Assembly (NCBI GenBank): GCA_900320225.1
Contig: ONRL01000001.1
Span: forward strand, 65,325-109,045
Length of the DNA stretch: 43,721 nucleotides
Source of the DNA: an uncultured Lentisphaerota bacterium
Lineage (GTDB): Bacteria > Verrucomicrobiota > Kiritimatiellia > RFP12 > UBA1067
Reading direction: 5' to 3'
The position numbers and the translations under genes were made by a program. How positions within the stretch are numbered: the first letter of the stretch is position 1; each line of letters opens with the position of its first letter. This document shows positions 1 through 43,721 of the stretch, piece after piece. The notes beneath the pieces are model-generated. The model worked only from the letters and a program-made list of their open reading frames with translations, was not told the origin of the DNA and searched no databases.

Positions 1-3000
1 GCCGGGTCTTGACTCCCAGCCGCCCTCCTTCAGCTTCTTTAACACGGCCTCTTGTTTCTTGAGGGTGTCTCCTGGGATTACTCCAGCACTGACACCTTCC
101 TTAAGGCGCTTCACCAAATCTGCTGACTCTCTTACGGCCCTTCGGACATCGCCCTTCGTCCTTGCGATTTCCCTTGCTGCCATAACTTCGGCTGAATTGC
201 CGCCCGACAGATCTATTTTCTTGCCGTGCTGAGACACGTCCCAAGCGAAAAATTCTTTAGTGTCCCTGCCTTCATTCGCGTATCTATCCGCCACGCTCCT
301 TACATTTGACCCGTACAGCCCCCAGCCGTAGACCTGGCTTCCCTCGCCGGTGCCGATGTGCTTGACGCTCGGCCCGTCGTCCACGCCGCCCTGCCGCGAG
401 CGGTTCGCGTAGTCCGCCGCCGAGCCCGTGTAGATGCCGCCTATCGACGGCCTGATGTCGCCTTCCGCATTTCCCCTTCCTTCGCCCAGCCTGCGGCCCT
501 CGAGCATCTGCGCGGTCAGCGCCTCGATCGCCTCCTCGGGATCCATCTTCTCGATCTTCTTCAGGTCGACGCGGTTGCCGCCCACCGTGCGCGCCATGCC
601 CTTCCACGCCCGCGCGAGCGCGTGCAGCACCTTCCGCCACCACCCGCGCACCTCCGGGCTCTTCGCGAGCAGTTTCTGGAACCGCTCGCCCATCGTCCGC
701 TCGAACCTCCCGGCGCCGATCTCGTCCATGAGCGCGTCGCCGCTGAAATCTCCGTACGTCTCCTTTATCAGCGCCTTGAGCTTCTGCGGCGCCCGCGCCG
801 CGTACCGCTTCATCTTGAGCAGCAGGTCCGGGCTGTTCCGCTCCGCCCAGTGCCACACCGCATGCCAGCCGATCTCGTGCGCGAGCGTCCCGGCGTCCGC
901 GCCTTCGAACAGTACCACCTCGCCCTTGCCCCGGTGGTAGTAGCCCTGCACCTGCCCCTCGGCGTCCTTGATCGGCTTCGTCTCGCCCGCCGCGCGCAGC
1001 GCGGCCTCGGCCTCCTCGGGCGTGCCCGTGCGCACGCGGATCCCGCTCTTCTCGCCGAACAGGCCGTCGACCAGCCGCTGCCCGGCATCGACCAGCTGGT
1101 TTTGCGGGCTTAAGCCCGCCTCCCCGACATTGCTTCTTGCCTCCGCCCGCGCCTTCACGCGCGCGGCCATCAGCAGGGCCTCGGCCGCATCAGCCGCCGA
1201 AACGTCCGCGAACACCAGGTCCACGTCGCCCGCCATCTCCTTCAGCCGCGTGACGAACTGCACCGCCGCGTCGCGGTTCTCCGGGCGCATCATCTCCTCG
1301 CCCGTCATCCCCTCGACGAGCACGATCTCTCGCCCGTCCTCGCTGCGCGTGCGCGTGGCTTTCGCGCCCTCGAAACGCACACACCCCACCGATCCGTCCG
1401 CCTTCACCGTGGGCTCGGCTGCCTTGTCCGCGCCCGGCGCCGCCGGCGCCTTCGGCAGCCACCCCGACTCATCCACCGTCTTGCCTTCCGCCGCCGCCTC
1501 CTGGGCCTGCGCCGCGCCCTCGGCCTTGGCCTCCGCCACGCTCTTGATCGTGCCGTCCGGCATCTCCACCATCTCCGAGTCGGCGTCCACCGCCACGCGC
1601 CCGACGGCGCGCTCGCGCGCGGCGCGGATCGCGTCCGCCGCCTCGCGGTCGGTGTAGTCCGGCTTGCGCGCTGCAAGCTCCGCGATCGCGTCCATGGCCG
1701 CGCCCGCCTCCTCCGGCGGCAACTTGCCCGCGATCATGTCGAGGGCCGTGGCCTGCGCCCTCTCGGATGCCTCGCCGAGCGACTTCTTGCCGAGCCTCTC
1801 CGCGCATTCCGCCGCCCAGGCGCGCCCCACCGTGCCCTCCGTGGCCGCGCTCTTCAACGCCTCCGAGCCCTCGTTCAACACCGTGATCGCGTCCACCACC
1901 GGCCTCTCCGGCACGATGCCGTAGCGGTCGCAGTCCTCCTCGCTGCGGATTCCGAGCGCCTCGACGCCGCGCGCGATCTCCTCGCGCGTGCCGCGCCCCT
2001 CGCGCATGTTCTCCACGGCGTCCAGCGACTCGGCCTGCTGGCGCGTCCAGCCCTGGTCCTCGCGCACCTCGACCGCCTTGATCTCCTTCACGCCCGCCGC
2101 CGCCGCGCCCGCCGCGCGGCTGCGCCCCGTCACCAGCACGCGCGTGCCGTCGTTGCCCACCCACACGATCACCGGCGGCGCCTTCGCCTGGTCCCACTCG
2201 CCGTCCAGCACCGTGCCCTGCTTGAAACTCGTCTCCGTGATCTGGAGCCCTTCGAGCGGCTCCGCCACCGTCGGCAGCTCGCCGCGCTCCAACGCGTCCA
2301 GCATGATCGCCGCATTCTCCGCGCGCGTCTCCCCCTTCGGCAGCTCGTTCCCCTCCGCGTCCCTTTGCACATCCGCCTCGCGGTTGGCGCGGTAGCCCTC
2401 CACCGCGCCCGTGCGCGCATCGAGGATCGTGCCGTCGGCCACCGTGATCGTCGCCCGGCCGTCCTTGCCCACTTGCCACACGCTGCCGTCGTCGAACTGC
2501 ACAGCCCCGTTCGGCAGCACGCGCTTCACGTTCTCCGTTCCCTCCATGCCGGCTTCCAGCCATCCCGCGCCGACCTCCCGCGCCCGCAGCGCCAGCTGTG
2601 CCTGCCGGTCCATGATCGGCGCGTAGGTCTTGCGGTTCTGCTCGACCTGGAACGTGATCGCGCCTTCGCCGTTCTTGCGGTCCGCCCTCCACGCGAGCCA
2701 CGCGCCCGACTTCCCCAGCGCGTTCACCGCGTGGAACGCGCTCCCGACCAGGAACTCGCTCATCACCGTCTTCGCCACTTCCCATGCGCTCTTCTTGTGC
2801 CAGTTCTGGTCCGTGCCGGCCGTCGCCAACGCCTCGACGCCTTCCTTCGTTGCCGCCACCCCCGCCATCATCGCGCCGCTCTTCATCGCCTCGAGCGTGA
2901 AACGCTTCACGATCTCCGTCTTCGTCAACTGCTCGAACGGCTTCGGCATCGCCATGTTCATCTTCTTCCACGGACCCAGCACGCCGAACATCGCCGCCTC

Positions 3001-3741
3001 TATGCCGCCCTTCGCCGCCGCCGCGAGCTCCTGGCGCCATCCGCCCGGCCCCTCCGGATCCTCCGCCATCTCGGCGTAGCCCTTTCCGCCCATGCCCGCC
3101 GCCACCACGGCCTGGCCTATCGCCGCCGCCTTCTTCCCGCCCGCGATCGCCCCTACTCCTTTCGCCGCAAGGCCCATCCCCTTCATCGCGAACACGCTCT
3201 CCGCGAACGAGTTTATCGCCCCCATCGTCTCGTGCGCTCCCTCTATGCCGTCGTACATGCCGCGCTTCTCAAAGAGGTCCGGCGTCAGGGCGTCCGTTAT
3301 CTCGTTGAACGAGTCGTGCCAGTCGCCGAGGAAACCGCTCACCGCGTTGCCGTCCGCTCCCACGAGCGACTCCACCCCGCGCGCCACGCCGCGCGCGAGG
3401 CCGAACCCCACGTCCGCCGCTCCCTTGACCATCCCGCCGAACACCTTGCCCAACGCCGTTCCAATGCCACTTGCCACGTTGAGGCCCATGTACGCGAGCG
3501 CGCCGTGCTCGCCCGTGGGATCGTCCCAGATTCCGCGCACGCCCGCCTTCGCGTTGTCCCACGTCCAGTAGTCGTCATCGCGCGCCGCCGTGCTTTCCTC
3601 CTTCGACATCACGCCCTTCAGGACGACTCCCGCCGCCTTCGCCTGCTCCACCAGCTCCGGCAGCTCGCTTTTCTTCGCCGAATACTTCTGGCCGTCCGAT
3701 CCCTCGAAGTTGTACACCTTCTCCTGCTCTTCCTCTTCCAT
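1..3741 (-). CDS. Giant polyvalent-like phage protein (3' end outside window)
   Basis: One minus-strand frame stays open from an ATG at 3741 to the window edge (1,247 codons, C-terminus missing). The ATG follows an AAAGGAAAGG-type ribosome site. The first 90 residues are charged. Residues about 100-400 are rich in Gly/Ala and hydrophobic, with 'GKVFGGMVKGAADVGFGLARG'-like stretches as in internal virion or membrane-penetrating proteins. At 955-961 is HEIGWHA, a zincin-like HE...H motif followed by Trp-rich sequence. At 1130-1145 is GTGEGSQVYGWGLYGS, a motif I associate with the very large polyvalent proteins of phages and conjugative elements. Such proteins are thought to enter the host with the DNA and carry several enzymatic domains. 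Peptidase activity is inferred only. It is the last late gene seen, after a coiled-coil virion-like gene. Confidence 0.8.
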   Translation of the reverse strand, partial: MEEEEQEKVYNFEGSDGQKYSAKKSELPELVEQAKAAGVVLKGVMSKEESTAARDDDYWTWDNAKAGVRGIWDDPTGEHGALAYMGLNVASGIGTALGKVFGGMVKGAADVGFGLARGVARGVESLVGADGNAVSGFLGDWHDSFNEITDALTPDLFEKRGMYDGIEGAHETMGAINSFAESVFAMKGMGLAAKGVGAIAGGKKAAAIGQAVVAAGMGGKGYAEMAEDPEGPGGWRQELAAAAKGGIEAAMFGVLGPWKKMNMAMPKPFEQLTKTEIVKRFTLEAMKSGAMMAGVAATKEGVEALATAGTDQNWHKKSAWEVAKTVMSEFLVGSAFHAVNALGKSGAWLAWRADRKNGEGAITFQVEQNRKTYAPIMDRQAQLALRAREVGAGWLEAGMEGTENVKRVLPNGAVQFDDGSVWQVGKDGRATITVADGTILDARTGAVEGYRANREADVQRDAEGNELPKGETRAENAAIMLDALERGELPTVAEPLEGLQITETSFKQGTVLDGEWDQAKAPPVIVWVGNDGTRVLVTGRSRAAGAAAAGVKEIKAVEVREDQGWTRQQAESLDAVENMREGRGTREEIARGVEALGIRSEEDCDRYGIVPERPVVDAITVLNEGSEALKSAATEGTVGRAWAAECAERLGKKSLGEASERAQATALDMIAGKLPPEEAGAAMDAIAELAARKPDYTDREAADAIRAARERAVGRVAVDADSEMVEMPDGTIKSVAEAKAEGAAQAQEAAAEGKTVDESGWLPKAPAAPGADKAAEPTVKADGSVGCVRFEGAKATRTRSEDGREIVLVEGMTGEEMMRPENRDAAVQFVTRLKEMAGDVDLVFADVSAADAAEALLMAARVKARAEARSNVGEAGLSPQNQLVDAGQRLVDGLFGEKSGIRVRTGTPEEAEAALRAAGETKPIKDAEGQVQGYYHRGKGEVVLFEGADAGTLAHEIGWHAVWHWAERNSPDLLLKMKRYAARAPQKLKALIKETYGDFSGDALMDEIGAGRFERTMGERFQKLLAKSPEVRGWWRKVLHALARAWKGMARTVGGNRVDLKKIEKMDPEEAIEALTAQMLEGRRLGEGRGNAEGDIRPSIGGIYTGSAADYANRSRQGGVDDGPSVKHIGTGEGSQVYGWGLYGSNVRSVADRYANEGRDTKEFFAWDVSQHGKKIDLSGGNSAEVMAAREIARTKGDVRRAVRESADLVKRLKEGVSAGVIPGDTLKKQEAVLKKLKEGGWESRPG
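1104..1119. repeat. 16-bp perfect palindrome, copy 1 of a dispersed repeat
   Basis: GCGGGCTTAAGCCCGC is a perfect palindrome inside the giant phage gene, followed by CTCCCC. A near copy, GCGGGCGTTTAAGCCCAC followed by CTCCCT, lies in the spacer upstream of the same gene at 3803-3820. Confidence 0.6.
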
Positions 3742-3772
3742 TTCGCCTTTCCTTTCCTTTCTGGCTTCCATT

Positions 3773-3820
3773 GCGCGGGCCCCCTTGCCCGCGCCGCGAT
3801 CTGCGGGCGTTTAAGCCCAC
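3773..3820. repeat. Tandem hairpins in the spacer before the giant gene
   Basis: The 131-bp spacer between the coiled-coil gene and the giant gene holds two inverted repeats. The first has 8-bp arms, GCGCGGGC and GCCCGCGC, with a 6-base loop (3773-3794). The second is GCGGGC/GCCCAC around TTTAA (3803-3820). There is no T tract, so this is not a clear intrinsic terminator. It may be a REP-like element or may tune expression between the two genes. Confidence 0.5.
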
Positions 3821-3872
3821 CTCCCTATCTCGCCCTCCCTCTCGCCTTTGATTTCCACCTTCACGCTTGCTC

Positions 3873-4670
3873 CTAATTGCTGACAAACCTTGTATCTATT
3901 CTCGGCTTGCCAGGCATCTGGCTTTTAAGGCGCTCGTCTATTATTTTCGCGGCCTCCGCCTCCGTATATCTCGGCTTGCCATGCACCTTGCTCGAATTGA
4001 TCAGCTGCGTGATCATCGCCGATCTCCTCTCCGCGAAGTCAAGCGCCGTCTTCTCGTCCACATTCCTTTGCTTCATCATGTTCTCCGCAAACGTCCGCGC
4101 CTCCTGCGCCCGCGCCTGAATCGCTGCCGCCTCCGTCGTCCCCTCCTTTCCGATCCGCGCCACTTCTTTCGCCACGTCGCCTTTATCCTTGCTTATCCTC
4201 TCTTCACTCGACGTGTTGATGCCCGCGATCTTCTCTGCGCTCGCCGTGTTTATGCCTGCAACTTTCTCCGCGCTTGCCGCCTGGACCTCCGCCGTGCGGA
4301 TCGCGGCATCCTTGTTGAACTCCGCTGCCTCCCTGCCCTGTTCGGCCATGCCCCAGCGCCTCTGCCTCGCCTCCTCCTCCCGCGTCGCCAGCTCCTTGCC
4401 CAGCCTTTCCATCTCATGTTCGCGCGCCGCCCGCATCTCCGCGTCGCGCATCACTGCATGGCGGTAGTTCGTGTTCGCCTCCGCCCCAGGGTTCGCAAGT
4501 ACATTCAGCCGCTTGCGCTCCATCGCCTCCTCGTGCGCCTTCTTGAACACATGGTTCTGCCTTTCCTGCTCCGTCATCCCAATCGTAAATCCTGCTTTCG
4601 CCGCCCTGTCACGCAACTCGCGCTGCTTTTCCAGCTTTTCCACCATCTCTTCATTCAGCCATTTTGCCAT
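3873..4670 (-). CDS. Coiled-coil phage virion-associated protein (unknown)
   Basis: This 265-residue protein is very rich in Ala, Glu, Lys and Arg and is predicted to be almost all helix. Residues about 120-165 carry an imperfect 11-residue repeat of the form (A/S)(A/S)(A/S)E(K/E)(V/I)AGIN(T/S), seen three to four times. Heptad-like patterning runs through most of the chain. It lies between the giant protein gene and an exported protein gene in the late operon, where internal virion or tail-needle-like proteins are often found. I recognise no enzymatic motif or known family. A structural or ejected virion role is inference from position and coiled-coil nature. Confidence 0.75.
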   Translation of the reverse strand: MAKWLNEEMVEKLEKQRELRDRAAKAGFTIGMTEQERQNHVFKKAHEEAMERKRLNVLANPGAEANTNYRHAVMRDAEMRAAREHEMERLGKELATREEEARQRRWGMAEQGREAAEFNKDAAIRTAEVQAASAEKVAGINTASAEKIAGINTSSEERISKDKGDVAKEVARIGKEGTTEAAAIQARAQEARTFAENMMKQRNVDEKTALDFAERRSAMITQLINSSKVHGKPRYTEAEAAKIIDERLKSQMPGKPRIDTRFVSN

Positions 4671-4721
4671 TTTCTCTTCTCCTTTTTTTGTTGTTGCTGA
4701 AAACTTTTCAACCTTTCCACC

Positions 4722-5999
4722 CTACCATCCGGGCAGGCTGGTGACGGGCTTGAGTGTTATCACCAGGTAGACTTCCTTCAGGATCCCCTGGACTGACCTC
4801 GACAATCTGTGGCTGCCCGCATCGCCGTGCACTTCCGGTATCCCCATCGCCGATTCCACCTGCGCCAAACTCGGCATCCACTGCGTGGCGCCCACGCATT
4901 CCGCGAGCAATCTCGCCGGTTTCACCGTTACCTCGTATACGAGCTTCTCGGACGATCCCCCCTTCGCCTCCTTCCATCGCGCCTCTCCCAGATCCACCAA
5001 CACCGTCGCGTTCGTTGCCCAACCTCGATTAATCGGTTCTTCTTCTATTACTTCGCCGTCTTCGAACCACTTCCTATCTTCATGCTCGTATTCGTCTCCC
5101 GTCAGGTGCACCACCCCCCAGGCCCTCGCTCCTCTCACCACCTTCGGGCTCGTTTCCCCTCGCATCCAGTCCTCTTTTCTCCTCACCCCGAACTCCAACC
5201 TCACGTCCCCTTCTCCCACCACTTCCTCTTTCTCCGTCCTTTCTCTTTCTCGCGTCCATGTGTTTTCCCATTGCGATCCGTCCCATTCATATTCCCTCCA
5301 GACACTTTTGATCCCTTCGCACGACAGCCACCAGCTCGTCGCCGACACCGTCCCCGTCATCGCCTCCGCAGTCGCCGTCGTCCCCTCTCCCGTTTCCGTC
5401 TCCCGCAGCGTCCACGCCGTGATTATACGAGCCGTGTTCGTGTCGCCCGGCGACACGGCCTTCACCACCACGTCCATTCCCTTCAACACCTTGTACGCGT
5501 TTGTCATCGCTGCTTTCGCGACCAGTTTCCCCATCACCCTCCCCTCGAGCCTTCTTACCTCGTTCGTCATCGCTCCGCCGCTTGCCGCGCCCAGAATCCT
5601 CCTCACCGTCCCCCCCGCCGACAGGTCCTTGAGCAGCTCGTTCGTCACGGCCACCGTACTCATGACCGCGTTCGTCCAGTAGCTACCCGTCGTCGTTGGC
5701 CAAATCCCCCCTCCCTTCACCAACAGCCCCGGCCCCGCGGCGTTCGTCTGAACTTCGTATTCCCCGCCCAGCGCTATCCGCTCGGCCCACGCCTCAGCGA
5801 TCCACGCCGCGTCCTCGTACCGGACGAGGCCATAGTCGCCGCTCTCGCCCATGACGCGACCAACTATGTTCGTTGTCTTTGGCAACGTGTAGTAGTAGTC
5901 GTTCGTCGTCGCGAGCGAGGTAGTCGCCGCGCCGCACCGCGGCCCTCCCGTTCCGACCGCCGCCACCAGGATGACGGCTCTCACTGCTTTCCTCACCAT
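4722..5999 (-). CDS. Exported phage-encoded protein, unknown
   Basis: A 425-residue protein read from ATG at 5999, chosen because GAGGTGG sits just upstream and because the product then begins with a signal-like segment, MVRKAVRAVILVAAVGTGG, followed by an Ala/Thr-rich cleavage region. The mature part is rich in Thr, Asn, Trp and Val and has several 'TN(A/E/D)' turns, e.g. TNAVMSTVAVTNELL, also seen in other proteins of this cluster. It looks beta-rich. The gene starts 9 bp after the stop of the preceding small gene. I recognise no family. It could be a surface-displayed or tail-associated protein; an N-terminal signal peptide on a late phage protein is unusual. Confidence 0.75.
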   Translation of the reverse strand: MVRKAVRAVILVAAVGTGGPRCGAATTSLATTNDYYYTLPKTTNIVGRVMGESGDYGLVRYEDAAWIAEAWAERIALGGEYEVQTNAAGPGLLVKGGGIWPTTTGSYWTNAVMSTVAVTNELLKDLSAGGTVRRILGAASGGAMTNEVRRLEGRVMGKLVAKAAMTNAYKVLKGMDVVVKAVSPGDTNTARIITAWTLRETETGEGTTATAEAMTGTVSATSWWLSCEGIKSVWREYEWDGSQWENTWTRERERTEKEEVVGEGDVRLEFGVRRKEDWMRGETSPKVVRGARAWGVVHLTGDEYEHEDRKWFEDGEVIEEEPINRGWATNATVLVDLGEARWKEAKGGSSEKLVYEVTVKPARLLAECVGATQWMPSLAQVESAMGIPEVHGDAGSHRLSRSVQGILKEVYLVITLKPVTSLPGW

Positions 6000-6007
6000 T
6001 TTCCACC

Positions 6008-6436
6008 TCACGCGTAAATCGGTATGAACGGCATTCCCCTGTAGTCCTTCTTCACTTCCCCGTTCTCGATCGTGAAGAGCTTCACAGCCGTGTGATCGTC
6101 GTCGTTCTCTCCTGCCGTCTTCGAGACCGTCGCGCGATGCGGCGCCTCGTGCGGCACGTTCAGGTACCACGTCCCGTCCGCCTGGCCCTCTTCCACATCC
6201 ACGTCCTGCAGCTCCACCACGGCGTGCGCCGCGTAGAAGTTGCAGTGCGTGATCTTGCCGTCCTCCCAGCGGAACGCGCCGTAGTCTGCGCCGCCGAGCG
6301 GGTTGATCGGGAGTCCCACGTCGGCGCCTTCGCCGCCTGCCATTTCGCCTGCGCCTGCTGCCGCGATCTCTGCGCGCAGCGACGCGATCTCGCTTTTCAG
6401 CGCTCCGATTGCCGCCTGTGTTTCCGCGTCCATCAT
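6008..6436 (-). CDS. Small late phage protein with N-terminal coiled coil
   Basis: A 142-residue protein. It starts with ATGATG overlapping the TGA of the repeat-protein gene upstream, so the two are probably translationally coupled. Residues about 5-30 (MDAETQAAIGALKSEIASLR) form a short coiled coil of the type seen at the base of trimeric fibre or tail proteins. The rest is mixed, with a beta-like C-terminal half (GTWYLNVPHEAPHRATVSK). No family recognised. It may partner the repeat protein encoded directly upstream. Confidence 0.75.
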   Translation of the reverse strand: MMDAETQAAIGALKSEIASLRAEIAAAGAGEMAGGEGADVGLPINPLGGADYGAFRWEDGKITHCNFYAAHAVVELQDVDVEEGQADGTWYLNVPHEAPHRATVSKTAGENDDDHTAVKLFTIENGEVKKDYRGMPFIPIYA

Positions 6437-8775
6437 GTCGTTCCTTGCTGGTTGGCGTTTCCTTGGCTTCCGCCCGACTCGCTCAGCGGGCCCCTCTCCT
6501 GTCCCGGCTGTATCGCCGTATACACGACCATGACCCCGCCCCTCATGCCGCTCACGAGTCCCATTTCGGGGTAGTCCTTCGCTCCGGCCTGCGCCATCTG
6601 CTTCGCGAGCCATGCCGCCCCACCTCCCCAGTAGAGATTGTACGTTGCCGTGTAGTCGCGGAAGTACGTCTTTCCGTCGCGTTTCTGGTAGTATTTCCTC
6701 ACGGTCCTTGTCTTGTCATGGTCCGTGCCGCCCTCCGACTCACTTCCGCTTCCCGACTCCGGCACGTCGCTCACGAGCCTGCGCAGGTGGAGCACGCCGT
6801 CCAGCAGACCGAATTCGTTTATTGAAATCGACGGGCTGCACGTCTCCCACCCCGTGAAGTCCGGCACTTCCTCCTGGTTGCGGAAGACTACTATCCTGTT
6901 CTGGTATGTGATCGTTCGCGACGCGGACCTCTGCCTGTCCGTCCATTCCTTCGCCTCGAGCGCCGGCTTCGCGACGCGCTTCACGACCGTCATGTTCCGC
7001 GCGCCCATGCCGTTTGGCTGGGCGGACGCGTCGTAAACCGTACCCCTCTGCGGCGTGTACTCCGCCCTTTCCTGCGTGTTGAGCTTCTGCGTTCGCTCCT
7101 CGTCGACGAGCATATTGCCGCTCTTCGCCGTTTCCTCCATCTCCTCGTGCTTCACTCGGCGCACCGTGCCGTCCACGAGGCCGAACTCGTTGCGCTGGAG
7201 CGACACGTCGACTTCCTCGTTGACTCCCGGCGCTTCGGGCGCGATCTCGGCCTGGTTTCTGAGCGACTTGACTTCGACACTCCTTCCCTGCGCCCCTCCC
7301 TGCGCCTCGGCCTCTGCCGGCTTGGCCGTGCGCGTTTCGTCCGTGACCTCCCACGCGCCGCGATCGGTCATTCGCACGCGGCGCGTGGCGATCTGGCCTG
7401 TCCTCTGCGGCACCTCGGCCTGCTGGGGCTGCGTGCCCATGCCCTCTGTGCGGCTGTGCGCGTGGACGAGCGCGTTGTTCTCGCAGGCCTCGCCCGTGCG
7501 TCCGACGGGCTCCACGCTCGCCTGGACGATGGTCTGGTCGACGAGTCCGCCCTCGGTGATCTCGTTCCTGACGCTCTCGCCGATTTTGAGCCCTGCGGCG
7601 CTCGCCGCGCTGCGCTGACCCCTGTTGACGGTCGTCAGCTGCACGCCGTCGATTAATTTCCTCGTCTCGACGACTGCGCCCGGCACGCTCTGCTCCTCGC
7701 GCGTGCGCGTCTCCACGTCGAACCCGCCCTCGTCGTTGCGCGCCACGCTCTTCTCGGTGACGACGCCTCCGCCTGCCTCCGTGACGTGCTCGAATCCCGG
7801 ATCCGATTCCACCACTTCCGTTTCCGCGTGCTCGTGCAGGAACTTCGTCTTGCGGCACGACTTGCGGAACCACCCCAAGATCCGCGCGAACGTGGTGATC
7901 GTCTGGTTCCAGAGCCCGCCTTCCGTGCGCTCGTTGCGCACCGAGTTGGCCGTGCCCAGCTCGGCCTTCTCCGGCTGGTTTCGGTTCATGGTTACCTTGC
8001 GCGTGCCGCGCATGAGCCGTGTCGTTTCCGACACGGCGCCTGACACCGGCTTCTCCTCGACCGTCTCGTTCACCACGTCGGTCGTGCAGTCCTCGTTCTT
8101 GCGGAGCTGGCGCCTCACCATGACGCCGCCGCCGACGCTCGCGGGCTTTCCCGTGCCCGCCACGCTTCCCTGCTTCACGCCCAGGTGCTGCTCCTCGGAG
8201 CGGTTCTCGAACACTGTCTTGGCCGTGCCATACTCCGCGATGTCCTGCTGGACCGTCTCGCGGCGCTCGATTACGCAGTTCCAGAGGCCGGTGTCGTCGT
8301 CGCGCGCCACGCCCTGCAGCCTGTACTGGACGCCGCTCGCGCTCTCCGGCAGGGCCGGGAGGCTGCCCACCTTCCAGTGGAATTCGTGCGTCACCCTCCA
8401 CTTGCAGCCGTCCTCCATCACGTATGGGCCGTCGCCGCCCTGCGCGCCCTCCTTGTAGATCGCGTGGTAGATGCGCGTGCGCTTGAGCTTCGTGGCCTCC
8501 TTCACGTCGCCGTCGCGCGTCTCGTACCAGACGGCCGTCGTCTTCCAGCCTGTCGCATCCATCGGCTTGTTGTGGACGGTGAAGGAATCGCGCCAGGCCT
8601 CGCCCTTCAGGAACTCGACGAGCGGCTCGAGGAGGGACGTGTCCAGGTTCGCCTCCTCGTAGTAGCGCACCATGACGCTCTCGTGGAACGCATATCGCCA
8701 TCCGCGCTTCTCCTGGAGCTGCCAGTAGTGGCTGCGGCACCACTCGGCGCATGTCTGTTCCATTTGACTGTCCAT
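6433..8775 (-). CDS. Large phage protein made of about nine ~62-residue repeats
   Basis: 780 residues from ATG at 8775. The N-terminal 130 residues are unique and Trp/Tyr-rich. From about 157 to 665 a diverged unit recurs about every 62 residues. Its core is a polar turn followed by a beta strand: RDDDTGLWNCVIERRE (157), KNEDCTTDVVNETVEE (227), RNERTEGGLWNQTITT (280), RNDEGGFDVETRTREE (346), RNEITEGGLVDQTIVQ (403), MTDRGAWEVTDETRTA (469), QRNEFGLVDGTVRRVK (527), QPNGMGARNMTVVKRV (587) and SINEFGLLDGVLHLRR (651). Alternate units resemble each other most, giving a super-period of about 124. The C-terminus is Gly/Gln-rich. It lies in the late operon among tail-like genes. A baseplate, tail-knob or appendage role is inferred. 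No known family recognised. Confidence 0.8.
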   Translation of the reverse strand: MDSQMEQTCAEWCRSHYWQLQEKRGWRYAFHESVMVRYYEEANLDTSLLEPLVEFLKGEAWRDSFTVHNKPMDATGWKTTAVWYETRDGDVKEATKLKRTRIYHAIYKEGAQGGDGPYVMEDGCKWRVTHEFHWKVGSLPALPESASGVQYRLQGVARDDDTGLWNCVIERRETVQQDIAEYGTAKTVFENRSEEQHLGVKQGSVAGTGKPASVGGGVMVRRQLRKNEDCTTDVVNETVEEKPVSGAVSETTRLMRGTRKVTMNRNQPEKAELGTANSVRNERTEGGLWNQTITTFARILGWFRKSCRKTKFLHEHAETEVVESDPGFEHVTEAGGGVVTEKSVARNDEGGFDVETRTREEQSVPGAVVETRKLIDGVQLTTVNRGQRSAASAAGLKIGESVRNEITEGGLVDQTIVQASVEPVGRTGEACENNALVHAHSRTEGMGTQPQQAEVPQRTGQIATRRVRMTDRGAWEVTDETRTAKPAEAEAQGGAQGRSVEVKSLRNQAEIAPEAPGVNEEVDVSLQRNEFGLVDGTVRRVKHEEMEETAKSGNMLVDEERTQKLNTQERAEYTPQRGTVYDASAQPNGMGARNMTVVKRVAKPALEAKEWTDRQRSASRTITYQNRIVVFRNQEEVPDFTGWETCSPSISINEFGLLDGVLHLRRLVSDVPESGSGSESEGGTDHDKTRTVRKYYQKRDGKTYFRDYTATYNLYWGGGAAWLAKQMAQAGAKDYPEMGLVSGMRGGVMVVYTAIQPGQERGPLSESGGSQGNANQQGTT

Positions 8776-8777
8776 CG

Positions 8778-9620
8778 CTATCTCCTGAATCTTCCCGCGC
8801 GCATGCGGCTGTCGCCCGTGCCCTCGGCGAAACGCGCCTGGAGCTCCGCGAACTCGTTCTCGGCCGCGGCCTTCGTCTGGTAGCGGCCCTGGTCCTCGGA
8901 TTGCAGGCTCGCTGCCGCGAGCTCGGTGAGGTACGTCTCGAACTCGTCGCGCACGCGCACGCGCCGCCACGCCGCGTTCGCGCCCGGCGCCTCGCCTCCC
9001 GGCGCGATGTTCGCGAGCGCGATGTAGCAGTCCCGGTCCGCGGACACGTAGCACCCGGCGCCGCGCGCATACGCGCGGTCCGGCGCCCACTCGACGAAGC
9101 TCACGCGCGGCGCCTTTGGCGTGAAGCGCACGTAGACGCCCTCCGGCGCGGGCGCGGGCAGCAGCACCCCGTCCGCGAACCATCCGCATCCCTTCACCGG
9201 CGCTGCATCCGGGTGGTACTTCGGATCGGCCTCGAAGGCGAAATCATCCACCACCACGCCTCCCGGGTCGATCTCCGTGGCCTCCCAAGGCTGGTCGAAC
9301 GCCACGAACGCGCTCACCTGCTCCATCTTCAGCTCTTCCCATCCCGTCGCCGTGCGCCGCCAGTACTTTCCGTCGCACCAGCACTCCTGGCCCGTGGCGT
9401 ATCGCTCGGCCGCCGCTTCCAGATCCGCCTCGATCGGCCTGTACCTGCGGAACTCCACGCGCCGGAGCGCCGGGAACTTCTCGGCGTGGATCCGTCGCAG
9501 CCCTTCGTTCACCGCCGTTCCGGCCATGATGCGCCACCTGAGCGGCACCGTGCCTGTCACGAGCTCGTAACCGGCCATCGCGCACGCGGCCTCGAGGATG
9601 TTGCCCATTTGGATTTCCAT
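8778..9620 (-). CDS. Putative tail-adaptor / carbohydrate-contacting late protein
   Basis: 280 residues from ATG at 9620, two bases upstream of the repeat-protein gene. The N-terminal part (MGNILEAACAMAGYE...WRIMAGTAVNEGLRRIHAEKFP) is helical and recalls head-tail adaptor proteins that count motif by motif around the portal. The middle has Trp/Cys-containing beta segments, e.g. YATGQECWCDGKYWRRT and YVSADRDCYIALANIAPGG; the second resembles small carbohydrate-binding modules in tail proteins. The C-terminal 40 residues are helical with TKAAAENEFAELQARF. Adaptor identity is a guess from position and length; the gene itself is secure. Confidence 0.7.
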   Translation of the reverse strand: MEIQMGNILEAACAMAGYELVTGTVPLRWRIMAGTAVNEGLRRIHAEKFPALRRVEFRRYRPIEADLEAAAERYATGQECWCDGKYWRRTATGWEELKMEQVSAFVAFDQPWEATEIDPGGVVVDDFAFEADPKYHPDAAPVKGCGWFADGVLLPAPAPEGVYVRFTPKAPRVSFVEWAPDRAYARGAGCYVSADRDCYIALANIAPGGEAPGANAAWRRVRVRDEFETYLTELAAASLQSEDQGRYQTKAAAENEFAELQARFAEGTGDSRMRAGRFRR

Positions 9621-9683
9621 CGCAATCGCCTTTCCTTTTCTTTTGTGCCGGGACACCAAGCGTACATCAGCAAGTCTTTCGCC

Positions 9684-10085
9684 CTATCGCTCCGGCTCCC
9701 ATCCGTTATGCTGCCAGCGGAACCAGCCCTTGCCCGGTATGTAGCGGCGGCTCACCTTGCCCTGGCGGCAACGGTGTCCGTTCGCGCTGTCCGTGCCCTG
9801 CGGCCTGCCGTCGAGCGCCTGCCACGGGTACTTGCGCTCCAGGAATCGCCAGTAGTCCTCGCCCGCCTCCGTGAGTATCTCCTTGCCCATCGTTCGGACG
9901 GCGTGCAGGACCGCGTGGCGGCTCTTCGCGCCCACTCGGCCCTCACGCCGGCCTTCCATCCCGAGTTCCCGGCGCTGACGGATCAGCCTCTTCGAGGCGT
10001 CGATCTCCATCTTCTTCTCGCGCTGCATGCGCGCGTTCTCATCGACCCACTCCGGGCTCACCGTTTTCTTGGACTTGACTAGCAT
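9684..10085 (-). CDS. Small basic late phage protein, unknown
   Basis: 133 residues starting with ATG directly at the TAG of the upstream exported-protein gene (no gap). Very basic in the first 60 residues (SKKTVSPEWVDENARMQREKK, RLIRQRRELG) and Trp-rich at the C-terminus (GKGWFRWQHNGWEPER). The ending resembles Trp-rich tips of small tail or virion proteins. No family recognised. Confidence 0.65.
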   Translation of the reverse strand: MLVKSKKTVSPEWVDENARMQREKKMEIDASKRLIRQRRELGMEGRREGRVGAKSRHAVLHAVRTMGKEILTEAGEDYWRFLERKYPWQALDGRPQGTDSANGHRCRQGKVSRRYIPGKGWFRWQHNGWEPER

Positions 10086-10871
10086 CTACCTCTCCAGGAT
10101 CAGCTGCACCTTGCCGCCGTCGAACGCCGTGCCCTCGCCGATTAGCAAGTCGCCCGGGAATATCGCCGTGTCCAGCGCGTTCGTCTTGTAGCCGTTTGTG
10201 AGCGTCGCGTTCCAGAGCGTGTTCGTGACCGCGAGGCTTGCGACGTGCCGCGTGCGCTCCGTGCGCACTTCCACCGTGTCCACCACCTGGTACGTCACGT
10301 TCGACGAGAGCGCGTGCGTGACCGACTGCGACGTGTAGAGCAGGTCTTTCGTCGGCCATCCCGCCACGAACGGCTTCGCGCCCCACGCCTGCCCCACCAT
10401 GTTGCTCACGATCCCCGTCCTGACGAGCGGCACCGCGTTCGTGAGCGCCGTCACGTTCGTGACCGTGTGCGTGAGGTTCGAGAGGCCCGTCGTGGCGCTC
10501 CACACCGTGCCCGTGACGACCGTCGCCACGTTCGTGACATACGTCACGCCCATCACGCTGCCCGTCGCCACGGCGTAGGCGTTCGTGGTCCATGCCCTCC
10601 ACAGCGTCTCGGTGGCCGTGTACTGGACGTTGCTCGTCGCCGGCCTGTACGTGTAGTTCGTCACGACCGCCTCCTCGAACCACTCCACGTCGAGCGGCGT
10701 CACGCGCTTCACCGTGACCGTGCCCGTCGCGTTCGTGGAGACCGCCTGCGCGGCGACGGCGCGCGCCGCCTCGAGCGGCGCCGTCTCGCCCTTCCCCACC
10801 TCGACGCCCACGATCGCCGCGTGCGCGGCGCACGCCGCGGCCAGCATTGCCATCGTTGTAAGTTTCTTCAT
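10086..10871 (-). CDS. Exported phage protein, Thr/Asn/Val-rich
   Basis: 261 residues. The N-terminus MKKLTTMAMLAAACAAHA is a textbook signal peptide with an A-X-A site before residue 19. The mature part is dominated by Val, Thr and Asn with repeated 'VTN' and 'TNA' steps (VTNVATVVTGTVWS, NLTHTVTNVTALTNAVPL), suggesting a repetitive beta fold. The gene follows the lipoprotein gene by 13 bp and abuts the next gene. Its composition matches other late proteins here, which suggests one related set of surface or fibre-like proteins. No family recognised. Confidence 0.75.
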   Translation of the reverse strand: MKKLTTMAMLAAACAAHAAIVGVEVGKGETAPLEAARAVAAQAVSTNATGTVTVKRVTPLDVEWFEEAVVTNYTYRPATSNVQYTATETLWRAWTTNAYAVATGSVMGVTYVTNVATVVTGTVWSATTGLSNLTHTVTNVTALTNAVPLVRTGIVSNMVGQAWGAKPFVAGWPTKDLLYTSQSVTHALSSNVTYQVVDTVEVRTERTRHVASLAVTNTLWNATLTNGYKTNALDTAIFPGDLLIGEGTAFDGGKVQLILER

Positions 10872-10884
10872 TTTGCCTTCCTCC

Positions 10885-11388
10885 CTACTTCACCGTGCAG
10901 TCTTCGCACGTCCCGTCCGTGCATTTTCCCGTCGCGCACTTGGCCGATGCCGCCGTCCCCTTCTCTGCCGCCTTCGCCGCGATCTTTGCCGTCTCCGCGT
11001 TCGACGCCGCGTTCACGAGCGCGGCCGTGTCCGCCGCGTTCGCTGCGCCCTTGTCGAGCGGAACGCTCGCCACGGCCGGATTGAACACCGTCCCCGCCAG
11101 CCTTCCGAGCACCGACACGCCGTACCAGAACTCCGCTGCGTTTTTCGCCAGCTGCTCCGACGTGTCGCTCTTGTAGCCGTTGAACTCGACCTCCACGCCT
11201 TCTGCCGACTTCTTCGCGCGGAACGAATCCACGTCACGCTTCAGCCAGTGCGACGTAGACGTGACCGACCATCCTCCGTCGGCATTCACCTCGACCTTCG
11301 TCGAACTGCATCCCGCGCACATGAACACGCACCCTCCCAGGCTCGCCAACATGCCGCCCAATGCAGCAATCTTGATCATCTTCTTCAT
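10885..11388 (-). CDS. Phage-encoded lipoprotein
   Basis: 167 residues from ATG at 11388, preceded by GGAGAAGAAG. The first 27 residues (MKKMIKIAALGGMLASLGGC) form a lipoprotein signal with candidate lipobox Cys at 20 and further Cys at 24 and 27. A charged middle (GYKSDTSEQLAKNAAEFWYG) is followed by an Ala-rich stretch and a Cys-rich C-terminal tail, CATGKCTDGTCEDCTVK, with four Cys in about 15 residues that could bind metal or form disulphides. Lipoproteins in phage late regions are usually o-spanins or exclusion factors. The position near a holin-like gene favours a lysis-related role, but that is inference. Confidence 0.75.
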   Translation of the reverse strand: MKKMIKIAALGGMLASLGGCVFMCAGCSSTKVEVNADGGWSVTSTSHWLKRDVDSFRAKKSAEGVEVEFNGYKSDTSEQLAKNAAEFWYGVSVLGRLAGTVFNPAVASVPLDKGAANAADTAALVNAASNAETAKIAAKAAEKGTAASAKCATGKCTDGTCEDCTVK

Positions 11389-11462
11389 TTCTTCTTCTCC
11401 TTGTTTCCTTTTTTCGATAATAACCACGCGGGCGGCTTCCACCAAATTCACAACATGGCCTT

Positions 11463-11912
11463 TCAAAGACTCCGCCCGCTTTCCGGGCACCCGCCCGAAA
11501 TCTCCTTTCCCTCCGGCGCCTTGTCGACGAAGTGCCGGCCGCCGAACGCGCGCAGCGCGTAGTACTCCACTCCCGCCGCGAACGCCCCTATGCCGAAATG
11601 GCGCAGCAGCGCGCGGTAGATCCTGTCCGCCTCCTTGCGCGTGATCCCCAGGCGCCAGGCGTTGCGGTAGAGCCAGTCGTGCGCGAGCGCAGCGTAGACT
11701 CGCGGTGCCTGCAATGGATGCCCGCAGACACGCCACAGCACTCTGGGGATGGAGGCACCGTCCGTGGTCGTGCCTGCGGGTATCACGATGTCGAAGAATT
11801 CCTCCACGCGGTAGAGCGACCACGGCTCCATGAGAACCGCTTCCTTCTCTCCGAGCGTGCTTATCGGCAGCCGGATGATCGGCGCCGCGCAGTCTGCCCA
11901 TTCCGTCCTCAC
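11463..11912 (-). CDS. DUF1353-family protein
   Basis: 149 residues from GTG at 11912; the start overlaps the preceding TGA as GTGA. The block IVIPAGTTTDGASIPRVLWR followed about 25 residues later by AALAHDWLYRNAWR is the signature of DUF1353 proteins, common in phage genomes near lysis and tail genes. Asp in TTDGASIP and the His-Asp pair in AHDWLY are the conserved polar residues of the family. The function of the family is unknown to me. Its place between a holin-like protein and a lipoprotein hints at lysis or late virion assembly. Confidence 0.85.
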   Translation of the reverse strand: MRTEWADCAAPIIRLPISTLGEKEAVLMEPWSLYRVEEFFDIVIPAGTTTDGASIPRVLWRVCGHPLQAPRVYAALAHDWLYRNAWRLGITRKEADRIYRALLRHFGIGAFAAGVEYYALRAFGGRHFVDKAPEGKEISGGCPESGRSL

Positions 11913-12157
11913 GACGCGCCTCCCGAATGCCAGAAGCTGAGCAGCTTCATCGCCGTATCGTTCCCGAAGAGCAGAGCCACCAGCAGCAGAAGGCCGATCC
12001 CCGCGACGATGAGCCCCTGCCGTTTTACGCGCATGCCTGTTTTACACTGACAGTCAACGACAGCGATCATCGCGCTCACCATCGCGTCATTCAGGGCCTC
12101 CGTGGTCTTTGCCGACTTGAGCTGCGCCTTGACCATATCACGCGTTACTTCGTCCAT
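11909..12157 (-). CDS. Small single-span membrane protein, holin-like
   Basis: 82 residues from ATG at 12157, overlapping the upstream stop as ATGA. The N-terminal half is amphipathic (MDEVTRDMVKAQLKSAKTTEAL) and the C-terminal half has one clear membrane helix, GLIVAGIGLLLLVALLFG, at about 48-65. Size, late position and topology suit a holin or holin-like protein, but single-span holins cannot be told from other small membrane proteins by sequence alone. Confidence 0.7.
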   Translation of the reverse strand: MDEVTRDMVKAQLKSAKTTEALNDAMVSAMIAVVDCQCKTGMRVKRQGLIVAGIGLLLLVALLFGNDTAMKLLSFWHSGGAS

Positions 12158-12678
12158 CACTGACCTCCCGGCCCGACGATGACCGTCACCTCGTTCGTCT
12201 CGCCCGCGATTCTCTGCGCCGCGCGAAGAGCGGCGAGATCTGGCGGAAGATTCGCACTCTCCCACGCCGCGCGCGCCTCGTCGGCCCTGCGTTTCGCCTC
12301 GGCCGCGGCCTTCGCTGCCGCCTCCGGATCCTGCCTGATCCGCTTGCGGTAGCGCACCATGCGATTCGTCGCCACGAATCCGTCCTGGTAGAGCTGCACG
12401 ACGATCATCTGAGCCGCGCCGTTCGCGTTCGTGACGCCGGTCGGCAACAGGTACTCGCCGATCCGCTCGCCGTGCCACTTCTGGCGGCCGGCGTCCGTTC
12501 CCTGGTCGCGCCAGTACATGCGGTTCATCAGGCCGAGCGCGGCCTGTAAATCCGCCTGCGTCCACGTGTTCGTCGACCCATCGGCGCGGATGGTCGCGGC
12601 GACGATCGGCTCGTCTGCCTGCGTGACGGCGCAAATTGCGGCGACTGCGGCGACGGTGAGGAACAGTATCTTTTTCAT
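12157..12678 (-). CDS. Exported small phage protein with C-terminal helix
   Basis: 173 residues from ATG at 12678, overlapping the previous stop as ATGA. MKKILFLTVAAVAAICAVTQA is a signal peptide. The mature part has a globular region (TQADLQAALGLMNRMYWRDQG), then a long Ala/Arg/Glu helix (AAAKAAAEAKRRADEARAAWE) and ends in EVTVIVGPGGQ. It could be an i-spanin-like or periplasmic partner of the neighbouring holin-like protein, but i-spanins normally keep a membrane anchor. Function unknown. Confidence 0.75.
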   Translation of the reverse strand: MKKILFLTVAAVAAICAVTQADEPIVAATIRADGSTNTWTQADLQAALGLMNRMYWRDQGTDAGRQKWHGERIGEYLLPTGVTNANGAAQMIVVQLYQDGFVATNRMVRYRKRIRQDPEAAAKAAAEAKRRADEARAAWESANLPPDLAALRAAQRIAGETNEVTVIVGPGGQ

Positions 12679-13229
12679 TGCGTCTCCTTCTTGATGACCT
12701 TGGTGTTCGGGAACGCGCTCTTGCCCGTGCCCGGTATCGTAAAGCCTTTCATTTGCCAAACGCCGTTTGTGTGGACGGTCGGCGCGGGCGTGAAGTTCGC
12801 AGCGACCATCACGTCGTAGTTCGTGGCGTTGACGAGCGCGTAGTCGTATGGATGATCCGCGAAAGTGAGATGTGGCGTGAGGCGCACCCAGTCGGTCGCG
12901 TTCGTCAAATCGACCTGCCGCGCGTAGACGAGGATCTCCGTGTCGTCCGGAAGAAGCTGCGTCCGCTTGGCAAGCGCGACATGCGCCACGTCGTTCGTGA
13001 GGTATGAGCCGGCGTTCATGATATACGGGTCGGACACCGTCACCGTCCCCTTTCGGCCGAACATGGTACAGGCAACAGCAAGCGCGAGCATGGCGAGGGT
13101 CGCACGGCGCATGCGACGCTTCGCGCGCATGGCGGCCTTGCCCATGTTCGCGGCCGTCACGATCAACGCGATCACCATGAGCACGGCGACGCCGGCATAC
13201 ATCACGGCGTTCTGGATTGCCTGCATCAT
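12675..13229 (-). CDS. Membrane-anchored late phage protein, unknown
   Basis: 184 residues from ATG at 13229; ATGATG overlaps the TGA of the fibre gene. Two hydrophobic helices lie at about 8-27 (VMYAGVAVLMVIALIVTAAN) and 40-52 (TLAMLALAVACTMF), separated by a very basic turn (KAAMRAKRRMRR). The remaining 130 residues are beta-like and Asn/Thr-rich (NATDWVRLTP, ALVNATNYDVMVAANFTP). The layout suggests a hairpin anchor in the inner membrane with an exposed beta domain. The exposed part resembles the composition of the fibre gene upstream. No family recognised. Confidence 0.75.
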   Translation of the reverse strand: MMQAIQNAVMYAGVAVLMVIALIVTAANMGKAAMRAKRRMRRATLAMLALAVACTMFGRKGTVTVSDPYIMNAGSYLTNDVAHVALAKRTQLLPDDTEILVYARQVDLTNATDWVRLTPHLTFADHPYDYALVNATNYDVMVAANFTPAPTVHTNGVWQMKGFTIPGTGKSAFPNTKVIKKETQ

Positions 13230-15832
13230 TGCTTTGTCCAAATCAGGTTGTTGCCGGAGACGGTCGGCACGAACTTCACGCCGTTCACCCAGATGCCGGC
13301 CGAGATGTCTGTGGTGGCGCTGTTGCGGATCACGACGCCGCCTTCCTGAAGGAACGAAAAGCGCAGGAACAGCGACGGCGGGCGCGTGCCGTTGAAGTCG
13401 AGCGTCAGCACCCAGGCGCCCGTGCCGCCCGTCCAGTTGAAGTCCCATGTCTGCGGTGCGCTGGTCTCATCGCCCCAGCCTACATCGTCAAGCGCATAAC
13501 GCCAGAAGCACGATGGATGGTCCTGGGACACGACCGGCACGGGAACCGTGACTGATGTCTCGCCCACGGTGATGCCCGCGGCGTTCGCGCCGACGACCTG
13601 GGCGTCGGTTTTCTCGATCGAAAAGACCGGCGTTCCGTCATCGGCCGAAATCCGAAAATATGCGTTTGTGTCAGGGTTGAAGTCGGCGGCCATGCCGTTC
13701 GAGGATAGCACCCACACCTCGCCGTAGGTGTCCACCACCTTGGCGTACTCAAGCCCGCCGGCGATGACGGTCGTGGGCGTGGAGATCCACGTGGTGTTAG
13801 ACGGCGCATCTGCGCCGAGGCCGGAGGTGGTTCTGGACCAGGCGCGCGGTGCGGCGTTCGTGAGCGCGGCGTCCGTGTACTCGTTCGCCCGTGCCAGCGT
13901 CCGCGTCAGTCCGTTCATCTCCGACCACACCGTGACGTACTCATTCGACTCGTTGAGCTGCATGAGCCGGAGCTCCGGCGCGTGGACCTGCGAGTTATAG
14001 TTCGTCACTTCCGCCACGACGTTCGATCCGGAATAAAGCCGATAGACGAGCGTCGATTCGGTTCTGAGGTCCGCTATGTCGCTTTGGATTGATGCCGTGT
14101 CTGGGAGGTCATTCGTCAAGGCGACGCGGCCGATAAGATTCGTCACAAGAATGTCGTACCGTGTCCAGTTTGCAACAAGCTCATCCCCCATTGAAAAGTG
14201 AAGTGTTGTCGCGTTCGGTTCGCCGCCAAGATCCGTAGGCGTTCCACCAGGCTCCAGAAACCATCCGTCCGTGGGGTACATTTCTCCGTCTGCCCCATGC
14301 CAATAAGGGCCGACCCAAGAGCTGATATTTTCTGGTGTGAATCCTGTGTAGCTTGACAAACTCCATCCGGCGTTACGCGCAACTTCCCACACGCACCCCG
14401 TCGCGTCCGTGAAGCGAGACGGCGTGCCGTACACGGTCGCACGCGCAACCGCCCCCGTTGATGCGAACGCGCCGAGCGCGCGGTCGGTGTAGTTGGTTGC
14501 CGATCGTGCGATCTGCCACACATCCGAGGCCGTCACATCGCCATGTCCGCCGCCTGTCTGGTCCACGAGCCGCGTGGCTGCGAACACCGTGCCCATCTCA
14601 CCCCACTGGTTGAAACGCTCGTCCACCTCGCCCATCACGACATTCTTCGCCGTCGCCATGTCGTTCGTGTAGGCTACCCGGTTCACGGCGTTGGTGAACC
14701 ACTGCACCGTGCGCGAGCAGGTCGTCGTGATCGAATGCTCTTGCTCTTCCTGCTCCTCCCAATAGCTCCATTCCACTACTATCTCGCTTTCATACCGATC
14801 CTCACTCATCCGCATCGGCGTCAGCGTGCTGCTGCTGATGTACCATCCCGGTCCCTCGTAGTAGTCTTCGCCTTCGCCCTCCGCACCCCACCACCACGGG
14901 CCGTACCAGTTCAGGCCGGTCGTTGTCCAGCTGTGCACCACCGTCCACTGGCCTGTCACTACCTGCACCTGCCACACCACACCCGTCGCGTCCTGGTAAG
15001 TCGTTGCGTCGCTCGACCAGAGGCGCGTCATGCCGCCTGTGAGCTCCAGCGCGTCGATCTTCGCTTCCAGCCGCGCGTCCGCGCGTGCCAGCTCGTTGCT
15101 CGCGGCCCGCACGCCCTGCCACACCCTGTTCGTTGCCGTGTCCAGCCTGTTGCTGAGCTCCGCATCCACTGTGTCAACGCGCTGCGATGTGGCATTGATC
15201 GCCAGGTCCTGCGCGTCGATGCGCGCTCCAACGCCCGCTTCGGTCGCGTAGCCCTGCGCGCTGATCCACGCCCGCGTCGCGAAATTCGTGATGTCGCCTT
15301 CCGTGAGGTAGTCCGTCGGCAACTCGCTCTTGAGCGCGTAGGGCGCGAGGTCCGGAGCGGCCGGGATCTCGCTGCGCTTGGCGAAGGTCGCGTCCACGCG
15401 GTTGGATTCGGCCTCGGCGGCGCGGAGCGCCGCCTGCACGACCGCGTTCGTGGCACCGGTGATCTCGGCCTGCAGCGAGCCCTCTGCCGCTTCCACCCTG
15501 TTGCTCACCGCCGCGCCCAGCGCGCCCACCGCCGCTATGGCCACCGCATCCTCCTCGTTCGTCACCACGGGCGCAGTGTTGGGGATGTCCTCGAGCGGCG
15601 CGGTGGCGGCGTATGACTGCATGCGTACGACAGCAAGCGCAAGGCACACCGCCGCCGTCGCGATCACGCGCACGATCTGGTCCACTTTTTGCTTCACGGT
15701 CTTGAGCGTGTAGTCATCGCCAATCTCGCCCAGGTTCACGCGATCTACCTTGTCGGTGGACGTGCCCGAAGGCACGCCACCCCGACCGTTTCCGCCCGGG
15801 TAGAATTCTCCTCTGTCGCTGCGCTCGTCCAT
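13226..15832 (-). CDS. Large fibre-like protein with N-terminal membrane segment
   Basis: 868 residues from ATG at 15832, overlapping the portal stop as ATGA. A membrane segment lies at 55-73 (VRVIATAAVCLALAVVRMQS). Residues 90-265 are helical and coiled, with a tail-fibre-like segment (PYALKSELPTDYLTEGDITN) at 164-183. A module of about 110 residues occurs twice, at about 279-392 and 474-574; both contain DATG.VW.V, GP.W.GA.GE, a GW(Y/F) turn and end in RVA.TND. The C-terminal 120 residues form a beta domain with GTGAWVLTLDFNGTRPP. Fibre identity follows from size, repeats and position after the portal. The membrane segment is unexpected for a virion fibre. Confidence 0.75.
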   Translation of the reverse strand: MDERSDRGEFYPGGNGRGGVPSGTSTDKVDRVNLGEIGDDYTLKTVKQKVDQIVRVIATAAVCLALAVVRMQSYAATAPLEDIPNTAPVVTNEEDAVAIAAVGALGAAVSNRVEAAEGSLQAEITGATNAVVQAALRAAEAESNRVDATFAKRSEIPAAPDLAPYALKSELPTDYLTEGDITNFATRAWISAQGYATEAGVGARIDAQDLAINATSQRVDTVDAELSNRLDTATNRVWQGVRAASNELARADARLEAKIDALELTGGMTRLWSSDATTYQDATGVVWQVQVVTGQWTVVHSWTTTGLNWYGPWWWGAEGEGEDYYEGPGWYISSSTLTPMRMSEDRYESEIVVEWSYWEEQEEQEHSITTTCSRTVQWFTNAVNRVAYTNDMATAKNVVMGEVDERFNQWGEMGTVFAATRLVDQTGGGHGDVTASDVWQIARSATNYTDRALGAFASTGAVARATVYGTPSRFTDATGCVWEVARNAGWSLSSYTGFTPENISSWVGPYWHGADGEMYPTDGWFLEPGGTPTDLGGEPNATTLHFSMGDELVANWTRYDILVTNLIGRVALTNDLPDTASIQSDIADLRTESTLVYRLYSGSNVVAEVTNYNSQVHAPELRLMQLNESNEYVTVWSEMNGLTRTLARANEYTDAALTNAAPRAWSRTTSGLGADAPSNTTWISTPTTVIAGGLEYAKVVDTYGEVWVLSSNGMAADFNPDTNAYFRISADDGTPVFSIEKTDAQVVGANAAGITVGETSVTVPVPVVSQDHPSCFWRYALDDVGWGDETSAPQTWDFNWTGGTGAWVLTLDFNGTRPPSLFLRFSFLQEGGVVIRNSATTDISAGIWVNGVKFVPTVSGNNLIWTKQ

Positions 15833-17901
15833 CACCCTTCCACTCCTTCCACGCCTGTGCGGCCGATCTCGGCGTTCTCGCCGAACTGGGTGTTCTGCTG
15901 CTCGAGCGCCTCCATCCAGCGCTGCAGGTTCTCCTGCGCGACGGGCGACATCTCCGCGATCGCGTCCGGGTTCTCCTCCTGGAGCTGCTGGTAGAACTGG
16001 AGCCGCGCGCCGTAGTTCCACCTGCCCTGCGTGTCCATGCGCGGCATCACGCCCGCCTTGATGAGCGCGAAGTTCTGCTTCTCCTCCTCGAGGTCGTTCG
16101 CGGTCAGCTGCTCAGGCGAGCGCATCGCCTCCCCGCTCACCTCCGGCCAGAGCTGCCGCATCACGTGGCGTAGCACCGGCAGCGTGTCCACGGCGCGCTC
16201 GCGGTCGATCGACTGCAGCACGCCCGCAAACGCCTGCACCTTGTCGAGCAGCGCCTTGTTGTCCAGGTTGCGCGGGTCCAGCCTGAGCGTGATGCCGAAG
16301 CTGCCCGTGATGTCCTCGCGGCGCAGGCCCTGCACGTCGCCCTCGCCCGTCACGCCCGCAAGCGCCTCGTCGCTCGCGTGGTCCTGCGCGGCCTCCACCA
16401 TGAGCACGAACAGGTCCTGGAACTGGCGCAGGAACCAGTTGACCTCCTCCTGGCGCCTCTCCGTCACGTCCGTCTGGCCGTCGCTCACGCCCACGTAGGC
16501 GAGCAGCTCGGCCTTCAGGCGCTCCTCCGTCTCCTTCGCTGCGGCCGGGTACGCCGGCGGCTGCATCCAGAGCAAATCGTCGTTGATCCCCATGTTGATC
16601 ACGGAGAACGGCTCGATCACGGCGTTGCGCGTGCGCGTGCCCTTCGCCTTGATCGGAGGCAGGCTGCCGACGATGGCGTTGTTGGCCGCCATGTCGCGCA
16701 CCTCCTTGGCCACGCCCTGGTCCGGCGCGCACAGCGCCGCGAGCCCGCGCGCGGCGAGCAGGTTCCGCCCCGTCACCTCGCGGCGAAAGAACGCGACGCC
16801 CCACGTCCCGCGCCGGCTGCGTATCGCGCGCTGGCCGAACGCGCTGCCGTCGGCGTGCCCGAGCACCGTCACCCAGCGCACGGTCTCGCCCGCGTCCGTC
16901 GTCACGGCCTCGTAGCACCACACGATGTTGCACAGGTCCTTCACGTCGTCGTTCGGACGCGTCGCCTCGTCGTAGAAGCTCGCGCCCTTGTAACGCAGCT
17001 CCTCCTCCACCCATTCGGGATCCCAGCCGTCGCTCTCAATCCGCTCGCGCAGCTGCTCCTCCGTCACCCACTCGCCCCGGAACCACGGGCTCGCGTAGTC
17101 GAAGTCGCTCGCCTCCCGCGGAATGCAGAAGTCGTCGCCGTACCTGAGCGCCTTCAGCTCCACGCCCTCGTCCGCCGGTCCCCGGCAGAGGCATTCGCAC
17201 TCGCCCTCCTCGGCGAGCGCGCGCCGCACGGCCTCTGCGTCCTCCTGTCGGACGCCCTGCGCGACGAGGAACGCATCCAGCTGCTCCGTGGCAGCCTCGT
17301 CCTCGCCGCGCAGGCCCATCCAGTATTTTCCCTCGAGCGTAGCCGGATCGGTCTCTTCGCTCCCGTTCGCGGCTACATATTGCGCGGCAAGCTCTTCCGC
17401 GTTGAGCTCGCGGACGGCCAGCGAGGCGCGACGGCGCCAGGAAACGTCCATCGCCGCCACCGCCGGGCTGTCCACGAGCATGTACCTGAGCAGGGCCAGG
17501 AACTCGGCGTAGCCTTTCGCCCCCAGCCTTCCCATCTCCCATCCGAGAAGCCTCTTGAGCGCATTGGCGCGCCGCTCGGCGTCCGGGCCCGCCCCGCAGG
17601 CGAACTCCACCTCGCAGCTCGACAGCGCGATCATGACGAGGGCGATCTTGTCAAGGACCACCTTCTCGCCCCAGCGCACGCGCTGGTCGCTCGCGCCGTC
17701 GAAAGGCCAGGCGCATTCGGTCTTGGTGTCGTGCACCGTGCCGTCCGCGTTCTGGCCGTCCCACACGCAGTAGAACGCCTCCTCGGCGGCCGAGCGGCTG
17801 CCGTAGAACTGGCGCGAGCGTTCGCGCCACCAACCGAGCGCTAGAAGCAGGTCGTTCCGCTTCTCGTCGCCCAGCGCCCTCTGCGTGCCGATGCGCCTCA
17901 T
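15832..17901 (-). CDS. Portal protein (P22-like class)
   Basis: 689 residues from ATG at 17901 with GAGGGG upstream. The portal is the dodecameric ring through which DNA enters and leaves the capsid. The length and the order of helical wing, stem and long C-terminal helix fit P22-type portals: WWRERSRQFYGSRSAAEEAFY near the start, VTVLGHADGSAFGQRAIRSRRG and RLKAELLAYVGVSDGQ in the middle, and LRLDPRNLDNKALLDKVQAFAG near 550. The last 90 residues are helical and Gln-rich (FYQQLQEENPDAIAEMSPVAQ), as expected for a barrel. Here it lies after the capsid gene, the reverse of the usual order. Confidence 0.8.
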   Translation of the reverse strand: MRRIGTQRALGDEKRNDLLLALGWWRERSRQFYGSRSAAEEAFYCVWDGQNADGTVHDTKTECAWPFDGASDQRVRWGEKVVLDKIALVMIALSSCEVEFACGAGPDAERRANALKRLLGWEMGRLGAKGYAEFLALLRYMLVDSPAVAAMDVSWRRRASLAVRELNAEELAAQYVAANGSEETDPATLEGKYWMGLRGEDEAATEQLDAFLVAQGVRQEDAEAVRRALAEEGECECLCRGPADEGVELKALRYGDDFCIPREASDFDYASPWFRGEWVTEEQLRERIESDGWDPEWVEEELRYKGASFYDEATRPNDDVKDLCNIVWCYEAVTTDAGETVRWVTVLGHADGSAFGQRAIRSRRGTWGVAFFRREVTGRNLLAARGLAALCAPDQGVAKEVRDMAANNAIVGSLPPIKAKGTRTRNAVIEPFSVINMGINDDLLWMQPPAYPAAAKETEERLKAELLAYVGVSDGQTDVTERRQEEVNWFLRQFQDLFVLMVEAAQDHASDEALAGVTGEGDVQGLRREDITGSFGITLRLDPRNLDNKALLDKVQAFAGVLQSIDRERAVDTLPVLRHVMRQLWPEVSGEAMRSPEQLTANDLEEEKQNFALIKAGVMPRMDTQGRWNYGARLQFYQQLQEENPDAIAEMSPVAQENLQRWMEALEQQNTQFGENAEIGRTGVEGVEG

Positions 17902-17909
17902 TTCGCCCC

Positions 17910-18956
17910 TCAGACGCTATGCACCACGCGCAGCTGACCCATCGGGTTCAGGCAGGTGAGGCGCAGCGTGGCGTCATGGTAGCCGCCGGGGCCGCCGCCC
18001 TCGTCCTCGATGTCGTAGTGCGTGATCGGATCGAGCGTCGCCACGCCCCACAGCTCCGGACGGATGAACGCGCCGGACCAGTACGAGGCGTCCTGCATCG
18101 CGAGCGTGGTGGGATCGGCGAGCAGGTTGTCGTCGCACATCACGTGGAGCGTCACGCCGTCGTACACGAAGTCGTCCACGATGAGCTGGATCTTCTTCGA
18201 GTCCTGCGTGCGCTGGAGCGTGTTGACGGCGTTCTGCGTCACGGTGGCCTTCGCGAGCCATTCGCTCATGATGCCCTTCAGGTACGTGCCCACGAGGCCC
18301 ACGAGCTTCAGGTTCGAGCCGCCCACCTGGATCTTCGCCTTCTGGAGCTCGGCCTTGAAGATCGCCTCGGTGAGGCTCTGCACGTTGCCCTCGTAGCCGG
18401 CCACCGGGTGGAGGTACTTCGCGATCGGGTACGTCGGGTGGATCGCGGCCGCGTCCTGCGCGTCCGTGTTCGAGCCCGTGTGCGTCCACTTCTTCAGCCA
18501 GTTCATGAGGCCGCGCGTCACCGGCGCGCCGCTCGTCGCGGCGTACGTGGCGGCCTCCTGGTCGCTCGAGATCGCGCGCTCGATGTTGATCGCGAGGTCG
18601 CGTGCGTCCGCCGCGCGCTTGGTTGCGGCCGCCTGGCCCTTCTTCTCGTTGTGGCCCGGCAGCTTCTGGCGCAGGCGCGTCACGCGCCAGCCCTTCGAGC
18701 GGAACTGCTCGATCACCTCGGTCATCACCGCGTTGATCTTCTTGTTCGCCGTCGTCTTGTCGTAGTCCACTCCCTCCGCCACCTTCGGGTTGTACACCTC
18801 GGGCAGCGCCTCGACCTCCACGTCCTGCGTGATGTCGATCGGCGCCTTGATGCGGCCGATGACGGTCTGGAGCGGCAGGTCGTCCATGAACGACTTGACC
18901 ACGCCGTCGTGGAAATCGGGATCCACGAGCTCCCTGTCTACGGTAAAGTATGCCAT
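17910..18956 (-). CDS. Major capsid protein (probable DUF5309 / SU10-like class)
   Basis: 348 residues. The start MAYFTVDRELVDPDFHDGVV and the segment LPLQTVIGRIKAPIDITQDVE are of the type that begins capsid proteins of the DUF5309 class; later parts include SKGWRVTRLRQKLPG, ALNTLQ-like helical segments and GGPGGYHDATLRLTCLNPMG at the end. It lies 3 bp after the scaffold gene and 8 bp before the portal gene, which strongly supports the capsid call. HK97 fold is expected for this class. Family assignment is from memory of the N-terminal pattern and is less sure than the role. Confidence 0.8.
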   Translation of the reverse strand: MAYFTVDRELVDPDFHDGVVKSFMDDLPLQTVIGRIKAPIDITQDVEVEALPEVYNPKVAEGVDYDKTTANKKINAVMTEVIEQFRSKGWRVTRLRQKLPGHNEKKGQAAATKRAADARDLAINIERAISSDQEAATYAATSGAPVTRGLMNWLKKWTHTGSNTDAQDAAAIHPTYPIAKYLHPVAGYEGNVQSLTEAIFKAELQKAKIQVGGSNLKLVGLVGTYLKGIMSEWLAKATVTQNAVNTLQRTQDSKKIQLIVDDFVYDGVTLHVMCDDNLLADPTTLAMQDASYWSGAFIRPELWGVATLDPITHYDIEDEGGGPGGYHDATLRLTCLNPMGQLRVVHSV

Positions 18957-18959
18957 TTT

Positions 18960-19760
18960 CTAGTCCTTTTCGCTTTCCTGGATCAGGGCCGCGAGCGAGT
19001 TTTTCCCGCTGGCGCTTCCCCAGTCCACCTTGCCGCCCTTCCTCCGCTCCGGCTTCCTTTCGCTCGTCGGATGGTCAAGCGGCGTTTTCTTCTTTGGCGA
19101 GCCCTTCGGCCCGCCGCCCTGCGGCTCCTTCTTCGCTCCTGGCTTCCAGCCGGCCTTCATGGCCTGGCGTCCCAGCTCGAAGATGTCCCGCACCTTCTTC
19201 TGAAGGCTCTTCTCCTGCTCGCCGCAGCGGCGCTCGATCCTGTCGTTCTCGTCGCGCAGCTCGCGGAGGCGCGCCCTCACCTGCTTCCTGGTCAGCGTCC
19301 TGTCCCCGACTTCCAACTCCTCGTTGTCCTCGTCGTCGAGCCAGTTCTCGTAGAACGCGATGAGGCCATGATTCTCGTCGCGCCTCTCGATGGCCTGTGC
19401 CAGGTCCTTGGACATCAGGCTGGGCAGCACGCCCGCCGACTTCGCCGCCGCGATGAACGTCTCCGCGTCGTCTCCGCCCAGCTTCTTCGCATCCTCCAGC
19501 TCGGCTTCGAGCTCCCTGACGCGACGTTCCGCGTCCTTCGCCCGTCCCACAAGCTTCATGATGCGCTTCTGCGCCCTCTTTCCAAGGTTGCCTTCCTCGC
19601 CCTCGTCCTCGTCGTCGTCCTCTTCGTCGTCGTCTTCGGAGTTATCTTCATCGACCTGTTCATCGTTGTCGACAACTTCCTCGTCGGCGTCCGTCTCGGG
19701 CGTCTCCTCGTCCTCTGGCGTGTCCAGCTCTGTGGTATCTTTGATTTCGTCGTCTTCCAT
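18960..19760 (-). CDS. Scaffold protein
   Basis: 266 residues from ATG at 19760 (GGGAAAG upstream); an in-frame upstream extension is possible but lacks a good ribosome site. The first 60 residues are almost entirely acidic with poly-Asp/Glu runs, the middle (RAQKRIMKLVGRAKDAERRV) is a long coiled coil, and the C-terminus is basic and Pro/Gly/Lys-rich (KKEPQGGGPKGSPKKKTPLD). An acidic N-terminus, helical core and basic capsid-binding tail directly before the capsid gene is the standard scaffold layout. Confidence 0.85.
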   Translation of the reverse strand: MEDDEIKDTTELDTPEDEETPETDADEEVVDNDEQVDEDNSEDDDEEDDDEDEGEEGNLGKRAQKRIMKLVGRAKDAERRVRELEAELEDAKKLGGDDAETFIAAAKSAGVLPSLMSKDLAQAIERRDENHGLIAFYENWLDDEDNEELEVGDRTLTRKQVRARLRELRDENDRIERRCGEQEKSLQKKVRDIFELGRQAMKAGWKPGAKKEPQGGGPKGSPKKKTPLDHPTSERKPERRKGGKVDWGSASGKNSLAALIQESEKD

Positions 19761-19890
19761 GGTTTTTCTTTCCCGCAGATTTTCTTTACGCGACTCGGAG
19801 ACTGCGACCTTCCGCTCGCGACAAACACATTTTCCCAAAAGTCAATAGCCCCCGCGAGAAAAATCTACCGAAAGGCACGATTTTTCCCCC

Positions 19891-19949
19891 TTGTATTACA
19901 ATCTGTATGCGCTTTCCGTGTCACTCGCCGCGGCTAAGCCTCGCGCGGC
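19891..19949. promoter_or_regulatory. Spacer between terminase and scaffold: dyad and GC hairpin
   Basis: The 193-bp spacer holds an 11-bp dyad, TTGTATTACAA (19891-19901), and a GC-rich hairpin with arms GCCGCG and CGCGGC (19927-19949) just after the terminase stop. The hairpin lacks a T tract. No convincing -35/-10 pair is seen, though the spacer is the largest in the late operon and is a reasonable place for a late promoter or processing site. Confidence 0.4.
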
Positions 19950-19953
19950 CCCT

Positions 19954-21957
19954 TCAACGCCTCCTCCCTCCGGCCGCGATGCGGCGCTTCGTGTTTCGTG
20001 ATTCGTGGTTCGCGGTTCGTTTTTCCTGCCCTTCGCCCGACATGTCCTCCGTCGCCTCGAGGATTCCGGAGAGCACGGCGTAGCGGTCCAGGTCGATCAT
20101 GTCCTTGCACGCGCCCTTCTGGCCGTCCGCGCCCGTGTACATGCCGTACGCGGCTATCGTGTTCACGCACGCGGCGCTCACCTTGTAGCGTCCGCTCTTC
20201 ACCAGGTCCTGCAGCACGTCCAGCCCCACGCTGATCTTCTGTCCGCTCGCCGGCGTGAATCCCTCCGCGAGACGGCTCACCTGCTCGAAGAGGCTTGTGT
20301 TCTCCTTCGCCCCGATCTTGCTCTGGCTCGCCGCCCGCGCGTCGATCACGCGGTATTCGATCTGCTCCGCCGTGCCGTCCAGCTCGCTCCACTCCTCCAC
20401 CTCGTCCAGCTCCGCCTCCGGATCGTAGCACGTCCATCCCTCGAGTCGCGCGATCTCGCGCTTATAGGCGAGAAAGCCGAACCCGAAATCTTCCTGTCCG
20501 TCGCCCCGCTCGCCGTCGTTGATCCCGCCCTTGCGGTCGCTCGGCACGGCCCACGGCCCCGGCACGCCCACGCCCGGTATCTCGTAGTTGCCCGGCCATT
20601 CGCGGTACTTGTACAGCACGCCTCCCTTCACTTCGTAGCCGTACCACCCGAACGCCCAGTTGCGCTCCGGCGCCGGGTCCACCACCATGATGCGCACGAG
20701 CTTCTGCGGGATTTCCTCCGGCGCCACCACGTTGCGCTCCCGCTTGAACTTCTTGAAGATGACGCCCCGCACCTGCTCCGCGATGCCGTACACGCGCTTG
20801 CGGATCATGGCCGTCGCGTTCGCGTTCTTCTGCGCGTTCGCGATCACCTCTCCCGGCATGCCGTACGGGTTGTCCCTTCCGAAGAACCAGATCGCGGCCG
20901 CCTCGCCGCCCTTGCACGACGCGATGCGCGGCGTCACCTCGAACCGGCGCCGCCCCTGCGCGGCCATTGCGGACACCTTGTCGGGCGTTCCCGACATGAT
21001 CTCCGCGTACGTCTCCGGCCGCGCCTCCGGCACGCCGGGATCCTCCTTGCCGCCGCCGTCGCGCCACGCGCTCAGCCGCGCCCATTCGGCCTCCTCCAGC
21101 CCGAGCTCGCTCCACGGCTCCGGCGGCCCTCCGTCCACCGGCTGCATGTACGCCGTGTGCCAGCGCGTCACGGCCATGCCCTCCATGTAGTCCTTCACGA
21201 CCGGCGTGTAGCCGCTCACCGGCGTGAACGTGCCGAGCAGGAAGCCGCGCTTCGACGCGAGACGGAACCTCGCCGCGTCCAGGAAGCTCTTCGGGAACTC
21301 CTCGTCCAGCCAGCACAAGTCGAGCGCGCTGCCCTCCATCGCACCGTCCACGTTCATGTCGTAGCTCACGAACCGGATGTCGCTGCCGTTCCCGAACGTG
21401 ATCTTGCTCGAGCTGAAGCCGTTCTGCTTCGTGTAGCTGATGTGCTCCTCGTTGTCCTTCGCCTTTCGTCCCGCGATGTTTCGCGCCTTGAGCTCCTTCG
21501 GCAGGTAGTGCCACACGCGCGGCATCTGCACCTGCTTTCCCGTCGGCAACGTCTGCATGCCGATGTTCGCGCTGCGGCCTCCGAGCATGCACGTTCGGAT
21601 CGCGAGCTTCGAGGCGAAGTCCGTCTTCCCCGAACGGTTCGCGCCCATTATCAGGATCTCCCCCACGGGCCGCGCGAAACCGAGACGCCGGCGCGTCTCG
21701 GCGCAGAACGCCTCCCAGTCGCCGCCTGCCGCGCGCCGGTCGGCGTCCGTTGGCTCGTAGCCGCGCATCAGCGCGCGCGCCACGGTCCAGATCGGCGGCT
21801 CGTAGCCGTGCCGGTACGGATCCTCCCGCATCCTCGCGAGGAGCGATTCACGGCCCTTGGCCAGCCACGCGGCGGCCGTTTTTTCGTCCACGCCGCGCTG
21901 CGCGGCGACTCTCCGCACCTGCGCGGCGTCGAACGGCTGGTAGAACTGGTCTCTCAT
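19954..21957 (-). CDS. terL: Terminase large subunit
   Basis: 667 residues. Start taken at ATG 21957, which overlaps the previous TGA as ATGA; an in-frame TTG lies 12 bases upstream. The ATPase half has Walker A GANRSGKT (105-112) and Walker B with catalytic carboxylate DLCWLDEE (213-220), and a C-motif-like LLGTFTPVSGY (240-250). The nuclease half has the first metal-binding Asp in VVDPAPERNWAFGW (425-438), and further acidic positions toward the end. It drives headful or site-specific packaging of DNA into the prohead. The last 20 residues are highly basic (RTANHESRNTKRR) and come from a heptamer tandem repeat. Confidence 0.95.
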   Translation of the reverse strand: MRDQFYQPFDAAQVRRVAAQRGVDEKTAAAWLAKGRESLLARMREDPYRHGYEPPIWTVARALMRGYEPTDADRRAAGGDWEAFCAETRRRLGFARPVGEILIMGANRSGKTDFASKLAIRTCMLGGRSANIGMQTLPTGKQVQMPRVWHYLPKELKARNIAGRKAKDNEEHISYTKQNGFSSSKITFGNGSDIRFVSYDMNVDGAMEGSALDLCWLDEEFPKSFLDAARFRLASKRGFLLGTFTPVSGYTPVVKDYMEGMAVTRWHTAYMQPVDGGPPEPWSELGLEEAEWARLSAWRDGGGKEDPGVPEARPETYAEIMSGTPDKVSAMAAQGRRRFEVTPRIASCKGGEAAAIWFFGRDNPYGMPGEVIANAQKNANATAMIRKRVYGIAEQVRGVIFKKFKRERNVVAPEEIPQKLVRIMVVDPAPERNWAFGWYGYEVKGGVLYKYREWPGNYEIPGVGVPGPWAVPSDRKGGINDGERGDGQEDFGFGFLAYKREIARLEGWTCYDPEAELDEVEEWSELDGTAEQIEYRVIDARAASQSKIGAKENTSLFEQVSRLAEGFTPASGQKISVGLDVLQDLVKSGRYKVSAACVNTIAAYGMYTGADGQKGACKDMIDLDRYAVLSGILEATEDMSGEGQEKRTANHESRNTKRRIAAGGRRR
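19988..20022. repeat. Heptamer tandem repeat at the 3' end of terL
   Basis: Five consecutive 7-base units: TTCGTGT, TTCGTGA, TTCGTGG, TTCGCGG and TTCGTTT. They encode the basic tail of the terminase (NHESRNTKRR). The repeat is coding but lies beyond the expected end of the nuclease domain. Confidence 0.75.
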
Positions 21958-22208
21958 GCCTTTATGCAACGGTTGTCGAATTTCTTATACGCATCCAGGT
22001 AGTACTCCCTTTTCCCCGTATTGTATGTCACCTCGTAGTACATTCCATCGTTCAACGTCGTTGATATAAGCCACTTGCAATTTCCAAGGATGTAGCATTG
22101 CCAAACCACATAGATTCCATAACCCGGCCTCTCGTCACTCTTATCCAGATGTTCATCCACCCATTCATCGACTATTCTCATCGCGCGTTCGTTTTTGTCT
22201 TCGTCCAT
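21954..22208 (-). CDS. DUF6275-type small phage protein
   Basis: 84 residues. The core VVWQCYILGNCKWLISTTLN followed by GMYYEVTYNTGKREYYLDAYKKF matches the small phage family I know as DUF6275, common in gut phages of Firmicutes. Function unknown. Its stop overlaps the start of the terminase gene. The DNA here is less GC-rich than in its neighbours (many T and A in third positions), which could reflect recent transfer. Confidence 0.8.
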   Translation of the reverse strand: MDEDKNERAMRIVDEWVDEHLDKSDERPGYGIYVVWQCYILGNCKWLISTTLNDGMYYEVTYNTGKREYYLDAYKKFDNRCIKA

Positions 22209-22257
22209 TTCTTTTTTCCTTTCTTGTTTTTCTCCTTCGCACCGTGCGAAGGAAAAC

Positions 22258-22578
22258 TCATTCCGCGTTCCTCAGACGCCCCTGCTGGCGCATGGCCGCG
22301 CAGTAGAGGTCCTCGAACTTGGCGATTCCCGCGAGCATGCCGCGCATCGTCGCCAGCTCGTCCGCGCCCATCTTCTTCTTGCTCCGCGCAAGGCTCCACG
22401 TCACCTCCTCGCGCACCTGGCGCGCCACGGCGAGCGGCACGCTCAGGTCCATGTCCGTGTTCTTCTCGAAGTAGCGGCACACCTGCTCTTCGGTGATTCC
22501 GTCCACCATTTCGTCCAGCGTCGGCTCCCCTTCCGCCTCCGCCGTGAAGAAATCCACTATCGCCCTCCAGATCCTCAC
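22258..22578 (-). CDS. Small helical protein between helicase and terminase
   Basis: 106 residues from GTG at 22578, overlapping the helicase TGA as GTGA. Mostly helical: LDEMVDGITEEQVCRYFEKN, then VPLAVARQVREEVTWSLARS, then ELATMRGMLAGIAKFEDLY. No motif recognised. It could be a helicase loader, an adaptor or a small terminase candidate on position alone; none of these is supported by sequence. Confidence 0.7.
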   Translation of the reverse strand: MRIWRAIVDFFTAEAEGEPTLDEMVDGITEEQVCRYFEKNTDMDLSVPLAVARQVREEVTWSLARSKKKMGADELATMRGMLAGIAKFEDLYCAAMRQQGRLRNAE

Positions 22579-24344
22579 TGCCGCACCTCCCCCCGGTACT
22601 CCACGCTGCCGAACGGGATCCCCGAATTCATCTCGTAGAGATTCACGTCCCACATGCCGCTGTTCGAGTTGTGCGCCCTGCGCTCTGCCTTGATGCGCTC
22701 CACGTACGCCTCGCGCGTCTCGCCCGGGAACTTCAGCCAGCGCGTTCCGATGCCGCCCGTGCGCTCCAGCACCTCGTCCCCCGCGTTGAACATCCAGTCG
22801 TCGCGGATCGCCTCGAACTTCCCGGCCTCGATCCTCTTCGGCTTCTTCTCGTCCCCCACGTCCACCTGCTCGCCCTCCGGGTCTCCCGGACGCATCAGGA
22901 AGTACTTGGCGTACATGAGGAACGGCACGTCGCCGCGCCCGCCCTGCTGGTTCTTGATCACGCTCACCCAGATGGGGCGCAGCCCGCCGTTCTGGAAGAT
23001 GCTCGCCTGCCCGGCCTCCGCCGCGCGGCTCTCCGCCTCGCCCTCCATGTCGTACTCGTTGAGCTTCTCGAGCTTCCGGCGCGGGTCGCCGTAGACGAGC
23101 TGCGTGGGCGGCTCCTCCTTCCAGTACGCGAGCACGTCCTCGTCCTGCCACAGCACGGCCACCGTGCGCGCGGCGCGTGCGATCTCGCTGGAGTCGCCCA
23201 GGTGGTCCAGGCGCGGCTTCTTCGTGCCCGTCGCGCGGTCCTTCGCGAACTGGTTGGAGAGCTGTACCAGGCACACGATGGGAATGCGCAGCTTCTTCGC
23301 GAGACGCTTCATCGCGAGCGTCGCCTCCTTCACGAGCACGTACGGCGCGTTCGCGCTCTTCATCTCCGGGTCCACGAGCTGCAGGTAGTCCACCACCGCC
23401 ACCTGCCAGCCGAGCGTCTTCACGCCGCGCGTGATCTCGTACTCGAGCGCGCTCACGGTGTCCGACTCCGTGATCTTCACCACGTCCTCCTCTGCGAGAC
23501 GCTTCATCGTCCGCTCGAACTCGTCCACGTAGCCCGGCGCCGCGCCGAAGTCCAGCTTGCTGATAGAGAGCTGCGCCGCGATCGCGGCGTAGCGCTCGGC
23601 GAGCGCGTCGCCCGGCATGTCGATGCACACGAACCCGTGCTTGATTCCCTGCGTGATCCAGTAGAGGCTCATGTTCGCGGCGATGGTGGTCTTGCCCTGG
23701 CTCGGCAGGGCCGCGAAGATGTGGAGCCCCGTCTTGAGGCCCTTGTAGATCATGTTCAGGCAGCTCCACGGGAGCGGCACGCCCCGGAACGCGCCCCAGT
23801 TTTTTTTCACGAACCGCTCCTCGCTCAGCCAGCGCTTCTCCTCGACGAGCTGGTCCACGAAGTCCCCGACGCCCCGCAGCGGGTCCCCTCCGCCGCGCGT
23901 CATCTCCTCGAGCTTCGCGATCTCGGCAGCCGCGTCCGTGATCGCGATCCGCACGTTCTGCGGAGAGAGTCCCTGGAGCTTCTTCATGCACAGCGCGTGG
24001 AACCGACGGTACACCTCGCGGTCGCGCATCGCCTCGAGGAACCACTCCGCGTTGGCCGCCGTCGCCGGCGCGCCGTCGATGATCGACTGCACCGCGTCCG
24101 CGCCGCCCTCGCCCATGGCGTGCGCGAGCAGTGCCGGCTCGAGCGCCCTGCCCTCCTTCACGGCATCCGCCATGGCCTTCCACAGCTTTTTCGTGGATTC
24201 CCTCGTGAACCACTTCTCGTTCACGCCGCTCGCGGCGAACTTGTTGACGAGATGCCGTCCGTACTCGTCGCCGCTTTCGTCCAGGCTGGCCGCGAACACG
24301 CTCCCCAGCAGCCCGACCTCGATGTCCGTCTCGCTCGTTTCCAT
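22575..24344 (-). CDS. DnaB-type replicative helicase
   Basis: 589 residues from ATG at 24344, chosen for the GGAGG five bases upstream; an in-frame GTG lies 12 bases earlier. The N-terminal 110 residues are a DnaB-like helical domain (DIEVGLLGSVFAASLDESGD). The RecA-like domain has Walker A ALPSQGKTT (212-220), Walker B VAVVDYLQLV (315-324), and a sensor segment DHLGDSSEIARAARTVAVLW. It unwinds DNA ahead of the phage replication fork as a hexamer. The C-terminus is about 100 residues longer than in bacterial DnaB. It follows the initiator-like gene, as expected for a replication module. Confidence 0.9.
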   Translation of the reverse strand: METSETDIEVGLLGSVFAASLDESGDEYGRHLVNKFAASGVNEKWFTRESTKKLWKAMADAVKEGRALEPALLAHAMGEGGADAVQSIIDGAPATAANAEWFLEAMRDREVYRRFHALCMKKLQGLSPQNVRIAITDAAAEIAKLEEMTRGGGDPLRGVGDFVDQLVEEKRWLSEERFVKKNWGAFRGVPLPWSCLNMIYKGLKTGLHIFAALPSQGKTTIAANMSLYWITQGIKHGFVCIDMPGDALAERYAAIAAQLSISKLDFGAAPGYVDEFERTMKRLAEEDVVKITESDTVSALEYEITRGVKTLGWQVAVVDYLQLVDPEMKSANAPYVLVKEATLAMKRLAKKLRIPIVCLVQLSNQFAKDRATGTKKPRLDHLGDSSEIARAARTVAVLWQDEDVLAYWKEEPPTQLVYGDPRRKLEKLNEYDMEGEAESRAAEAGQASIFQNGGLRPIWVSVIKNQQGGRGDVPFLMYAKYFLMRPGDPEGEQVDVGDEKKPKRIEAGKFEAIRDDWMFNAGDEVLERTGGIGTRWLKFPGETREAYVERIKAERRAHNSNSGMWDVNLYEMNSGIPFGSVEYRGEVRQ

Positions 24345-24382
24345 CACTTCCTCCACTCCTTACTTTTCAATTTTTCAACGCT

Positions 24383-25336
24383 TCACAACGACGCGTCGAA
24401 GCTGATTTCGTCGCCCTTGGACGGCGCAGGCTTTTTTTTCTGTGGCGGCAGCTTGCGCCAACCGCCGTTGCGGATCCACGCGGCGAGCGCCTGGACGAAC
24501 TGGCCCTTGTCCTCGGCCCAGCCGTCGGTGGCGCACCACGCCTCGTGCGCCGACCTGATCGCGTCCACGGTTTCTGGTCCCTCGCCCGGCTCCTCCTCCA
24601 CGGTCGCGGCGATCGCGCGCACCACGGCGCGCTTCCCGCTCTTCGCGTTCGGATGCCGCGCCATCATCGCCTCGGCCGCCTTCACCACCACGGCCGCCCC
24701 GTCCCAGAGTCCCGGCGCGCCGGTTTTTTTTGAAGTAGCAACGCCCCGCGACGCGGTTGGTTGTTCCCCTCGCGTCGCGGGGGTCGCATCGGTCCCCGCA
24801 TCACCCTTGGTGCGTTTCGTCCCGTTTCGCTTGGTCGTGCCTGTCCTACGGCCTCCTGTGGTAGGGCCGCCCGTGGTAGGGCGTGTGGTAACTTTTCCGG
24901 TGTGGGCATGAACGTCGGTTTTCGCCGAAGAAGATTTTTCATCCCCCGCTAGGGGGATTATAGGGGGTATATTACTATTACCTAACCTTACCTTACCTAC
25001 TATTCCATGGAATTCCATATTCTCTTTTACGCTCTTGAGGATCGCGTCCTCGACGATATTCGCCTTCTCGCGGCGCTTCCTCTCGTACTCCTTCTTGGAT
25101 TCCCGGCTCGCCTTGATTTTCTTGATTCTGGCCGAATTTGCGCCTCTGTACGTGCCCACGAGCGTGCTGGCGAGCGTGCTCACCACTATGTCGCCCTTTC
25201 CGTATTCCATGGAATTCCATAGCACACTTCTTATCAACTGGCCGACCTGCCCGTCCGTCAGCTGCCTGTTTCCGATCGCGTCGACCATGCTTTCCGGCAG
25301 CACGACGCCCAGTTCCTTGTCCGATTTCTTCTTCAT
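24383..25336 (-). CDS. Replication initiator-like protein with candidate origin in its gene
   Basis: 317 residues with GAGGAAG before the ATG. The N-terminal 95 residues (LTDGQVGQLIRSVLWNSMEYG) resemble the helical/winged N-terminus of phage replisome-organiser proteins. Residues about 150-200 are a low-complexity Thr/Gly/Arg/Lys linker (TTRPTTGGPTTGGRRTGTTK). The C-terminal 100 residues contain WAEDKGQFVQALAAWIRNGG, a pattern I associate with the C-terminal part of phage initiators. It directly precedes the DnaB-type gene. The gene holds an AT-rich stretch and a repeated palindromic 19-mer. Specific family not assigned. Confidence 0.75.
   Translation of the reverse strand: MKKKSDKELGVVLPESMVDAIGNRQLTDGQVGQLIRSVLWNSMEYGKGDIVVSTLASTLVGTYRGANSARIKKIKASRESKKEYERKRREKANIVEDAILKSVKENMEFHGIVGKVRLGNSNIPPIIPLAGDEKSSSAKTDVHAHTGKVTTRPTTGGPTTGGRRTGTTKRNGTKRTKGDAGTDATPATRGEQPTASRGVATSKKTGAPGLWDGAAVVVKAAEAMMARHPNAKSGKRAVVRAIAATVEEEPGEGPETVDAIRSAHEAWCATDGWAEDKGQFVQALAAWIRNGGWRKLPPQKKKPAPSKGDEISFDASL
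24943..25221. other. Candidate phage replication origin
   Basis: Inside the initiator-like gene, the 19-base sequence TATTCCATGGAATTCCATA occurs at 25001-25019 and again exactly at 25203-25221. It contains the overlapping palindromes TTCCATGGAA and GGAATTCC. Just left of the first copy, 24943-25000 is AT-rich for this genome and has stepwise CCTAACCTTACCTTACCTAC repeats and runs of GGGGGATTATAGGGGGTATA. Iterons plus an AT-rich unwinding stretch within the initiator gene resemble lambda-type origins. Confidence 0.45.
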
Positions 25337-25357
25337 CTTCCTCGCCTTCCTCTCTGC

Positions 25358-25714
25358 CTATTCCTCTCTCGTCCTTCCTTCCGGCACCTTCTTGCCCTCC
25401 AGGTAGATGGCCATTCCCCTGTCCAGCGCAAGCATCAGCTCCCGTCTCGTCCCGGCCGACCGCTCCCACCCCTGGAGGAGGTAGATTGCGTCGCACTTCG
25501 CGAGCGCCGCGAGCTCCTCCTCGATCACCGTGTCCAGCAGGCCCGGCATCGTGACGATGGCGTTCTGATTCCCGAACGCGTCTGCGATCTCGACCGGGTT
25601 CTCGACCGTCCATCCCTTTGCACGCAACACCTTCGCCGCCTGGCCGAACTGCGGCCGGTTCCACTGCGCCACGCCGGTCATCGGCCCCGCGACGTATATT
25701 CTCCTTCCCGTCAT
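25358..25714 (-). CDS. DUF4406 / nucleoside deoxyribosyltransferase-like protein
   Basis: 118 residues from ATG at 25714, overlapping the upstream stop as ATGA. The start MTGRRIYVAGPMTG (IYVAGPMTG) is the signature of DUF4406 and related nucleoside 2-deoxyribosyltransferase-like proteins. Later NPVEIADAFG, then LLDTVIEEELAALAKCDAIY with the conserved Cys-Asp, and LLQGWERSAGTRRELMLAL match the expected order of the fold. The known superfamily cleaves or exchanges N-glycosidic bonds of deoxyribonucleosides. Substrate here is unknown; a role in nucleotide or modified-base metabolism is inferred from the nearby methyltransferase. Confidence 0.85.
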   Translation of the reverse strand: MTGRRIYVAGPMTGVAQWNRPQFGQAAKVLRAKGWTVENPVEIADAFGNQNAIVTMPGLLDTVIEEELAALAKCDAIYLLQGWERSAGTRRELMLALDRGMAIYLEGKKVPEGRTREE

Positions 25715-26007
25715 TTCATCTGCCCCACAAGCCACTCCGTGAATTGCTGACACTCTTTCGCCTGCTTGTAGTTTCCCTCGATCGCCCTTCTCTCCGCTTC
25801 TGGCGTGCTGGCGTCCTCAAGCTTCATCTTGTACCATCTGATTCCCACGCTGACGTGGAAATGCACGTCCTTGAGCAACGCGGCCAGTCTCTTCGGCGGC
25901 ACCTCGCCAAGTTCCAGCTTCATGGCCCTGTCGCGCAACGCTTCGTACCTCCTGTGGAGGTCGTCCAGCTTGCGGATGTACATTTTCTCCTTGTCGATCG
26001 TCAGCAT
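25711..26007 (-). CDS. Small helical early phage protein, unknown
   Basis: 98 residues from ATG at 26007 (GGAAGAG upstream). A helical protein with LTIDKEKMYIRKLDDLHRRY at the start and AIEGNYKQAKECQQFTEWLV near the end. A moderately hydrophobic centre (AALLKDVHFHVSVGIRWYKM) is present. Overlaps both neighbours by a few bases. No family recognised. Confidence 0.7.
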   Translation of the reverse strand: MLTIDKEKMYIRKLDDLHRRYEALRDRAMKLELGEVPPKRLAALLKDVHFHVSVGIRWYKMKLEDASTPEAERRAIEGNYKQAKECQQFTEWLVGQMK

Positions 26008-26249
26008 ATCTCTTCCTTTCTCGCGATCAGTTCCGCCGTCCTGAAGACGGCATCTACAATCCTCGGTGAAATGAGTTCCTTCGTCTCGCGGTCGCGGAAC
26101 TTCGCCGCGCCGACATACTCCAACCTCGCCACGTTGCCCACCGACTCGATGATCTCCGCCGCCACGCGTACGTCCGTCTCCGCCTCGCCGTCCTTCATGC
26201 CTGCGGCTATTCCCCGCAGCCTTTCCGCCAATTCCTTCAGCGCGCTCAT
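26001..26249 (-). CDS. Small early phage protein, unknown
   Basis: 82 residues from ATG at 26249, overlapping the stop of the Cys-rich gene as ATGA. MSALKELAERLRGIAAGMKD is amphipathic, the rest (VRVAAEIIESVGNVARLEYV) is mixed helix. It ends in a Cys. No family recognised; short accessory proteins of this kind are common in early operons. Confidence 0.65.
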   Translation of the reverse strand: MSALKELAERLRGIAAGMKDGEAETDVRVAAEIIESVGNVARLEYVGAAKFRDRETKELISPRIVDAVFRTAELIARKEEIC

Positions 26250-26461
26250 TTCGCCGCCTCCAGCACGTCTCCATGTCCGCCGACCCCCGAGTACCTTGGA
26301 TCGCACTCTCGGTAGCGCCTTTTGATCTTCTGCCGGCACCTTTCGCAGTAGGAATGCAACACATAGGCGTCCTCCGCAGCCGATATCTTGTACACCCTCG
26401 GCCTCACCGTCTGCTCGAACTCCTTCCTGCACCCGCGGCATTTTCTGACCACCTTGTTCAT
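26246..26461 (-). CDS. Small Cys-rich, zinc-binding-like protein
   Basis: 71 residues. A CxxC pair in RKCRGCRKEF near the N-terminus and a second in SYCERCRQKIKRR near residue 40 suit one zinc ribbon or knuckle, flanked by basic residues that could contact DNA or RNA. The start overlaps the following gene's predecessor as a compact block. Zinc binding is inferred from spacing only. Confidence 0.75.
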   Translation of the reverse strand: MNKVVRKCRGCRKEFEQTVRPRVYKISAAEDAYVLHSYCERCRQKIKRRYRECDPRYSGVGGHGDVLEAAK

Positions 26462-26670
26462 AACCCTAGCTCTCCCTGCTTCGGCCTCTGCGCGCCGTTC
26501 CGCAATGCGTACGCGGCGTCCTCCACCGCCTCGTCGAACGCCGCCTCGGCCTTCTTCGACTCCGCAAGCGCCACCTGCGACCTCGACTTGAAGTATTCCT
26601 TCTGCAAGGCCCTCATCCGCCGTCCCTTCTCCAGCGCATTGTTCACGATAGACTTTACCTCTTCTTTCAC
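26458..26670 (-). CDS. Small helical early phage protein, unknown
   Basis: 70 residues from GTG at 26670, overlapping the HD-protein stop as GTGA. A single long charged helix (KEEVKSIVNNALEKGRRMRA, KKAEAAFDEAVEDAAYALRN). Ends in PKQGELGL. No family recognised. Its coupling to the HD-domain gene suggests co-expression only. Confidence 0.65.
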   Translation of the reverse strand: MKEEVKSIVNNALEKGRRMRALQKEYFKSRSQVALAESKKAEAAFDEAVEDAAYALRNGAQRPKQGELGL

Positions 26671-27212
26671 TTCGCCTCTCCTTCCTCCTCCACGCGCGCT
26701 GCGTACCAGTCGGCGCAGCACGTCGCGATCACCTGCTGGCCATGCCAGCGGAGCGCGTTGTCGAACTCCTTGTCGGTGTACTCCTTCCCGACGCCGTACA
26801 TGCCCATGTGGTAGGTTATCGCCACGATCTCCTCGCGCTCCAGCTTGATGCCGATCTCCGACGCGATCGCGGCCGAGCAGGCGCCGTGCCCCGGATAGAC
26901 CGGCTGGATGTACTCCCATTCCGGCTTGCCGTCCGTCTCGCCCTTCAGCCTGTAGCACCTGCACTTCACCAGGTCGTGCAGCATGCCCACCAGGTACGGC
27001 GACTCCTCGCGCGGCCATCTCACGTTCAACGCCTTGGTCAACTCGACGAGCCTTTCCGTCACGTTCACGCTGTGCTTCGCGAGCCCGCCATACCCGCTCA
27101 GGTGGTGTCCCTTGCTCGCCGGCTGGCCGAAGTAGCCCAGCTCATTCAGCCTCATCCACTGCCATTGATCTATTCCGGCCTTGCTCAGATATTCCTCAAT
27201 TACCACTATCAC
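26667..27212 (-). CDS. HD-domain phosphohydrolase
   Basis: 181 residues from GTG at 27212, overlapping the methyltransferase stop as GTGA. The full HD metal set appears in order: H47 in KHSVNVT, H79-D80 in LVGMLHDLVKC, H109 in YPGHGACSAA, H135 in AITYHMGMYG and D168 in CCADWYAA. This matches HD-family nucleotide or dNTP phosphohydrolases. The protein is compact with no extra domain. A role in trimming nucleotide pools or hydrolysing a modified nucleotide is inferred from its place beside a DNA methyltransferase and a deoxyribosyltransferase-like gene. Confidence 0.85.
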   Translation of the reverse strand: MIVVIEEYLSKAGIDQWQWMRLNELGYFGQPASKGHHLSGYGGLAKHSVNVTERLVELTKALNVRWPREESPYLVGMLHDLVKCRCYRLKGETDGKPEWEYIQPVYPGHGACSAAIASEIGIKLEREEIVAITYHMGMYGVGKEYTDKEFDNALRWHGQQVIATCCADWYAARVEEEGEAK

Positions 27213-28597
27213 GCCGCACCTCCTTCCTTTCTTGGCAGGTCCGCCGCGCACATGGCCTTTGCCGTGCGCACGGGGACCGAGTTTCCGATCTGCTTCACCT
27301 TCTGGCTCCTGTTGCCGGTGATGATGTAGTCCTTCGGGAAGCTGTGCGCGGCTGCCAGCTCGTCCGGTCGCAGCATCCGCATCCTGATGTCGATGATTCG
27401 CCCGTCCGCCAGCTGCGGGAAGATGCCCCGTATCGCTCCTCCGCACGCGATCGTCGGACACGGCTCGCTGATCGGCCGACATGCCGCGCCTCCCTGCTGG
27501 CCGAGCACGAGAGGGGTACATAGTGCCGTCCGGTTTCCTCCTGCTGTCTGCTTCGGCATCGGTTCTCCAAGCGAATGGATCCGTTGACTGTCACCATCGT
27601 TAGATCCAAGCATGTCCATCACGAACGGCTGGACGATGCTGAACCTGTCATGCGTCGTCTGTGCGCCGATGGGTCTGCTGCCGTCCTGTACTTCTCCGCC
27701 CTTGAAGTGGTCGAGCACGATTGGGGTGCAAAGCGCGTGGTGTTCTTTTACCGTGATACACGATATTGGTTCGTCAATACTCTCCGCGTCGCAGTTCCTG
27801 TTGAACCGCACGATGAACGGCTTCAAGTCTATTCCCCAGTACCGCTTCGCTCCTGCGGCGATTCGCCGCATGGTGTTCTGCGCAAGCGGGTTCTTTCTGT
27901 TGAAGATGCTCGTGCCCGTGTCCGTGAGATCGAGGCATTCCCTTATTCCCCGCCACCTCTTCGGCGTCCGGCCCCAGAGGTCGGTCTGCGGGTGTTCCGC
28001 GTGCGTCGGCTCCGGCCAGCGGATTTTCCCGCATCCCCGTCTCACCGCCTTGAGGAAGAACCTGCGCCTGCTCGTCGCGTCGCCGAAGTCGGCGCAGTTG
28101 ACGATACGCCACTCCACCATGTAGTTCCGTGCCACCAGTCCTCCTACCCATGCTCTGAAGCATTCGCCCTTCAGGCGCTCTATCGGCATGCCGTTTCTGT
28201 CAAGCGGTCCCCAGTCCGTGAACTCGGGCACGTTTTCCACGGATATGGACGGTATGAAGTGCTCGTCGATCCATCTGGTGATGATGTCCGGCTGGCTTCG
28301 CAGCTGGTTGCTTCTGGGGCGTCCGCCCTTCGCCCTGCTGTGATGCGTGCACGACGGGCTTGCGTGGAGATGATCTATCCTCCACTCCGGCACAACTTCC
28401 GATGGCACAGCCACATCAAGGTCCATCTCAAGCGTGGTCACGTCCGCATGGTTGGCCCGCATGGTTGCGACGGCGAACGGCGAATGGTTGATGGCGTAGC
28501 CCTTGTGCCTTATTCCGGCGCATTCAAGCGCCTCGCACATTCCTGTGGCCATGCCTCCGCATCCGCTGAACAAGTCTACCCAGATGTACATCGTCAT
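27209..28597 (-). CDS. Cytosine-C5 DNA methyltransferase
   Basis: 462 residues from ATG at 28597, overlapping the ASCH-gene stop as ATGA. Motifs in order: I DLFSGCGGMATG (8-19), IV ASPSCTHHSRAKGG (79-92) with the catalytic Cys at 83, VI SVENVPEF (119-126), VIII-type TSRRRFFLKAVRRG, and X QIGNSVPVRTAKAM near the end. The usual PCQ is PSC here, followed by T-H-x-S-x-A, a variant known among phage enzymes. It transfers methyl from SAM to C5 of cytosine, probably protecting phage DNA from restriction. No cognate restriction gene is adjacent. The target-recognition region lies at about 250-400. Confidence 0.95.
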   Translation of the reverse strand: MTMYIWVDLFSGCGGMATGMCEALECAGIRHKGYAINHSPFAVATMRANHADVTTLEMDLDVAVPSEVVPEWRIDHLHASPSCTHHSRAKGGRPRSNQLRSQPDIITRWIDEHFIPSISVENVPEFTDWGPLDRNGMPIERLKGECFRAWVGGLVARNYMVEWRIVNCADFGDATSRRRFFLKAVRRGCGKIRWPEPTHAEHPQTDLWGRTPKRWRGIRECLDLTDTGTSIFNRKNPLAQNTMRRIAAGAKRYWGIDLKPFIVRFNRNCDAESIDEPISCITVKEHHALCTPIVLDHFKGGEVQDGSRPIGAQTTHDRFSIVQPFVMDMLGSNDGDSQRIHSLGEPMPKQTAGGNRTALCTPLVLGQQGGAACRPISEPCPTIACGGAIRGIFPQLADGRIIDIRMRMLRPDELAAAHSFPKDYIITGNRSQKVKQIGNSVPVRTAKAMCAADLPRKEGGAA

Positions 28598-28947
28598 TCC
28601 TCAACTATCACTCTCTCGCCGATCAGCAGCGCGTATCGCGCTTTCTGGAACTCGCCCAGCTCCTTGTGCTGCACTGGCACGTCTGCGCCCCTGTACGTGA
28701 ATACCACGTCCTCGCCTCTCCCTGCGATGAACCACATGCGCGGCGAGAACCTTCCGTAGCCGTTTTGGAACTCCAGCACCGGCGTCTTACCTTTCATCCG
28801 ATTCGCCCAATTATTGATGCGAACATTCCAATATGGCGACGCCTCCCGGAACTCCACTTTCTTCACGCCGCTTTCGATCATCCGATACCAGTAGTGCTTC
28901 AAACCGAGATGCAGCACGGCACACTCGCTTCTCTTCAGCTTCTTCAT
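28594..28947 (-). CDS. ASCH-domain protein
   Basis: 117 residues. The N-terminal block LHLGLKHYWYRMIESGVKKV followed by EFREASPYWNVR is the core of phage ASCH/PUA-like proteins, which bind nucleic acid or modified nucleosides. A beta-rich middle (PVLEFQNGYGRFSPRMWFIA) and ending YALLIGERVIVEE complete the fold. Some ASCH proteins hydrolyse N4-acetylcytidine; that activity is not implied here. The stop overlaps the methyltransferase start, so the two are coupled. Confidence 0.85.
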   Translation of the reverse strand: MKKLKRSECAVLHLGLKHYWYRMIESGVKKVEFREASPYWNVRINNWANRMKGKTPVLEFQNGYGRFSPRMWFIAGRGEDVVFTYRGADVPVQHKELGEFQKARYALLIGERVIVEE

Positions 28948-29255
28948 TCAGATACTCCTTCTCCGTGTTCGCTCGGATCAATCTCATCTAGCATGGCCAG
29001 CACTTCGTCTCGCGTGTATTTTTTCGTGTTCTTTTGTTCGCGCAACCGCTGGTCTATCTCGATCAATTTTTCGCACATTTCCTCCATCTTTTTGTCCCAT
29101 ATTTCCGCTGGGTTTTCCTTGATCGGCTCCACCGTTACTTCTCTGTAGAGTATTTTACCTGCAATCTCTTGAAGCTCTTCTCTTTGGGCCTCTATTATAA
29201 TTCCGCACTTGACGCCATTCGCCGTCCGCAGGTCGCCTATTTCTATCACTGTCAT
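28944..29255 (-). CDS. Small early phage protein, unknown
   Basis: 103 residues; its stop overlaps the ASCH gene start. An N-terminal beta part (VIEIGDLRTANGVKCGIIIE) is followed by a coiled coil (IWDKKMEEMCEKLIEIDQRL) and an acidic tail. The DNA is less GC-rich than the surrounding genes. No family recognised. Confidence 0.7.
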   Translation of the reverse strand: MTVIEIGDLRTANGVKCGIIIEAQREELQEIAGKILYREVTVEPIKENPAEIWDKKMEEMCEKLIEIDQRLREQKNTKKYTRDEVLAMLDEIDPSEHGEGVSE

Positions 29256-29256
29256 C

Positions 29257-29922
29257 TTACCACGCCTCCTTGTTCAAGCTTTCCTTCATCACCAGTCGGC
29301 CGCCTTCCATCCGGCAGTCGAACACCTGGCCGATCTCGATCCGATGCGAATCACGCACCCGGCACACGACCTGCTCCACCGACGCCAGCGGCTCCACCGT
29401 GGCCATCTGCCGGTTCGGATGCCTTCGCTTCATCTCCACCGTCACGATGCCGTCATCCCGCTCGATCCGCTTCAGTCCGTTCCGTTCCGCCCATTCCGAC
29501 CACTCAGCCTCACTCACACCTTTGATCTGACGGATCCACTTGCCCGTCATGCCTACGTGCATGCCCACGACATCCCACTCCTCGCCCCTTGTCCATGGCA
29601 GACGGCTCTCTGCCAGCTTCTTTCTCCGCCACCCGACCACCCGGCACACGTCGGTGTCGTCGTAGATTTCCGGCCACCAGCCGATTTGCAGCGGCGCCAT
29701 CTCGACCGTGCGCAGCAACCGCCCTCGCCAACTCTCTGCCGCCCCTGATGGCGGCTGCGCCGCCGGGGCTTTTTTTTGAGCCGCTTGCGCGGCCTCTCCC
29801 TGCGCCGCGCCTTCCGCGCTCATGTTCTTGCGCTCTTCCTTCGGCGCGCTCCCAGGACTGTTTTTCGCGCCCTCTTTCACGCCGATCTTCTCCTTCAGCT
29901 TGTCCGTGAACCTTTTGGCCAT
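29257..29922 (-). CDS. Early phage protein, possible DNA-binding, unknown
   Basis: 221 residues from ATG at 29922 (CAAGGA upstream; an in-frame TTG lies 27 bases earlier). The first 70 residues are a disordered Ala/Gln/Lys-rich stretch. A helical middle part includes RVVGWRRKKLAESRLPWTRG and MTGKWIRQIKGVSEAEWSEW, of a type that could form a helix-turn-helix. A beta-like C-terminus ends the protein. It follows another HTH-like protein with a similar disordered Pro/Ala region. Confidence 0.65.
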   Translation of the reverse strand: MAKRFTDKLKEKIGVKEGAKNSPGSAPKEERKNMSAEGAAQGEAAQAAQKKAPAAQPPSGAAESWRGRLLRTVEMAPLQIGWWPEIYDDTDVCRVVGWRRKKLAESRLPWTRGEEWDVVGMHVGMTGKWIRQIKGVSEAEWSEWAERNGLKRIERDDGIVTVEMKRRHPNRQMATVEPLASVEQVVCRVRDSHRIEIGQVFDCRMEGGRLVMKESLNKEAW

Positions 29923-29951
29923 AATCCTTGCCTCGCTTCCTTGAATCAATT

Positions 29952-30779
29952 TTACTTCTCCCCCGGCGCTGTTGGTGGGGTGGGGGTCCCCCCCTCCCCG
30001 TGGGGGGGCTCAGTCGCGGTGGAGGGGGTGGCGAACGGCGGCTCCGCCGACGATTCTGCCGTTGTTTTGTCAACGGATTTGGCAACGAATAGCGAATTTC
30101 CCTTTGTTTTCTGCATACCTTCGCTCTGTAGCACAGACTCCGCAGCCGGATTCTCGACGGCTCCTGGCATCGTCGCGGCGGTCAGCTCGGCGTTCGCGGC
30201 GCTCGGCTCGCCGGTTGATTCATCGCCATGCGGCGCGGGATTTTTTTCTCGCCAGAACCCATCGGCAGACTGCTCGTAGACCTCGATGTAGTCATCGGTC
30301 GCCTTATCTTCCCTACCTTCCGTTTTCGGCTTTTCCTCTTCCGATCCTCCATCTTCCTTGCCAGTCAATGCCTTGAGCGCGTTCGTGAGCCCGACGATTC
30401 CCGCTTTCCTCACTGCTTTAGGATCGTCCAGCAGTTTCTGGAGTTCCGAGACGGTTCTAAGCGCAACGCTCGCAGACTTGGCCCTAATCCTCGCCTTAAC
30501 AGACGAAAAACCCCGCGCGGCGCATTCCGTCTCGACGAGCGCGTGCATTGTCTGCGGTGAGATTTGAAGGATGTCGCAGATAGATTCCGCTGAGCGGTTT
30601 TTCTCGAAAAAGGCCCGCGCGGCCAGGGCGTACTTTCCCGGATAGCGGACGCGCAGCATCTCGCCCGTGAACTCCTTGTGCCGGATGTCCGCGCCGATGT
30701 CTGCGAGGTCCTGCTCGGCCCTCGACACGATCTCCAGCTCGAAACCCGGCAACGCCTGTTCTGTGCTCTCTACCGGCAT
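29952..30779 (-). CDS. HTH protein with long disordered tail (small-terminase-like?)
   Basis: 275 residues from ATG at 30779, which overlaps the end of the upstream gene by about 10 bases and has GAGGA upstream. Residues 45-100 hold a helix-turn-helix of the type RSAESICDILQISPQTMHAL, as in small-terminase or transposase-like DNA-binding domains. A helical region follows (VALRTVSELQKLLDDPKAVR). The last 130 residues are low-complexity Pro/Ala/Glu/Thr, ending in GGTPTPPTAPGEK. It is early, far from the large terminase gene, so a regulatory role is as likely as packaging. Confidence 0.65.
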   Translation of the reverse strand: MPVESTEQALPGFELEIVSRAEQDLADIGADIRHKEFTGEMLRVRYPGKYALAARAFFEKNRSAESICDILQISPQTMHALVETECAARGFSSVKARIRAKSASVALRTVSELQKLLDDPKAVRKAGIVGLTNALKALTGKEDGGSEEEKPKTEGREDKATDDYIEVYEQSADGFWREKNPAPHGDESTGEPSAANAELTAATMPGAVENPAAESVLQSEGMQKTKGNSLFVAKSVDKTTAESSAEPPFATPSTATEPPHGEGGTPTPPTAPGEK

Positions 30780-31021
30780 GCGGCCAGTTCCTCCTCGCGG
30801 TCCAGCCACGACGTAATCGAACGGCGGCGTATCTTCCTGCGCTTGCCCGGCAGAAAAGCGAGTCCGCGATCTCCGTGCGTCTGTGCGTACAAGTCCATGG
30901 CTCGCGTGATTTCCCTGTCGCCGATGCGCAGGATGATGCTCACTTCCTGAACGCTCAAAATCTCGTCCGGGTCGCCGCTGAACTCGCGGCGCCTCTTCTC
31001 CTGTACCGCTTCTGCTTCCAT
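30770..31021 (-). CDS. Excisionase-like HTH protein
   Basis: 83 residues from ATG at 31021. The stretch DPDEILSVQEVSIILRIGDREITRAMDL matches the helix-turn-helix of excisionase-type proteins (a helix after 'LSVQEVS'), followed by RKIRRRSITSWLDREEEL, the typical wing and helix. Such proteins bend DNA and steer the integrase toward excision, or act as early regulators. Position near the start of the early operon suits either. Confidence 0.75.
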   Translation of the reverse strand: MEAEAVQEKRRREFSGDPDEILSVQEVSIILRIGDREITRAMDLYAQTHGDRGLAFLPGKRRKIRRRSITSWLDREEELAACR

Positions 31022-31023
31022 GA

Positions 31024-31233
31024 CTACCTCCAGATGATCCTTTCCAAAACCCTCGACGCGATATGCGCGAACGGCGTGGCCAGTCCGACGCCCACGGCCA
31101 GCACGAGTACCGGCTGCAGGAATCCTTTCCACAACGCGGGCGCGATCACGGATGTTCCGTGCGCCACGCAATCGACCGTTCGCCGCCAAGCGTGGTAGAC
31201 GCGGTGTTCACTGATTTTGTAGTTTCGTCTCAT
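31024..31233 (-). CDS. Small membrane protein, early operon
   Basis: 69 residues; TGGAGG lies before the excisionase-like gene that follows 2 bases on. A basic N-terminus (MRRNYKISEHRVYHAWRRTV) precedes one or two hydrophobic segments (VIAPALWKGFLQPVLVLAVG, VGLATPFAHIASRVLE). Could be an exclusion or anti-host membrane protein; unassigned. Confidence 0.65.
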   Translation of the reverse strand: MRRNYKISEHRVYHAWRRTVDCVAHGTSVIAPALWKGFLQPVLVLAVGVGLATPFAHIASRVLERIIWR

Positions 31234-31234
31234 G

Positions 31235-31411
31235 TCAGACCCTTTCCAGTACTCCGATAATTCTCAGTCCGTTACGCACCAACACCGATTCGGATACTCC
31301 GTTCTGCGCGGCAACTTCCTCGATGCGCTTCGCCTCGCTCGGCGTCACACGAAACGACTTGCAGATCGTCGTCTCCCGCTTCTCGATCGTCACTTTGCTC
31401 TCTTCTGGCAT
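31235..31411 (-). CDS. Ribbon-helix-helix-like small regulator
   Basis: 58 residues from ATG at 31411. KVTIEKRETTICKSFRVTPS then SEAKRIEEVAAQNGVSESVL reads as a beta ribbon followed by two helices, the ribbon-helix-helix fold of small phage and plasmid repressors. It is the second gene of the early operon. DNA-binding is inferred. Confidence 0.7.
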   Translation of the reverse strand: MPEESKVTIEKRETTICKSFRVTPSEAKRIEEVAAQNGVSESVLVRNGLRIIGVLERV

Positions 31412-31575
31412 TTTCCCTCCTTTGCTGGTACTTCTTCCAGCCATTCCTTCGGCAAGGAAAATGGCAATGCCCACTTTCTGTCCGCAGGCTTTACCATTAC
31501 GACGTGCTTGTACTCTCGGATCACACGGTACACTCGCCGTGTCTCCTTGTTCTTCATAATCTTTTCGCCTTGCAT
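31390..31575 (-). CDS. First small gene of the early operon, unknown
   Basis: 61 residues from ATG at 31575, chosen for AAGGA seven bases upstream; an internal ATG at 31557 is an alternative. Basic and beta-like (KETRRVYRVIREYKHVVMVK, WALPFSLPKEWLEEV). It overlaps the next gene by 22 bases and begins about 30 bases after an operator-like dyad, so it marks the start of lytic transcription. Confidence 0.65.
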   Translation of the reverse strand: MQGEKIMKNKETRRVYRVIREYKHVVMVKPADRKWALPFSLPKEWLEEVPAKEGKCQKRAK

Positions 31576-31606
31576 TTCCGGTTCCTTTTTTGTACCCTGT
31601 ATGCGG

Positions 31607-31626
31607 TTCTGTCTTACAGAGACGCG
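31607..31626. promoter_or_regulatory. Operator-like 20-mer upstream of the early operon
   Basis: TTCTGTCTTACAGAGACGCG, containing the dyad TCTGT-CTT-ACAGA. The exact reverse complement occurs at 33362-33381 upstream of the repressor gene. A shared site at both promoters is what a repressor that controls lytic genes and itself would need. Confidence 0.6.
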
Positions 31627-31645
31627 TGGAAAGGGAGGAGAATAC

Positions 31646-32431
31646 TTAATCATCAGAGTCGGATGAATCATCAGAATCGGAATCAATTACGCGACCAGTC
31701 CAACGGTCGACTGTAACTGCCCATTTGGGATGAGAAGTATAGCGAGTAGCAAGACAGTAAATGATAACAGACACAAGAATAATCAGAGAAAAGAATACTA
31801 GTTGATTGTCGTGAATCCACGAGAAGAATCGCGAGCGGGAAGAAGGAGGTGGTAAAGGCGGAATGGATTGCACATTAGAAGAGGGAAATCTAGAAGCTGG
31901 TGGCGAAGAACGAAAAGAGTTAAAAGAATGTTTGGGTTTGGAATCGGATTTAAAAAAGGTATCGTAAAGGTAGAAGAAAATGCCAAGGGGGCAAAGAATA
32001 AAGACTGGCCAAAAGTACCATTCAAATGTGAACTTGGCGCGCTCAAGAACATTCTGCTTTGGATTAAGGGGATTATAGAATACTTGGACGGGAAAGTTGT
32101 CATATTCTGGCAATTGACGTTTGCCGCCTGGAATCCACCGTGGTGAGGCTTTAGAATTGAAATGGGCTTTACCAGTGTATGTATCATCACCAAGTTGAAA
32201 TTCATAAGAAACATCAATAGAAGTTTGATTGACATTACGCCGAGCCGGTCCAGAAGGCGTTACAGTAAAATCTGATTCATTCCAGGAGGTAATCTTTCCC
32301 TCAACGGAAGGCCAGGAAGCATGTTTCTTCTCAAGTCGATATTGATGAATGCAAGTAGCAATCGAAAAGACGAGCAAGCCAAAGGCAATAAGACAAGACA
32401 AGCCATTAGAAAAGGTTTCGCGGTGGTTCAT
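31646..32431 (-). CDS. DUF3592-type membrane protein, AT-rich cargo
   Basis: 261 residues with AAAGGA upstream of the ATG. Three membrane helices: about 12-29 (LSCLIAFGLLVFSIATCI), 135-157 (FEWYFWPVFILCPLGIFFYL) and 209-230 (NQLVFFSLIILVSVIIYCLA). Between the first two is an exposed beta domain with SWPSVEGKIT near its start and FPVQVFYNPLNPKQNVLERA at its end, the hallmark of DUF3592 proteins. A Ser/Pro-rich loop and a striking acidic Ser-Asp tail (DSDSDDSSDSDD) follow. The gene is far more AT-rich than the phage around it and lies in line with the repressor, so it is probably expressed in the lysogen. Role unknown; phage exclusion or lysogenic conversion is inferred. Confidence 0.8.
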   Translation of the reverse strand: MNHRETFSNGLSCLIAFGLLVFSIATCIHQYRLEKKHASWPSVEGKITSWNESDFTVTPSGPARRNVNQTSIDVSYEFQLGDDTYTGKAHFNSKASPRWIPGGKRQLPEYDNFPVQVFYNPLNPKQNVLERAKFTFEWYFWPVFILCPLGIFFYLYDTFFKSDSKPKHSFNSFRSSPPASRFPSSNVQSIPPLPPPSSRSRFFSWIHDNQLVFFSLIILVSVIIYCLATRYTSHPKWAVTVDRWTGRVIDSDSDDSSDSDD

Positions 32432-32455
32432 TGAATAATCCTTTGCGATTAGAAG

Positions 32456-33004
32456 TTAGTCGGATTGGAGTAAATCTTCATCAGAAGGATTGACGGAACC
32501 ACCATCAATAAGATTGATAGGATGCAGGGGATGCAAAGATTCTTTGTCAATTTGTTTCTTTACACGATTGATATCCAAACGAATACCAATAGCTAAAAAG
32601 CGCGCACCAGCAGGACGAGGAAGGGCCGAATAAGGGGAATCCTCAAGAGAAAAAGAATCGTCAAAGTGCTTCTCAAAACAATGAGCAATGCGGCGATCGT
32701 AATCAAGGCGCAATTGTAATAGAGCACGGTTACGTTCACGGAGCAAGTCGCAGACGTCACCAAATTTTGTTTCACAATAATCGGCAAGATTAGTAGCCAA
32801 CTGCTTAGCATTACGAGAAGTGGAAGAAGATGAAGTTTTTGCAGAACAACCATCATGAAAATACGAGACAAGAACACCGAGAGCAAGGCAAACTACGCAA
32901 GAAATGGCGCAACCAATTTTGTCATTGTCAAGGAGATTACTCACGGGAAAGTACTCACGCAGTTTTGGTAGCAGACGAGCCACCAGTTTTGACAGGATGT
33001 ACAT
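32456..33004 (-). CDS. Single-span membrane protein downstream of repressor
   Basis: 182 residues from ATG at 33004, preceded by a GGGGGG run; the start lies inside the end of the repressor gene (about 50 bases of overlap). One membrane helix at about 30-48 (IGCAISCVVCLALGVLVSYF) with a basic flank before it (KLVARLLPKLREYF), then a 130-residue soluble part with a helical segment (NLADYCETKFGDVCDLLRER). AT-rich like the next gene and unlike the phage. No family recognised. The pair recalls the rexB/rexA arrangement after lambda cI only in layout. Confidence 0.75.
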   Translation of the reverse strand: MYILSKLVARLLPKLREYFPVSNLLDNDKIGCAISCVVCLALGVLVSYFHDGCSAKTSSSSTSRNAKQLATNLADYCETKFGDVCDLLRERNRALLQLRLDYDRRIAHCFEKHFDDSFSLEDSPYSALPRPAGARFLAIGIRLDINRVKKQIDKESLHPLHPINLIDGGSVNPSDEDLLQSD

Positions 33005-33311
33005 GGTGCCCCCCGACAAGGGCAAGGGCCTTTTGAAGAGCATCATTAGCAACTTCAAGGTCGTGGCATTTTCGCTGCAAGGCGTCGCTCACCGAGCCGG
33101 TACCGGGCGCACGCTCATCGGAAAGGCCGAGGAGCCAGTCGGCAGAAACACCAAGTTTAGTGCAAATAGAAATTACGGCATCAATAGTGGGACGGCGCTG
33201 GTAAAGAAGCCAATTGGTATAAGTGTTCAAGGGAATATCAAGCAACGCAGCGAACTCCTTTTGGGTTCGCTCGCCTTGAAGCTCCTTAAGGTGCTCTACA
33301 ACTTTTTTCAT
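32955..33311 (-). CDS. XRE-family repressor
   Basis: 118 residues from ATG at 33311 (MKKVVEHLKELQGERTQKEF). The helix-turn-helix spans about 15-60: TQKEFAALLDIPLNTYTNWL, then RRPTIDAVISICTKLGVSAD followed by WLLGLSDE, a classic XRE ending. A short helix (HDLEVANDALQKALALV) may dimerise. It lacks a LexA-like protease domain, so induction must not rely on self-cleavage. It faces two operator-like elements just upstream and lies opposite the plus-strand promoter at 33330. It probably maintains lysogeny. Confidence 0.85.
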   Translation of the reverse strand: MKKVVEHLKELQGERTQKEFAALLDIPLNTYTNWLLYQRRPTIDAVISICTKLGVSADWLLGLSDERAPGTGSVSDALQRKCHDLEVANDALQKALALVGGHHVHPVKTGGSSATKTA

Positions 33312-33329
33312 AAAACATTCACTTTCGTG

Positions 33330-33358
33330 TTGCGCATACACCCAGAAAGGTGTATACT
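33330..33358 (+). promoter_or_regulatory. Plus-strand sigma70-like promoter with embedded operator
   Basis: TTGCGC (33330-33335) and TATACT (33353-33358) are 17 bases apart. The spacer is filled by a perfect inverted repeat, ATACACC-N6-GGTGTAT (33336-33355), overlapping the -10. This is just upstream of the repressor gene in the divergent direction. A protein bound to the repeat would block the promoter. Confidence 0.6.
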
Positions 33359-33361
33359 GTC

Positions 33362-33381
33362 CGCGTCTCTGTAAGACAGAA
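33362..33381. promoter_or_regulatory. Operator-like 20-mer upstream of repressor
   Basis: CGCGTCTCTGTAAGACAGAA, the exact reverse complement of the site at 31607-31626. It starts four bases after the -10 of the plus-strand promoter, at the expected transcription start. Confidence 0.6.
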
Positions 33382-33469
33382 TGCAACCCTTGAATTTTCC
33401 TTTGTTTTTTACATCTGCTGCCATTATTTGCTGTCATTTTTGTCAACTACCCACCCCGTCCGCTAAACC

Positions 33470-33500
33470 TTGCGCAACTCCGTCCAATTTGTGATATACT
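33470..33500 (+). promoter_or_regulatory. Probable hicBA promoter
   Basis: TTGCGC (33470-33475) and TATACT (33495-33500), the same two hexamers as the promoter at 33330, but with a 19-base spacer. It lies 25 bases before the hicB start, with AAAGGAAAA as the ribosome site. Confidence 0.5.
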
Positions 33501-33525
33501 ATTTGCCGCGAAAGGAAAACTGTCT

Positions 33526-33756
33526 ATGGGCAATCTTCAAGCCATCATCCATAAATGCCGAGCACCTGAAACTGGTTACTGGGCCGAAGTCCCTTCTCTC
33601 CCTGGTTGCGTCACCCAGGGCGAAACGCTCGAAGAAGTTCGCGCCATGATTCAAGATGCCGTTCACGCCTGGTTCACCTGCGCATGGGAACTCGCCATGC
33701 GTGGCCGCAAAAAGCGCCTTGCGAAAACCGACATCATGGAGCCTGTTTTCGCATGA
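33526..33756 (+). CDS. hicB: HicB-type antitoxin
   Basis: 76 residues. The segment GYWAEVPSLPGCVTQGETLE followed by EVRAMIQDAVHAWF is the partial RNase H fold of HicB antitoxins. The C-terminus is short and lacks an obvious ribbon-helix-helix or HTH DNA-binding domain, so this is a minimal form. It precedes the toxin gene and overlaps it as ATGA, the reverse of the more common hicA-hicB order. It is the only rightward operon of the prophage and lies between integrase and repressor, where it may stabilise the prophage. Confidence 0.9.
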   Translation: MGNLQAIIHKCRAPETGYWAEVPSLPGCVTQGETLEEVRAMIQDAVHAWFTCAWELAMRGRKKRLAKTDIMEPVFA

Positions 33757-33962
33757 AGGCTAAACCTTATTGGCGTGTCGTCGAAGTCTTGAAGGCATAC
33801 GGTTTTGTCTACATTCGTTCCGTTGGATCCCATCGGCAATTTCACAAGCCCGGCCTTGTAATGATCGTCACCGTTCCCTTTCATGGACGCAACTGCATGA
33901 TCAAGACCGGCATTCTCAAAAGCATTGCTCGTCAATCCGGCATCCCAGATTCCGCTTTCTGA
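33753..33962 (+). CDS. hicA: HicA-type mRNA interferase toxin
   Basis: 69 residues. VVEVLKAYGFVYIRSVGSHR followed by QFHKPG carries the catalytic-type His in GSHRQF, and VPFHGRNCMIKTGILKSIAR matches the second half of HicA, a small dsRNA-binding-fold ribonuclease. Slightly longer spacing than the shortest HicA proteins but complete. The antitoxin gene precedes and overlaps it. Confidence 0.9.
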   Translation: MKAKPYWRVVEVLKAYGFVYIRSVGSHRQFHKPGLVMIVTVPFHGRNCMIKTGILKSIARQSGIPDSAF

Positions 33963-33989
33963 TTTTCATCTTTCCCCACAAATGAAAAC

Positions 33990-34013
33990 GGGCGCGGGAT
34001 TTCTCTCGCGCCC
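33990..34013. terminator. Terminator between hicA and integrase
   Basis: A 7-bp stem GGGCGCG/CGCGCCC with a 10-base loop. Read on the minus strand it is followed by GTTTTCATTTG, so it can end the integrase transcript; it may also stop hicBA. A second, weaker hairpin GCACGG/CCGTGC (34019-34037) lies 5 bases away. Confidence 0.6.
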
Positions 34014-34075
34014 ATCTTGCACGGGGTCAGGCCGTGCGCCGGGAAGTTTACCAAATCCCCTTCCGCGCCGCAATC

Positions 34076-35212
34076 CTAAATCAGATCCTCCGCGCGCACT
34101 GCCTCCGGCGCCATGTCCGCCACGTCCGCGTAGTAGTAGCTCAGCGTCCTGATGTCGTCGCCGCTCAGCGCGCTCGCGCGCTCCGCCCCGAACTTTCTGT
34201 ACTCCGCGTCGATCCGCATCTTCCGCAGCTCATACGCGGCCTTCTCGATTCCTTCGAATTCCTTCACCTTTTCACGCAGCATCCTGTTAAGCCGCGTGAA
34301 CGTCCACGCGCCGGCCGGCACGAGCTTTCCGTCCTCGCTCGCGATCGACTTCCGAGCCTCCTCTATTTTCGCCCACACCTCGCCGTGGATCGGCCACATC
34401 ACGTTTCGCCCGCTGCTCGATGCCGTCTTGTGCGGCGTGTAGGCCAGGTACATCTGCTCGCCCCTCCTCACGAAACACGTTCCCTCCGCCGCCACCACGT
34501 CTCCGTTTCTCATCGCGAACTGAAACATCATCGTCGCCGCGAGCCAGTACCGCTTGTCCTCGAGATCCCATAGTCCTGCGTACCATTTCTTCACCGCCTC
34601 CCGCGTCTCGTCCTTCAGACGCTGGTAGCGTCCCGGCTTGTGGTTCTTGATCGCCGGGATCTTGATCTTCTCCACGCAATATCCCTCGCGCTCGTAGTAG
34701 CGCAGCGCCCACGACGCCGTGACCGACTGTACCCCGCTCACGTACGTCCATGCGCTCACGCGCTCCTTCCCCTTTCCGATCAGCTGCACGAAATAGTTCT
34801 CCAGCTCTTCCGATGTCATGTCCGTGTACGGGCTCTCCCATCCAATCCCGCATCCCTCGACCGCATACCTGAAGTGCTTCAGCGCGTTCTGGATCGTCCT
34901 GTCCTGCGGCGTTCCCCCGTTCTTGAGCTGCTCCTGCCTCGCCGCCACTTCGTACATTTTCGCGAGCTGGCGACATGTCGGCACTTTCTTCTCCTGGCTT
35001 GCGCCCTCGGCCGCCTCGTTCTGACGCGACAGCACCCAGTTCGCGTATTCACGCCGTAGCTCTTTCGTCGGGCGCTCCCGCGCGTCCAGCGCCTGCGCGC
35101 CCTGCAGATTCGCCTTGCGCATCTGGCGCTTGCCATCGACCATTACGCGAAAGAACACGCTGCCGTCGCAGAGATAGATGCCCTTCGCGAGCTTCTTCTG
35201 TTTTCTTGCCAT
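34076..35212 (-). CDS. int: Tyrosine recombinase (integrase), divergent
   Basis: 378 residues. The first catalytic Arg lies in FQFAMRNGDVVAAEG; a Lys-bearing hairpin follows in LAYTPHKTASSSGR. The second block, which is usually H-x-L-R, reads YELRKMRIDAEYRK, so the His is replaced by Tyr while the Arg remains. The conserved His/Trp box is replaced by SALSGDDIRTLSYYYADV, where one Tyr is the probable nucleophile. The N-terminal 170 residues form an arm-type and core-binding region (EQLKNGGTPQDRTIQNALKH). It catalyses phage integration and excision. It sits next to the chromosome boundary. Confidence 0.85.
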   Translation of the reverse strand: MARKQKKLAKGIYLCDGSVFFRVMVDGKRQMRKANLQGAQALDARERPTKELRREYANWVLSRQNEAAEGASQEKKVPTCRQLAKMYEVAARQEQLKNGGTPQDRTIQNALKHFRYAVEGCGIGWESPYTDMTSEELENYFVQLIGKGKERVSAWTYVSGVQSVTASWALRYYEREGYCVEKIKIPAIKNHKPGRYQRLKDETREAVKKWYAGLWDLEDKRYWLAATMMFQFAMRNGDVVAAEGTCFVRRGEQMYLAYTPHKTASSSGRNVMWPIHGEVWAKIEEARKSIASEDGKLVPAGAWTFTRLNRMLREKVKEFEGIEKAAYELRKMRIDAEYRKFGAERASALSGDDIRTLSYYYADVADMAPEAVRAEDLI

Positions 35213-35305
35213 GTTGACACCTGACCTGTCTCGTTGACAATTCTGTTGCCACTTTACGTCACACTCTAGCCCAGTTAAGCGGAGTTTGGCGGAAAGTTTG
35301 TCAAC
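35213..35305. repeat. GTTGACA repeats upstream of integrase
   Basis: GTTGACA occurs at 35213-35219 and 35233-35239 in direct orientation, 20 bp apart (two helical turns), and once inverted as TGTCAAC at 35299-35305. They lie between the integrase start and the chromosomal side. They may be arm-type integrase sites or an operator for the integrase gene. The inverted copy also resembles a -35 box for int. Confidence 0.45.
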
Positions 35306-35362
35306 AGTTTATCACACCTTTCAGGCGTAGTCAATGGCCTTTTCACCCAAAAACACACAAAA

Positions 35363-35401
35363 GCAGAGGTTGGATTGCGCTTTCGCGCGCTCCACCTCTG
35401 C
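35363..35401 (-). terminator. Strong intrinsic terminator at the prophage/chromosome side
   Basis: A long stem, GCAGAGGT/ACCTCTGC then GGA/TCC then GCGC/GCGC (15 pairs with two small bulges), loop TTTCGC. On the minus strand it is followed by TTTTGTGTGTTTTT. It lies about 65 bases after the stop of the surface-repeat gene and ends its transcript. Confidence 0.8.
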
Positions 35402-35410
35402 TCTGTTGCT

Positions 35411-35437
35411 TGCTCTATCCAGTTGAGCTACAGTCGC
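35411..35437 (-). other. tRNA 5'-half-like fragment (candidate att remnant)
   Basis: On the minus strand, GCGACTG-TA-GCTC-N9-GAGCA matches the acceptor 5' strand and D arm of an Arg-type tRNA. No anticodon arm, T arm or complementary 3' acceptor follows, so it is not a whole tRNA. It may be what remains of a tRNA used as an attachment site, or chance. Confidence 0.3.
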
Positions 35438-35464
35438 ATTGCTGCGACCCTGAGGCCATTAAGG

Positions 35465-36205
35465 TCAATCGCCGATGGGGAAGTAGCAGTTGAAGATCGG
35501 CAGGAAAGGAACCTGATTGTCCATGATCAAGTTCACGAGGCCGATCTGGAAGCCGGCCGAGCAGGTGGCGGCGTAGTTGACGATACCGATCTGCGCGCCG
35601 CGGAGCTCGTCCGTCATGTTGCAGATGCCGACCGTCTGGAAGCCGTGCACACGGCGGGCGAAGTTCGCGCCGAGCGCGACCTGCCAGCCCCACATGTCCT
35701 CGCGCACCGCACTGCCGAGGCCCGCGACGGAGAGGCCGTAGAGGGAGGTGTCGGTCATCGACGCGAGGAGGTCGGCACGAAGGCCGAGGAACTCGCGGTT
35801 CATGCCGAACGCGTCAACCGTGAGACCGTAGGCCGTGCGGTTGCATGCCGTGCCGACGGCCACCTGCGCGCCAATCGCGTCGCGGTTCGCGTAGCAGAAG
35901 CCAAGCGCCGCCTGAAGGCCAATCATGTCGAGACGCGCCGTGCTGCCCACGGCCGCCGCCTCAAGACCATACATCTTGTTGCAGTCGCTGTACGCCAAGT
36001 TGGCGTTCAGGCCGTACACGTCCCAGTCGAAATCCCACGGAAGGGAAATCGGCGTGGCGAGACCAATCATCAACACCGTGTAGCCATAGCTCTTCGGGTC
36101 CGGCGCACCGGCAAACTCACGCTCCTGTTCCTGCGCAAGGACAGGCTGAGCGGCCAGCGCGGCGAGCGCGCCTGCAAACAGACCACACTTCACGATACGG
36201 TTCAT
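35465..36205 (-). CDS. Exported surface-repeat protein (LA_2272-like)
   Basis: 246 residues with AGGAG seven bases before the ATG. Signal peptide MNRIVKCGLFAGALAALAAQ ends about residue 25. The rest is a string of short strands of the form (Y/L/W)G(L/F/W)Q..(G/A), e.g. KMYGLEAAAVGS, DMIGLQAALGFC, EFLGLRADLLAS, DMWGWQVALGAN and HGFQTVGICNM, ending in GAQIGIVNYAATCSAGFQIG and a terminal aromatic residue. This is the pattern of surface repeat proteins known as the LA_2272 type, probably a small beta solenoid or barrel at the cell surface. It has its own promoter and terminator. It is taken as chromosomal, but a phage moron cannot be excluded. Confidence 0.75.
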   Translation of the reverse strand: MNRIVKCGLFAGALAALAAQPVLAQEQEREFAGAPDPKSYGYTVLMIGLATPISLPWDFDWDVYGLNANLAYSDCNKMYGLEAAAVGSTARLDMIGLQAALGFCYANRDAIGAQVAVGTACNRTAYGLTVDAFGMNREFLGLRADLLASMTDTSLYGLSVAGLGSAVREDMWGWQVALGANFARRVHGFQTVGICNMTDELRGAQIGIVNYAATCSAGFQIGLVNLIMDNQVPFLPIFNCYFPIGD

Positions 36206-36248
36206 CTTCTAGCTCCTTATTGATTTCTGAAATCGGTAAGACGGCATT

Positions 36249-36277
36249 ATGATACCGAATATCCGCCGCTTAGTCAA
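36249..36277 (-). promoter_or_regulatory. Promoter of the surface-repeat gene
   Basis: On the minus strand TTGACT (36277-36272) and TATCAT (36254-36249) are separated by exactly 17 bases, 44 bases before the ATG. A CCCCATATTGGGG hairpin just upstream may end the alpha-mannosidase transcript. Confidence 0.7.
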
Positions 36278-36315
36278 TCCCCCAATATGGGGAATTTCAA
36301 GTCACCTCCAAACGA

Positions 36316-38493
36316 TCACGGCAAAGCTCCAAACTGAAACGTGCCGCCCTTCAGCAGATCCGCACGGCGGATACGCGGCACAGGAGCCGCGGGAAAGCGG
36401 CGAGACTCGGCCCCCGGCGCCCGGATTTCCAGCGCGCGGCCATTCGGCAGCGCCACGTCGATGCGGTCGAACAACGGCACGCCCGTGGCGTACTCACCAG
36501 ACCCGGGGCACACGGGGTAGAGCCCCATCGAGCTCCACACGAACCACGCCGAAGTCTGGCCGTTGTCCTCGTCGCCACAGTAGCCGTCCGGCGTGGGCGC
36601 GTAGAGGCGGTCCATCACGTCGCGCGCATGGCGTCCCGCCTTCTCCGGCGCGTCCGTCCAGTCGTAGAGGTAGATCATGTGCTGGATGGGCTGGTTGCCG
36701 TGCGCGTACTGGCCGAAGCCCATGACCTGCATCTCGCGCATCTCGTGGATCACGGTGTGGTAGTACGTGGACGTGAACTTCGGCGGAAGCGTGAAGATCT
36801 CGTCGAGCCGACGCTCGAACTCCTTCCGCCCGCCCATCGCCGCGCAGAGTCCCCCGACGTCGTGGAACACACTCCACGTGTAGTGGAGCGCGCAGCCCTC
36901 CGTGAAGTCGCCGCCCCACGCGAACGGATCGAAGTCCGCGTTGAACGAACCGTCCGCGTTGCGCCCCGCCGCGATACGGCGCGTGGAGTCAAACACGTTG
37001 CGCCAGTTGCGCGCGCGCGTTGCGTAGAGGTCGACCTCCTCCTGCGGACGCCCAATCGCCCGCGCGAGCGCGGCGATGCACCAGTCGTCGTAGGCATACT
37101 CAAGCGTGCGCGCCGCGGACTCCTTGATGCCCACGTCGCGCGGCACGTAGCCCTTCGCGTTGTAGTGCTCCACGCCGAGGCGCCCGATGGACTTCATCGT
37201 CGGATGCGCGTTGTTCGCACCGTGCACGAGCGCGCGGTAAAGTTCGTTGATGTCAAAGCCGCCGCGCACGCCGTCCAGCCACGCGCCCGCCACCACGCTC
37301 GCGGAGTTGTTGCCCACCATGCAGTCGACGAGACCGGGACTCGACCACTCGGGCAGCCAGCCGCTCTCCTTCCAGCAGTTCTCAAGACCCGCCATCATCT
37401 GCGCGCTCATCTCGGGATAGAGGAAGTTGAGGAGCGGATACAGCGCGCGGAACGTGTCCCAGAATCCCGTGCCGCCGAAGTAGGGTCCCGGGCGCACGTC
37501 GCCCGCCTCCGGACTGAAGTGCACCATCGCGCCGCCCGCGTCCGTCTCGCCGAGCGAACGCGGGAAGAGCAACGCGCGGTAGAGGCACGTGTAGAACACG
37601 CGGAGCCTGTCGACGGAATCCGACTGCACGCGCACGCGCCCGAGCAGACGGTTCCATTCGGCGCGCGCCGACGCGACCACGGCGTCAAGCCCGCCATCAG
37701 CCTCCGCAAGACTACGCACGGCAAAGTCATCCGAAATGAGCGACGTGCCCACACGCAACTCCACCGGCGCACGCGCGGACATCGGCGCGAAGCGCACCCA
37801 GAGCGCGCCGTCGGGGAGGCGCTCCGCCGCAGTGGCCGCGCGATCAAGTTCGAGCACAAATCGCTGCACGAGGTTCGTGCCCGTTTTCTTCGGCTGCGTG
37901 TAGCCGCGCGTCCAGCCCGTCACGCGCAGACCGTCCGAGGAAAGCGCGGCGTCGCCAATGCCGAAGGTGTCCACCACGAAGCCGGGCGCGTCCGACGCCG
38001 GGTAATCAAAGCGGAACGCGGCGCCGTGCGCGGTGGGCGCGAGCGCGGCCGTGACGTCGAACTCGGCGAGGTACACGCGGTAGAGCGCGGGCGTCATCGT
38101 CTCGGCTTTGTGCGAGAACCAGCTCGCGCGCGCGGCGGCGTTCGTGCCGGGACGTCCCACGAGCGGCAGGATCGACCACGCGCCCCAGTCGCCAATCCAC
38201 GGACTCGGCTGGTGCGTGTGGCGCAAGCCGTAGATGCGCGTGTGCGTGTAGTCGTAGAACCAGCGCGCACGGCCGTCGGACACGGTCTGCGGCGTCCACA
38301 GCCCCGCGCCCCAGGGACGCGCGATGGCGGGATAGAGGTTGCCCGTGGAGAGCGCGTGCGTGTTGACCGTGCCCATCTCCGGCAACACATAACGCGCCCA
38401 GTCGCTTTTTTCCGCAACGGGAGGGACAAGCTCCTGCGCGTCCGCAACCAACACAACACATGCAATTGCAAAAAACCAACAAGCTTTCTTCAT
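36316..38493 (-). CDS. GH92 alpha-mannosidase, exported
   Basis: 725 residues. Signal peptide MKKACWFFAIACVVLVADA. The N-terminal beta domain carries GLRHTHQPSPWIGDWGAW; the (alpha/alpha)6 domain has GGTGFWDTFRALYPLLNFLY, SGWLPEWSSPG and the signature GDEDNGQTSAWFVWSSMGLY at about 640-659 followed by PVCPGSGEYATGVPLFD. GH92 enzymes are calcium-dependent exo-alpha-mannosidases that trim N-glycans and related mannans. The Glu usually in a WTEGDA-like segment is in DFTEGCALHYTW. The export signal and carbohydrate-active neighbours suggest glycan foraging. Confidence 0.95.
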   Translation of the reverse strand: MKKACWFFAIACVVLVADAQELVPPVAEKSDWARYVLPEMGTVNTHALSTGNLYPAIARPWGAGLWTPQTVSDGRARWFYDYTHTRIYGLRHTHQPSPWIGDWGAWSILPLVGRPGTNAAARASWFSHKAETMTPALYRVYLAEFDVTAALAPTAHGAAFRFDYPASDAPGFVVDTFGIGDAALSSDGLRVTGWTRGYTQPKKTGTNLVQRFVLELDRAATAAERLPDGALWVRFAPMSARAPVELRVGTSLISDDFAVRSLAEADGGLDAVVASARAEWNRLLGRVRVQSDSVDRLRVFYTCLYRALLFPRSLGETDAGGAMVHFSPEAGDVRPGPYFGGTGFWDTFRALYPLLNFLYPEMSAQMMAGLENCWKESGWLPEWSSPGLVDCMVGNNSASVVAGAWLDGVRGGFDINELYRALVHGANNAHPTMKSIGRLGVEHYNAKGYVPRDVGIKESAARTLEYAYDDWCIAALARAIGRPQEEVDLYATRARNWRNVFDSTRRIAAGRNADGSFNADFDPFAWGGDFTEGCALHYTWSVFHDVGGLCAAMGGRKEFERRLDEIFTLPPKFTSTYYHTVIHEMREMQVMGFGQYAHGNQPIQHMIYLYDWTDAPEKAGRHARDVMDRLYAPTPDGYCGDEDNGQTSAWFVWSSMGLYPVCPGSGEYATGVPLFDRIDVALPNGRALEIRAPGAESRRFPAAPVPRIRRADLLKGGTFQFGALP

Positions 38494-38517
38494 CGTGGAA
38501 TATCCTTTCTCATCTCA

Positions 38518-38575
38518 CGATGTAGCAAGGGCGCCCTCGCCCTTGCAGCAAGGCCGAGGCGGCCTTGCCACATCG
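38518..38575. repeat. 58-base double-hairpin REP-like element
   Basis: Between the mannosidase gene and the Doc-like gene. Two perfect 9-bp hairpins, GCAAGGGCG-CCCT-CGCCCTTGC (38525-38546) and GCAAGGCCG-AGG-CGGCCTTGC (38548-38568), are enclosed by the outer arms CGATGT and ACATCG (38518-38523 and 38570-38575). Folded, it gives a three-way junction. No T tract. Resembles REP/BIME elements. Confidence 0.75.
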
Positions 38576-38611
38576 TTCGTATCGGGTTTTGATCTATGCG
38601 CTTTCATAACG

Positions 38612-38992
38612 CTACGTCGCGTGGCGGCAGATCCAGACGAGCAAGTCGTCGTAGCGCAGGCGGCGGTTCACGAGCGCGCGCGCGGTGATCACCACCTCGT
38701 CGTGCGGCGCGTCCACGGCGAGTCCGTTCGCCTCGAGGAAGACGAGCGTCACCGCCATCGCCATGCGCGCGCCGTCCGCGCCGAACACGCGCTTCGCGGC
38801 GAGCTCGTAGCCGAGCTTCGCGGCCTTCTCCTCGCGCGAGGGGAACACGTCCGCGCCGTCCGCGCCGCGCGCGAACGGCGCCGCGAGCGCGGCCTCGAGC
38901 GCCGCGGCGTCGGGCGCCGGCGAATCCTTGCCCGTGCGCTTCGCGACGGCCTTCTGCAGCGCGAGCACCTTGTCTTTCGTGAGACGCGTCAT
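38612..38992 (-). CDS. doc: Doc-like protein with degenerate Fic loop
   Basis: 126 residues from ATG at 38992, overlapping the antitoxin stop as ATGA. The C-terminal two thirds follow the Doc/Fic helical scaffold: SREEKAAKLGYELAAKRVFG, then AMAVTLVFLEANG, and RALVNRRLRYDDLLVWICRH. The catalytic loop, HPFxDGNKR in Doc, aligns without gaps to RVFGADGAR, so the His, Asn and Lys are gone. Doc phosphorylates EF-Tu; this protein probably cannot do so by the same mechanism. The N-terminus is a short Lys-rich helix. Confidence 0.75.
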   Translation of the reverse strand: MTRLTKDKVLALQKAVAKRTGKDSPAPDAAALEAALAAPFARGADGADVFPSREEKAAKLGYELAAKRVFGADGARMAMAVTLVFLEANGLAVDAPHDEVVITARALVNRRLRYDDLLVWICRHAT

Positions 38993-39228
38993 GACGCCAG
39001 TTCCTCCAGCGCGGCGCGGTAGCGCTTCAGCACGCGGCGCACCGCCACGTCCACGCGCTCGTCGTCCGTGAGGTCGAGCGGACACGACTCCACGCCGTAC
39101 ATCACGTAGGCCGGACGGTTGTTGCGGAAAATGAGCACCCGCCCGCGCGCGTCCACCTTCCGCGCGACGGCCGAGAAGTTCTGGTTGGCCTCCGTGACGG
39201 AGACGATCTGCCCTGTCGTGACTTCCAT
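38989..39228 (-). CDS. phd: Phd/YefM-family antitoxin
   Basis: 79 residues. The N-terminal domain VTEANQNFSAVARKVDARGR followed by VLIFRNNRPAYVMYG is the Phd/YefM DNA-binding and dimer fold. The C-terminus (VAVRRVLKRYRAALEELAS) is a helix that would wrap the partner. The gene begins 8 bases after the stop of the pectinase gene, so it may share that transcript, and overlaps the Doc-like gene. Confidence 0.85.
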   Translation of the reverse strand: MEVTTGQIVSVTEANQNFSAVARKVDARGRVLIFRNNRPAYVMYGVESCPLDLTDDERVDVAVRRVLKRYRAALEELAS

Positions 39229-39235
39229 CGTCCGC

Positions 39236-40582
39236 TCACCTCTTCGCCTTGACGGGCGGCTGGAAATCGCATTTCGTGAACGTCACGCCCGTGCAGTCGT
39301 CCTGCACCACGGCCTCGCGCTCCTCGTCGCCGCCCGCCCAGCGCAGCTTGACGTTCTCGAAGCGCACGCCGTCCGCGTGGCGCACGTAGAACCCGTACGC
39401 GGGAAGCGGCATCTTGAACATGCGGTTCTCGGGGTAGCACTTCTCTACCTCCGGCACCTGCGCCGCGGCGTGCGCCGCGCGTCCGCCGCCCTTCACGGTG
39501 AGGTCCAGGTTGCGGAGCGTGACGCCCTGCGGACGCAACCCCGGCACGCCGGTGATGGAGCTCGCGATGATGCTCGCCGACGACTTCGATGTGACGTTCT
39601 CGATGAGCACGTCGCGGAGGAAGCTCGTCGCGCCCGACTTGTGCGTGCGGCGGCGCGCAAGTCGCACGAGGACCGGCGTCTGCACGCCGTGCAGCATCGT
39701 GATGTCGTGCACGTGCACCTTCTCCATCACGCCGCCGTCGACCATTTCGAGCGCGATGCCCGCAAGACCCGTGCAGACGTCCGTCACGCCCGGCAGGCCG
39801 CGCCACTTGCGCAGACGCGAGGTCTCGGACGCGAGGAGCGTGCAGTGGTGGATGTGGCAGTTCCGGAACCCGCCGCGGCTCGCGGTGCCGAACTTGATGA
39901 AGTTGCAGTTCGAGGAGAGGCGGCAGTTGCGCACCTCAACGTTCTCGCAGACGAAATCGGGGTTGTCGCTCTTCAGGCAGATCGCGTCGTCGTCCGAGTC
40001 GACCGTGCAGTCCTCGATGAGCACGTTCTTCGAGTCGATGTCGAAGCCGTCGTTGTTGAAGTTGGCGTGCCCGTGGATCGTCACGCCGCGCGCGACCACG
40101 CCGTCGCACTCCTTGAAGTAGCAGGTCCAGGCCGCGGGGGAGGTCAGCCGCACGCCCTCCACGCGCACGTTGCGGCAACGGAAGAAGAGGCAGTCCTTCC
40201 AGCGGTGCGGCGCGTTGTCGCGGACGGGCGCGGCCCAGCCGCGTCCGTCGACCGTCCCCTTCCCGACGAGCGCCACGTTCGCGGCGCCGGTGGCGCTCAC
40301 GACGGCGAGCGGACGCCCCGCGTAGTCGAGGTGGTTCGTGGCGCCGAGCAGCGCCGCCCCCTCGTCGAGCTGGAGTGTGACGTTGTCCTTGAGGCAGATT
40401 CCGGCGACGACGTACTTCCCGGCGGGCACGCGCACCGTGCCGCCGCCGGAGGCGGAGGCCTTGTCCACCGCCGCCTGCAGCGCGGCTGTGGCCGGCGCCT
40501 CGCCGTCCGCCGCGAACTCGAACGTGACGTCGGACGCGAGGCACGCGCCCGCCGCGCAGATCAAAAAGGCTAGTTGTTTCAT
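39236..40582 (-). CDS. GH28-type polygalacturonase-like enzyme, exported
   Basis: 448 residues from ATG at 40582. Signal peptide MKQLAFLICAAGACLAS. The chain is a right-handed beta helix. The GH28 acidic residues are present: NNDGFDID (176-183) for NTD and SDDDAICLKS (196-205) for DD; the usual GHG is replaced by NFIKFGTASRGGFRN (227-241), a variant common in bacterial GH28. The RIK block is not obvious. GH28 enzymes hydrolyse galacturonan in pectin. A TATACT box ends six bases before the ATG and no ribosome site is visible, suggesting a leaderless message. Confidence 0.9.
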   Translation of the reverse strand: MKQLAFLICAAGACLASDVTFEFAADGEAPATAALQAAVDKASASGGGTVRVPAGKYVVAGICLKDNVTLQLDEGAALLGATNHLDYAGRPLAVVSATGAANVALVGKGTVDGRGWAAPVRDNAPHRWKDCLFFRCRNVRVEGVRLTSPAAWTCYFKECDGVVARGVTIHGHANFNNDGFDIDSKNVLIEDCTVDSDDDAICLKSDNPDFVCENVEVRNCRLSSNCNFIKFGTASRGGFRNCHIHHCTLLASETSRLRKWRGLPGVTDVCTGLAGIALEMVDGGVMEKVHVHDITMLHGVQTPVLVRLARRRTHKSGATSFLRDVLIENVTSKSSASIIASSITGVPGLRPQGVTLRNLDLTVKGGGRAAHAAAQVPEVEKCYPENRMFKMPLPAYGFYVRHADGVRFENVKLRWAGGDEEREAVVQDDCTGVTFTKCDFQPPVKAKR

Positions 40583-40588
40583 GCGGCT

Positions 40589-40594
40589 AGTATA
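40589..40594 (-). promoter_or_regulatory. -10-like TATACT directly upstream of the pectinase gene
   Basis: TATACT on the minus strand ends 6 bases before the start codon, which would place the transcript start at or next to the A of ATG. The -35 is weak (TTGGCG, 19-base spacer). Confidence 0.4.
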
Positions 40595-40633
40595 CCACAA
40601 CCGCCCTTCCGCGCGCCAATGGAAATCCGAGGG

Positions 40634-43600
40634 CTAGCGGAACAGCAGCAGCGTGCCGCCGCCTTTCATCTGGAGATACAGGCGGCCGGACGCGAACTTG
40701 AACTCGCCGCGCAGCTCGCCGCTGCCCGGATCGCCCGCCGGCTCGAACGCCCAGCCCGTGGTATCCGCCGGACCCTTGTACGCCGCGCACTCCGCGATGA
40801 GGAACCGCTTGCCCGGCCATGCGCCCGCGCGTGTGGCGCCGGCGAGGCGCAACGTGCCCTTCGCGGGCAGACGCACCGCGCCGGGCGTCTTCGCGAGCGC
40901 CGCCGTCTGGCCGGGCGCAAGCTCGATCACGTCGTCCGCAAAGCCCACGTCCGCCGTCACGGACGCCGCATGCGTGAGGTCGAGCGTCGCGCCCGGGACC
41001 GCCGCCACGAGTCCGCATCCCTTGACCGTGCCGGTGAAGCCGCTCCAGTCGAGCGCACGCGCGCACGCCCAGGCGCTTCCCTCCACGCACACCGTGCCCG
41101 CGCCCGACACGCTCTTCATCGTCCCGACCGCGCCGGGGCGGATCGCCAGCGTCGCGCCGGCCGCCACGGTGACGTCGGAATCGCCGGGAACGTTCGGCTG
41201 GGCCGCCAGCAGTTCGTTGTCGGAGTGGACGCCGTCGTAGAAGCGCACCACCTTCGCGAGCGCCGCCACCTGCTCGTCGTCCAGCGCGCAATCGTAGATG
41301 CGCAGGTCGTCGAAGCGGGTGGTATGCGCGTACTCCGCATTGCTCGTGCGCCCGTTGCCGCTTACGGACACCTGCTTTGGATCGATCGACACGGTCACCC
41401 CCGTGTTGCGGCCCACGCGCTTGCCGTCGATGTAGAGGCACAGCACCTTGGTGGACGGATCGTAGGTGACCGTCTGATGGACCCATCCCGCAGTGGCGGC
41501 GATACCGTACAGATAGCTGGTTGCGAAGTAGCGCCTGGTGTCAGACCCGACCCTTGCGCCCATCCTCGGCGGCGTTCCGTCGTCGCAGAGGCGGATGTTC
41601 TTGGACGGGGTGTCCGGATCTCCGAAGCAGAAGAAGTCCGTTCGCGAGTTGGCCCAGCGGCGCAGCGACACGGTGAACGCCGAACCGACGGGGAACCGGT
41701 CCGACATGTCCACTCCGTCTGCCAGCTCCAGATGGCCGCCCATTGCCGCGTCCCACCCATGAGATTCCTTGCCGGGCTTGATCCAGAATGCCTTGCCGCC
41801 ACGGTTATCAGGATACGTGACGTTCTCCATTTGAAGCTCCACATCCGGCGTCATCGTGGAGGTGGCCAGGAACGCGGCCTTGAGCGTGTATCCGTGGCCG
41901 GTTACGTCATCGAAGTAGTACGTGCCGCCCGTCTCGCGCTTCTCGTCGAACGTCCAGTGCGCGACCGGTGCGGGCAGGGACACCTTCTCCATCCTCGGCC
42001 GGCGCGCCTCGTACTCGGCCAGCACGTCGGCCTCGCTCCACGCGCCGCGCAGCCACTGGATCTCGTCCAGATCGCCGCTATAGGTGTGTGGGGTATCGGT
42101 GGAGTAGTTGCCGAGGGTGATGTACGGCTCGGTCGTGATGTTGATGTTGGCCGTCCGCACGCGCTCGTCCATCTTCACGCCGTCCACGAAGAGGCGTATC
42201 ACGCGATTGGAGTAAGTCCCCACGACGTGGTGCCACTTGCCGTCGAAGAGATAGTTGCCGTCGGAGAATTTCGCGTAGGCCACGCTGTTGTCGGTGGACT
42301 TCGACGTCCCGCCGTCGTTCCACACGCCGGCGCGCGTCCAGCCATGCTGGACGTAGAAGCAGAGGTTCTTGAACGCGCCCAGGGACGTTGAGGGATTGTC
42401 CTCGTCGTACTTGCACGAGCCAAAGTAGAAGTTGCCGCTATTCCAGCTCGGGCCGTACACCGTGTTCCCGCATTCGTTCGTGACGGGACTCGTGGCGCTC
42501 TTTGGAGCGATGTGGATGAAGTTCGAGCCGTTGCCGCACTTGCCCTTCGTGGGACGCATCCAGAAGCTGAACGTGAACGCGTCGTTCCCGCTGGGGAACA
42601 CGCCGGCCGCAACCGGGGTGTTGTTCGCGCGGAAAAACATTCCGCCCTTGGACAGGCTACTGCCGTCGCCGAAGTGCATGGCTTTACCCGACACGCCGTC
42701 CTCAACAAGGTAGGGCCTGAAAGTGGGGGCCGGGTTCGTGCGCAGGGCGACCGGCAGCTGGCCGACGTTGGAGGAGTCCGCGCCCCAGTCGTCGGGATTG
42801 TCGAAGTTCCAGCACGCCACGAGCCCCGAGCGGTACTGCCCGCCGCCCAAGGCGAGCGTGCCGGCGGAAACGGCCGTGGCGCCGGTCCACCCGCCCGCGC
42901 CGGTGAGCGCGAGCGTGGAGGAGCCCGCCTTCACGAGCGACCCGCCCTTGATGCGCCCCGCGAAGACGTTCGTCGCGGCCGAGCCGCCCACCGTGAGCGT
43001 CTGGCCCGCGTCGAGCGCGATGCCGCCGTCCACGCCCTCGCCGGAGATCGAGGAGAGCTCCTGGTCTGCGTGGAACCGCAACCAGCCGCCGCCGGGGATC
43101 GAGGCCGAGGCCGCCGCGTCCACGCCGAGCGGCGCGGCCGCGGTGCCGAATACGATATCGCCGATCCAGGGCGAGAGCAGGCCCGTGAACGGCATCGCGC
43201 CGACATGGTCGCTCTTGAGGAATTCCTGCACGGCGCCGCAGTTAATCGAGAACGTGCCCTCGCCCGCGAGGGTTCCGTAGAACTTCTGCCTTTCCGCCTT
43301 CACCGTATTCCAGCCGCCCACGATCTCGCAGGTGGCGCCGGGATCGACTTCAAGCCGGGCGGCGGAGTGGGCGCTGGAGCTTGTGTAAAGGCTGCCGAAC
43401 CGCGAGCCGCTCGTCCCGGCCTCCACCTTGAGCGTGGCACCGTCGTCCACGCGCCAGACATAGTTGTGCGTCGAGACGTTGTTCGTAAACGCAAGCGTTC
43501 CCAGCTGCACGGTGCCATCCGACTCCCAGAATCCGGCGGCGCTCGCGAATCGGAACACGCCGGCGCCGCGCTTGACCGGCTTCTTGTAGGGATAGCTCTC

Positions 43601-43721
43601 GCCGCCATCTCCATTCCAGACCACCGTGCCGCCGAGGATGTCAAGATAGCTGGGCGCCGTGAAGAAAAGGCCCTTGCAGCCGTCCGCCTTGACGAAAGAC
43701 ACCTCGTCGCCGTCCTGCCCG
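40634..43721 (-). CDS. Giant surface protein with LamG-like domains and beta-strand repeat (5' end outside window)
   Basis: At least 1,029 residues; the frame is open through the right edge. An autotransporter-associated repeat lies near residue 260 of the visible part (SLVKAGSSTLALTGAGGWTG, then ATAVSAGTLALGG). Two concanavalin/LamG-like domains follow, each with the characteristic strand pair: KWHHVVGTYSNRVIRLFVDG and GWVHQTVTYDPSTKVLCLYI. A final passenger-like repeat region ends in FKFASGRLYLQMKGGGTLLL. No C-terminal membrane barrel or PEP-CTERM anchor is evident. Such proteins are abundant in Verrucomicrobiota/Lentisphaerota-type genomes and are thought to be cell-surface or secreted adhesins or glycan binders. 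Confidence 0.85.
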   Translation of the reverse strand, partial: GQDGDEVSFVKADGCKGLFFTAPSYLDILGGTVVWNGDGGESYPYKKPVKRGAGVFRFASAAGFWESDGTVQLGTLAFTNNVSTHNYVWRVDDGATLKVEAGTSGSRFGSLYTSSSAHSAARLEVDPGATCEIVGGWNTVKAERQKFYGTLAGEGTFSINCGAVQEFLKSDHVGAMPFTGLLSPWIGDIVFGTAAAPLGVDAAASASIPGGGWLRFHADQELSSISGEGVDGGIALDAGQTLTVGGSAATNVFAGRIKGGSLVKAGSSTLALTGAGGWTGATAVSAGTLALGGGQYRSGLVACWNFDNPDDWGADSSNVGQLPVALRTNPAPTFRPYLVEDGVSGKAMHFGDGSSLSKGGMFFRANNTPVAAGVFPSGNDAFTFSFWMRPTKGKCGNGSNFIHIAPKSATSPVTNECGNTVYGPSWNSGNFYFGSCKYDEDNPSTSLGAFKNLCFYVQHGWTRAGVWNDGGTSKSTDNSVAYAKFSDGNYLFDGKWHHVVGTYSNRVIRLFVDGVKMDERVRTANINITTEPYITLGNYSTDTPHTYSGDLDEIQWLRGAWSEADVLAEYEARRPRMEKVSLPAPVAHWTFDEKRETGGTYYFDDVTGHGYTLKAAFLATSTMTPDVELQMENVTYPDNRGGKAFWIKPGKESHGWDAAMGGHLELADGVDMSDRFPVGSAFTVSLRRWANSRTDFFCFGDPDTPSKNIRLCDDGTPPRMGARVGSDTRRYFATSYLYGIAATAGWVHQTVTYDPSTKVLCLYIDGKRVGRNTGVTVSIDPKQVSVSGNGRTSNAEYAHTTRFDDLRIYDCALDDEQVAALAKVVRFYDGVHSDNELLAAQPNVPGDSDVTVAAGATLAIRPGAVGTMKSVSGAGTVCVEGSAWACARALDWSGFTGTVKGCGLVAAVPGATLDLTHAASVTADVGFADDVIELAPGQTAALAKTPGAVRLPAKGTLRLAGATRAGAWPGKRFLIAECAAYKGPADTTGWAFEPAGDPGSGELRGEFKFASGRLYLQMKGGGTLLLFR

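Follow-up and report, generated by a model that had tools for sequence, protein, structure and literature searches.

Systems of the Mu gin and P1 cin type rely on serine recombinases, and what they switch is mostly tail-fibre genes. Within prophages, PinQ inverts cryptic prophage DNA (PMC12529663). In mycobacteriophages such as BPs, the immunity repressor is coupled to phage site-specific recombination in that the repressor gene contains the attachment site, so that integration alters its product (PMC4557955). Integration-dependent immunity (PMC4557955) and PinQ inversion (PMC12529663) are the nearest published ideas to the locus reported here, and no earlier description of an invertible repressor or immunity region was found in the open-access literature searched.

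The locus lies in a stretch of 43,721 nucleotides from an uncultured Lentisphaerota bacterium, hereafter the window. Comparing its sequence with that of related prophages, we read the segment at 31607-33381 as a recombinase-bounded immunity cassette that would invert, is probably exchanged, and would thereby link or unlink a lytic promoter, a reading to which we assign a probability of roughly 0.5.

The repressor cassette and its prophage

The cassette is carried by a prophage of ~62% GC whose integration site is a host tRNA-Arg. Its 29-bp attachment repeat has a second copy, at contig position ~59320, within an intact tRNA-Arg(CCG), and the two copies give a prophage length of ~41.4 kb. This tRNA-Arg(CCG) integration is seen at L038:4270-4346 together with window positions 35412-35440, and the same tRNA-derived attachment sequence adjoins the integrases of two related prophages (G041 and G144). 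Read along the minus strand, the attachment repeat is followed by the integrase (35212-34076), by hicBA on the opposite strand, and by the repressor cassette. The cassette genes run in one direction, from the repressor through a 182-aa single-span protein to a DUF3592 protein, and are followed by the early operon, which opens with a short ORF and a ribbon-helix-helix gene; profile matches identified a cytosine methyltransferase, DnaB, and the large terminase further on. The features are as follows:

31235-31474, minus strand: ribbon-helix-helix (NikA/CopG-like) gene close to where the early operon begins, from profile matches
31575-31606, minus strand: leader of ~31 bp from the left repeat arm to the first early ORF, without a promoter match
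31607-31626, plus strand: left repeat arm, bounding the cassette towards the early genes, with core TCTGT-N3-ACAGA
31646-32431, minus strand: DUF3592 protein, 261 aa, three hydrophobic spans and a Ser-Asp tail (Pfam E=3.6e-6)
32456-33004, minus strand: single-span membrane protein, 182 aa from an SD-preceded ATG within the repressor gene
32955-33311, minus strand: XRE/CI-type repressor, 118 aa (HTH_3 E=1.8e-8; CI-repressor HTH, Phage_CI_repr, E=3.8e-6)
33330-33358, plus strand: outward promoter-like TTGCGC-17-TATACT reading across the right arm, weak (8/12) but conserved in position
33336-33355, no strand assigned: dyad ATACACC-N6-GGTGTAT overlapping the outward promoter, a candidate repressor operator as read from the sequence
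33362-33381, minus strand: right repeat arm, cassette boundary on the integrase/hicBA side, perfect 20-bp match
33526-33756, plus strand: hicB (HicB_lk_antitox E=1.6e-7)
33753-33962, plus strand: hicA, assigned by eye
34076-35212, minus strand: 378-aa tyrosine integrase, divergent, a candidate for the recombinase that acts on the repeats
35412-35440, minus strand: attachment repeat, 29 bp, 5′ part of tRNA-Arg

The initial annotation had described an XRE repressor followed on the same strand by a single-span protein with a 130-residue soluble domain and a three-span DUF3592-type protein with a Ser-Asp tail, and we recovered this arrangement on the minus strand. The repressor matched phage transcriptional regulators in PHROGs and was RstR-like in NCBIfam, below cutoff. 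The 182-aa protein has a transmembrane segment at residues 30-48 and a soluble C-terminus of ~134 aa, and the DUF3592 protein passes the gathering cutoff of Pfam PF12158 (28 bits vs 25.3). The first membrane gene begins inside the repressor gene, as claimed, with an overlap of 50 bp, and the higher AT content reported for the cassette was borne out by GC values of 42% for each membrane gene and 44% between the repeats, compared with ~60% in the flanking phage genes. A pattern scan found neither a promoter nor a terminator on the coding strand between the three genes, which is consistent with the proposed repressor-linked operon, and they apparently form a single transcription unit.

Searches of the proteins themselves returned little. 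Neither membrane protein had a match in PADLOC or PHROGs, no window protein matched the RexA or RexB families in Pfam, PHROGs, or PADLOC, and AlphaFold run without homologues gave mean pLDDT values of 52.9 and 46.6 for the two membrane proteins, making the models unusable. Full-length relatives of the 182-aa protein were absent from phage records, IMG/VR, and 144 related genomes, its sole relative segment being the 16-residue overlap stretch in G041. The initial annotation had suggested looking for the same pair beside repressors in other prophages; the exact pair was absent from these same collections, and a partial match to the DUF3592 C-terminus in G041 was the single exception among the 144 relatives.

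That C-terminus consists of a small recurring module, one transmembrane helix followed by '(D/N)(R/Q/H)(W/R)TG', which also stands alone beside a repressor or integrase in several prophages; copies were located at L036:7658-7903, L177:8560-8922, L159:9755-10030, L074:2643-2921, and L075:12102-12386. A separate observation concerns the repressor gene, the 3′ half of which (window 32955-33148; L036:8604-8808; L089:2081-2286) is much better conserved in DNA (81% between L036 and L089) than the HTH-coding half. The next ORF begins within this conserved half, where cargo may be swapped.

Inverted repeats, cargo, and orientation in related prophages

The limits of the segment drawn in the initial annotation, 31607 and 33381, coincide with the outer ends of a 20-bp repeat that it did not mention. 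Specifically, a perfect inverted repeat, TTCTGTCTTACAGAGACGCG, brackets the repressor and both membrane genes (31607-31626/33362-33381), so that the natural unit here is the repressor together with its cargo. No equivalent inverted repeat arose in 100 shuffles with up to three mismatches allowed, and no further copy of the 20-mer was present in the genome (up to two mismatches), in the 144 relatives (up to one mismatch), or in IMG/VR. Sites homologous to the left arm were identified at loci L036, L089, L177, and L093. Additionally, a third TCTGT-N3-ACAGA core dyad, without the repeated flank, was noted at window 30125-30137 inside the coding region 29952-30809.

Relatives were found among the 144 genomes by integrase in 40 and by terminase in 12, and the prophages read closely were those with a homologous repressor. 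Four related prophages had this repressor between perfect repeats of their own (17, 22, 22, and 26 bp), giving inverton-like inverted-repeat boundaries of 17-26 bp in five prophages with the window included. In a fifth relative, G041 (listed as RUG12478), one such site was present and the contig ended before a second; an overlap of the end of this contig, C53, with another contig was sought for the second site, and none was found. Perfect repeats of at least 17 bp bracketed the gene, with one arm within 150 bp, at 4 of 27 XRE loci and in 227 of 20,000 random intervals (1.1%), a background drawn from the fetched loci with the XRE loci under test included. Upstream of the repressor, the core dyad was matched at best at 10/10 positions in the window, G144, and G015, and at 5-8/10 at all other loci; the G075 repeat departs from the core (8/10).

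Cargo differed in every prophage compared, ranging from a SoFic-type Fic protein to none. G144 (IMGVR_UViG_3300032038_000176) has perfect 26-bp repeats around the repressor, a zinc-ribbon/three-span protein, and a Fic protein identified as SoFic (PADLOC E=4.8e-51). In G041, the integrase and site are followed on the opposite strand by the genes from SecB-like to the repressor, at which the contig ends; the cargo comprises a SecB-like gene (Pfam SecB E=1.9e-8), an MqsA-like antitoxin, a small toxin candidate, an 81-aa transmembrane protein resembling the C-terminus of the window's DUF3592 protein, and a 233-aa protein. G177 (IMGVR_UViG_3300031555_010779), which was reached via its integrase after the hypothesis had been formed, has perfect 22-bp repeats enclosing the repressor, similar proteins of 171 and 179 aa, a 120-aa protein of the TM-'DRWTG' type, and a gene pair that by eye is HigBA-like. 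The 22-bp repeats of G075 enclose the repressor and four small proteins, each with predicted spans, and the 17-bp repeats of G015 enclose the repressor without cargo.

The cassette occurs in two orientations. We term these A, in which the repressor is divergent from the early genes (G144, G041, and G177), and B, in which it points into them (the window, G015, and G075); orientation in G041 was judged relative to the integrase, as in G144, the early side being off the contig. An IMG/VR record, L082, is the window sequence trimmed at the gene start 31575 and is uninformative on orientation. Because gene order is reversed along with strand, the difference points to inversion of a segment rather than to the move of a single gene, and very probably recombination sites delimit the segment and it was inverted in the course of evolution.

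An outward σ70-like sequence was present inside all five complete cassettes (5/5), in the interval between the repressor and the repeat. The match in the window is 8/12 (shuffle p 0.17), and those in the relatives are TTGACA-17-TATCTT (G144), TTGACC-17-TAAACT (G015), TTGACT-18-TATACT (G075), and TTGACG-17-TATCTT (G177). Taken one by one, shuffle p values ranged from 0.004 to 0.17, and the summed score of the first four cassettes was reached in 0 of 5000 shuffles. In orientation B, the distance from the far repeat to the first early ORF is ~31, ~40, and ~20 bp in the three prophages, the window's being ~31 bp, and no promoter match was seen in their early-gene leaders. When the window segment was flipped in silico, the outward promoter came to adjoin the early genes, the divergent repressor/early layout was restored, and two CGCATACA motifs ended up flanking the junction.

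The cassettes in orientation A have strong hairpins with T runs at their inner 3′ end, and G075 likely has one. In the window, the pattern scan picked up no terminator where the cassette ends, so that in orientation B transcripts of the repressor operon may continue into the early genes. The hicBA pair (33526-33962) is not part of the cassette; in the window's present orientation, the outward promoter points towards it. Like hicBA, a toxin-antitoxin-like pair, recognised by eye, is found just beyond the repeat in G075 (L159:7425-8481). In G015, the position directly 3′ of the outward promoter is occupied, in the present orientation, by a candidate defence gene (L093:6473-7867) for a 464-aa protein with one transmembrane helix and a weak match to the restriction endonuclease profile Mrr_cat_2 (E=0.0027, below cutoff).

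A candidate recombinase

The leading candidate for recombining the cassette repeats is the prophage's own divergent tyrosine integrase, and on its sequence features and associations we put the chance that it does so at about evens. Its family has conserved R235, K262, ExxR at 328-330, and Y361. The Phage_integrase profile matched 2 of 9 family members at E ~1e-3, with the window member below detection, and a profile search of the family against PDB gave no match; the family thus presents both the profile and the catalytic residues of tyrosine recombinases. Two associations tie it to the repeats. First, G041 and G144 have integrases that are 87% identical and 26-bp sites that are identical, together with repressors only 59% identical and unrelated cargo; integrase and site were kept while repressor and cargo changed, which links the former two. 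Second, repeats with the core TTCTGT-N3-ACAGAA lie on either side of a solo family member in G020. Repeats with a TTCTGT-type core were absent around the integrase at 26 other solo-type loci (1/27 in all), and no integrase of this family was seen on the G015 contig.

The G020 locus (L124:8980-10094) consists of an 18-bp perfect inverted repeat around the solo integrase among genes of glycosyltransferase/acetyltransferase type (polysaccharide-type), and by its sequence layout it looks like a self-inverting phase-variation element. Palindromes were noted near other integrases as well. A second paralogue in the window's own genome (L129, contig C294) lies beside three near-perfect palindromes of 23-27 bp, CAAAACAGGT-CTG-ACCTGTTTTG (2824-2846, 9127-9153, and 10358-10384), which are possibly its recombination sites. 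In two further genomes, long palindromes, CTTCTACAGAAGGGTC-A-GACCCTTCTGTAGAAG, are repeated in the vicinity of integrase relatives (L118:4905-4942, 9129-9165, and 10300-10337 in G078; L116:10254-10273 and 11401-11420 in G082).

Readings of the cassette and comparison with known systems

In the reading we prefer, the cassette would hold a repressor, an outward early promoter likely under repressor control, accessory genes expressed in the lysogen, and inverted recombinase sites. In orientation A, transcription from the internal promoter would cross the site and enter the early lytic operon unless shut off by the repressor, the usual arrangement of a temperate phage. In orientation B, that of the window, the promoter would face hicBA, the early operon would be left without an adjacent promoter, and the lysogen would be locked until the segment flips back, the recombinase most likely being the divergent tyrosine integrase. 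That the flips arose by recombination at the repeats, with the integrase as catalyst and with the regulatory effect described, is our inference. The orientation differences among related prophages could reflect old events, and that inversion is a live regulatory switch is, from the sequence comparison, nearly but not quite an even call. The full scheme, in which the integrase would flip repressor, defence cargo, and early promoter as one, lysogens would be either inducible or locked, and cassettes would be traded at the same sites, is offered tentatively.

Exchange between phages could also account for the repeats, by recombinase-mediated or homologous recombination and with no switch involved: cassettes would arrive in either orientation, which would then be historical, and the benefit would lie in swapping immunity together with defence cargo. 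The near identity of integrase and sites in G041 and G144 despite replacement of repressor and cargo is as expected under exchange, as is the different cargo of every prophage, and inverted sites would yield both orientations. Yet the presence of an outward promoter beside one site in every case is left unexplained, as are early genes without an adjacent promoter in orientation B, unless the B prophages are simply impaired, and we regard exchange without a switch as rather unlikely.

It is improbable that the repeats are repressor operators at both ends of the operon and that the orientation differences are unrelated rearrangements. The TCTGT-N3-ACAGA core is indeed a dyad with one copy in the repressor promoter region, and there is some further half-site similarity on the same strand. 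However, in G144, G041, and G177 the genes on either side of the far copy converge on it, an unlikely place for a promoter, repeat identity runs through the non-palindromic flanks (20-26 bp), the sites of G041 and G144 are identical despite the divergence of their repressors, and the different dyad ATACACC-N6-GGTGTAT already overlaps the promoter.

Equally poor odds attach to an ordinary repressor-linked lysogenic cassette with incidental repeats, which is close to the Rex-like phage-exclusion or lysogenic-conversion system first proposed for this locus. The operon layout, the AT-rich cargo, and the defence-type genes in the same slot of relatives fit such a cassette, but perfect repeats at the same place in five prophages and inversion of the segment between prophages make it hard to hold as a full account; it is tenable for description of the cargo alone. 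In that respect part of the original proposal stood. Since the slot in relatives holds SoFic, SecB-like with MqsA-like, and HigBA-like genes, by analogy a lysogen-expressed exclusion or conversion cargo is a reasonable idea, and it survives as a statement on the cargo slot; 'Rex-like' is loosely right, with nothing specific to Rex found and no Rex homology. From their position and the cargo of relatives, the window proteins most likely have an anti-phage or envelope-modifying role in the lysogen.

Finally, a transposon or transposon-like insertion with terminal inverted repeats, suggested by the perfect terminal repeats and deviating base composition, is highly improbable, there being no transposase within the segment, no target-site duplication in the prophages compared, and a single genome copy, and it is contradicted by the conserved position at the repressor locus.

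If the invertible immunity cassette is real, it would provide a heritable and reversible off-switch for prophage induction that acts via DNA layout rather than repressor level, and differences in inducibility among lysogens would become directly testable. It would also be a defined slot for the joint exchange of immunity and defence genes between phages, and thus a place to seek new defence proteins, including the DUF3592/'DRWTG' membrane proteins.

Among known systems, lambda cI-rexB-rexA resembles the cassette in that the repressor is followed by accessory genes, some of them for membrane proteins, with probable expression in the lysogen; it differs in that library searches gave no similarity to Rex, in that one-span and three-span proteins stand in place of RexB's, and in having no counterpart of the window's repeats and proposed inversion. 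SoFic has a homologue in the G144 cargo slot, and the SecB-like gene with MqsA-like antitoxin in the G041 slot resembles toxin-antitoxin-chaperone (PD-T4-9-like) systems, although the window's own two proteins match neither. As in Mu gin, P1 cin, and Qin PinQ, a prophage segment would be inverted by a phage-linked site-specific recombinase, but here the cassette is the immunity region. With BPs-type integration-dependent immunity the locus would share the coupling of a repressor to site-specific recombination, while here the attachment repeat lies elsewhere and separate repeats bracket the repressor. The tyrosine-recombinase invertible promoters (the fim switch and Bacteroides-type invertons) likewise have perfect inverted repeats around a segment with an outward promoter, here a σ70-like candidate; both orientations occur among the relatives of the window's prophage, and its candidate recombinase is a tyrosine recombinase from a family with a repeat-bracketed solo member. 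Unlike in those systems, inversion of the cassette is proposed here from the comparison of related prophages, the cassette also carries a phage repressor and cargo operon, and the target is the early operon of the phage.
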